This document shows, piece by piece, positions 1 to 36,163 of a DNA stretch of 36,163 nucleotides. The translations under genes and the position numbers were made by a program. Source of the stretch: a virus; IMG/VR virus record IMGVR_UViG_3300030389_002642, positions 1 through 36,163 of that record. One strand, 5' to 3'. The notes beneath the pieces were generated by a model. It had not been told where the DNA came from, made no database searches, and was given only the letters and a program-made list of their open reading frames with translations. Position 1 is the first letter of the stretch, and every line of letters starts with the position of its first letter.

Positions 1-699
1 GACCAACTTAACAGTTCAGGTCCCATATCCCTAGGTGGATCCACCGCAGGACAATCAATTAATTTAGAACTAGACGCCTCGGCTACAGCAGCTAGAGACA
101 TGAACGAAGCTGCTTTCCGTAAGTTAGGCGGAGTGGTTTCAAGCGGTTCGCAAATATCTATGTCGCAATTTTACGGCAGGTCTAAATACGCTACTGTTAC
201 TTTTAATCCAAGCTACATAGGAGGCATCACTCAAAGATACATTGGCGGGCGTATAACAGACGGCTACAACACACAAAACTTTGGAAATTATTCTGATGCC
301 GTAAGCGGCTATACTGCTGGCAGTTTTACTTTTACATTTAACACCGCTGCTGGGAGAGGACTAGCAATTAGTCTAAGTTGTGTATCCGGGTTTGGGAGCG
401 GCACAGAAACTTTCTCTTGTTGGGTAACAAGTGCTACTGAAGCTGCTGCTGTGACCAGTAGAGTAGGTTTAGTAAACTCAGGAAGTGGCTCCATTTCTAC
501 TACCTCAAATAACATTGATTCTACAGAGAGGACACAAGGCACTTACGCTACCGCAGCAAACGGAGATAAATCTCAACTTACTTGGGGATTTGACGATACT
601 AACGGTGGTTTGCCAACGAGTTTTATAGGGAAAGCTCTAAATGCAAAATACACATCGCCGACTGGCGCAACTTATACTTACATTATAAACTTAACGTAA
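1..699 (+). CDS. Tail-fibre/virion structural protein, C-terminal part (5' end outside window)
   Basis: The reading frame is open from base 1 and ends at the TAA at 697-699, so the gene starts upstream of the window. An ATG at 100 lies inside the frame and is not the likely start, because the residues before it continue the same conserved block (SSGPISLGGSTAGQSINLEL, then an Ala/Thr-rich linker). That block plus the later ISMSQFYGRS motif is a module I recognise from many marine phage tail or virion proteins. The rest is Gly/Ser/Thr-rich and predicted beta, as in fibre-like proteins, with no transmembrane segment or enzyme motif. It is the first gene of the late block visible here and is followed two bases later by a tiny ORF. 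Virion role is inferred from motif and position. Confidence 0.75.
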   Translation, partial: DQLNSSGPISLGGSTAGQSINLELDASATAARDMNEAAFRKLGGVVSSGSQISMSQFYGRSKYATVTFNPSYIGGITQRYIGGRITDGYNTQNFGNYSDAVSGYTAGSFTFTFNTAAGRGLAISLSCVSGFGSGTETFSCWVTSATEAAAVTSRVGLVNSGSGSISTTSNNIDSTERTQGTYATAANGDKSQLTWGFDDTNGGLPTSFIGKALNAKYTSPTGATYTYIINLT

Positions 700-700
700 C

Positions 701-778
701 ATGGAAAACGAAAACGTAGAATATGACGGGTTACACAAAGTAACTAATTACGATCCAGAATACGACGAGGAGGAGTAA
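701..778 (+). CDS. Tiny acidic protein, 25 aa, hypothetical
   Basis: An ATG one base after the upstream stop opens a 25-residue acidic peptide (MENENVEYDGLHKVTNYDPE, then YDEEE). The last codons GAG GAG GAG TAA form a very strong Shine-Dalgarno sequence for the gene starting at 780, so translation here would be coupled to the next gene. No family recognised. It could instead be a mere leader carrying the ribosome site. It fills the gap exactly and has a plausible start, but there is no homology evidence. Confidence 0.4.
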   Translation: MENENVEYDGLHKVTNYDPEYDEEE

Positions 779-779
779 G

Positions 780-1001
780 ATGGCTAAAGCAAAACCTTTT
801 ACATATACAAAACGCGGCAGACCGAGCAAAGCTGATATAGCAGCTAGAAAGAAAGCAGAACGACAAGAGTTCTACAAAATGGCTTTTGCTGTTACTGGCA
901 TTTTATTTATATTAGGCGTCATAATTTTTTCAGCGTCTTCTTCAAAGTTAAGTGCTGAGAGCGCATCTTTTATTAATCAATCTTATGAGCAGATCAGGTA
1001 A
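780..1001 (+). CDS. Small membrane protein with basic RGRPSK N-terminus
   Basis: This 73-residue protein starts at an ATG preceded by GAGGAGGAGTAAG. The N-terminal half is strongly basic and contains RGRPSKAD, the core of an AT-hook-like motif, followed by a Lys/Arg/Ala helix (about 20-30). One hydrophobic segment follows (about residues 34-51, FAVTGILFILGVIIFSAS), then a short polar tail. The arrangement predicts a single-pass inner-membrane protein with a cytoplasmic basic head. It opens a run of five small membrane proteins, so a holin or holin-accessory role is possible but not shown. The RGRP motif may be just a basic topology signal rather than a DNA-binding element. Confidence 0.7.
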   Translation: MAKAKPFTYTKRGRPSKADIAARKKAERQEFYKMAFAVTGILFILGVIIFSASSSKLSAESASFINQSYEQIR

Positions 1002-1008
1002 GAATACG

Positions 1009-1188
1009 GTGTCTAATAAAAACGCATTGGCTCAAATACAAGCGCACGAAAAAGAGTGTGCGATTCGCTATCAAAACATAGAAAGAAGATTACAAGAAGG
1101 ATCAAAAAGGTTTGATCGTTTAGAAGCGATGCTTTGGGCGGTGTATCCGTTTATCGTGGGTACCGTAATACTAGCGAGGTTTATATGA
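1009..1188 (+). CDS. Small tail-anchored membrane protein, XhlA/holin-accessory-like
   Basis: I place the start at GTG 1009, giving MSNKNALAQIQAHEKECAIR onward (59 aa), because an AGG purine stretch lies about ten bases upstream and the N-terminus looks complete. An in-frame ATG at 985 has no ribosome site and would overlap the previous gene. The N-terminal two thirds form a charged helix likely to be a coiled coil (IERRLQEGSKRFDRLEAM), followed by one C-terminal hydrophobic segment (WAVYPFIVGTVILARF). A helix plus C-terminal anchor is the layout of hemolysin XhlA-type phage lysis accessories. Its stop overlaps the next start as ATGA. Lysis function is inferred from architecture and context. 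Confidence 0.7.
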   Translation: MSNKNALAQIQAHEKECAIRYQNIERRLQEGSKRFDRLEAMLWAVYPFIVGTVILARFI

Positions 1189-1496
1189 ACCAAGAACCGA
1201 TAAAGAAAAAGTTAGAACTGGACATCGATGTAACACCACATAATCAGGGCGCTAACCCGTACCAGAAGTGGATACATCTAGCTAGAGCAATAGATTCTTG
1301 GCGGATCTTTCCTAGGCTATTTTTGAGCGTCTACATATTTCTCCTATATTATTCAACTATGTGGTTCATGGGCCTAGAAGATCCGTCTCTAGAACAGAGC
1401 GGACTTATATCTATCATTGTGGGGGCAGGGGCAGCTTGGTTTGGTTTGTACGCAGGTACATCAAACTCAAGTAAAAACTTTAAAGGCGAAGATTAA
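1185..1496 (+). CDS. Putative holin-like protein with two membrane segments
   Basis: The start is ATG 1185, which overlaps the previous stop (ATGA); a longer frame from 1134 lies inside the previous gene and is unlikely. The 103-residue product has a polar N-terminus, a W..FPRLFLSVYIFLLYYSTMWF membrane segment (about residues 38-60) and a second, Gly/Ala-rich one containing SIIVGAGAAWFGLYAGT (about 74-92), ending in a polar Lys tail. Two membrane spans with a GAGAAWFGLY core and a charged tail are typical of small holins found in marine phages. It sits in a tandem of membrane-protein genes. I infer a holin; an unrelated membrane protein cannot be excluded. Confidence 0.65.
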   Translation: MNQEPIKKKLELDIDVTPHNQGANPYQKWIHLARAIDSWRIFPRLFLSVYIFLLYYSTMWFMGLEDPSLEQSGLISIIVGAGAAWFGLYAGTSNSSKNFKGED

Positions 1497-1790
1497 ATGG
1501 AGTGGTTCGACCTAATTGCAGAATTAGGTGTGCCTATCGCCGGAGCCCTAGTCATGGCTTACTTTATCTTTCTTGTTATGAAACAGCTCATGGACGGGCT
1601 GGTGGCTGAAATAAAAACCATACAGGGCATAACACAAATGTTAATTACCAGAGCTTCTATTATGAACAACGATATGATTCGTATAGATACCAGCGTATCT
1701 AGCGCTCTTGATCTTAGCCCGGATTTAAACCGCATAGCGCGCGCAGAGAACTTTGTTGAAGACGGTAAGATAGACGCAAGGAGGGACTAA
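1497..1790 (+). CDS. Small membrane/coiled-coil protein, copy A of a tandem pair
   Basis: This 97-residue protein starts directly after the previous stop (TAAATGG). It has one N-terminal hydrophobic segment (residues 9-30, ELGVPIAGALVMAYFIFLVM) and then a long amphipathic helix (QLMDGLVAEIKTIQGITQML... NNDMIRIDTSVSSALDL). The next gene has the same plan and similar residues at matching places (FP/VP, YF.YF, NDMIRI versus QDMIRL, V.SALDL versus VNTVLEL), so the two look like tandem duplicates. This layout resembles BhlA-type holin-like proteins. Its last base is shared with the start of the next gene. Confidence 0.7.
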   Translation: MEWFDLIAELGVPIAGALVMAYFIFLVMKQLMDGLVAEIKTIQGITQMLITRASIMNNDMIRIDTSVSSALDLSPDLNRIARAENFVEDGKIDARRD

Positions 1791-2077
1791 TGGATATAGT
1801 CCAGATAGTTTCAGACTTTGGGTTTCCTGTCGTCATGGTCGTTGGTCTAGGCTACTTTGTGTACTTTGTCTGGCAGACCATAACCAACGTTATCGACCCG
1901 GCGGTGCAAGAAATGAAAGCCACGATCATACGACTCACCGATCAACTACGTCTTCTAGATCAAGATATGATACGATTACAGCAGAAAGTTAATACTGTTC
2001 TAGAACTCAAAGAAGAACACAAACTCAAGGACCCTAATGATGAAAAGTTGGAAAGCGTACAAAAGAAGACAGATTAA
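1790..2077 (+). CDS. Small membrane/coiled-coil protein, copy B of a tandem pair
   Basis: This 95-residue protein is preceded by an excellent ribosome site (AAGGAGGGACTAATGG), with its start overlapping the upstream stop (TAATG). A hydrophobic segment (residues 9-30, DFGFPVVMVVGLGYFVYFVW) is followed by a long helix with heptad-like spacing (MKATIIRLTDQLRLLDQDMI, then RLQQKVNTVLELKEEH) and a charged C-terminus. It matches the preceding gene in length, plan and several residues. Its 3' end overlaps the CsgF-like gene by 41 bases. I infer a membrane-anchored coiled-coil or holin-accessory protein; no enzymatic motif is present. Confidence 0.7.
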   Translation: MDIVQIVSDFGFPVVMVVGLGYFVYFVWQTITNVIDPAVQEMKATIIRLTDQLRLLDQDMIRLQQKVNTVLELKEEHKLKDPNDEKLESVQKKTD

Positions 2078-2528
2078 AACAATATTAATATTTATTATTG
2101 TTGTTAGCGTTTTATTTTTCTTCCCGGCTTTCTTGCTTGGCGATGAGATGGTGTTTAAATTTAAGTCGCCAAGTTTTTCTGGTCTGAACACTTCGCAGCA
2201 TTATCTTACGATTGAAAACCAACAATTCTCTAGGAAGCAGGCTATAGAAGACGACAAGCAAGCTTTGTTAGATGAAGCAGAAAGAGAAGCCAATAACAGC
2301 ACCCTCGCTAGATTTATTAGAAACTTAGAGTCTAGGGTGTACGCTAAACTGTCTTCTCAGTTGGTAGAAAGTTTGTTTGGTGAAAACCCACAAACGTCTG
2401 GTTCCATAGAACTAGAGGGCAACACCATAGAATACGAAGTTGACGAGGAGTACATTACACTAACGGTAACAGATGAAAAAGGCGAAACAACTACTATCAC
2501 TTTTCCTCTTAACAGCTTTACTTTCTAG
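2037..2528 (+). CDS. csgF: CsgF-like curli assembly protein
   Basis: In the bacterial curli (type VIII secretion) system, CsgF is exported and inserts its N-terminus into the CsgG pore. This protein has a basic N-terminus and a hydrophobic segment (about 15-34, TILIFIIVVSVLFFFPAFLL) that can serve as a signal peptide, then MVFKFKSPSFSGLN, which lines up with the start of mature E. coli CsgF (MTFQFRNPNFGGNP, from memory). The C-terminal part (GSIELEGNTIEYEVDEEYIT, then LTVTDEKGETTTITFP) matches the CsgF beta-sheet end (LNVTDRKTGQTSQIEV). Length 163 aa, slightly above E. coli CsgF. AAGGA precedes the tandem ATGs at 2037 and 2040. The last 56 bases overlap csgG. Identity rests on recalled family sequence plus the adjacent csgG. 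Confidence 0.82.
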   Translation: MMKSWKAYKRRQIKTILIFIIVVSVLFFFPAFLLGDEMVFKFKSPSFSGLNTSQHYLTIENQQFSRKQAIEDDKQALLDEAEREANNSTLARFIRNLESRVYAKLSSQLVESLFGENPQTSGSIELEGNTIEYEVDEEYITLTVTDEKGETTTITFPLNSFTF

Positions 2529-3282
2529 CTGCGTTCTACTCGACTCCGAATACTCGCTAGAAAACTTTAAAATTACTCGACTAGCAGAGATGGCCTCTGT
2601 TATAAACACCGAACTCTGGGAGTTACCGCAACCAAAAACTAAACCCGTTGTTGCAGTCTATCCTACTTCTTTTCTAGATCAGACAGGCCAACGTCGTAGC
2701 AATAGCGCCTTTGCTACGTTTAGCACAGCCGTCACCCAAGCACCGTACACTCTCTTGATACAAGCACTCAAGCATACTGCGCAGGGTGATTTCTTTGAAG
2801 TCGTCGAACGTATCGGTCTTGATAACCTAAGTAAAGAACGCCAGCTTATCCGTTCTACTAGAGAAAGTTTTGATGAACCGCAAAAGTTAAAGCCTTTGAT
2901 GTTTGCAGGGATTATTTTTGAAGGCGCAGTGGTAAGTTACGAAAGCAACATAAGAACAGGCGGTACCGGGGGCAGAGTATTAGGCATCGGCATGAGCAGA
3001 AGCTATCGACAAGATACCGTTACCGTAAGTCTTCGAACCGTATCTGTTTTGACTGGACGCATACTAACAGAGGTTACGACTACCAAAAGCATATTAAGTG
3101 TGGGCATCAACGAAGATGTGTTTAGGTTTGTGTTTAATCAGACTGAACTTGTCGAAATAGAAAACGGTAACGTCGAGAACGAATCAATTACCATAGCGTT
3201 ACAGTCTGCTATCGAGATGGCAGTTTTAAAGACAGTCGAAAAGGGTATAATAAAAAATTATTGGAGTTACAAAGATGATTAA
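2473..3282 (+). CDS. csgG: CsgG-like outer-membrane curli secretion pore (lipoprotein)
   Basis: CsgG is the nonameric outer-membrane lipoprotein pore that exports curli subunits. The 269-residue product is close to E. coli CsgG in length. It begins with a lipoprotein signal (hydrophobic 8-18, lipobox LLSSC, Cys20). Family blocks are clear: VVAVYPTSFLDQTGQ, FSTAVTQAPYTLLIQALKH, VERIGLDNLSKERQLIR, FEGAVVSYESNIRTGGTGGR, GIGMSRSYRQDTVTVSLRTV and TEVTTTKSILSVGI, then VFRF. These correspond to the periplasmic fold and the transmembrane hairpins of CsgG. The constriction loop (72-87) keeps the Phe before STAV but has no Tyr and is one residue longer than E. coli. The first 56 bases lie within the csgF-like gene. 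Host-derived acquisition is likely. Confidence 0.92.
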   Translation: MKKAKQLLSLFLLTALLSSCVLLDSEYSLENFKITRLAEMASVINTELWELPQPKTKPVVAVYPTSFLDQTGQRRSNSAFATFSTAVTQAPYTLLIQALKHTAQGDFFEVVERIGLDNLSKERQLIRSTRESFDEPQKLKPLMFAGIIFEGAVVSYESNIRTGGTGGRVLGIGMSRSYRQDTVTVSLRTVSVLTGRILTEVTTTKSILSVGINEDVFRFVFNQTELVEIENGNVENESITIALQSAIEMAVLKTVEKGIIKNYWSYKDD

Positions 3283-3979
3283 ATATTTATTAATCTTCTT
3301 GGCAAGCTTTGTATACGCCGCGGATAACGAAGTCTCCATAGATCAAGTTGGTGGTACCATCAACATTGATGTAGAACAGCTAGGGTCAGGCAACTTAATA
3401 GGTGGTGCATCAGCCTCTGCTGGAAGCATGACACCATTAGACTTAGACGGTGTCACGATGACTTTAGATATCAATCAAATAGGTTCAAGCAACTTATTTA
3501 GAGGAGATATCTATGCAGACTCGTACACAGGTTTTTTTGAGTTTAGCGGTGGGTCAAACATTTTCGATATTCAAACAGATCCAAGCAATACTTACGGAGC
3601 TGATTCAAGCAACGTCAACATACAGGTTACTGGGTCGAGTAATGATATGTCGTTAGACCAAGCAACAAACGCTATGGCGTCGACACTAGATTTAGACTGG
3701 ATTATCAATGGTTCAAACAACACCATAGATTCTGACATAGATGTGGATTTGGCTACTAACTACATGGATATAGACGGGTCAGATAATACGATAAACTATA
3801 ACGGAGACGGCTATCAAGGTGGCTACTTTTATTTAGATCACACAGGTGGTTCAAGAACGTTAAATGTTACACAAGCTTCTACTTTGGATAACGATTGGTT
3901 ACGGGTCATTAGTAACGGCTCAAATGGATCTTTCTGCATTATCCAAAACGACCAAGGCACAGCCACAAGTTGCCCTTGA
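3275..3979 (+). CDS. Secreted curlin-repeat-like protein
   Basis: This 234-residue protein has a clean Sec signal peptide (MIKYLLIFLASFVYA, cleavage before ADNEV). The mature part is rich in Asn, Asp, Ser, Gly and Thr and built of irregular repeats such as VSIDQVGGTINIDVEQLGSG, MTLDINQIGSSNLF, VNIQVTGSSNDMSLDQ and LNVTQAS. These carry the Gln-x-Gly-x-x-Asn and alternating beta pattern of curlin repeats in CsgA/CsgB. Two Cys near the end (221, 233) could form a disulfide. GGAG precedes the ATG, which overlaps csgG by 8 bases. Its place next to CsgG/CsgF makes it the obvious exported substrate. Repeats are more divergent than in CsgA, so amyloid formation is inferred. Confidence 0.75.
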   Translation: MIKYLLIFLASFVYAADNEVSIDQVGGTINIDVEQLGSGNLIGGASASAGSMTPLDLDGVTMTLDINQIGSSNLFRGDIYADSYTGFFEFSGGSNIFDIQTDPSNTYGADSSNVNIQVTGSSNDMSLDQATNAMASTLDLDWIINGSNNTIDSDIDVDLATNYMDIDGSDNTINYNGDGYQGGYFYLDHTGGSRTLNVTQASTLDNDWLRVISNGSNGSFCIIQNDQGTATSCP

Positions 3980-5018
3980 TGTCGGGTCAGTAGAAGAAGT
4001 ATCGGGGTTTGCTCAGATAGAAAGGGACGAGTCCTTTGCCGTGACTCAAGACTTTGTCGTGCAATCTTACGACAAAGCACAAACCGAAGCGGGTCGTATG
4101 GGCATACGCTTCGTGGACGACACAACCATTAAGATTACTGAGAACTCTATGGTCATCATAGACGAGTTTGTCTTTGACCCCGACCCATCTAAATCAAAAC
4201 TAGCCGTTAACTTTCTAAAAGGCACAGCACGTTTTACCACTGGGCTTACCGGCAAAGTGGCTAAAGAAAACATGGTACTACGAACCAATTCTGCTACGGT
4301 AGGTATTCGGGGCACAGACTTTAGCGTTACCGTGAACCCAGATACTTCAGAGTCTTTGTTTATATTATTGCCAGATCAAGATGGTGCGCCATCGGGTGAG
4401 ATATCGGTAACAACCGACATGGGCACGGTTGTTCTAAACCAAGCCTTTCAAGCCACTACCACTACTACGTTAGAGAGTGCGCCTAGCGAACCAGTAATAC
4501 TAGATCTGTCGTTAGATTTTATTGACAACATGCTTATCGTAACGCCACCCAAACGTTCTAGATCATTTGACGAAGAACAAGGGACCACAGACACTGTCGA
4601 CCCAATACTGGACTTCAACGAGCTAGACATAGATTATTTAGCAGAAGAAAACTTAGGTGAAGAAGGATTAGAGTTTACCGAGCTAGACTACGATGCACTA
4701 AACGTAAACTTCTTGGAAGACCTGTTAGATATCATCAACGAGTTAGATAAAATAGACGATGAAGACCGATTGGCACAAGAAGCAACTACAACAAGCATAA
4801 AAGGAACAGCAGTAGGACAAGATACAAAAACACAAATAACTACAATAGTCACCGGAGAAAAGATAAAATTAAGCAGAGCCGTGGGATCTAGCGCAGCTAT
4901 AAACATAGATAGTGGTAATAGTTACACCGTCGTACTGGAACAAGACGGCGTGGTAAACGAAGTAAAAGTTAACGGCGGCAGTGATTCGACCATCGTCATT
5001 AGACAGGGGAATGGTTAA
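3864..5018 (+). CDS. Exported FecR-domain protein
   Basis: The start is ATG 3864, because it supplies a good signal peptide (MLHKLLLWITIGYGSLVTA, cleavage before Q) although that places 116 bases inside the preceding gene; no strong ribosome site is visible. The FecR domain spans about residues 40-190: GFAQIERDESFAV, RMGIRFVDDTTIKITENSMV, FLKGTARFTTG and TNSATVGIRGTDFSV are typical. Then comes an acidic region (about 230-300) and a C-terminal segment (about 310-384) with VVLEQDGVVNEVKVNGGSDS and IVIRQGNG, resembling curlin-like strands. There is no membrane anchor, so it is not a classical anti-sigma FecR. I infer an exported partner, perhaps a nucleator or anchor, of the curlin-like protein. 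Confidence 0.8.
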   Translation: MLHKLLLWITIGYGSLVTAQMDLSALSKTTKAQPQVALDVGSVEEVSGFAQIERDESFAVTQDFVVQSYDKAQTEAGRMGIRFVDDTTIKITENSMVIIDEFVFDPDPSKSKLAVNFLKGTARFTTGLTGKVAKENMVLRTNSATVGIRGTDFSVTVNPDTSESLFILLPDQDGAPSGEISVTTDMGTVVLNQAFQATTTTTLESAPSEPVILDLSLDFIDNMLIVTPPKRSRSFDEEQGTTDTVDPILDFNELDIDYLAEENLGEEGLEFTELDYDALNVNFLEDLLDIINELDKIDDEDRLAQEATTTSIKGTAVGQDTKTQITTIVTGEKIKLSRAVGSSAAINIDSGNSYTVVLEQDGVVNEVKVNGGSDSTIVIRQGNG

Positions 5019-5054
5019 TCGGTATTATTTGTGCATAGTTGAGAGGAACATTTT
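5019..5054 (+). promoter_or_regulatory. Short gap with ribosome site and possible late-promoter motif
   Basis: This 36-base gap is one of only two sizeable gaps in the late block. It contains ATTTGTGCATAGTTGAGAGG, whose 3' part (GAGAGGAA) is the ribosome site for the 5055 gene. The ATTTG-CATA part resembles the sequence at 10180-10198 in the other gap. A phage late promoter is possible; no standard -35/-10 pair is seen. Confidence 0.25.
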
Positions 5055-6941
5055 ATGCCTTTACAAAAGACTACATTCAACCCCGGAATCAATAGAGAAG
5101 GGACAGCTTACGATAACGAAGGCGGGTGGTTTGATTGTAATTTAGTTAGGTTCCGTGCAGGTAGACCAGAGAAGTTTGGCGGTTGGTCCAAGCTGCTCTC
5201 TGCTACTTATCAAGGCACAGCTAGAGCACTGCACAATTTTATATCTTTAGCAGGCACTAAATACTTAGGTATGGGCACGCATTTAAAATATTACATAGTA
5301 GAGAACAACGATGCTTTTAATGACGTAACGCCTATAAGAAAAACAGTTGGCGCTGGACAAACCGATACTACAGCAACCACTTTTGCAAAAGTAGCTAATG
5401 ATGACGCTACTATAACAGTTACTAATAATTCTCATGGTGCAGTGCAAAATGATTTTGTTACTTTTTCTGGCGCAGCAGATTTAGGCGGTAACATTACCGC
5501 TGCTGTTCTCAATCAAGAATATCAAATAGCCACTGTAACGGACGGTAATACATACACAATAGAAGCTAAAGATACATCTGGTAATACAGTATTAGCTAAC
5601 TCATCTGACTCAGGAACTGGAGGAGGTAGTGTTGTTTCTACGTATCAAATCAATACAGGACTAGATGCCTACGTATCATCAACAGGTTGGGGAGCAAACA
5701 GTTGGGGGTCTAGCGGTTGGGGCTCGACTACGCCTTTGTCTGCTGCAAACCAATTAAGAATTTACACTCACGATAACTACGGAGAAGATTTAATCTTTAA
5801 CGTTAGAGCGGGCGGTGTTTATCGTTGGATAGAGAACAACGGCACAGGGACAAGAGCGACAGCTCTATCTGACGCTACTGGAGCTAATCAAGTGCCCACA
5901 GCTGCATTACAAGTTTTGACATCTGAAACAGACCGACACCTAATAGTTTTAGGAGCGGATCCACTTAACACCAGCAACGTTAGAACAGGATCGGTTGATC
6001 CCATGTTGATAGCATTTAGCGATCAAGAGAATCCGTTGGACTTTGAAACAAGGACCACGAACTCTGCTGGGGAGCTAAGATTGTCTTCGGGATCTTTAAT
6101 TATAGGCGCAGTAAAATCAAGACAGGAGATAGTTATCTTTACCGATACGTCTGTCTACAGTATGCAGTTTATAGGACCGCCGTTTACTTTTGGTCTTAAC
6201 TTAATAAACGAATCAACAGGACTGATAGGTCCGAAAGCAGCTGTGACTGGACCTAACGGTGTGTATTACATGAGTTACGATGCTTTCTATTTATACAATG
6301 GTAGTGTTCAACAGTTACCGTGCAGCGTAAGAAACTATGTGTTTAGCGATATAAACCAAGGACAAGCATATAAAATAAACGCGTTCACTAACAACAAACA
6401 CTCTGAAGTGGGTTGGTTCTATCCGTCGGCTAGTTCTAATGAAGTCGACAGATACGTTATCTACAACTATCTAGAAAAAGTTTGGTACTACGGTCAACTG
6501 TCCAGAACTGCTTGGCTAGACTCAAATATAGAAAGTTATCCGCAAGCTGTTTCTGGAGGATATTTATACGAACAAGAAAAAGGGTTTGACAACGACGGCT
6601 CTGAGATGACGGGCGTGTTTATAGAGTCTTCTGATTTTGATTTAGGCGATGGAGACAGCTTTGCCTTCTTACGTAGACTAATACCTGATATAAAATTCTT
6701 AGACGACGATGCTAGCTCTAACGTAAACATAGTTACTAAAACAAGAAACTTCCCCGGTGATTCACTGACCACGGACAATACCGCAACGGTTACTCCGTCA
6801 ACGCAGCAAGAACACATGCGAGCAAGAGGCAGACAAGCTGCTGTACGTATAGCGTCTAACGACGGCGATAGTGGTAACGTAGGAGTAGGCTGGCGTTTGG
6901 GTGCATTGCGATACGACATACGACCTGACGGCAAAAAGTAA
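5055..6941 (+). CDS. Tail/packaged-DNA stabilisation-like virion protein
   Basis: This 628-residue protein has an N-terminus (MPLQKTTFNPGINREGTAYD) of a kind that recurs in marine podovirus-type tail proteins. Its overall composition resembles P22 gp10-type stabilisation proteins: soluble, beta-rich, with a central block (LIIGAVKSRQEIVIFTDTSV, then YSMQFIGPPFTFG and GVYYMSYDAFYLYNG) that reads like repeated propeller blades. Residues about 110-190 carry a Thr/Asn-rich insert (DATITVTNNSHGAVQNDFVT), the pattern of ubiquitin-activating-like or Ig-like inserts seen in phage structural proteins. The C-terminus (MRARGRQAAVRIASNDGD, then VGVGWRLGALRYDIRPDG) is also typical. In P22 such proteins plug the portal after packaging; here that role is inferred. 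The stop overlaps the next start (TAATGG). Confidence 0.75.
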   Translation: MPLQKTTFNPGINREGTAYDNEGGWFDCNLVRFRAGRPEKFGGWSKLLSATYQGTARALHNFISLAGTKYLGMGTHLKYYIVENNDAFNDVTPIRKTVGAGQTDTTATTFAKVANDDATITVTNNSHGAVQNDFVTFSGAADLGGNITAAVLNQEYQIATVTDGNTYTIEAKDTSGNTVLANSSDSGTGGGSVVSTYQINTGLDAYVSSTGWGANSWGSSGWGSTTPLSAANQLRIYTHDNYGEDLIFNVRAGGVYRWIENNGTGTRATALSDATGANQVPTAALQVLTSETDRHLIVLGADPLNTSNVRTGSVDPMLIAFSDQENPLDFETRTTNSAGELRLSSGSLIIGAVKSRQEIVIFTDTSVYSMQFIGPPFTFGLNLINESTGLIGPKAAVTGPNGVYYMSYDAFYLYNGSVQQLPCSVRNYVFSDINQGQAYKINAFTNNKHSEVGWFYPSASSNEVDRYVIYNYLEKVWYYGQLSRTAWLDSNIESYPQAVSGGYLYEQEKGFDNDGSEMTGVFIESSDFDLGDGDSFAFLRRLIPDIKFLDDDASSNVNIVTKTRNFPGDSLTTDNTATVTPSTQQEHMRARGRQAAVRIASNDGDSGNVGVGWRLGALRYDIRPDGKK

Positions 6942-7270
6942 TGGCCAAACTCTTACCAACCAGACTACCGGTTGCAACCACAGAGATAAGCGTAGATTTA
7001 TACAATCGTCTGATAAGAATACTAGAGATTAACTTAGGCGAGTTTGATCCAAGCAACACCGATCAGTTTACGACAACAGAAAGAAACAACGCTATTTTTA
7101 ATCCCGGAAGTATTATATGGAATACTACGGTAAACTCTTTACAGGTCTGGACAGGATTTGGCTGGTACAATATAGACGCAGCGCCAGAAGAAGAACGAGG
7201 CTTGAAAGGAACTGCATCAGTTGGTACAGTTTTTGTACAGACTAAAAAAGGTTCGCAGGTATATTTATAA
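6941..7270 (+). CDS. Small conserved virion-type protein, 109 aa
   Basis: The ATG overlaps the preceding stop (TAATGG), so the two are translationally coupled. The product has a helical N-terminus (ISVDLYNRLIRILEINLGEF) and a C-terminal region with NPGSIIWNTTVNSLQVWTGF, a pattern seen in phage tail-associated proteins where a short W..T-N..Q.W.G module is followed by a beta strand. There is no signal peptide or membrane segment. Position directly behind the stabilisation-like protein suggests a minor tail component. Function is unknown. Confidence 0.65.
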   Translation: MAKLLPTRLPVATTEISVDLYNRLIRILEINLGEFDPSNTDQFTTTERNNAIFNPGSIIWNTTVNSLQVWTGFGWYNIDAAPEEERGLKGTASVGTVFVQTKKGSQVYL

Positions 7271-7271
7271 A

Positions 7272-7376
7272 ATGGCAATTACGAGAGCACAGTTAGCTAA
7301 AACGACCAAGAAACGCAACCACCGAGGGTGTGGTAAGGTTATGAAAGGTCGTAGGAAGAAGACTACTTATGCCTAG
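7272..7376 (+). CDS. Short basic protein, 34 aa
   Basis: ATG at 7272, two bases after the previous stop, opens a 34-residue Lys/Arg-rich peptide (MAITRAQLAKTTKKRNHRGC, then GKVMKGRRKKTTYA). The N-terminal MAITRAQ and the C-terminal G-KVM-GRRKKT pattern recur in marine phages, which supports a real gene despite its size. Its end overlaps the next start by 8 bases. It is the first of five adjacent basic proteins. DNA or RNA binding is inferred from charge only. Confidence 0.65.
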   Translation: MAITRAQLAKTTKKRNHRGCGKVMKGRRKKTTYA

Positions 7377-7653
7377 AAAAAAGGCAAAGATGCCTGCTAG
7401 GAACAAAAAGAACTTCCGTCCTACGAAGTCAGGGGCAGGCATGACAAAGGCTGGCGTCAAAGCCTACCGTAAACTAAACCCGGGGAGTAAATTAAAAACA
7501 GCTGTAACAGGTAAAGTAAAGAAAGGCAGTAAAGCGGCAAAAAGACGTAAGTCGTATTGTGCTAGATCCGCTGGACAAATGAAGAAGTTTCCTAAAGCAG
7601 CAAAGAATCCAAACTCAAGATTGAGACAAGCTAGACGAAGATGGAGGTGCTAG
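7369..7653 (+). CDS. Lysine/arginine-rich protein, DUF6321-like
   Basis: The 94-residue product is very basic and contains SGAGMTKAGVKAYRKLNPGS, KLKTAVTGKVKKGSKAAKRR and KSYCARSAGQMK, the hallmark of a small protein family common in marine phages (I recall it as DUF6321). The middle motif (G-G-T-GV-AYR--NPGSKL-TAVTGKV) is highly conserved in that family. Two Cys (position 64 and the last residue) are present. No enzyme fold is known to me. Charge suggests interaction with DNA in the virion or the infected cell. It begins inside the preceding gene and ends one base before the next. Confidence 0.75.
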   Translation: MPRKKAKMPARNKKNFRPTKSGAGMTKAGVKAYRKLNPGSKLKTAVTGKVKKGSKAAKRRKSYCARSAGQMKKFPKAAKNPNSRLRQARRRWRC

Positions 7654-7956
7654 ATGGCAGTTAGAATAGGTAATAAAGGTAGAAAGAAAGTAGTCGACAA
7701 AGTAATTAAAGGTTTGAAAAAAGCCAGTAAGTTACATGCAGGTCAGGCTAAATCTTTAAGTGCTTTAAAATTAAAAAAAGGCGGCAAGGTAAAAAAGAAA
7801 AAATCTAAAAAGAAAAGTGGCCCTACGCCAACCAACCCAGCTTTGTATTCTAGAGTGAAAGCAGAAGCGAAAAGAAAGTTTGACGTATACCCTAGTGCAT
7901 ACGCAAACGCTTGGTTAGTTCGAACATATAAAAAACGTGGTGGCGGATATAGATAA
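7654..7956 (+). CDS. Lysine-rich protein, DUF5872-like
   Basis: This 100-residue protein starts immediately after the previous stop (TAGATGG). A Lys-rich first half with a KKKKSKKKS stretch is followed by the conserved C-terminal block NPALYSRVKAEAKRKFDVYP, then SAYANAWLVRTYKKRGGGYR. That block is a well-known small domain in phage and viral proteins (I recall DUF5872) with a helical YSRVK-EAK-KF-VYPSAYANAWLV-YKKRGG core. It looks like a nucleic-acid-associated protein. The last base of its stop is the first base of the next start (TAATGG). Confidence 0.75.
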   Translation: MAVRIGNKGRKKVVDKVIKGLKKASKLHAGQAKSLSALKLKKGGKVKKKKSKKKSGPTPTNPALYSRVKAEAKRKFDVYPSAYANAWLVRTYKKRGGGYR

Positions 7957-8246
7957 TGGCCACCGGTTTAAAAAAGTGGTTCCAAGAAGACTGGGTCGAC
8001 ATTGGAAGAAAGAACAAGAAAGGTGGCTTTGCCAAGTGTGGACGTAAGAAAGCGTCTACCAAAAGAAAGGGCTACCCGAAATGTGTGCCGCGTTCGAAAG
8101 CTATGTCTATGACAAAAGCGCAACGGGCAAGCGCCGTAAGGCGTAAACGAGCGAAAGCTCAAGGGGTTGGTGGTAAACCAACAAATGTTAAAACTTTTGC
8201 AACGAAGAAAAAACGTAAAACTTCTGCAAAGAAAAAAAGGAGATAG
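7956..8246 (+). CDS. Lysine/arginine-rich protein with Gly-Cys-Lys blocks
   Basis: The 96-residue product begins with KKWFQEDWVDIGRKNKKGGF, then AKCGRKKASTKRKGYPKCVP, followed by an Arg/Lys/Ala helix (MTKAQRASAVRRKRAKAQ) and VGGKPTNVKTFATKKK. The WF-EDWVDI ... GGF-KCGR ... YPKCVP pattern recurs in marine phages, usually next to the DUF5872-like gene, as here. Two Cys flank the basic middle and might bind metal together with other residues, although no full four-ligand zinc finger is present. Function is unknown; a DNA-condensing or capsid-internal role is speculative. Confidence 0.7.
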   Translation: MATGLKKWFQEDWVDIGRKNKKGGFAKCGRKKASTKRKGYPKCVPRSKAMSMTKAQRASAVRRKRAKAQGVGGKPTNVKTFATKKKRKTSAKKKRR

Positions 8247-8248
8247 AT

Positions 8249-8374
8249 ATGCCGGGAATGATGAAAAAAGCCAAAGGTATGAGAAAAGGCGGAAAAGTTA
8301 AAAAAGCTAAGTACGCTAGAAAAGGCGGAAAAAAAGCCAAAAGTATGAGAAAAGGCGGAAAGAAAAGAAGATAA
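8249..8374 (+). CDS. Repetitive basic peptide, 41 aa
   Basis: ATG at 8249, preceded by AAGGAGATAGAT, opens a 41-residue peptide built from repeats of K-A-K-(G/S)-M-R-K-G-G-K and Y-A-R-K-G-G-K. About half of the residues are Lys or Arg and many others are Gly. The ribosome site is strong, which supports translation. It closes the run of five basic proteins. The composition resembles protamine-like or histone-tail-like peptides. No homologue can be named. Confidence 0.6.
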   Translation: MPGMMKKAKGMRKGGKVKKAKYARKGGKKAKSMRKGGKKRR

Positions 8375-8377
8375 CGA

Positions 8378-9043
8378 GTGGCACATCTGATTAGTAATAT
8401 CCCACACTTTCCGTGTTGGGTAAGAAAGGAGTTTACTGCTAATCATCTAAAATACCACGGCGAGTACCTACACGCCTTGGCTATAGCAGTAAATACAATT
8501 CCAGATAGGTCGTTAAGTTTTCAAGTAGTCTTTACAGGGTTTGAAGAAGATGACCCTGATAAAAACGTACACGGTGGTGCCATGTGGGCACGTATGCCGA
8601 TACAAGCACTGATAGCAGATATACCCGTAGACGAGTGGCCAGAACCCATGGAAGATCATTTAGCACAACCATGGGACTGCGAGTCTAGAGATCATTCTAT
8701 TGTTACCATGGACAGAGTTAGCTCTAGTCCTTGGCAATGTAAGATCGATGGCGAGTTCTACACAGGTAAATATTTGTTTACCGTTGACTACACCAACAAC
8801 GCGATAGCTGATTGCCCAGCGCAACACAAGCAATCGCATTTACTTTATATTACTGAAGACTGTAAATGGAAAGGCAACATGGTTGCTTTACCAAACAACA
8901 GAGTGCGAGCGACTAGCCCGGCACTTTGGGTTACAGGACAAGGGGCGCCGGACTTTGCTCCGTCGCAACATTTACATTCAGCTGAGGGGCACGAAAGTTA
9001 TTTGGATCCGCTGATAACATTTAATAACTTATACGAAGAGTGA
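8378..9043 (+). CDS. Conserved phage protein, probable virion component, 221 aa
   Basis: The start is GTG 8378 (GTGGCACATCTG), four bases after the preceding stop; there is no better in-frame ATG near the beginning. The protein is soluble with an N-terminal block (HFPCWVRKEFTANHLKYHGE, then YLHALAIAVNTIPDRSLSFQ) and aromatic/His-rich segments; CysX2Trp-type clusters and many His residues (HLYH, HKQSH, QHLHSAEGHESY) stand out and could bind metal. No family with a known function is recognised. It lies between the basic proteins and the lysis genes, in the late block. It overlaps the spanin gene by four bases (GTGA). Confidence 0.6.
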   Translation: MAHLISNIPHFPCWVRKEFTANHLKYHGEYLHALAIAVNTIPDRSLSFQVVFTGFEEDDPDKNVHGGAMWARMPIQALIADIPVDEWPEPMEDHLAQPWDCESRDHSIVTMDRVSSSPWQCKIDGEFYTGKYLFTVDYTNNAIADCPAQHKQSHLLYITEDCKWKGNMVALPNNRVRATSPALWVTGQGAPDFAPSQHLHSAEGHESYLDPLITFNNLYEE

Positions 9044-9432
9044 GTAAAATATTATTAGGAGTCGTAGGGGTATTAGCTATAGCCCTATACTTTCTATGGA
9101 GCCAGAACTCGAGACTGGCTTCACTCAACCAAGCTTTTGAGTTGAGGGACCAAGAACAAAAAGCTGCGATAGAATCTTTGCAAAACGATTTTAAGGTGCA
9201 GACCGAAGGGCTACTAGCCATACAGTCGCGTAATCAAGAAATAGAAGCAGAGATGTCTAGATACTTAGATATCTTCAAACGACACAATCTAAGTAAGCTA
9301 GCCGCAGCTAAACCCGGATTAATAGAAACGAGAGTAAATAATGGCACAAAAGAAGTATTTGAAAGCATTGAACAAGACAGTCGCAATATCGATAGTCTTG
9401 ATGATGGTTTACAGTTGCGGGCTAATCCCTAA
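9040..9432 (+). CDS. Rz: i-spanin (Rz-like)
   Basis: The i-spanin spans the periplasm with its o-spanin partner and fuses the inner and outer membranes in the last step of lysis of a Gram-negative host. The start is GTG 9040, overlapping the preceding stop (GTGA). The 130-residue protein has one N-terminal membrane anchor (residues 4-20, ILLGVVGVLAIALYFLW) followed by a long, charged periplasmic coiled coil (about 30-95, with RDQEQKAAIESLQNDF) and a polar C-terminus. This is the canonical Rz layout. The next gene begins inside its 3' end in another frame, the typical overlapped Rz/Rz1 arrangement, and the endolysin follows. Confidence 0.85.
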   Translation: MSKILLGVVGVLAIALYFLWSQNSRLASLNQAFELRDQEQKAAIESLQNDFKVQTEGLLAIQSRNQEIEAEMSRYLDIFKRHNLSKLAAAKPGLIETRVNNGTKEVFESIEQDSRNIDSLDDGLQLRANP

Positions 9433-9718
9433 ACAAGTCGACGTCATATCTAAACCTATTGAAAGGCAGATAGCACAGCCTATCTTGCCTAGAGAGTTAG
9501 ATTTAAAAAACCCTTACTGGTACGTAGTATCGAAAAAGAATGTAGATACGTTTTTGGAAAGAGTAGAAAAAGAAGAAGGCAGATTAGTTTTTGTAGCTAT
9601 GTCAGTGCCTGACTACGAACTTATGGCGTATAACATGCAAGAACTCAAACGCTACATTAACGAACTCAAAGAGGTAGTTGTGTACTATAGAATGGTAACA
9701 ACAGAGGAGGCAAAATGA
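9341..9718 (+). CDS. Rz1: o-spanin (Rz1-like outer-membrane lipoprotein)
   Basis: The 125-residue protein begins 92 bases inside the i-spanin gene in a different frame. It has a basic N-terminus (MAQKKYLKALNK), a hydrophobic segment (VAISIVLMMV) and a lipobox-like VYSC with Cys26, so the mature lipoprotein would sit in the outer membrane. A Pro-containing stretch (QPILPRELDLKNPYW) and a helical C-terminus follow; it is longer than lambda Rz1 and less Pro-rich. The Tyr at lipobox position -2 is unusual. With Rz it forms the spanin complex. The end GAG GAG GCA AAA TGA supplies the ribosome site and start overlap for the endolysin. Confidence 0.8.
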   Translation: MAQKKYLKALNKTVAISIVLMMVYSCGLIPKQVDVISKPIERQIAQPILPRELDLKNPYWYVVSKKNVDTFLERVEKEEGRLVFVAMSVPDYELMAYNMQELKRYINELKEVVVYYRMVTTEEAK

Positions 9719-10161
9719 AGATATCGCAAGAAGGTATAGACTTGATAAAACACTTTGAGGGTTGCGAACTAGAAAGTTATTTATGTTCTGCTGGTGTGTT
9801 AACAATAGGTTACGGCACAACTAAAAACGTAGTCGAAGGCATGAAGATATCGCAGCATCAAGCAGAAGAACTGTTAGCTAAGGACTTAGAGGAGTTTGAA
9901 GGATACGTCCAAGATCTTATTGACGTACCGTTAGAACAAAATCAGTTTGATGCTCTCGTAGCATGGACCTACAACCTCGGACCAACGAACTTAAAAAATT
10001 CTACGTTAAGAAAAGTCTTAAATAAAGGCGCGTACGACGACGTAGCAGAGCAGATAAAACGATGGAACAAGGCCAACGGTAAGGTTTTAAACGGTTTAGT
10101 ACGCAGAAGAAGCGCTGAAGCAGAACTTTTTGACGGCAACGACTGGCACGTTTATACATAA
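9715..10161 (+). CDS. Endolysin, GH24 phage lysozyme
   Basis: This 148-residue muramidase belongs to the T4-lysozyme-like GH24 family, which cleaves the glycan strands of peptidoglycan. The catalytic region KHFEGCELESYLCSAGVLTI then GYGTT gives Glu15, Cys24 and Thr30, matching the E-(8)-D-(5)-T spacing of T4 lysozyme. Cys replaces Asp, as in many GH24 members with a YxCxAG motif. Further family blocks are FDALVAWTYNLGPTNLKNST and KANGKVLNGLVRRRSAEAEL. There is no signal peptide or SAR anchor at the N-terminus, so export would need a holin. It follows the spanins with an ATGA overlap. Confidence 0.93.
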   Translation: MKISQEGIDLIKHFEGCELESYLCSAGVLTIGYGTTKNVVEGMKISQHQAEELLAKDLEEFEGYVQDLIDVPLEQNQFDALVAWTYNLGPTNLKNSTLRKVLNKGAYDDVAEQIKRWNKANGKVLNGLVRRRSAEAELFDGNDWHVYT

Positions 10162-10219
10162 AAATAGTGGCAGTAGAATAAATTTGCACATACAATAGAG
10201 AAAACTTAAACGAGAGACT
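10162..10219 (+). promoter_or_regulatory. 58-base gap, possible late promoter
   Basis: This is the longest gap in the late block. It contains AATTTGCACATACAATAGAGA at 10180-10200, which resembles the ATTTGTGCATAGTTGAGAG sequence in the gap before 5055, then ACGAGAGACT as the ribosome site of the next gene. No convincing terminator hairpin is seen after the endolysin. A phage-specific late promoter is possible but based only on two sites. Confidence 0.25.
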
Positions 10220-11419
10220 ATGCAGTTACAAGAGTCACTAAACATAGCAAAAGGTTTGGGTCGTTTTGAAGACGACCATATAGCTCACGTGGCAACGGGA
10301 GAAACCGTGGTGCCTAAAGGCATATTAGATGCTAACCCAGAGCTACGCAAAATGCTTTACGATCAGTTTAAGGAACTTCAAGTTAACCCAGAAGAGTTTG
10401 TAGTCGGCTCACCGGCTATGAAAATAAATCCAATAACAGGTCAGCCAGAGTTCTTTTTAAAGAGTTTAACCAAAGGATTAGAAAAAATAGCTGAGAAAAC
10501 AGGACTTAAAAAATTAGGCAAGAAACTAGCTCCGATAGCTCCTATAGCTGCGATGTTTATACCCGGCGGAGCAGCGATATCTGGTTTAGCTGGAGCTGGG
10601 CTACAAGGTTTGTTAGAAGGCAAAAAACCAAAAGAGTATTTAGCTGATGCAGCTAAGGGCGGAGCTATTGGTGCTTTGGCTCAAGGTGTAACAAAAGGTT
10701 TTACAAAAGAGGGTATGTTTACTCCAGATACTTCTGTTGGTATGGATATTGTAGAAGGCATAAAATCAGGAGGCATAAAAGGATTAAAAAATAAACTGAT
10801 AGACGAAGACAGTCCCCTTGGAAAATTTTTACAAACAGAAGCTGGGCAAGAATTAGCTGGTAGATTAAAACTACAAGGACTAGGCGACACATTAAAAGAC
10901 GCAAGCAAAGGCATCATAGGGTCAAACACAGCAGCTGCATTATTCGGCGGTGACACAGGCGGAGGAATCATGGGCGGTGGCACAGGCGGAGGTCTTGGCG
11001 GTTTAGGAGGGTTAGCAAACTTAGCTATATTAAAAAATATATTAGATCGACCAAGTAAGAGCCCAGAAGACGTGGTGCCTATAGGCGTGTCTGCTTTTGG
11101 CTACACACCAGAACAAATGCAAAGCATACCAAGTTACAGAATAGCTAACTTACAACCCGCTTTAGTCGAAGGCGCACAATACGCAAACGTAAGCCCTGTT
11201 ACAGCAGAAGAAGGCGGATTATTAAAGGGCATAGCTAGTATTAAACAAAACGGCGATATAAAAGGGTATGAAAAAGGCGGCATGGACGATGACGGTCCCG
11301 GAGACATAACACCAGCATTTTTAGAACCCGGTGAGTTTGTTATGACTAGACCAGCTACTAGGGCACTAGGCGCAGAGAATTTATATAGATTAATGAAAAT
11401 GGCGGAGAGTGTAGCGTAA
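10220..11419 (+). CDS. Virion protein, 399 aa, marine-phage type
   Basis: The N-terminal block (LGRFEDDHIAHVATGETVVP, then KGILDANPELRKMLYDQF and VNPEEFVVGSPAMKINPITG) is a conserved module in marine phage virion proteins. The middle is Ala/Gly-rich with hydrophobic, possibly membrane-active, stretches (LAPIAPIAAMFIPGGAAISG, LAGAGLQGLLEG). The C-terminus has KGGMDDDGPGDITPAFLEPG then EFVMTRPATRALG, a recurrent end motif (EPGEFVMTR) of such proteins. It is the first of three consecutive large structural genes, each starting at or within a few bases of the previous stop (TAATGG). I infer an internal or tail-associated virion protein; the exact role is unknown. Confidence 0.7.
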   Translation: MQLQESLNIAKGLGRFEDDHIAHVATGETVVPKGILDANPELRKMLYDQFKELQVNPEEFVVGSPAMKINPITGQPEFFLKSLTKGLEKIAEKTGLKKLGKKLAPIAPIAAMFIPGGAAISGLAGAGLQGLLEGKKPKEYLADAAKGGAIGALAQGVTKGFTKEGMFTPDTSVGMDIVEGIKSGGIKGLKNKLIDEDSPLGKFLQTEAGQELAGRLKLQGLGDTLKDASKGIIGSNTAAALFGGDTGGGIMGGGTGGGLGGLGGLANLAILKNILDRPSKSPEDVVPIGVSAFGYTPEQMQSIPSYRIANLQPALVEGAQYANVSPVTAEEGGLLKGIASIKQNGDIKGYEKGGMDDDGPGDITPAFLEPGEFVMTRPATRALGAENLYRLMKMAESVA

Positions 11420-13893
11420 TGGCTAGTTATCTTGATCCAGTAACCACCTTATCAGGAGTAGAAGATCCGTTTGCCGCTAGGATGCGTAAGGACTTTTTAG
11501 AGTCCGCATTTGATTTAGCTGCAACACCGACACCTATAGCTCAACAACAAATAGCTGGGTTTGATCCGTTAGAACAACAAGCTAGACAATTAGCCGGCGG
11601 ACTAGGTCAGTTTCAACCTTTTATACAACAAGCAGCAGGTTTCTTTGGTCCACAAGGAGCAAGAGACTTTTACAACCCGTACGAAGACGCAGTTGTACAA
11701 CAAACAATAAGCGACTTATCAGAAAGATCGGGCATACAAGGCATAGCTGATAGAGCTTCAGCTGTGCAAGCAGGCGCTTTTGGCGGTTCGCGTGGCAGAC
11801 TCATGGAGTCAGAAAGACAAAGAGCTTTGGGCAGAGGATTAGCAGAAGCTATAGGCGGCATAAGACAAAGAGGATTTGAAGGAGCAAGAGCCGCAGCGCA
11901 AGGAGCAGCTTCCGGTTTAGCTGGGCTAGCACAAACAGGGCAAGCAGGACTAATAAATCAAATAGGAACATTAGGACAATTAGGTGGTTTAGGCAGAGGA
12001 TTACAACAAGCAGGGTTTGACGCTACGTTTGATGCAGCTAGAAGAACTGCACTAGAGCCAAGACAAAGACTACAAACGTTACAAGGCATGTTGAGTTTAT
12101 TGCCAAGAACTCGTGCCTCTACAGTATTTAGAGCAGCAGCTGGAACAGATCCAACGGCACAAGCACTAGGCTTCTTACGAGGCGGCGGTCTACAAGGACT
12201 ACTAGGAATGGAAGAGGGCGGTTTTGTTGGAGCGGGCGGAAAAGAATATCCAAACAAAGGTTTAGCTGCTTTGTCTAAATCTGCTCCAGAAGTAGTAGAG
12301 AGAATGGGCTATGAACGAGGCGGCGAGGTTTTTCCAGCTGAAGAAGCCTTAAATTTTATTGAGGGCACAGGCCCTATGGGCGTGCCTTATCCTAGCGGTA
12401 TGCCTGCACAAGTCTTTGAAGAAGGCGATCCAGAAATAAACGAAGCTTTGAATAGGATGGCAGCGGCAGTTAAACCAACTGGCGAAGCTCCTAAAGTTGA
12501 AGTTAAAGAAGCCCCTGAAGTTATCGCCACAGAATTGGCTGAAGTAGAAGAAAAAATAAAAGAGCCGAGAGGCAAAGAAGGCATCTTTCTTAAAGACGTA
12601 GAAGAACAAAGAGAGTCTTTAGAAAATGCTATCGTAACTTTTGTTGAACAAAAAAATATACAAGAAGAACCTTCTTTAGAAGTAAAAAAGGAAATAGAGT
12701 CTTTTATAGACAAAGCAAATACTTTATTTAAAAAGACAGTACAAAATTCTGCTGACAAATTAGATGTAGATATCAACATAGATCAAGTTACTTTGTTAAC
12801 AGATAAATTTGATAGAAAACTAGAAACAACATTTCCGGTTATATCCGACATAATGGAGTCCGATGATTCAGGAACCACGGACCAAGAACCTTTAATGATG
12901 CAAGAAGGAGGAGAAGTAGATAATTCTAAAACCATAGAAAAACAAAAACAAATTATAAAAGAACTTGAAGCGGCTTACGAAAGACAACTTCAAAGAGGAG
13001 ACAGAGGAGCCCTTGGTGGTGGCACTAGCTACATAGATCAAGCTAAAGAAAAATTAGATCAAGCTAGAAAACGTTTAGAACAATTACAACAAGGGGTGTC
13101 TCCTTCAGATATTAGAGCCGGAGAAAAAACTCAAAAAGACCTACAAAATGAAATGCAAAAAGATGCGGATGTAGCCGCAGCCGCAGGGGCTTTTGATGAA
13201 TTTGGACCTAGCGCGCTTTCGGAGGAAGAGTACAAAAAACAATTAGAAGAAGCTGAAAAAGCACTTAAAGACGGTGCAATTACAAAAGAGGCTTATGACG
13301 CGTTAGTTGCTAATGATCCTAGTAAAAAGAAGAAAGAAGAAGAGCCCCTTCCTACCTTTAATTTGCCGGGATTAACCGCTGAAGAAAAGCTGCTGCCTTA
13401 TTATGAAAGACTAAAAGAATACGAAGATAAAATGATAAACGCTGGGCTGATGAGCGGTAAATCAAAAGAAGGCGGCCTTGCAGGGGCTTTCGATGTTATT
13501 GGTCAAGCTAGGGCTAAAGCTGTTCCTGTAGGGATGTCTCCTGATGCTGCTTTAATACAAGCTTTGTCTAGAGGCATAGGCCCCGAAAGAGTTATTGACA
13601 CCTCTTTAAGCGCCAGCGACCAAGCTAGAATAAGAGTATTAGCAACACAAAACATTGACAGAGCCATTGAAGAGGGAGCAATACCTACTCCAGCAACAGG
13701 CTTCACCCCGGAAATGAGAGACGGTTTAATTAGAAAAGAAATGGAAAGAATTATAGAAGAAAACAGAGCTATATTTACTCAAACAGCAGCTGTTGATACA
13801 AGTGGGAATAAATCTTCTATAACAGACACTTTAGGTAAATTAGTGACCGACGCTGGAAAAAATGCTTTGAGGGATGCTCTTAATCTAACTTAA
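11419..13893 (+). CDS. Large virion protein, 824 aa, probable internal/ejected protein
   Basis: Residues 1-250 carry a conserved marine-phage module: SYLDPVTTLSG, FLESAFDLA, ADRASAVQAGAFGGSRGRLM and ESERQRALGRGLAEAIG, rich in Ala/Gly/Gln and helical. Residues 270-330 have EGGFVGAGGKEYPNKG and ERGGEVFPAEEALNFIEGTG motifs. From about 370 on it is highly charged and predicted coiled coil (long Glu/Lys runs, QEGGEVDN near 495, KQKQIIKELEAAYERQLQRG). No enzymatic motif is recognised. Its size, Ala-rich N-terminus and place before the 1625-aa protein suit an ejected internal protein of a short-tailed phage. An 11-base gap separates it from the next gene. Confidence 0.7.
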   Translation: MASYLDPVTTLSGVEDPFAARMRKDFLESAFDLAATPTPIAQQQIAGFDPLEQQARQLAGGLGQFQPFIQQAAGFFGPQGARDFYNPYEDAVVQQTISDLSERSGIQGIADRASAVQAGAFGGSRGRLMESERQRALGRGLAEAIGGIRQRGFEGARAAAQGAASGLAGLAQTGQAGLINQIGTLGQLGGLGRGLQQAGFDATFDAARRTALEPRQRLQTLQGMLSLLPRTRASTVFRAAAGTDPTAQALGFLRGGGLQGLLGMEEGGFVGAGGKEYPNKGLAALSKSAPEVVERMGYERGGEVFPAEEALNFIEGTGPMGVPYPSGMPAQVFEEGDPEINEALNRMAAAVKPTGEAPKVEVKEAPEVIATELAEVEEKIKEPRGKEGIFLKDVEEQRESLENAIVTFVEQKNIQEEPSLEVKKEIESFIDKANTLFKKTVQNSADKLDVDINIDQVTLLTDKFDRKLETTFPVISDIMESDDSGTTDQEPLMMQEGGEVDNSKTIEKQKQIIKELEAAYERQLQRGDRGALGGGTSYIDQAKEKLDQARKRLEQLQQGVSPSDIRAGEKTQKDLQNEMQKDADVAAAAGAFDEFGPSALSEEEYKKQLEEAEKALKDGAITKEAYDALVANDPSKKKKEEEPLPTFNLPGLTAEEKLLPYYERLKEYEDKMINAGLMSGKSKEGGLAGAFDVIGQARAKAVPVGMSPDAALIQALSRGIGPERVIDTSLSASDQARIRVLATQNIDRAIEEGAIPTPATGFTPEMRDGLIRKEMERIIEENRAIFTQTAAVDTSGNKSSITDTLGKLVTDAGKNALRDALNLT

Positions 13894-13904
13894 AGGATGT
13901 CGGT

Positions 13905-16900
13905 GTGTCTATTGCAAAAATTCAAGAAAAATATTTTAATGATGAAATATCTACCGAAGAGTACATAGCTCTTCTTAGTGCTGAACAAGAATCTAAAACT
14001 GGCTCCCCCGTTATAGAACCAGAAGAAGATCCCGGTTTCTTCGATGTCTTTAATCAATCTATTCAACAACTGCTTGCTACAGGCGGCGCAGGAATCCGTG
14101 TCATGGGAGAAGTATTTAACAACGAAGGACTACGTCAATACGGGGATCAAGTAGTAAAAAATAGAGAAGCGCAAGCAGCTAAATACGGTAGACCCATGCA
14201 GATAGAAGATATTGAAGGTGCGGGGGATGCAATAGATTGGTTATTTACTAGCGCAATACCGCAAGTTATTCCGTCAATTTTAGCCACTGTACCATTAGCC
14301 GTCGCGGGGGGAGCCCTTGGAGCAGCGGCCGTTCCAACAGCAGCGGCGGTAACCGCAGGGAGAATAGGTGCCGCAGCAGGGGCTTTTTTACCGTCATCTT
14401 TTCTTGGAGCAGGTGAAATAGACAGAGAATTAAAAAGTAGGGCAGGAGAAGGATTTGAAGATCCCTTAGCTGCGATAGGTGGCGGAGCGATTATAGGTGC
14501 ACTAGACACTGCTGCTTTAGCCGTTGGCTTGACTGGCATCATACCTCAGCTCACAAGAAAAACTCCTCTTGGTAAAAAACTATTAGATGACACCGTAGCT
14601 GAATTAGTAAATAAAGGCGTAACTCCTAGCATAGCTAAACGAGCCTTTGCTCAAGCAGCCTTAGCTGCTATAGCTGAAGGCTCAACAGAGGCCTCACAAG
14701 AGTTTGCCAACGATCTAATAGCTGAATCAAGCACAGGTGTGTCTACAGAAGAAAGTGAACTTACAAATAATTTAATAAATGCGTTCGCTTTAGGTGCTGT
14801 AGGAGGAACAGCAATAGGTACTGTTTCGGGGGGAATACGAGCAAGAACACTAAAAGACAATGTTTTAGTCGCACAAGAAAGAAAAAATTTAGAAGACGAA
14901 ACTCTTGAAGAAGCAAGAAACAAAATTAATTCTCAACAATTAGAAGATTTAACCTTAACTGAATTGTCTGCTTATGCTGATTCTACTTACAAAGACACTA
15001 CGTTTAACAAAACCAATAAAGACAAACTGATTCAGGACATCATAAACAAAGAACAGTCTTTATTATTAGAAAAGAAAATATCTGAAGCTAGAGATATAAA
15101 TTTTTTAGAAGGAGAAGATTTAAACGGAAAAGAAGAGATAGAAATAAAAACTATAGAAGAACAGTTTAAAAGTTTAAGACTAACTCCTTTACAGGTAACC
15201 GATCAAGCACGAGAGATAGATCCTACTTTTACAGGCAGTTTAAGAGAGGCAATAGAGTTAGTAGCAAAAGACAATATAGATAAGGCACATTTACAATCTG
15301 GCAAGAGCAAAAATTTATTTAACGGTTTAGCTTTAGAAAGGTACCGAGCCATGTTGGCAAGCTATGATTTAGATAGTTTAGCTAGAAAAGCTGTTAAAGC
15401 CTCCCCGCATTTGTATAAAGATATTGAAACAGCAAAAAAAGCCAGTAGGCAAGAATTGGCAAAAGAAATAGCGTTTGCCGAATTGTCTATAGCAGAGGCA
15501 AGAAAAAACATGAAATACGCGGAAAAAAACACGTTAATAGATGTAGAAATAAAAACAGACCAAGACAAAGATGAAATAGAACAAAACGTTATAAATTTAA
15601 AGGATCCTAAAAACAGTTCTGTTAATGGTTTTACTCTTAGATACAAAGATAAAGACGGCGCTTTACAGACACAAGAATTTGTAAAAAAAGAAAAAGTAGG
15701 AACTTTAGAAGGTAAGGTAGTCACTTTAGAGTATCAAACCAAAGACGGAAAAGACTACGATACTTTTTTAAAAGAAAAGGAGGGTATAACCGAACCTGTT
15801 ATACAAAGTTATTCTGTTATACGAGGAAAACAAGCTATTCATAAAGAAAAGTTTTTAGATAAAGTAGCTTCTGTTTTAAGTGGTTTACTTTCTCCGGGAG
15901 GGCAGTTAAACATAAAACGAGGCGTGCTAGGCAACGTTGGACAAGCGGCATATTTAGCTGAAAGAAAAAACATAGGACGACAAAGAGCTATAAATAAAGA
16001 GGCAGAAATGCTGGCTTTTGCTTACGACGAGGCAGCTAATTTAGCTGTAGTTGAGGGAAAAGTAGAGAATAGAGAACAATTAGACGAATTAGTTTTTTCT
16101 TATTTACAAAAAGAAATACCTTTATCAGATCTGCCAGAATCAATACGTTCTACGGCAGCAACAATGAGAGCTACTATAGATGGTTTAAGTAAAAGAGCAT
16201 TGAATGAATTGCCTGATAGCGCATTAGAAGTAAAAAATCCAAGGACAAAACAAACAAAAAGAGAAACCCTAGAGGCTCAACTAGGTGCTTATGCTACAAG
16301 ATCCTACAAAATATTTGATCCTACATTTGGTTGGAATCCATCTGGGTTTTTTGCAACTAAAGAACAGAAAAAAGTTTTTGATAATGCGGTAAAGTTTGTC
16401 CAAAAAAACAATGATCTTTTCCCAGAAATAACTAACGAAGACTCTGCTAAACAAAAAGTAAACGACATAGTTAAAAAAGCAATTAAAGAAAATCAAGTTT
16501 CTGCTGAGTTGTTCACTAAATTAAACAGCCAAACTCTGTCTGAAGAAGATTTAAAAACTTCACCTTTAGCTAAATTTCAAAAAGACAGAGCAAATATTCC
16601 AAAAGAATTTAGAGAACTTTTTGGCGAGTTTAAAAATCCATCTGAAATATTAGTGTCTACTGTAAATAAAATTACGCAATTTGTAGAAAACAATAGATAT
16701 TACAACGAGTTATTAAAAATAGACAGTTTGCCCGGAGAACGTTTATTTACCACCGCGCCAACGGCTAAGTACGATACATTAGTGCCTTTGAAAGATACTC
16801 CTATAGATAACTTATACACAACAAAACCTATAGCGGAAGCTTTAAGACTTGTGCAAGACGATAAAAGCACTATGGAAACTATTTATGAAAATATAGTTCT

Positions 16901-18782
16901 CATACCAAAAGGCGTGTTTCAATCGTTTAAAACAATATTTAGTCCGATGGCACAAATGCGTAACTACATGACTGCTAGCATGTTTTACGTAGCTAACGGA
17001 AATTTAAATGCCAGAGACTTTCCACAAACCATGAAAGCCATAGGTGCCGAGCTGTCGGGTAAGGGGTACGACAGTAAAGGTAATCCTATAAGCAGAAGAC
17101 GAGAAGCCGAACAACTTTATCAACAAATGTTGGAGTTAGGTGTAGTCAACACTAACGTAAGTTTAGGAGAAATATTAGCAACTTTTGAAGAAGCTGGATC
17201 TGGTGGGTATAGGAACCTAAACGAGTTTATTGCTTTTCTTGGCGCTCAAGGCGGAGGTAAAGTAGGTAAGTTTTTCTCCTTTACTAAAAAGATTGGCAGG
17301 CAGCCAGCAAAGCTTTACACGGCAGCGGATGACTTTTGGAAAATAGCGTCTTTTGTTTCAGAGAAAAGAGCTGTAGAAAATGCGTTTGATAATTCTGAAT
17401 TAGGCAATAAAAGTTTAATTAAGTTTGCAGAATCTTTAGATATAAAAACAGGAACATTAGATTACGACAAAATAATAAACGAAGTAGCTGCGTACAAGGT
17501 AAGAAACACTATACCTAATTATGACTACGTAGGGTCCTTTGTAAGATTGTTAAGAAAAACTCCGTTTGCTCCGTTTGTAGCGTTCCCAACTGAGATACTT
17601 AGAACTGGCTACAACATGTACTGGTTAGCAGGAAAAGAAATATCTTCTGATAATTTTCAAATGAAAGTTAAAGGATATCGAAGATTAATCGGTGCAGGCA
17701 CTATGATGTTTGGTTTGCCAACAATAGCTGTTGCGGCTGGGAAAGCTTTGAGTGAAGTGGACGACGAAGAATTAGATGCAATAAGAAGATTAGGACCAGA
17801 GTGGATTAAAAACAGTTTCTTAATACCACTAGGCAAAAAAGAAACCGCTAGAGGACCAGAGTACGAATACATGGATGGAAGTCACATGTTTGTTTACGAC
17901 ACAATAGCTTCTACACCTTTAGCTGTATTTAGAGCTATTAAAGAGGGCAAGGACATAGGACAAGGGACACCCGAATCCGTAGCTAACGGGATTGCAGAGG
18001 GTGTTTACAACATAGTAAAACCTTACATTTCTTTATCGATAGCTCCAGAAATACAAATTGAGTTGCTTACTAATCGTGTATTAGATACAGGAAGACCTAT
18101 AACCAGTTCAGAAAAACCTTGGGGAGAACAAGCTTCAGATTTATTTACTCATGCTTTTCAAAAAGGTCAACCGGGCTTTGTTCAACAAATAGGAAATTTG
18201 TTAGATACGGGTAATTTTGACGAGTACTCTTTTAGTAAATACGGTTCTAAAAAAGATTTTGAAGGAGCGGTGTTAAGTTTGTTAGGAGTAAAAATAAATT
18301 CTGCAAACGCAGCCACCTCCGTGCCTTTTAAAATTAGCGAAGCGAAGAAAAGACTTTCTTCTGCGAGCGGAGCCTTTACTCGTTTGGCGTACAGTTCAGG
18401 TCCAATAAGCGCTAATGACTTACTAAACGCATACAAAAATGTGCAAGAAGCTTACTTTGATATACAAAGAGAAGGTTATTTAGATATAGAAGCAGCAAGA
18501 CTTTTAGGTGTAAGTCCTAGAATTATTAATAAACAAATAAATAGGATAAGTCCAAAAAGTATAAGAAGAGCATTTAAAACGGGAGTGTTTGTACCTTACG
18601 TACCTCCTAAAACAGCGAGATCTGCTTTTAATCAAGAGACAAGAAAGATGACTAGACAAGGTGCTACTGTTTCAGCGGATAGATATTATCCCACATTAGA
18701 ATTAAACAAAATAAAAAGATTTTATTTAAGCAATCGATTGAATTTATTATTAGATTTTTATCTGCCAAAAGATGAAGACTAA
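13905..18782 (+). CDS. Giant internal virion-type protein, 1625 aa
   Basis: The start is GTG 13905 with AAAGGATG upstream; a nearby ATG at 13897 is out of frame. Residues 115-185 are strongly hydrophobic and Ala/Gly-rich (IPQVIPSILATVPLAVAGGA, VTAGRIGAAAGAFLPS), as are about 190-215 and 290-310, fitting membrane insertion during DNA ejection. The middle is Lys/Glu-rich and largely helical. Around 1000-1250 there is a conserved-looking block (KTIFSPMAQMRNYMTASMFY, AKLYTAADDFWKIASFVSEK, RKTPFAPFVAFPTEILRTGY) of a kind I associate with large internal proteins of marine podoviruses. No lysozyme or protease motif could be picked out. It is the last gene of the late block and ends against the convergent nuclease gene with a shared CTAA. 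Confidence 0.75.
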   Translation: MSIAKIQEKYFNDEISTEEYIALLSAEQESKTGSPVIEPEEDPGFFDVFNQSIQQLLATGGAGIRVMGEVFNNEGLRQYGDQVVKNREAQAAKYGRPMQIEDIEGAGDAIDWLFTSAIPQVIPSILATVPLAVAGGALGAAAVPTAAAVTAGRIGAAAGAFLPSSFLGAGEIDRELKSRAGEGFEDPLAAIGGGAIIGALDTAALAVGLTGIIPQLTRKTPLGKKLLDDTVAELVNKGVTPSIAKRAFAQAALAAIAEGSTEASQEFANDLIAESSTGVSTEESELTNNLINAFALGAVGGTAIGTVSGGIRARTLKDNVLVAQERKNLEDETLEEARNKINSQQLEDLTLTELSAYADSTYKDTTFNKTNKDKLIQDIINKEQSLLLEKKISEARDINFLEGEDLNGKEEIEIKTIEEQFKSLRLTPLQVTDQAREIDPTFTGSLREAIELVAKDNIDKAHLQSGKSKNLFNGLALERYRAMLASYDLDSLARKAVKASPHLYKDIETAKKASRQELAKEIAFAELSIAEARKNMKYAEKNTLIDVEIKTDQDKDEIEQNVINLKDPKNSSVNGFTLRYKDKDGALQTQEFVKKEKVGTLEGKVVTLEYQTKDGKDYDTFLKEKEGITEPVIQSYSVIRGKQAIHKEKFLDKVASVLSGLLSPGGQLNIKRGVLGNVGQAAYLAERKNIGRQRAINKEAEMLAFAYDEAANLAVVEGKVENREQLDELVFSYLQKEIPLSDLPESIRSTAATMRATIDGLSKRALNELPDSALEVKNPRTKQTKRETLEAQLGAYATRSYKIFDPTFGWNPSGFFATKEQKKVFDNAVKFVQKNNDLFPEITNEDSAKQKVNDIVKKAIKENQVSAELFTKLNSQTLSEEDLKTSPLAKFQKDRANIPKEFRELFGEFKNPSEILVSTVNKITQFVENNRYYNELLKIDSLPGERLFTTAPTAKYDTLVPLKDTPIDNLYTTKPIAEALRLVQDDKSTMETIYENIVLIPKGVFQSFKTIFSPMAQMRNYMTASMFYVANGNLNARDFPQTMKAIGAELSGKGYDSKGNPISRRREAEQLYQQMLELGVVNTNVSLGEILATFEEAGSGGYRNLNEFIAFLGAQGGGKVGKFFSFTKKIGRQPAKLYTAADDFWKIASFVSEKRAVENAFDNSELGNKSLIKFAESLDIKTGTLDYDKIINEVAAYKVRNTIPNYDYVGSFVRLLRKTPFAPFVAFPTEILRTGYNMYWLAGKEISSDNFQMKVKGYRRLIGAGTMMFGLPTIAVAAGKALSEVDDEELDAIRRLGPEWIKNSFLIPLGKKETARGPEYEYMDGSHMFVYDTIASTPLAVFRAIKEGKDIGQGTPESVANGIAEGVYNIVKPYISLSIAPEIQIELLTNRVLDTGRPITSSEKPWGEQASDLFTHAFQKGQPGFVQQIGNLLDTGNFDEYSFSKYGSKKDFEGAVLSLLGVKINSANAATSVPFKISEAKKRLSSASGAFTRLAYSSGPISANDLLNAYKNVQEAYFDIQREGYLDIEAARLLGVSPRIINKQINRISPKSIRRAFKTGVFVPYVPPKTARSAFNQETRKMTRQGATVSADRYYPTLELNKIKRFYLSNRLNLLLDFYLPKDED

Positions 18783-19492
18783 GCCAACATCTGCATGATG
18801 TCTCTGGTGTAATACTCACTAACCTTTTCTAACCAACGCTCTCCGTACTCTCTAAACTCATCGCCAGACAAAGTAAACTCTTGATAGTTCAGATCTACTG
18901 AAGACATCAACACTACGCCTTTCTGTATGTTCGTGCCGTACATCTCGTTATGCGCCAGAGCGTAGGCAGCAAGCTGGTGAAAGTAATCGCCAACCCACTC
19001 ACGCCGTTTTGGTTTGTTGGTTTGTTTAAAATCCATGATAGCTAGATCATCTTCAAAGACGCCAATAACATCTGCCTTGCCTGCATACTTGTTGGGATAG
19101 TACACAGATACTTCACAACCATACACTTGCGATATCTTAGGGAAACCGTTGTCCATAATGTTGCAAGCCATTTTATACGCGCGCTTCTCTTCCCCAGTGG
19201 TCGGACGATAGTCCCAAAGATCCCCGTGCATAATTTGTTTTTCTAGTATGTGGTGCATGTGCGTACCACGCGTAGAAGCTTCGATACGAATACGTTCTGC
19301 CTCTTCCTCGCCCACTTTTTCCCGCCATCTTTGCAGTCCTTCCTGAGCGTCTTTTGATTTTGTTGCAGACAATACAGTAGTTACAGAAGGCAGCTTCTGG
19401 CCGTTACAGTCGTAAAACCTGCCGCCTTTACCATCCTCACTAGAAAAGTTATCGTAATCGTACGGAGACTCGTACAGTATTTCATGCTTCAT
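18779..19492 (-). CDS. PD-(D/E)XK exonuclease (Cas4/RecB-like)
   Basis: This 237-residue protein has the motifs of the RecB/Cas4/T7-exo-like PD-(D/E)XK superfamily: a GTHMHH helix (76-81), Glu127 (CEVSV), Asp141 (AGKADVIG), Asp154-x-Lys156 (MDFKQ) and a QLAAY motif (Gln173, Tyr177). The second acidic residue of the (D/E)XK motif is Asp. There is no four-Cys cluster of the Fe-S Cas4 type. Such enzymes degrade DNA ends; next to polymerase and helicase it probably acts in recombination, replication or host DNA breakdown. It is the last gene of the minus-strand replication block and its start overlaps the small upstream gene (ATGA). Confidence 0.87.
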   Translation of the reverse strand: MKHEILYESPYDYDNFSSEDGKGGRFYDCNGQKLPSVTTVLSATKSKDAQEGLQRWREKVGEEEAERIRIEASTRGTHMHHILEKQIMHGDLWDYRPTTGEEKRAYKMACNIMDNGFPKISQVYGCEVSVYYPNKYAGKADVIGVFEDDLAIMDFKQTNKPKRREWVGDYFHQLAAYALAHNEMYGTNIQKGVVLMSSVDLNYQEFTLSGDEFREYGERWLEKVSEYYTRDIMQMLA

Positions 19493-19665
19493 TCTATAAC
19501 TGCTTCTGCTTCCGCTATACGTCCGTTTTCTAAATCGTCTTTCAAACGTTTTATCGCAAAAGCAAACACGTTACTTGTTGGTCTTTCAGTCTTACTGCCT
19601 ATTTCTGCGGCTATATCAACTATTTCTCTACGTATTGCTACGCTACGCCATTTTTCTGTATCCAT
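19489..19665 (-). CDS. Small ribbon-helix-helix-like protein, 58 aa
   Basis: On the minus strand an ATG at 19665, preceded by GAGGTATC, opens a 58-residue protein. KWRSVAIRREIVDIAAEIGS could be the strand and first helix of a ribbon-helix-helix (Arc/CopG-like) fold, and NVFAFAIKRLKDDLENG the second helix. Its stop overlaps the nuclease start (TGA within ATGA), indicating translational coupling, and it follows the polymerase by 21 bases. A DNA-binding regulator role is inferred from fold resemblance only. Confidence 0.6.
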   Translation of the reverse strand: MDTEKWRSVAIRREIVDIAAEIGSKTERPTSNVFAFAIKRLKDDLENGRIAEAEAVIE

Positions 19666-19686
19666 GATACCTCTTATTATATACTA

Positions 19687-21552
19687 TTATTTATGGGATG
19701 ACTCCATAGAATCGCCCCAGTTTACACCGATTTCCGCATCTACCTTGTTAGGGATAGACAACGGGACAGCTCCTTCCATAGTTTCTACTATACCTGCTAT
19801 GTCCTCTTTTGACCCAACAGAGAACACGAGTTCGTCGTGCACCTGTAGCAAAGGCATATAACCCGCTTTATAGCAATCAACCATGGCTTTCTTTGTCATA
19901 TCAGCAGCCGAGCCCTGAATTAATTTATTCAAAGCTTTATACACAAACGCTCTTTTTATTTCGCCGTTGTATTCGTGTACCGCCTCGTTATACTTCATCG
20001 GTCTACCCGTGCCGTATCTTAAAGGTTCCCACATATCGAAGTGACAACGTCTACCTAAAAGAGTTTTTATGTATCCTTTTTGAGTAGCACTACGCATAAC
20101 AGAGTCTGCTAACTCTCTTACAAACGGTGCGTACGTATTAAACTTACTCAATATCTCTGCGGCTTCATCTGTGTTTACACCCAGCTCGTCCGCTAATTTA
20201 CCTTTACCCATACCGTACATGATGCCTAGCCCTATTGTTTTGGCTGTACTTCTATCAATGTCCACCATGTTAGCGACCTCTTGGTGGAAGTCGGCATCGC
20301 TTTCTCTGTAAGCATCGGCAATCATATCTGCCCCTTGATACTTAGATAGATCTGCGTAGTGGGTAAGTATTCTTGGTTCCTGTTGACTAAAGTCTGCTGA
20401 ACACCAGAGCTCGCCTTCTTCTGGCAAGAACAGAGAACGAATCAATGTGCCTATCTTTTTGTTTCGTGCCGGGACCTGTTGCAAGTTTGGATTGCTCATG
20501 GACAACCGACCAGTGACTGTACCACCGCTCTCGCCTTTCAGCTGTCTTATCTCTGCGTGTATCCTGCCGTTGTGCTCGTGCTTCAGGATAGAGTCGATAA
20601 ACGTGCTGTGCGATTTGTTTATCTCTCTAGCTTCTTTAATCATCTTAGCTACAGGATGTGTGTGATTGTTTAGAAAAGCTTTGGTAAAGCTAGGCTGACC
20701 TGTTGGAGTACGTGTATACGTTAGCTTCAGGGCGTCAAAAACGGTCGCTAAGGAGTTTGCCGCCCAAAGTTGTATATCTTTGACTCCTGACTGCTTTTGT
20801 ATCTCTCTGAGCAGGTTTTTCTCCTGTTTAATCAAGTCCTTTTTAATCCTGTCTGCGCCTTCTAAATCTACACGTATGCCCCTTTCTTTCATGGCCATGA
20901 CTACAGGCAAGACCTCCATCTCCAAATCAAAGATGTTCCACAGGTTTTGCTCCTCTAGTTTTACTTTGAAGTGCTCCCATAGCTTCAGAGTTAGAGCAGC
21001 ATCTTGTGTAGCATACGTGCCTACGTATGCCGAAGGCAGACGCCACATCTCTGCTTTCGGGTCTAAGCCCCACTCCTCAGCAGCAGCGTTTAGTTCTGCC
21101 TCCGTTTTACCTTCGTTTAGATATTCTCTACCCAACGCGTTCAATGAATAAAAGTATTGGTTCTCATTTATTAACGGCGCTGCTATCAACGTATCGATAA
21201 TCCTGCCATTTATTGTGACGCCAGAGCTGCGCAACCACCCGACATCATACGGAGCGTTGTGAAAAATTTTATCGTTAGTTGCAGCGCAGACTTTCTTTGT
21301 AAACTCCATAACTTTGCTTTTTGGAAAGTTAAATCCTGTCTCGTGTGCAAATGGGAAATAGCCTTCAAATCCTTCGCAAGCGAAAGATATGCCGACTATT
21401 TCACCATCGCCCCTCGTGAATCCCGGACCTTTTTCTTTTAGGTTCGGGTCTCTCGTTTCAATATCGATAGCTACTTGTGTAGCGTTTGTTAATAGTTCTG
21501 TTGGAAACACATCGGGTGGAGTCCATTCCGAAGGTGGTTTAAATGCTGTCAT
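19687..21552 (-). CDS. polA: DNA polymerase I, family A, with 3'-5' exonuclease
   Basis: The 621-residue enzyme is the replicative polymerase candidate. The exonuclease domain shows Asp30-x-Glu32 (VAIDIETRDP), HNAPYDVGWL and ATQDAALTLKLW. The polymerase domain shows motif A CSADFSQQEPRIL, motif B RSTAKTIGLGIMYGMG and motif C LQVHDELVFS. In motif B the residue equivalent to E. coli Phe762 is Leu (residue 442), where Phe or Tyr are the common alternatives. No 5'-3' exonuclease domain is present, as usual for phage enzymes. It is preceded by the SF1 helicase gene with an ATGA overlap. Confidence 0.96.
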   Translation of the reverse strand: MTAFKPPSEWTPPDVFPTELLTNATQVAIDIETRDPNLKEKGPGFTRGDGEIVGISFACEGFEGYFPFAHETGFNFPKSKVMEFTKKVCAATNDKIFHNAPYDVGWLRSSGVTINGRIIDTLIAAPLINENQYFYSLNALGREYLNEGKTEAELNAAAEEWGLDPKAEMWRLPSAYVGTYATQDAALTLKLWEHFKVKLEEQNLWNIFDLEMEVLPVVMAMKERGIRVDLEGADRIKKDLIKQEKNLLREIQKQSGVKDIQLWAANSLATVFDALKLTYTRTPTGQPSFTKAFLNNHTHPVAKMIKEAREINKSHSTFIDSILKHEHNGRIHAEIRQLKGESGGTVTGRLSMSNPNLQQVPARNKKIGTLIRSLFLPEEGELWCSADFSQQEPRILTHYADLSKYQGADMIADAYRESDADFHQEVANMVDIDRSTAKTIGLGIMYGMGKGKLADELGVNTDEAAEILSKFNTYAPFVRELADSVMRSATQKGYIKTLLGRRCHFDMWEPLRYGTGRPMKYNEAVHEYNGEIKRAFVYKALNKLIQGSAADMTKKAMVDCYKAGYMPLLQVHDELVFSVGSKEDIAGIVETMEGAVPLSIPNKVDAEIGVNWGDSMESSHK

Positions 21553-23105
21553 ATTATGTACCTGTAGTAATCGTTTCTTGCTTTCACTAGATATAAACGC
21601 TCTAGTGCCCTAGTTACCGCAACGTAAAACTGTCTGTGCAAACCGTCTGGCTTGAGCATAGAGTATTTCTTTTGCGACGGAGACAGGTCCAACAAAACCG
21701 CGACGTTGTCCGCTTCTCCTCCTTTTGCCTGATGTATAGTAGATATAGCTATCCTCGGCTCACCGTGTAAATCTTCTTTATTCGTTATTGCTTTTTCTAT
21801 AAATGCTCTTCTCTCTACGTCAATACTTCTGTTAAAAACTTCCTGCCAGTCTTTGTCTAAACAATCGGGTATCAAGCCGTAGTTATCTATCATGCCCTGC
21901 TTATCAACCTTTTGTGCTTTGTTTGGATCCCCCTGCACTCTGCTGATAAACCCGCGCTTTACGCTGTCTTTGCCTAAGAACTGATACAGGTCTCCTAACT
22001 GCCCGACCGTTACTTCTTTGTCGTCTAGCACTTGCTCCCACGTATCTATCGCGTTAATCATCTTATGCGGTATGTAGCGAAAGTGATTGTGCGAGAAAGG
22101 GTAACCGTTGTTTATCAAATGCTTTCTGATGCCGTAGCCTTTGTTTGAATCGGACAGCATGTAATCGCAAGAAGCGAGCACCAACCAGTTACCTTCTTCT
22201 AACGGCAGCAGATCGGTAGAAGCTATGTCGAGCACTTCGCCTTGCTCTTTTCTTGGTTTGTAGTCTTTTTCTTCGCGCACGCTGATTCGTTTTGATATCT
22301 TGTCGGCCAACTCGTGCACAGACTTTGGTATGCGGTACGATTGATCTAAGACAATCTTCTTGCCCTGATAGTTTATAAGTCTCTCTGGACGCGCGCCGTT
22401 CCATTCGTAGATAGCCTGATCGTCATCGCCAGCTATGTAAGTAACGTCTACCTCTGCCGATAGTTTATCGACAAGTTGCCAGTTCAGCTCTGCTAAATCT
22501 TGCGCCTCGTCTACGATCAAAACATCTAGCGGTGGCACTTCACCGGACTCTATAAACTGAGTAATCATGTCTGCGAACGAATATATTTTTGGCGAAGACT
22601 CTTCTCGGTATCTCTCCCATGCTTCTGCTATAGCGTGCAAGATAGCCGGTACGACATCTCGACGTAGTCCTATCTCGCTATTTAAACGCTCTTCCTCTAG
22701 TGTGCGCATGTTCACCTTAGCTGCTTCTATGATCTGGAAATACGGATCATCGACCAAGGACCTCACGGATCTTCTGTTTTCCATAGAATAGTTCTTCGTT
22801 AAGTTGAAGCTGTACTCGCGCAAGAAGTCTGCGATATCGTCACCAGACAAGACTCTACCCATGCCCATCACGCGTTTGCAAAAAGCGTGGCTCGTGCAAA
22901 AGTACGGCATTTCATCAAAGCCCAGTCCTATACTTATGGAAGCTCTGTTCTTTGCCTCTGCGGCAGCTTTCACAGAATAGGAGATGAACGCCATCTTGTC
23001 TGGCTGTATTCCGTTTTGTAAATGATCTTCTACTAATTGTAAAAGAGTGGTGGTTTTACCTGTTCCCGGAGGACCAAAATATTTCTGTATGTTTCTAGTC
23101 CTCAT
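21549..23105 (-). CDS. UvrD/PcrA-like SF1 DNA helicase
   Basis: This 518-residue ATPase has the SF1A motifs in order: Walker A GPPGTGKT (11-18), motif Ia FISYSVKAAAEAK, motif II DEAQD (199-203), motif III GDDDQAIYEWNGA (226-238), motif IV DQSYRIPKSV, motif V STIHQAKGGEADNVAVLLDL, and motif VI QFYVAVTRALERLYLV. It is shorter than UvrD (about 720 aa), lacking much of the 1B/2B insertions, as in phage versions. It would unwind duplex DNA at forks or in recombination. It lies between primase and polymerase and overlaps both neighbours (11 bases upstream, 4 downstream). Confidence 0.93.
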   Translation of the reverse strand: MRTRNIQKYFGPPGTGKTTTLLQLVEDHLQNGIQPDKMAFISYSVKAAAEAKNRASISIGLGFDEMPYFCTSHAFCKRVMGMGRVLSGDDIADFLREYSFNLTKNYSMENRRSVRSLVDDPYFQIIEAAKVNMRTLEEERLNSEIGLRRDVVPAILHAIAEAWERYREESSPKIYSFADMITQFIESGEVPPLDVLIVDEAQDLAELNWQLVDKLSAEVDVTYIAGDDDQAIYEWNGARPERLINYQGKKIVLDQSYRIPKSVHELADKISKRISVREEKDYKPRKEQGEVLDIASTDLLPLEEGNWLVLASCDYMLSDSNKGYGIRKHLINNGYPFSHNHFRYIPHKMINAIDTWEQVLDDKEVTVGQLGDLYQFLGKDSVKRGFISRVQGDPNKAQKVDKQGMIDNYGLIPDCLDKDWQEVFNRSIDVERRAFIEKAITNKEDLHGEPRIAISTIHQAKGGEADNVAVLLDLSPSQKKYSMLKPDGLHRQFYVAVTRALERLYLVKARNDYYRYII

Positions 23106-24696
23106 CTTCCCACTCTTTTGTAAACGTCGGCTTCTTAAAATCGTCTGCGGTTATGTGCGAGTTGTCTATCTCTATCACGTCCATGACCCATATGTTTCTG
23201 TTGCCAACGCTTTTGTCTATCCATTTAGCGACGTTGTTGCCGCCCATGTTCTTCAACTCATCAAAAATCTCTGCGTTCTTAATCGTCTTCATGCCTTTGT
23301 ATTCTTGCACGTAGCTCACGACATCGCTGCCACGAAACCACCACTGATCTTTTTTGTTTTCCTCTGAATGGCGATACGCTCCTTTAGATAAGATAGACAG
23401 CCTAGACGTAGACTCGGTCATGGTGCAGAACTCTAAGATAGACTCTTCCAACAGGCCAACCTTTGTCATGTCGGCAGGGACTTCTACTTCTTGCACGTCC
23501 TGTAGCAACGTATTAAGTTGTGCTACCCAGTCTATCTTCTTACGATCTGGCGGACATTGGTTTAACACTTCCATACATCTTTGTTGGAACATACTGAAAT
23601 TGTGCAGTTGTTTTGTTTCGAGCACGATAGTCTCGCCGTCCATTTCTAAATGCCACAAAGGCGGGTCGGTCAGATACTTAATCAAGCTACCAAAAGTTGG
23701 TTCGCGTTCTGATGAATCGATACCGTACTTTCTAGTTACACAAAGTCCGCTTTGACAAAAGTCTTGTAGAGGAGCTTTGTTGCATGGGTATTTGTAGTCG
23801 GACTTCTCGACGCTTTGTATCAGAGCGACGACCTCACTATGCGGTAAAGGTCTATCGCATACTTGTTTGTTAACTTCTTGCAGTTTGTCTTTCCACTCTT
23901 CGCCCTCTGGGTGCACCTTCTTGAGAAACACGCCGTAGGCAAACAGAGCGTTGTTGCGCATGCCCTCTGGTATCCCGTTCAGTTTCATATGCACGAGACA
24001 AGGAGGGGCATCGGACCAAGGACCATTGTCTGAAGTAATTAGTTTCTTCCTAGACTTCTTAACAGGTTGCAACCCATCTAGGCTGTCCTCGTCTATGGCT
24101 TTTTTATTTACCGCTTTTATAAACTGTTCTGGTGTTAGATGATCGCCTTTTAAATTTAAGCCAAACCTAGTTGTGTCTTCGCCAGAATAGTACGGCATGT
24201 TCAACCAGTTACCTGTTTGTTTCTCTCGATCTATCTGTGTGCTCCACTGATATTGTTTAGGAAAGATCTCGTCTCCTGTCCTACCCAAAGCTGCTGCGAT
24301 ATCTTCTAGTTTTGATTTCATTTTTAAAGCGGGCACAGGGTCTTTCGTAAATAAAAACAAGTGCACGCCGCCAGACTTTGTTGTGCAAGGTATCAACGGC
24401 AGCTCCATGTCTTTGATCTTATTGAGTAATTCTTTTCTATCGAGAGAGTAATCGTCGATGTCAATGCAGCCCCAACCGCATGTTTCATCGTCTTTGATAG
24501 GAGTAATACCTAGAGAGGCTTCTCCACTTAGATGTTTTTTCCAGAGATCAAGCGTGACGGGTTCGTGTAAAGTCTTGGCTCTACCTTCTTTCTTTACTCC
24601 TTTTGAAGTGTTTTTAGTCCCCGTTATTTCGTATGTTCCATGCGCTCTTTCTAACCCGGAAAAAATCTCCATAAATTTTTCCGATAATTCTTCCAT
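23095..24696 (-). CDS. Archaeo-eukaryotic-type DNA primase (PrimPol-like)
   Basis: The 533-residue protein has an AEP catalytic core of the type seen in phage and TOTE-system primases: CIDIDD (Asp79, Asp81), TTKSGGVHLFLF (His112), and DEIFPKQ with GNWLNMPYY downstream. A middle region (about 235-330) resembles a PriCT-like domain: DAPPCLVHMK, EGMRNNALFAYGVFLKK, then a Cys cluster YPCNKAPLQDFCQSGLCVTR, which could hold metal with the earlier Cys. The C-terminal 200 residues have no Walker A, so no helicase domain is fused; the separate SF1 helicase gene may supply unwinding. It would make primers for the family A polymerase encoded next to it. Confidence 0.82.
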   Translation of the reverse strand: MEELSEKFMEIFSGLERAHGTYEITGTKNTSKGVKKEGRAKTLHEPVTLDLWKKHLSGEASLGITPIKDDETCGWGCIDIDDYSLDRKELLNKIKDMELPLIPCTTKSGGVHLFLFTKDPVPALKMKSKLEDIAAALGRTGDEIFPKQYQWSTQIDREKQTGNWLNMPYYSGEDTTRFGLNLKGDHLTPEQFIKAVNKKAIDEDSLDGLQPVKKSRKKLITSDNGPWSDAPPCLVHMKLNGIPEGMRNNALFAYGVFLKKVHPEGEEWKDKLQEVNKQVCDRPLPHSEVVALIQSVEKSDYKYPCNKAPLQDFCQSGLCVTRKYGIDSSEREPTFGSLIKYLTDPPLWHLEMDGETIVLETKQLHNFSMFQQRCMEVLNQCPPDRKKIDWVAQLNTLLQDVQEVEVPADMTKVGLLEESILEFCTMTESTSRLSILSKGAYRHSEENKKDQWWFRGSDVVSYVQEYKGMKTIKNAEIFDELKNMGGNNVAKWIDKSVGNRNIWVMDVIEIDNSHITADDFKKPTFTKEWEDED

Positions 24697-24712
24697 TTCT
24701 CATGTTCTTTGA

Positions 24713-24763
24713 GAATGGCAGAGAGAAAATATAAAACTAAAAAACAAAAACTCTCTGCCATTC
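24713..24763 (-). other. 13-bp perfect inverted repeat with AT-only-like loop
   Basis: GAATGGCAGAGAG at 24713-24725 and its exact complement at 24751-24763 flank a 25-base loop that is almost all A/T (T-rich on the transcribed minus strand). It sits in the 75-base gap between the ssDNA-binding-like gene (upstream) and the primase gene (downstream). There is no T-run directly after the stem on the minus strand, so it is not a standard terminator. An mRNA processing, stability or attenuation element, or a protein-binding site, is possible. Confidence 0.75.
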
Positions 24764-24771
24764 AATTACAA

Positions 24772-25560
24772 CTAATACAGGTTAGAAGTTTCGTCTGCTG
24801 ACTTATCTTCTATAACGGTTTTTGTTCCGCCACTTAACTGCTCCATACCGCCACCGGCACAAAATTCAGAAAACTCTTTCGCTTCTGAGAACAGATCAGT
24901 CTCCTTTTCACTCAGCATTTTCTCCTGAGTAATTTTGTAGGAGTACCAAGAACCTCTATCGTTGGACTCGGTCTGCGTGCAGAGACGATACCAATGAGAG
25001 TACGCTGGGGGTGTGTATAGCCCCGTCTTACCCTCTATCTTGGTTCCTTGTATTAGTGTGTTGAAGTTCCTTGAATGTTTCAGTTGAGAACCAGTCATGC
25101 TGATAATGCACTTCTGGGGAACTTCCTCAACCATAGCATAACCGTAATGGTTAGCAGTTACGGTAATCTGGTTACCGTCTGGCGTGATTAGTCTGTTTTG
25201 ACTGTCACGTTTGCAGCGATTCGCAATATCCGAATCGGCTGGGTGTACGGCTACAAGACCACCGCCTTTTTCACGCAGGCCCCACTCGACATGTGTCTTG
25301 TTGTACCAGACAGGCAAGAACATAAGTCCTTCCTCTCCAGAGATTACTGCGTTAGTCCCAGAGAAAAACAAGTCCCCTTCCTCGGCTTTAGGATCATAGT
25401 CAGGTGATGACTTCTGTCTCTGTGGAGACAGCGCCTGTATGATCGAAACCCTTGGGGTCTTGAGATCCTCTGCTGATACATCTCCGAAACCTTTTTCTTC
25501 GATGCTTTCAAATAAAGACACGATACTCGTGTCGCCGTTAGTTGCTTTTTTATTCGCCAT
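24772..25560 (-). CDS. Candidate single-stranded DNA-binding protein
   Basis: This 262-residue soluble protein is not clearly identifiable by motif. Its placement upstream of primase, helicase and polymerase, its beta-rich middle (LMFLPVWYNKTHVEWGLREK, ITVTANHYGYAMVEEVPQKC, IISMTGSQLKHSRNFNTLIQ), and an acidic C-terminal tail ending in an aromatic residue (IEDKSADETSNLY) resemble phage ssDNA-binding proteins such as T7 gp2.5 in general plan. The N-terminus (SIVSLFESIEEKGFGDVSAE, then LKTPRVSIIQALSPQ) is familiar from marine phage proteins of this locus. A good GGAG precedes the ATG. Function is inferred from context. Confidence 0.65.
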   Translation of the reverse strand: MANKKATNGDTSIVSLFESIEEKGFGDVSAEDLKTPRVSIIQALSPQRQKSSPDYDPKAEEGDLFFSGTNAVISGEEGLMFLPVWYNKTHVEWGLREKGGGLVAVHPADSDIANRCKRDSQNRLITPDGNQITVTANHYGYAMVEEVPQKCIISMTGSQLKHSRNFNTLIQGTKIEGKTGLYTPPAYSHWYRLCTQTESNDRGSWYSYKITQEKMLSEKETDLFSEAKEFSEFCAGGGMEQLSGGTKTVIEDKSADETSNLY

Positions 25561-25578
25561 TTTATAACTCCTTATTCG

Positions 25579-26148
25579 TTATTTGGTTATTTTGGTTCGC
25601 TTGCCAACGTATACGCTAAATAGTTCTCGCGCATTGCTGTCAAACTCCTGATTGTTCGATTCAATTTGTTCGCGTACGAACGCCTTGAGCGAACTAGGAT
25701 GAACGCTCTCTTTCTGTTCAGGCAAAAGCCCTTCCTTCTTGAGAACATCTATCACTTCTTGAGCGCGTTCGTCTTCGCCTTGACCAAACTGAACGCTAAC
25801 TACGTTCTTAATCAAGTCGCCGTGGCCCTTTGTTCTGAGCCAGTCGTGACCCGCATCTATCTTGTCAGCTGAGATGCGTGCGCTGTAAAACGGTTCTGCT
25901 GATATACGGGATCCGTCTACCAGCTTGAGGTCGAGTATGCCTAACTGTGCAAGATGTTCTGGTATGACTTCTTGCGACAACTCTTTCTCTTGTTCTTTTA
26001 ATTTTTGCAGATTGTCTTCTGCGTTGCCGATTTGTGCTTGTAGTTTTAGTAATCGCTCACAAAGTATCGACATCATGTTGAGGTCTTTGTCTTCTAAAGA
26101 TTGTACTTTGCGGGCGGCTTCTTTTTCGAATAGTGCTTCTATGCTCAT
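25579..26148 (-). CDS. Coiled-coil protein of the replication block, unknown function
   Basis: I start this gene at ATG 26148 (MSIEALFEKEAARK), which has AAGGAGAACCAA upstream; a longer open frame to 26232 lies over the preceding small gene. The 189-residue protein has a helical N-terminal half with a likely coiled coil (about 20-75, LCERLLKLQAQIGNAEDNLQ, KLKEQEKELSQEV), then a small mixed domain (ILDLKLVDGSRISAEPFYSA) that resembles the beta/alpha part of phage Gp2.5-neighbour proteins, and a helical C-terminus. No catalytic motif is recognised. It overlaps the preceding gene (ATGA) and precedes the ssDNA-binding-like gene by 18 bases. Confidence 0.65.
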   Translation of the reverse strand: MSIEALFEKEAARKVQSLEDKDLNMMSILCERLLKLQAQIGNAEDNLQKLKEQEKELSQEVIPEHLAQLGILDLKLVDGSRISAEPFYSARISADKIDAGHDWLRTKGHGDLIKNVVSVQFGQGEDERAQEVIDVLKKEGLLPEQKESVHPSSLKAFVREQIESNNQEFDSNARELFSVYVGKRTKITK

Positions 26149-26291
26149 TTGGTTCTCCTTTTTCTTTTTAAAACTTTTTGTGCGCGTCTTTGCTGCCTGT
26201 TGACTGGAACAGGAAAATCGCCGCTGCTCCATGTGCCATGACCTGATGTTCTCTGTTGTGGGTGTCTTGGTGTGGGAATTTTTTTGACCAT
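26145..26291 (-). CDS. Small basic protein, 48 aa
   Basis: The ATG at 26291 overlaps the previous stop (TAATG) and the TGA overlaps the next start (ATGA), so both junctions indicate a real, translationally coupled gene. The 48-residue peptide (MVKKIPTPRHPQQRTSGHGT, then a WSSGDFPVPVN linker and a RQQRRAQKVLKRKRRTK tail) is Pro-rich at the front and strongly basic at the end. No family recognised; RNA or DNA binding is possible from the charge. Confidence 0.6.
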   Translation of the reverse strand: MVKKIPTPRHPQQRTSGHGTWSSGDFPVPVNRQQRRAQKVLKRKRRTK

Positions 26292-26554
26292 TAGTGTGTC
26301 TCCTTTTTATCTAACTCTTTTTTATACGCCTGCATACCTTCGAGTATTTTTTCCTGAAACAAGAGACAATCTCTGTAGTATTGCTTGTCTTCAGGGTCGT
26401 TGGACAGATTCATTTGCTCGACTAAGAACTCGGTGTGCTCTTCGTGTCTAGCTAAAGACTGCTCCCAATCTATTTCGTAGTCGTATGTTTTGCTCTTTTC
26501 TTCTAAATACTTTATGTACTCAGAAACTATGTGATCTAACTTTCCTTTATCCAT
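26291..26554 (-). CDS. Small helical acidic protein, 87 aa, unknown
   Basis: The product is helical and highly charged (HIVSEYIKYLEEKSKTYDYE, HEEHTEFLVEQMNLSNDPED, CLLFQEKILEGMQAYKKELD) with no membrane segment or known motif. It starts directly after the preceding gene's stop and its own stop overlaps the next start (TAATG). It belongs to the early part of the minus-strand replication transcript. The pattern of regularly spaced charges suggests a helical bundle. Function unknown. Confidence 0.65.
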   Translation of the reverse strand: MDKGKLDHIVSEYIKYLEEKSKTYDYEIDWEQSLARHEEHTEFLVEQMNLSNDPEDKQYYRDCLLFQEKILEGMQAYKKELDKKETH

Positions 26555-26845
26555 TTAAACCCCCGATGTCATGTGAACGTAGGCGTCGCGGCAATCTTTA
26601 ATAAGTTTTCCGCAATCGCATACCGGTTCTTCAGGAATTGGTTTGTGACCAAAAATATTTGCATAAGCGTCATATTGCATGCTCCAAAAATATTCAAGTT
26701 CGGTCTGTAGTTCTGGACTGGCATTACGATAAAGCTTGTGTAAATCAATCCCGACTTCCAAACCGTCATAATAGTCAAACCTAGATTTTGTGAAGATGTC
26801 GCTGATGTTAGCGAGCATGATTTTTCTCTGTTCTTCTTCGTTCAT
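26555..26845 (-). CDS. Small protein with Cys cluster, first gene of replication block
   Basis: This 96-residue protein starts at an ATG with AAGGAGTTAAAA upstream and is the promoter-proximal gene of the minus-strand block. The N-terminal two thirds are helical (EEQRKIMLANISDIFTKSRF, GIDLHKLYRNASPELQTELE, YFWSMQYDAYANIFG). The C-terminal EEPVCDCGKLIKDCRDAYVH contains Cys-x-Cys and a third Cys plus His, a possible metal site. No family recognised. It lies 40 bases from a candidate promoter and palindromic operator. Confidence 0.65.
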   Translation of the reverse strand: MNEEEQRKIMLANISDIFTKSRFDYYDGLEVGIDLHKLYRNASPELQTELEYFWSMQYDAYANIFGHKPIPEEPVCDCGKLIKDCRDAYVHMTSGV

Positions 26846-26885
26846 TTTTAACTCCTTAATTTGTTGTTTGTTAATTTGATTTCTT

Positions 26886-26913
26886 AGTATAAGTTATTTA
26901 GAATAAATAACAA
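26886..26913 (-). promoter_or_regulatory. Candidate promoter with internal palindromic operator
   Basis: Read on the minus strand, TTGTTA (26913-26908) and TATACT (26891-26886) are separated by 16 bases and resemble a sigma-70 promoter for the replication block. Between and overlapping them lies a 19-base palindrome at 26893-26911: GTTATTTA, GAA, TAAATAAC, perfect over 8-bp arms. A dimeric repressor bound there would block this promoter. The divergent SNF2 gene starts at 26955. The gap 26846-26954 holds no gene. Confidence 0.55.
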
Positions 26914-26954
26914 CATATATTTGAACGAATAACGAAATTTATAAAGGATGTCTT

Positions 26955-28403
26955 ATGGAAATAACAAATTACGAATACAAAACCGAACCTTACCAGCACC
27001 AACGAGAAGTTCTAGAAACCAGCGCATACAAAAATCTATACGCTTTGTTTTTAGAGATGGGCTTAGGCAAGTCCAAGATTCTGTTGGACAACTTAGCTAT
27101 CTTATTTAAACAAGACGAAGTGTCGGGCGCAGTCATTGTGGCCCCGAAAGGTGTTCTTAATAACTGGAGCGAGAATGAGATTGCTAGACACATGCCCGAT
27201 GATATAGAAAGAAACGTTTTAGTCTGGCAGTCGAACCACACGCAACGTTGGACAAAGGCTTTTAAGGACATGGTTGAAGAAGATAGCACAGGTAAATTAA
27301 ATATTCTACTCGTCAACGTCGAGGCTTTCGCAACTACTAAGGGTTGTCAACACGTCGAAGAGTTTTTAAATACTCACAACTGTATGTTCGTTATAGATGA
27401 GTCGACGACTATCAAAAACCCCAAGGCTAAAAGGACTAAGAACCTCATCAAGCTAGCGCCGCTCGCTGACTATCGAAGGATACTCACAGGTTTTCCCATA
27501 ACCAAAGCGCCTTTGGATTTGTACTCGCAGTGTTTCTTTTTAAGTCCCACGCTTTTGGGTTTCAGCAGTTACTATTCGTTCCGAGCGCGCTTTGCTTTGA
27601 CGCAAAGAAAGTTTTTAGGTGGCCATTCGTTTGACCACATTGTTGGCTACCAACGACTCGATGAGTTACAAAAGTTGTTGCGCGGTTTCTCTGTACGCAA
27701 ACGTAAAGAAGAATGTTTGGATCTGCCGCCCAAGGTATACACCAAGCGACAGGTAGAACTGACCAAGGAACAAAAGCAAGCGTACGAACAAATGCGCAAA
27801 GAAGCGCTGATGATCTTAGAAGGCGATACGTTTACGACTGTCAATGCGTTGACTCAGCTGATGCGCTTGCAACAAGTCGTAGCGGGCAGTCTGAAGAACG
27901 AGGAAGGTAAAACGATACTTATAAAGAATAATCGATTACAGACGGTTCTGGATATCCTAGAAGAGACTCAAGGTAAAGTTGTGATATTTGCTGTGTTCCG
28001 CTCAGATATAGAACAGCTAGCAAAGCTACTAGCAGAAAAATATGGGACCAATGCGGTGGCAACATACTACGGTGAAACTCCTCAAGCTGAACGTCAAAAT
28101 ATTATTACTCGCTTTCAAGACCCGGACAGCGAGTTGCGGTATTTTATCTCAAATGCGCAGACAGGTGGTAGAGGTATTACGTTAACCCAAGCCAAAGCGA
28201 TGATCTTCTACTCGAACAGCTATGACTTAGAGCTGCGGATCCAAGCCGAAGACCGTATTCATCGTATCGGACAGGAGCACAGTTGCACGTACATAGATTT
28301 AGTTTCACCCGATACTGTAGATGAGAAGATACTGCAATCGCTTCTCGACAAAGTGCAGATCAGTAACGAAGTGCTCGGCGAGGTTCGCCAATGGTTCGAT
28401 TAG
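26955..28403 (+). CDS. SNF2-type SF2 helicase/translocase
   Basis: This 482-residue ATPase has the motifs of SNF2-family SF2 enzymes: a Q-like YQHQREVL at 13-20, Walker A EMGLGKSK (34-41), motif Ib-type VAPKGVLNNW, motif II IDES (147-150, DEAH variant), motif III LTGFPITKAP (a TG-P variant), motif V-type NAQTGGRGITLTQA and motif VI RIHRIGQ (434-440). It would translocate on duplex DNA and displace or remodel bound proteins; in phage genomes such genes lie near replication and recombination functions. AAAGGATG precedes the start. It is the first gene of a plus-strand block divergent from the replication block. Confidence 0.93.
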   Translation: MEITNYEYKTEPYQHQREVLETSAYKNLYALFLEMGLGKSKILLDNLAILFKQDEVSGAVIVAPKGVLNNWSENEIARHMPDDIERNVLVWQSNHTQRWTKAFKDMVEEDSTGKLNILLVNVEAFATTKGCQHVEEFLNTHNCMFVIDESTTIKNPKAKRTKNLIKLAPLADYRRILTGFPITKAPLDLYSQCFFLSPTLLGFSSYYSFRARFALTQRKFLGGHSFDHIVGYQRLDELQKLLRGFSVRKRKEECLDLPPKVYTKRQVELTKEQKQAYEQMRKEALMILEGDTFTTVNALTQLMRLQQVVAGSLKNEEGKTILIKNNRLQTVLDILEETQGKVVIFAVFRSDIEQLAKLLAEKYGTNAVATYYGETPQAERQNIITRFQDPDSELRYFISNAQTGGRGITLTQAKAMIFYSNSYDLELRIQAEDRIHRIGQEHSCTYIDLVSPDTVDEKILQSLLDKVQISNEVLGEVRQWFD

Positions 28404-28418
28404 CTGTATAATTAAATT

Positions 28419-28985
28419 ATGAACGAAGAAATACGCAAAGCGGTAGACGCTTTATACTTTGGCAAAACCGATCTTCCCCCTGAAGAGCAAATGAAAAACT
28501 TAGGCGGGATACTTTCTATATTCGCCCCCGATCCTGACGATCCGTTAGAATATTTAGGGGCCGCAGGCTTGCCGGTCTTTATCGTCAAACGCCTAAATCG
28601 CCTCAGACAAATAGCGGGTGATCCAAAAGCGGCGGACGAAGTTAGAGATATCGCTAACGACATTGTACAAAGCGCTGACGCCGATCAACTTAGATTGGTA
28701 CAAAGAGAGCTAGATGAGATTGAAACGATGGGCAGTAATAAGATTGCGCGCGACTCTGATCCTGATATGCCTATTACCGCGCAGTACGCCGAAGGATCAA
28801 ACATAGTGATGAATGTAGGTAGGGCCAAACGTATAGTGAACGATACGTTGAAGGACCAAGGACCTAGCATGGAAGAGAAGAGCGACATTCTAGCTAAGAT
28901 GAAAAAGAAACTCGACGACCCGGACGAAATGAAAGCTGGCGGCATGGTGATGAACTATGGCGACTACGGCAGAACGTATAAGTGA
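28419..28985 (+). CDS. Conserved marine-phage protein, 188 aa, unknown
   Basis: The ATG at 28419 has no obvious ribosome site but lies six bases after a TATAAT (28407-28412), so initiation might be from a near-leaderless transcript. The protein is soluble with an alternating Asp/Pro-rich region (APDPDDPLEYLGAAGLPVFI) and a helical middle, and ends in KAGGMVMNYGDYGRTYK. That GGMVMNYGDYGR end resembles the Gly-Gly motifs found in several virion proteins of this window (for example GGMDDDG at 11277, GGEVF at 12322). Function unknown. The stop overlaps the GTG of the next gene (GTGA). Confidence 0.6.
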   Translation: MNEEIRKAVDALYFGKTDLPPEEQMKNLGGILSIFAPDPDDPLEYLGAAGLPVFIVKRLNRLRQIAGDPKAADEVRDIANDIVQSADADQLRLVQRELDEIETMGSNKIARDSDPDMPITAQYAEGSNIVMNVGRAKRIVNDTLKDQGPSMEEKSDILAKMKKKLDDPDEMKAGGMVMNYGDYGRTYK

Positions 28986-29323
28986 CTCCCAAATACAATA
29001 AGTTTTATTATCGACCCCTGCCGAAATGCTTGGAGGTAGGTGAGAGCGATATTGAAGGCGCAGGTATCTTTGCGGCTGAGGGCATAGAAAAAGGCGTGGA
29101 TCTCGGCATGACGCACATTAAAGTACCTATCATTCAAGGCTACGTACGCACAGCGCTCGGTGGTTTCGTTAATCATTACGAGAAAGCAAATTGTTATTTG
29201 GAAGAGAGATTGGATTGGGACGACTATCGGGTCTATCATTTAGTAACGGCAAGACCTATATTAGAGGGTGAAGAGATTACTTTAGATTATCATATAGACG
29301 AAGGAGTAGAAGATGGCGAATAA
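28982..29323 (+). CDS. SET-domain protein (putative lysine methyltransferase)
   Basis: The start is GTG 28982, overlapping the previous stop. The 113-residue protein is a compact SET domain: ESDIEGAGIFAAEGIEKG (22-38; GxG motif at 26-28), GGFVNHYEKANC (60-71, the NHxxxxNC motif) and GEEITLDY (96-103). The usual post-SET Cys-rich region is absent. SET proteins normally transfer methyl groups from S-adenosylmethionine to lysine side chains, so the target could be a phage or host Lys-rich protein. Known phage examples are few and mostly of unverified function. The end overlaps the thermonuclease gene by 11 bases. Confidence 0.85.
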   Translation: MTPKYNKFYYRPLPKCLEVGESDIEGAGIFAAEGIEKGVDLGMTHIKVPIIQGYVRTALGGFVNHYEKANCYLEERLDWDDYRVYHLVTARPILEGEEITLDYHIDEGVEDGE

Positions 29324-29687
29324 TCCAGACGCGTTTGTATACCAAGCGGAACTAGAACGAGTTGTTGACGGCGATACGGTTGACGTGACCTTGGACCTTG
29401 GCTTTGATGTCAAGCTACATAAACAAAGGGTCAGGTTGCACGGCATAGACACCCCAGAATCAAGGACAAGGAACTTAGCGGAAAAGAAGCTAGGTTTGGC
29501 TGCGAAAGAGCGTCTTAAAGAGCTATGCGTGGGTCGGTTTAAGGTAAAGTCTTTGGGCAAAGGTAAATACGGCAGAGTGCTCGGTATACCTTACACAGAG
29601 GACGGACAGGATATTTGTCAATTGTTAATCGACGAAGGACATGCCGTTGAGTATTACGGCGGTAAGAAGAAAAAGGTTTGGGCATAA
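29313..29687 (+). CDS. Thermonuclease (micrococcal nuclease-like, SNc)
   Basis: The 124-residue protein has all SNc catalytic blocks: VVDGDTV (Asp21-Thr22), RLHGIDTPES (Arg41, Asp46, Thr47, Glu49) and KGKYGRVLG (Arg88), corresponding to Asp21, Arg35, Asp40, Thr41, Glu43 and Arg87 of Staphylococcus nuclease. There is no signal peptide, so it is cytoplasmic, where it could degrade host DNA or RNA during takeover. A good ribosome site (GAAGGAGTAGAAG) lies at the end of the SET gene. Short C-terminus with a Lys run (GGKKKKVWA). The next small gene shares its last base (TAATGG). Confidence 0.92.
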   Translation: MANNPDAFVYQAELERVVDGDTVDVTLDLGFDVKLHKQRVRLHGIDTPESRTRNLAEKKLGLAAKERLKELCVGRFKVKSLGKGKYGRVLGIPYTEDGQDICQLLIDEGHAVEYYGGKKKKVWA

Positions 29688-29836
29688 TGGCTAAAGTAAA
29701 GCAGGTCGTAACGATAGATCCCAACCGACGAAGGACCAAGCACACTTCTCAGGGCAACGGCAGAAGCGCAAACACGGTTGTAAGAAGCAAACAAGGCAAG
29801 AAACAGTTTAAGCGCTATCGTGGACAGGGTAGATAA
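29687..29836 (+). CDS. Small basic protein, 49 aa
   Basis: ATG 29687 overlaps the thermonuclease stop (TAATGG). The peptide (MAKVKQVVTIDPNRRRTKHT, then SQGNGRSANTVV, RSKQGKKQFKRYRGQGR) has alternating basic and Gly/Gln/Ser residues, and a MAK--QVV-IDPNRR pattern I associate with small marine phage genes. It overlaps the next gene by 17 bases. Nucleic-acid binding is inferred from charge; no family name known. Confidence 0.6.
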   Translation: MAKVKQVVTIDPNRRRTKHTSQGNGRSANTVVRSKQGKKQFKRYRGQGR

Positions 29837-30587
29837 GGACATTACCGTTTGGTTTTCGTGCGGTGCCGCTTCTGCGGTGGCGGCAAAGAAAACACTTGAG
29901 CTGTACGGCAAGGACAACCGAGTCCGTGTCGTTAACAATCCGGTCAAAGAAGAACACGAAGATAATCAAAGATTTCTTTTGGATGTGCAAGACTGGCTTG
30001 GGGTCGAGATAGAGTATGCCATTAATCCTAAATTTAAAGACTGTTCGGCGGAAACCGTTTGGGATGATCGGCGCTTTATGTCTGGACCGATAGGCGCGCC
30101 GTGTACGTTACACTTAAAAAAGAACGCCAGACAATATTGGGAAGCGACTAATAAATCAGATCACTTGGTTCTTGGTTTTACTTACGATGAAAAGAAACGC
30201 GCAGAACGATTCGCACAAACGGAGAGAGATACTTTGATTCCTGTGCTGGTAGAAGAAAAGATCACCAAACAAGATTGCTTTGACATCATACAAGCGGCGG
30301 GTATCCAACGACCAAGGATCTACGACCTTGGTTATCCGAACGCTAATTGCATTGGTTGTGTGAAAGCTACCTCGCCTACGTATTGGAACTTGGTTAGAGA
30401 AACATTCCCAGAGGTATTTGCCAGTCGGGCCGAACAATCAAGGCGCATAGGCGCTAAGTTAGTGCGCCACAAGGGCGAAAGAATCTTTCTCGATGCTTTA
30501 CCGTTAGACGCCAAAGGACGACCGCTCAAGAGCTATGATTTTGAATGTGGGATTTTTTGCATAAAAGATGAAGAAAAGGTAGAATAA
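29820..30587 (+). CDS. PAPS-reductase-like PP-loop enzyme
   Basis: The start is GTG 29820, within the preceding gene. The 255-residue protein has the PP-loop ATPase-like FSCGAASAVAAKKTLELYGK (modified SGGxxS), the GAPCTLHLKKNARQYW block, VLGFTYDEKKRAERFAQTER, YPNANCIGCVKATSPTYWNL (Cys-x2-Cys) and a Cys pair near the end (ECGIFC). This pattern is shared with many phage proteins annotated as phosphoadenosine phosphosulfate reductase. Such PP-loop enzymes activate or use adenylated substrates; in phages they may support nucleic-acid thiolation or modification rather than sulfate assimilation. The exact substrate is not shown. It ends the block before a 406-base non-coding region. Confidence 0.82.
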   Translation: MDRVDKDITVWFSCGAASAVAAKKTLELYGKDNRVRVVNNPVKEEHEDNQRFLLDVQDWLGVEIEYAINPKFKDCSAETVWDDRRFMSGPIGAPCTLHLKKNARQYWEATNKSDHLVLGFTYDEKKRAERFAQTERDTLIPVLVEEKITKQDCFDIIQAAGIQRPRIYDLGYPNANCIGCVKATSPTYWNLVRETFPEVFASRAEQSRRIGAKLVRHKGERIFLDALPLDAKGRPLKSYDFECGIFCIKDEEKVE

Positions 30588-30616
30588 ACGCATAAGTTTT
30601 TTCATAATAACTTCAT

Positions 30617-30673
30617 AAAGGCGGCCGCTTACCCGTTGTTTTCTCCAAAGATTAATTGTTAACGGTCGCCTTT
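30617..30673 (+). other. Long-range inverted repeat (possible terminator) after the PP-loop gene
   Basis: AAAGGCGGCCG (30617-30627) pairs with CGGTCGCCTTT (30663-30673) with 10 of 11 positions matching, around a 35-base loop, and the right arm runs into TTTT. It follows the plus-strand gene ending at 30587, so a Rho-independent terminator is possible, although the loop is long. It could also be a structural part of the repeat region that follows. Confidence 0.4.
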
Positions 30674-30693
30674 TCCCCCAAAAACTCTAAAAA

Positions 30694-30930
30694 CCTAATG
30701 TGAACAAAAGGCTCACATTAGGTAAAAATTAGGTCAAAAACCCTTTCCCATATATACCTTTTTTATTATTCCACCTAATGTGAATGTCTATTTTTTTAAA
30801 AATCAAAAGATTTAGACTATCAGCTTCACTCAATAAATGACGTTATGACGTTCATTTTTGCTGTACGTTAGGTTCTATAAGGGTTTCCACCTAATGTGAG
30901 CCACATTAGGTCCACATTAGGAAATTAGGT
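30694..30930. repeat. Iteron-like repeats of CCTAATGTGA in both orientations
   Basis: This non-coding stretch has forward copies of CCTAATGTGA at 30694-30703, 30774-30783 and 30890-30899. The inverted form TCACATTAGG is at 30713-30722, and 9-base CACATTAGG copies are at 30902-30910 and 30913-30921. Partial ATTAGGT matches are at 30728-30734 and 30924-30930. The first pair forms an 11-bp stem palindrome (30693-30723). The region 30588-30993 contains no gene of its own. It lies between the PP-loop gene and the small terminase, so it may be a replication origin, a terminase recognition site (pac/cos-like) or an operator cluster. The repeats are directly seen; the role is inferred. Confidence 0.85.
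30837..30852. repeat. Perfect tandem 8-bp direct repeat ATGACGTT
   Basis: Two copies of ATGACGTT lie back to back inside the non-coding repeat region, between iteron copies. They could bind a protein or form part of a regulatory/origin element. Too short to classify further. Confidence 0.6.
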
Positions 30931-30956
30931 TTTTAGCTAAAACAGCCCTTGGTCCT

Positions 30957-30984
30957 TTGACTATGGGATATTTGCTGTTATATC
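30957..30984 (+). promoter_or_regulatory. Candidate sigma-70 promoter for the small terminase gene
   Basis: TTGACT (30957-30962) and TATATC (30979-30984) are separated by 16 bases. The gene starts at 30994, so the transcript leader would be very short. The iteron cluster lies directly upstream and could regulate it. No ribosome site precedes the ATG (ATTACGACCATGG), consistent with a near-leaderless start. Confidence 0.45.
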
Positions 30985-30993
30985 ATTACGACC

Positions 30994-31497
30994 ATGGAAG
31001 CTGAAAAGAAGATTTCAGAAAAAGCCAGACGTTTTGCCCACGAATACGTGTACAACGATGGCAGTAAAACTAAAGAAGAGTGTGCCTTGTCTGCTGGCTA
31101 CTCTAAAAGTTCTGCAAAAAGCAGAGCATCCGAGTTAACCAATCCAAGAAAATACCCCGCAGTTGTTCGATACATCCAAGACTTACAGGCTGAGGTCAAT
31201 GCAAAGTTTGATGTTTCTTACGGCAGACATATAAGAAAGCTTGCAGAGATTAGAGATTGTGCTTTGGACAAAGGCAACTACACCGCAGCCGTAGCCGCAG
31301 AAGTACAGAGAGGCCGAGCAGCCGGTTTGTACGTAGATAGGAAAGAAATTAGAACTGGTACGCTTGAGTCTATGTCCCAAGATCAGTTAATTAAAAAAGT
31401 AGATGGGTTGCTTGCGGATGTTATACCTTTGTTGGATAGACCAAAAGAATCGCCTAAAACTATCGACCAAACCCACACGATAGTTCGTAAAGACTAA
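30994..31497 (+). CDS. terS: Terminase small subunit-like protein
   Basis: This 167-residue protein has a helix-turn-helix-like N-terminus (EKARRFAHEYVYNDGSKTKE, then ECALSAGYSKSSAKSRASEL), the LTNPRKYPAVVRYIQDLQAE block and the central VSYGRHIRKLAEIRDCALDK, GNYTAAVAAEVQRGRAAGLY, VDRKEIRTGTLESMS. This is the pattern of small terminase subunits of marine podoviruses and Terminase_2-type proteins. Small terminases recognise the packaging site on DNA and stimulate the large subunit; the iteron region directly upstream could be that site. No large terminase follows, as the strand switches. The stop overlaps the convergent gene by four bases (CTAA). Confidence 0.82.
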   Translation: MEAEKKISEKARRFAHEYVYNDGSKTKEECALSAGYSKSSAKSRASELTNPRKYPAVVRYIQDLQAEVNAKFDVSYGRHIRKLAEIRDCALDKGNYTAAVAAEVQRGRAAGLYVDRKEIRTGTLESMSQDQLIKKVDGLLADVIPLLDRPKESPKTIDQTHTIVRKD

Positions 31498-31832
31498 TCC
31501 CTTAATATTTTACCCAAGCCAAGCGTGTAGCTATGTACTTGCTTGTCGCTATCTTTAGCTATCAACTGAAAGCCATCGAAAGACATGACGGTGTAGCCTT
31601 GTTTTTGTAAATACTCTTTGAACTGACTAAGTGATGACCACTCCTCTTTGAGATAAGGTTCGTTTTGTTTCTCCTCCAAAGTGTACGGTCTGGCAGTCAA
31701 CACGCTTTTAATGTAGTTTTTAACGATTACATTCAAATCGGCCCGTGTTATTGGCTTGTTCTTCTTGTAATACTTCTGTCCTAGATTAATTCGTTCTTCG
31801 TCTGTTAGTTCTATGCCTACGTTTGTTTTCAT
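31494..31832 (-). CDS. Unknown protein, 112 aa, last gene of small-gene array
   Basis: The product (MKTNVGIELTDEERINLGQK, YYKKNKPITRADLNVIVKNY, IKSVLTARPYTLEEKQNEPY) is helical in its first half with a possible helix-turn-helix or ribbon-helix-helix-like arrangement; the second half (LSQFKEYLQKQGYTVMSFDG, FQLIAKDSDKQVHSYTLGLG) is mixed. It overlaps the preceding gene by four bases and shares CTAA with the convergent small terminase gene. Function unknown. Confidence 0.6.
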   Translation of the reverse strand: MKTNVGIELTDEERINLGQKYYKKNKPITRADLNVIVKNYIKSVLTARPYTLEEKQNEPYLKEEWSSLSQFKEYLQKQGYTVMSFDGFQLIAKDSDKQVHSYTLGLGKILRD

Positions 31833-32044
31833 TCGTCTTTACCTTTTCTTGAAATATATGAAAGCTTCTCATTTTGAATCGAAGGCTCACCTAATTCTTT
31901 GTATTGTGTGTTAATTATCCAAGACAAAGTTTGCTCAGGTGTTGGCTTGAATCCAAATTTATCCTTTAAGTGCATACTTATACTTTTTAATCTTCTGTGT
32001 TCAATTTGACAAATTGATATTGTGCTGTATTTTTTTGCTTTCAT
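31829..32044 (-). CDS. Small basic helical protein, 71 aa, possible DNA-binding
   Basis: Preceded by GAGGGACGAGC overlapping the upstream stop (ATGA). The sequence MKAKKYSTISICQIEHRRLK, SISMHLKDKFGFKPTPEQTL, SWIINTQYKEL looks like a strand followed by two helices, compatible with a ribbon-helix-helix or similar small regulator. No firm family match. It sits near the end of the array and could regulate phage or host genes. Confidence 0.55.
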   Translation of the reverse strand: MKAKKYSTISICQIEHRRLKSISMHLKDKFGFKPTPEQTLSWIINTQYKELGEPSIQNEKLSYISRKGKDE

Positions 32045-32235
32045 GCTCGTCCCTCATAAATTGCTAAAGTTGCCACAGAACTTACTTCTTCTATGTAAAA
32101 GTCTTCAAGTTCTTCTCCTAATCCTGTTTCTTCGTTCTCATCTGCTAACCACTTTTCAAGGTTATCAGTTACAGCTAATAAGGAGGTTTCCCCATAGCTG
32201 TCCGTGCACCAAACTAAAAATAACTCTTCCTTCAT
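32041..32235 (-). CDS. Small acidic protein, 64 aa, unknown
   Basis: I place the start at ATG 32235 (MKEELFLVWCTDSYGETSLL), with GAAGGACGAGC upstream and overlap with the preceding stop (ATGA); a longer frame runs into the preceding gene and is less likely. The product is strongly acidic in its middle (ADENEETGLGEELEDFYIEE) and ends in YEGRA, where GAG GGA CGA GCA TGA doubles as the next gene's ribosome site. No known family. Confidence 0.55.
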   Translation of the reverse strand: MKEELFLVWCTDSYGETSLLAVTDNLEKWLADENEETGLGEELEDFYIEEVSSVATLAIYEGRA

Positions 32236-32408
32236 GCTCGTCCTTCGTATCTGTTTTCTTCTGTCCATTGTAAAACTGTTCTTGCTCGTAATTTTGGATC
32301 CGTTATCGTGTACAACAAAACAATCTCATTAGCTTTGTTGTAACCTACAAAAGTACCGTCCTCGTCATAAATTTTTACAGCGTAGGTATCGTGTGTGTAT
32401 TTAGCCAT
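32232..32408 (-). CDS. Small protein, 58 aa, unknown
   Basis: ATG 32408 overlaps the upstream stop (TAATG) behind GGAGGAC, a strong ribosome site. The peptide is MAKYTHDTYAVKIYDEDGTF, VGYNKANEIVLLYTITDPKL, then RARTVLQWTEENRYEGRA. The last codons GAA GGA CGA GCA TGA form the ribosome site and overlap of the next gene. Both junctions support translation. No family recognised; the alternation of hydrophobic and polar residues suggests a small beta/alpha fold. Confidence 0.55.
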   Translation of the reverse strand: MAKYTHDTYAVKIYDEDGTFVGYNKANEIVLLYTITDPKLRARTVLQWTEENRYEGRA

Positions 32409-32635
32409 TAGTCCTCCTTTACGCTCAGGAAAGCGTCATTTACAGCTTCGTGTATCAAGACTAAGCATTTGTCCTTATGCCCCTCGGCTTTGTAAAGTAA
32501 AGCCGTTGCCAAAGAATTTGCCAGTAAATAAGTTGCTTCGATAGGATTCATGTCTTTATCCTCCCTGTCACATTTTTTAGCATAGTCGTCCACGCTTTTA
32601 GCTATCAATTTAAAAGCTAGTTTCTCATTACTCAT
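32408..32635 (-). CDS. Small helical protein, 75 aa, unknown
   Basis: Start ATG 32635 behind AAGGAGTAACACA, where GGAG and TAA overlap the upstream gene. The product is helical (EKLAFKLIAKSVDDYAKKCD, YLLANSLATALLYKAEGHKD, KCLVLIHEAVNDAFLSVKED), with no membrane span long enough to be certain. Its TAA overlaps the next ATG. No family known to me. Confidence 0.55.
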   Translation of the reverse strand: MSNEKLAFKLIAKSVDDYAKKCDREDKDMNPIEATYLLANSLATALLYKAEGHKDKCLVLIHEAVNDAFLSVKED

Positions 32636-32931
32636 TGTGTTACTCCTTGTTGTTCGTCTGTGTCGTTCATTTGTACTACGAAATGGCGATAGCCTGTACC
32701 TTCCATTTCTTGATAGGTTTCGTGATCTCCTATATCTCTCTCAAAACCTTCCGGCAACAAATCAATGTGACGTTCTGCTAGTTGTAAGCTGTCAAATACA
32801 GATATGTTTTCAATAGAATCTTGCCAAAAAGTTATGATGACGTGGACGTATTGATCGTGTTTGTCAGTTAGATTAAACACCTTGTCAAACTCTGCCCAGA
32901 GGTCTTTCTTTGATATTATTTCTTCAGTCAT
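32632..32931 (-). CDS. Small protein, 99 aa, unknown
   Basis: Start chosen at ATG 32931 (MTEEIISKKDLWAEFDKVFN) because GGGAGCAAGC lies upstream and overlaps the preceding stop (ATGA); an upstream in-frame ATG at 32964 lacks such a site. The protein is acidic with FWQDSIENISVFDSLQLAER, HIDLLPEGFERDIGDHETYQ, EGTGYRHFVVQMNDTDEQQG. This reads like a small alpha/beta domain. Function unknown. Confidence 0.55.
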   Translation of the reverse strand: MTEEIISKKDLWAEFDKVFNLTDKHDQYVHVIITFWQDSIENISVFDSLQLAERHIDLLPEGFERDIGDHETYQEMEGTGYRHFVVQMNDTDEQQGVTQ

Positions 32932-33206
32932 GCTTGCTCCCTGTTTGTAAATAAACGAATCCATTTCTCACTATCTGTTTCTCTCCAATCGTTTATAAGG
33001 TATGTCGGGTATATGGAACAATAGGTTTCAGTTCTTGGTTTTTCCATGTCGTCATCAAAACATTCAACGTCAAAATACTGTCCGTCTATTTCTATTTCGT
33101 TCCATGATTGTTCACCTATAGTTTCATCTTGCAAAAACTCTTTATAAAATTTTTTTGCTTGAGCCTTTCCTTGCTTTAATTCTTTTGCTGTAAGCCATTC
33201 ATTCAT
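32928..33206 (-). CDS. Small acidic protein, 92 aa, unknown
   Basis: Start chosen at ATG 33206 (MNEWLTAKELKQGKAQAKKF) with GAGGGACAAAC upstream; the open frame extends farther but enters the preceding gene. It has a helical front and an aromatic acidic middle (EIEIDGQYFDVECFDDDMEK, YCSIYPTYLINDWRETDSEK), and ends in REQA, with AGG GAG CAA GCA TGA serving as the next ribosome site. It overlaps the preceding gene by eight bases. No known family. Confidence 0.55.
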   Translation of the reverse strand: MNEWLTAKELKQGKAQAKKFYKEFLQDETIGEQSWNEIEIDGQYFDVECFDDDMEKPRTETYCSIYPTYLINDWRETDSEKWIRLFTNREQA

Positions 33207-33411
33207 GTTTGTCCCTCTTGAGTATTTGTATCTCTTCCCTGTAGTTTCTTCCTTGTAACTCACAAACTTGCTTAAACGTTTTAGCCTTAGCCATGTGTTT
33301 AAGATCAAGTAGCATGTCCTCAAAACATTCAGATAAAGAGTCGTGAAAAAGCATTTCCATAATGCTTTTTGATCTGTCCTCTATCGCTTCTCTAAGTTCT
33401 TCTTTTGTCAT
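33199..33411 (-). CDS. Small helical charged protein, 70 aa, unknown
   Basis: ATG 33411 overlaps the upstream stop (ATGA) behind GAGGAGGGACAGGC. The protein is charged and helical (EELREAIEDRSKSIMEMLFH, DSLSECFEDMLLDLKHMAKA, EIQILKRDKHE). No motif known to me. The end (AAG AGG GAC AAA CAT GAA TGA) carries the next gene's ribosome site. Confidence 0.55.
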   Translation of the reverse strand: MTKEELREAIEDRSKSIMEMLFHDSLSECFEDMLLDLKHMAKAKTFKQVCELQGRNYREEIQILKRDKHE

Positions 33412-33530
33412 GCCTGTCCCTCCTCAAAACATTTTTGAGCGTATTCTTCCGCTTGTTTCTCTGTCATGCCTTTTGCAAGGCCTTGTTCGTATTTGTTCTC
33501 CAAGAACACTTCGTTTTCATGCCAACTCAT
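33408..33530 (-). CDS. Tiny protein, 40 aa, unknown
   Basis: ATG 33530 lies behind GAGGAGGGACAA and overlaps the preceding stop (ATGA). The peptide is MSWHENEVFLENKYEQGLAK, then GMTEKQAEEYAQKCFEEGQA; it resembles a short two-helix unit with a TEKQAEEYA motif found in other small phage proteins. The end GAG GGA CAG GCA TGA serves the next gene. Both junctions support a real gene. Confidence 0.6.
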   Translation of the reverse strand: MSWHENEVFLENKYEQGLAKGMTEKQAEEYAQKCFEEGQA

Positions 33531-33721
33531 TTGTCCCTCCTCTTGTTCCTTGTTCTTTCGTTATCTGCTCTCAGTCTGGCAATCAAAAATGGATTGTCCT
33601 TAACTTTCTTGTTTGCCCATTCTACATCTTGAACAAACTCATTTGTTAGCCTTTGTAAATTGCTAACAGCTTCTTCAAGTTGAAAGAGCGTGTGTTCTAA
33701 TTCGTTGTTTTTGTCTTTCAT
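33527..33721 (-). CDS. Small coiled-coil protein, 64 aa, unknown
   Basis: ATG 33721 lies behind CAGGAGTAAATA. The product is one long helix (NELEHTLFQLEEAVSNLQRL, TNEFVQDVEWANKKVKDNPF) ending in a very basic tail (ARLRADNERTRNKRRDK). A coiled coil with a basic tail could bind nucleic acid or another protein. The 94 bases upstream (33722-33815) hold no convincing gene. Function unknown. Confidence 0.55.
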   Translation of the reverse strand: MKDKNNELEHTLFQLEEAVSNLQRLTNEFVQDVEWANKKVKDNPFLIARLRADNERTRNKRRDK

Positions 33722-33815
33722 TATTTACTCCTGTTTCTTTAAAGGCATTGTTTAGGAATGTTTTAATGGGGTTTCCTTGTCCGAATTTAATCTTGTTTCC
33801 CAACCTTTAAATTAT

Positions 33816-34031
33816 TTACTCCTCTGTTAATTGTCTTAAATAGTTTATAAATTCGTCCATGGTTTCAAAGCCTTTGGTTTCGTAATACTCATGTACTCCG
33901 TTTTCTTTTTCATAAATTGCAACATGCCACTTATCTCCTTCATAGTTTTCTGTTACTTCTAAATAAAATTTATTTTTCCCTGAAACAGAAGAGGATATAT
34001 CTATGTCAAAAGCTAGTTCATTTTTATCCAT
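33816..34031 (-). CDS. Small acidic protein, 71 aa, unknown
   Basis: ATG 34031 lies behind GAGGAGTAAAAA, where the TAA is the upstream stop. The product (MDKNELAFDIDISSSVSGKN, KFYLEVTENYEGDKWHVAIY, EKENGVHEYYETKGFETMDE) has alternating strands and a final helix (FINYLRQLTEE). Its last codons GAG GAG TAA are another purine-rich stop. Function unknown. Confidence 0.55.
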   Translation of the reverse strand: MDKNELAFDIDISSSVSGKNKFYLEVTENYEGDKWHVAIYEKENGVHEYYETKGFETMDEFINYLRQLTEE

Positions 34032-34034
34032 TTT

Positions 34035-34382
34035 TTACTCCTCAAAATTTTTGGTTAAACTTGCAATTTCTGTTCCTTCGATTATTTCGTTTTCTATATC
34101 GCCTCTTTGATTTGGTTGAAAAAAGTATTTTCCATTTCTAGAAAAAATCTTTTTAACAATGGGCAACTTAATAAAATCTTTATTATTGCAACCCAAAGCG
34201 ATTGATACCTTGTTTAAGGTATCAGAATCCGGCACCTGTGAAATAAGATCACGAATTAATTTAGCTTCGTATCTATCATCAATCGGCATTCCTGTTGTTT
34301 CAAAATCAAATAGTTCTTGCGGTCTATCGTCGTAAGTAAAAATTACGTTAGCCGTGACTTTTTGTTTAAATGTTATATTCAT
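34035..34382 (-). CDS. Small acidic protein, 115 aa, unknown
   Basis: ATG 34382 lies behind GAGGAGTAAACA. The product (MNITFKQKVTANVIFTYDDR, LFDFETTGMPIDDRYEAKLI, RDLISQVPDSDTLNKVSIAL) mixes strands and helices, and ends in LTKNFEE, with GAG GAG TAA feeding the next gene. No known family or catalytic motif. Confidence 0.55.
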   Translation of the reverse strand: MNITFKQKVTANVIFTYDDRPQELFDFETTGMPIDDRYEAKLIRDLISQVPDSDTLNKVSIALGCNNKDFIKLPIVKKIFSRNGKYFFQPNQRGDIENEIIEGTEIASLTKNFEE

Positions 34383-34385
34383 TGT

Positions 34386-34547
34386 TTACTCCTCTGTATA
34401 TCCATCAAACCAAACACCTTTTTCTCTTGTGTCTTCTCTTTGACAATGCTCTTGTGCTTCCTCTTCAGTAAGCCCTGTTAAGACAACCCTCTTATTATTT
34501 GGGTGATTTTCGTCTCTATAAAATCTAATTATTTTATATGTTGTCAT
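34386..34547 (-). CDS. Conserved tiny phage protein, 53 aa
   Basis: ATG 34547 lies behind AGAGAGGTTTAACA. The peptide MTTYKIIRFYRDENHPNNKR, VVLTGLTEEEAQEHCQREDT, then REKGVWFDGYTEE has the pattern (TY-I-RFY ... LTGLTEEEAQ-HC-REDT ... WFDGY-EE) of a small protein family that recurs in unrelated phages, including those of Actinobacteria. That makes it one of the better supported members of the array. Function is unknown; a short strand-helix fold is likely. Confidence 0.75.
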   Translation of the reverse strand: MTTYKIIRFYRDENHPNNKRVVLTGLTEEEAQEHCQREDTREKGVWFDGYTEE

Positions 34548-34549
34548 TG

Positions 34550-34921
34550 TTAAACCTCTCTAAAATCCGGAGCAATAATTCCATATCCGCCCATGTCGCG
34601 ATACATAAAATCAAGATTGCTATTAGTGAAGCTAGAAGAAAATTTAAGAGCGTAGCCTCTAGGGTCGCCATTGATGTAAATATTCTCTTCACTTGTGCTT
34701 AGTATTTGAGAAACTTTAGACAATACTTTATCCGTTTCTCTTTCCCATATCTCGCAGTCAATGTCGCCGTTGCAGTATTGCTCGGCTAGTCTGTGAGTTT
34801 TATTCTCTAATCTAAATAACTTCTTACATAAAGAAACATTATCAAGATCAGTATTAAATAAATCATTGAGGCGTTGCCCGTGTTGATTTATCTGATCATA
34901 CATTTTTTGCTTTTTAGTCAT
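34550..34921 (-). CDS. Conserved phage protein, 123 aa, unknown
   Basis: Start chosen at ATG 34921 (MTKKQKMYDQINQHGQRLND) with GGAG a few bases upstream, instead of a longer frame from 34981. The protein shows LFNTDLDNVSLCKKLFRLEN, KTHRLAEQYCNGDIDCEIWE, NIYINGDPRGYALKFSS and DMGGYGIIAPDF, a pattern I recognise from many phage and prophage small genes (YD-INKHG---N, LCKKLFRLENKAH-LA--YCNG, INGD-RGYALK, GGYGIIAPDF). The conserved Gly/Asp residues suggest a small alpha/beta domain. It is the first gene of the minus-strand array. Confidence 0.75.
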   Translation of the reverse strand: MTKKQKMYDQINQHGQRLNDLFNTDLDNVSLCKKLFRLENKTHRLAEQYCNGDIDCEIWERETDKVLSKVSQILSTSEENIYINGDPRGYALKFSSSFTNSNLDFMYRDMGGYGIIAPDFREV

Positions 34922-35042
34922 TTTTATTTTCTCCAAAATAGTTAAATGTTTATATGTAGATTCTATATGAATATATCCCATAAGTACAGTAATTTTTAAA
35001 TTGATTTACAGTTTATTTCTTACTCTTTAAACTTCTTATCTG

Positions 35043-35432
35043 ATGGCAAAGCTTGAAAGCAATTTTTGGCAAGAAGTCAAAAAGAAAACCCAACAATTTC
35101 AATGGGTTCGGCTTGAATCGTGGGCAGGTCAAGGCGTCCCCGATTTGCTCGGCACGACAAAAGAAGGGAAGTTTTTCACGGTTGAATTAAAAGTAACAAA
35201 AAGCAACCGCGTGAATATCTCGCCTCATCAAATAGCCTTTCATAAATCTAGGAAGAAATCGCCCTCTTTTTTCTTAGTAAAGTCCCTCGTCCATGGGCAG
35301 TCTAAAAAATCTCAGATATATCTAGTTCCTTCGTCCCTTGTGGATTTGCTCATCAATGATGGACTTGTGGCTTTCTCGCCCCTTGTGGATTGGAATGATC
35401 TTGTGACTAAGCTCGATCAACTTGTGGCTTGA
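35043..35432 (+). CDS. VRR-NUC-type nuclease (Holliday-junction resolvase-like)
   Basis: The 129-residue protein has the VRR-NUC/PD-(D/E)XK motifs: Glu5 in the N-terminal helix (SNFWQEVKKK), GVPDLLG (Pro33-Asp34), FTVELKV (Glu48-x-Lys50) and SPHQIAFH (Gln63). Such small enzymes cut branched DNA. The C-terminal third has five CTT GTG (Leu-Val) codon pairs, an odd repetition at DNA level. Codon choice (for instance CTC, CGT, CCC) differs a little from the TTA/CTA preference elsewhere, which hints at a recent gain but is weak evidence. No ribosome site precedes the start; it is divergent from the small-gene array across 121 non-coding bases. Confidence 0.85.
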   Translation: MAKLESNFWQEVKKKTQQFQWVRLESWAGQGVPDLLGTTKEGKFFTVELKVTKSNRVNISPHQIAFHKSRKKSPSFFLVKSLVHGQSKKSQIYLVPSSLVDLLINDGLVAFSPLVDWNDLVTKLDQLVA

Positions 35433-35443
35433 TTTGTCAAAGG

Positions 35444-35464
35444 TCCATCGTCCATCGTCCATGG
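35444..35464. repeat. Short tandem repeat TCCATCG, TCCATCG, TCCATGG
   Basis: Three adjacent 7-base units follow the VRR-NUC stop. They lie at the start of the non-coding gap 35433-35586, which carries further repeats and a promoter. A binding site or a recombination relic is possible. No more can be said. Confidence 0.6.
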
Positions 35465-35471
35465 TCGTTTT

Positions 35472-35513
35472 ACTGGCACAAATTAATTTATTCACTGGCA
35501 CAAATTAATTTAT
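35472..35513. repeat. Two 20-bp direct repeats, 22-base period, upstream of a promoter
   Basis: ACTGGCACAAATTAATTTAT occurs at 35472-35491 and again, exactly, at 35494-35513. The spacing of two helical turns is typical of tandem regulator binding. The copies end eight bases before a candidate -35 element at 35521, so an activator or repressor acting on the 35587 operon is plausible. Confidence 0.8.
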
Positions 35514-35520
35514 AAATAAC

Positions 35521-35549
35521 GTGACTTCTCTTATATAAGTCTGTATGAT
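35521..35549 (+). promoter_or_regulatory. Candidate sigma-70 promoter of the right-end small genes
   Basis: GTGACT (35521-35526) and TATGAT (35544-35549) with a 17-base spacer match TTGACA/TATAAT at 4 of 6 and 5 of 6 positions. The gene at 35587 follows at a normal leader distance with a good ribosome site. The direct repeats lie immediately upstream. It is one of the better promoter candidates in the window. Confidence 0.6.
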
Positions 35550-35586
35550 GGACACATACATTTAATTTTTAAACAGGAGAAAACAA

Positions 35587-35790
35587 ATGACTTTTACAGA
35601 AAAAGAAATATTAGAAGAACTTAAAGAGTTTTGGCTAGACCCATATACTACCGATAATCAATATGTAGAAATGGAATGTTTTGTCAATAATTTATTGCAT
35701 AAAAGAAATCCTAAATATTTTGTTTTAAGAAACTTAGGTAAAAGACAACTAGAACAAAAACAACAACTTAGAAAAGAGGAGATAGCATAA
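35587..35790 (+). CDS. Small acidic/basic helical protein, 67 aa, unknown
   Basis: ATG 35587 lies behind ACAGGAGAAAACAA. The product (MTFTEKEILEELKEFWLDPY, ECFVNNLLHKRNPKYFVLRN, LGKRQLEQKQQLRKEEIA) is helical with an acidic front and a Lys/Gln-rich tail. The last codons AAA GAG GAG ATA GCA TAA give the next gene its ribosome site and TAATG overlap. No known family. Confidence 0.6.
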   Translation: MTFTEKEILEELKEFWLDPYTTDNQYVEMECFVNNLLHKRNPKYFVLRNLGKRQLEQKQQLRKEEIA

Positions 35791-35930
35791 TGACTGAAAC
35801 TAAATTTATGGCACTCTGCGAAAAGTACACTGTTCATCCATCTATTGCATTTGAAAACGAAGCTTTAAAAGAAGCTTTACTTTGGCGAGACGATGAATTG
35901 GTTGAGGCAATCTTACAGGAGGATTTTTAA
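35790..35930 (+). CDS. Tiny phage protein, 46 aa
   Basis: ATG 35790 overlaps the previous stop (TAATG). The peptide MTETKFMALCEKYTVHPSIA, FENEALKEALLWRDDELVEA, then ILQEDF resembles a recurrent small phage protein (TE--F-ALCEKYT--P-IALEN). The end (CAG GAG GAT TTT TAA) carries the ribosome site of the next gene, whose start follows without a gap. Function unknown. Confidence 0.65.
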   Translation: MTETKFMALCEKYTVHPSIAFENEALKEALLWRDDELVEAILQEDF

Positions 35931-36163
35931 ATGACTAATCGAAAAATAAATATCAGAGAAAGAACAATCTCAGAATTGATCTGTGAATATGCTTATGCAG
36001 TACACACAGACCAACCAGAATTGTTTACTTACTTTAACCCAGAAGAAGTTCACATTTTAGGATTTTTTACTTCGCCAACATTTGCCGAACAATGGGCAAG
36101 AGATATTTTCGAGTGGGCACACAGAAACTACGGCGATGATATTCCAGACCTATATAGGGTGGA
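35931..36163 (+). CDS. Small phage protein, 3' end outside window
   Basis: ATG 35931 follows the previous stop directly. The frame is open for 77 codons to the window end: RKINIRERTISELICEYAYA, VHTDQPELFTYFNPEEVHIL, GFFTSPTFAEQWARDIFEWA. The pattern of helices with aromatic residues fits a small cytoplasmic protein; no family recognised. It continues the operon from 35587 and is incomplete here. Confidence 0.65.
   Translation, partial: MTNRKINIRERTISELICEYAYAVHTDQPELFTYFNPEEVHILGFFTSPTFAEQWARDIFEWAHRNYGDDIPDLYRV

Follow-up and report, generated by a model that had tools for sequence, protein, structure and literature searches.

Lambda-type cos sites lie beside terS, the small terminase gene, and carry repeats; in lambda itself, cosB displays repeated sites (the R sites, together with an IHF site) upstream of the terS gene. 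Other repeat-bearing sites are known from phages SPP1 and SF6. The SPP1 pac is a repeat-bearing DNA that extends over the promoters and the start of its terS gene; SF6 lacks the boxA repeats of SPP1 and has another repeat pair, although the TerS proteins of both phages are interchangeable, and the DNA-binding domain (DBD) of the SF6 protein shows a weak preference for TTAGGTT (PMC4737164). The SPP1 replication origins combine direct repeats with an AT-rich unwinding element, to which a dedicated origin-binding protein, gp38, binds, and one of the two origins interrupts the late region (PMC6316719).

Here we describe an array of short repeats, whose repeated sequence we call the word, in the complete IMG/VR record IMGVR_UViG_3300030389_002642 (36,163 bp; hereafter the window). 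As in the SPP1/SF6 pac sites, the repeats stand immediately in front of terS, where its possible promoter lies, they vary between phages, and the TerS of the window has a DBD of the same fold family; unlike those sites, the array comprises some nine copies that face either way and are spaced by 8/11 bp, lies past the far end of terS in one clade and changes its word at near-identical TerS DBDs. Direct repeats and an AT-rich stretch are shared with SPP1 oriL/oriR and other iteron origins; no gp38-like initiator as in SPP1 was identified for the window. The position of repeated sites upstream of terS is also that of lambda cosB, but the array has more sites, in both orientations, and no sign of fixed ends.

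A repeat array precedes the small terminase gene

The array is contained in a 406-bp gap flanked by a PAPS-reductase-like gene and the small terminase gene, which the sequence-only reading had called the largest non-coding region, a statement consistent with the ORF list of the window as judged by inspection rather than by formal computation. An exact search retrieved six copies of CCTAATGTG (30694+, 30714-, 30774+, 30890+, 30902- and 30913-), three per strand and spanning 228 bp, in agreement with the earlier count of at least six copies within 230 bases, three forward and three inverted; no further exact copy was found anywhere else in the record. The 11-bp-arm palindrome (sites 1 and 2) and the head-to-tail pair (sites 7 and 8) of that reading were likewise recovered as described. 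The top 9-mer cluster per 240 bp, counting both strands, has 6 members in the window vs 2-3 in 60 dinucleotide shuffles. Allowing up to two mismatches added three degenerate sites (~30725+, ~30864+ and ~30921+), for a total of nine, and copies inside the array differ on average at 1.0 per 9 nt. The features of the gap and the gene that follows are listed below, sites being given in the orientation of CACATTAGG and TCACATTAGGT.

30588-30993, no strand: array-bearing non-coding region, 406 bp, bounded by a stop at 30587 and an ATG at 30994
30617-30673, plus: AAAGGCGGCCGC...GGTCGCCTTTT inverted repeat, which probably terminates the upstream operon; weak hit in one search
30693-30703, minus: site 1, exact copy, TCACATTAGGT on the minus strand
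30713-30723, plus: site 2, exact copy, TCACATTAGGT, inverted partner of site 1
30725-30733, plus: degenerate site 2b, AAAATTAGG, 11 bp after site 2
30736-30758, no strand: element AAAAACCCTTTCCCATATATACC, which aligns with AAACCCTATA of relatives
30773-30783, minus: site 3, exact copy, also placed by the relatives' alignment
30783-30834, no strand: AT-rich block, by composition
30864-30872, plus: degenerate site TACGTTAGG, from the two-mismatch search
30875-30886, no strand: element CTATAAGGGTTT, which aligns across clades A, B and C and is inverted with respect to the AACCC element
30889-30899, minus: site 6, exact copy, also placed by the relatives' alignment
30902-30910, plus: site 7, exact copy, CACATTAGG, which opens a tandem triple
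30913-30921, plus: site 8, CACATTAGG, 11 bp after site 7
30921-30929, plus: site 9, degenerate, GAAATTAGG, 8 bp after site 8
30957-30986, plus: sigma70-like TTGACT-18-TATCAT, possible terS promoter, 10/12 matches; such matches are no commoner than in shuffles
30994-31497, plus: small terminase TerS, 167 aa, SF6/SPP1-type N-terminal HTH (helices 9-20, 27-33 and 38-48)

An 11-bp neighbour as at site 2b is present in loci L036 and L047 too, and the 11/8 tandem triple of sites 7-9 is seen again in relatives. By AT content, the richest 60-mer within the array region falls in the top 0.5% of all window 60-mers; across arrays, the AT-richness nearby exceeds that of the remaining locus only moderately (mean percentile 0.72). 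The stem of the hairpin at 30617-30673 is altered in L022, where GGCGGCCG/CGGTCGCC are replaced by GGCGGCTG/CAGTCGCC with pairing apparently retained.

The phage and its small terminase

Proteins of the window match those of HTVC027P/HTVC023P pelagiphages and phage DSL-LC04. TerL was not found in the record; in the near relatives G001 and G003 it is encoded several kb downstream of terS, and the genomes of cultured relatives measure about 57-62 kb. The window thus looks like part of a genome.

The gene downstream of the cluster had been taken for a small terminase, an assignment which holds: its product matches PF03592 above the cut-off, hits SF6-type structures by hmmsearch (4zc3, E 1.4e-6; 2cmp, 2.3e-6; 3zqp, 2.9e-6), and its structural model is placed with 4zc3 and 2cmp by Foldseek (probability 0.99-1.00). 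TerS is of the SF6/SPP1 type, with an SF6 G1P-type DBD.

Elsewhere in the window, CsgG-like and FecR-domain proteins (2473-3282 and 3864-5018) match the curli/T8SS gene set reported for HTVC023P-type pelagiphages (PMC9599517). A small SET-domain protein (PF00856) is encoded at 28982-29323, within the block of plus-strand genes that precedes the array, and a 71-aa ORF at 31829-32044 on the minus strand resembles by eye a ribbon-helix-helix regulator.

Relatives keep the array and replace the word

A nucleotide search of the 406-bp gap against phage records gave no match. Most of the relatives compared are metagenome contigs, hosts being identified for the cultured phages only. Among the window and its relatives the words upstream of terS were CACATTAGG, ACATTAGAC, GAACTGAGG or GAGGTGCGG: near relatives at 86-99% TerS identity carry the same word as the window, while at 61-69% identity the array is still upstream of terS and reads ACATTAGAC in clade B, GAACTGAGG/GAAATGAGA in clade C and GAGGTGCGG in clade E. 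The array is directly upstream of terS in clades A-C and E and in HTVC023P (word CTAGGAAAA), and beyond the far end of the gene in the more distant HTVC027P-type clade. There it lies ~0.3 kb past terS, flanked by gp28 and the exonuclease gene, and covers roughly +860 to +1290 as counted from the start of terS; the words of this clade include TGTAACAC, GGTAGTAG, AAAAGTAGAA, ATGTGGAA and GTCGACACC, word calls in large genomes being made partly by eye.

When clades A and C were aligned, their sites were largely in register, as was a conserved inverted pair of CCCTATA/TATAAGGG-type elements, AAACCCTATA and CTATAAGGGTTT; clade B aligns partly, and a clade C site pair at about -211/-203 is without counterpart in the window. 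Copies within the L035 array show a mean 9-nt difference of 1.3, and window and L035 copies paired by position a mean difference of 4.0/9 nt, for seven site pairs hand-picked from the alignment; between relatives, then, the copies of an array change their word jointly. Over 69 arrays, with each helix/word combination entered once, same-strand neighbours are spaced by 8 bp (46), 9 bp (26), 10 bp (25) or 11 bp (88), with few other spacings up to 24 bp; the site finder fuses sites less than 6-7 bp apart, so that shorter steps are invisible to it.

Since its layout and 8/11-bp spacing are kept in relatives despite the changed words, the array is, as judged from these comparisons, a conserved multi-site protein-docking element. 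The sequence-only reading had proposed conservation in related phages as a check and had counted lack of conserved repeats among the grounds against its interpretation. Distant relatives do have other words, yet their sites keep position, orientation and spacing, so that the repeats are lost to the letter only.

Other repeats were observed in the course of the comparison. HTVC027P-type loci (e.g. L057, L132 and L232) display CAAGCNN heptad-like tandem repeats at about -850 to -450 from terS, which are separate from the array. G017/G018, an unrelated phage, carries three CCTAATGTG copies directly after TerL (L085, 9870-9950), of which two stand on either side of a TGTCGGACA centre; having no core genes in common with the phages studied here, it was rejected as a bearer of a related array and the copies were taken as coincidence or convergence.

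Candidate readers of the word

The HTH of TerS was first attractive as the reader because the fixed TerS differences between clades A and C are concentrated in recognition helix 38-48, and because of the weak TTAGGTT preference of the SF6 DBD. However, recognition-helix and word similarity across 23 lineages gave a Spearman coefficient of 0.11 (partial -0.19); the TerS N-termini of L181 (GGTAGTAG) and L192 (TGTAAC) differ at 2 of 92 residues and have an identical recognition helix, and G028 and G045 carry different words at 96% TerS identity. With near-identical TerS proteins beside different arrays, and a helix similarity of no predictive value for the word, we rejected the TerS HTH as word determinant; the simplest form of a pac site, in which TerS reads the word through its HTH, is unsupported. 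This result is compatible with a pac site as such, given that the SPP1 and SF6 pac repeats differ though their TerS proteins can replace each other.

A natural recombinant, G030 (L469-L471, a contig with several frame breaks), has a replication module nearly identical to that of G028, whereas its array and its PolA, exonuclease and TerS belong to a different type. Its SNF2, gp33-like, gp34-like, primase and SF1 helicase proteins are 97-100% identical to those of G028, PolA is 71-77% identical over most of its length and the exonuclease 66%, and its word is TTGTAACC vs AGGTAGTAG in G028. The SNF2 helicase, the SF1 helicase and the gp33-like and gp34-like proteins were rejected as word determinants, being near-identical in two phages whose words differ, and the primase (98-99% identical in both) was rejected as reader on the same grounds. 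By eye, the C-terminal region of the primase is winged-helix-like. Conversely, G028 and G043 share a word while their gp28 proteins are 26% identical, and gp28 was also discarded. PolA, the exonuclease, the VRR nuclease and TerL are possible readers; the exonuclease and PolA show weak partial correlations with the word. Mantel-type tests over all families were dominated by phylogeny and singled out no reader, and a nearest-neighbour test was also weak.

P126 is a small protein family of HTVC027P-type genomes and HTVC023P, with a gene that in several of them lies no farther than about 2-3 kb from the array; its members include the product of an ORF at about 11792-12082 of the HTVC027P record and gp19 of HTVC023P. 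The predicted structure contains a three-helix HTH region, and neither Foldseek with the model nor Pfam gave an informative match. The P126 of G030 resembles that of G029/G063, which carry the same word as G030, and not that of G028, and in several cases the P126 HTH resembles that of same-word phages; the pairs G012/G022 and G019/G024 share a word with different P126 HTHs. The partial correlation with the word was 0.18 (permutation p 0.037), and 0.03 (p 0.375) for the HTH alone, for a family chosen after many genes were inspected and physically linked to the array. P126 may be considered a weak candidate reader, and only in HTVC027P/HTVC023P-type genomes, as no homologue was found in the clade of the window (clade A).

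Possible functions of the array

We favour an iteron-type replication origin (probability about 0.42) over a pac site or an operator cluster. Repeats at regular steps next to an AT-rich stretch fit an origin, those of SPP1 being built likewise, and several short, regularly spaced repeats, as looked for in an origin, are found throughout the 69 arrays. An initiator that recognises the 9-10 bp word would occupy its nine or so copies, arranged in a constant pattern about the AT-rich stretch, and would thereby open the DNA and start replication; we infer that a single protein would bind the array, and that it would be neither the TerS HTH nor part of the primase/helicase module. Against an origin, the only constant neighbour of the array is terS, not a replication gene, AT enrichment near arrays is moderate, and P126 tracks the word weakly and is absent from clade A. 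In cumulative skew (GC and AT) the array is not consistently at an extreme.

The constancy of terS fits a pac site, on which the terminase would assemble, TerL would cut nearby and headful packaging would start: all lineages in which an array was recognised have it beside terS, on one side or the other, with other neighbours varying, TerS carries the SF6 G1P-type DBD, and TTAGGTT resembles the window core TTAGGT. We nevertheless regard a pac site as rather unlikely, since the original study found TTAGGTT to be preferred only very weakly, the word differs while the TerS DBD is nearly constant (L181/L192, G028/G045), similar recognition helices do not predict similar words, and the array of the HTVC027P clade is past the far end of terS; perhaps a bent or multi-site architecture is recognised more than the word. 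Improbable, in our opinion, is a cluster of operators through which a phage transcription factor would control terS or other genes. The sigma70-like promoter upstream of terS begins about 28 bp after site 9, and DNA-binding-like small proteins are encoded nearby (P126 in relatives, the possible ribbon-helix-helix ORF at 31829-32044), but no homologue of that ORF was detected in the near relative G001, which carries the same word, and this reading is weakened by an adjacent gene that is not conserved: clades A-C and E have terS in that place, the HTVC027P clade either gp28 or the exonuclease gene's end. Were the array a cos site at which the genome has fixed ends, its repeats and its position next to terS would recall lambda-type sites. 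We hold this to be highly improbable; many contigs continue through the array, nearby contig starts are scattered (213, 161, 336 and 577 bp before the TerS match) and HTVC023P-type genomes were circularised via terminal overlaps (PMC9599517), observations that speak against a cos site but do not decide the matter. From the proposal of the sequence-only reading, an origin, a pac/cos-like site or a master operator, the conserved multi-site element beside terS stands, whereas a pac read by the TerS HTH and a single cos-type genome end found no support.

Significance

Replication origins and packaging sites were not found in the literature on HTVC023P-type pelagiphages searched for those terms. 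Cultured phages HTVC023P and HTVC027P carry identifiable arrays, which puts the question of origin vs pac within reach of ordinary sequencing. More speculatively, and with rather long odds, the array may be an origin or packaging element common to the whole family, of kept geometry (8/11-bp steps, paired and tandem sites), whose word is swapped in all copies together, even where two phages have near-identical TerS, and would be read by a fast-evolving protein, serving as a self/non-self tag in co-infection. The changes of word on a fixed scaffold constitute a natural experiment on the joint evolution of DNA sites and their readers.
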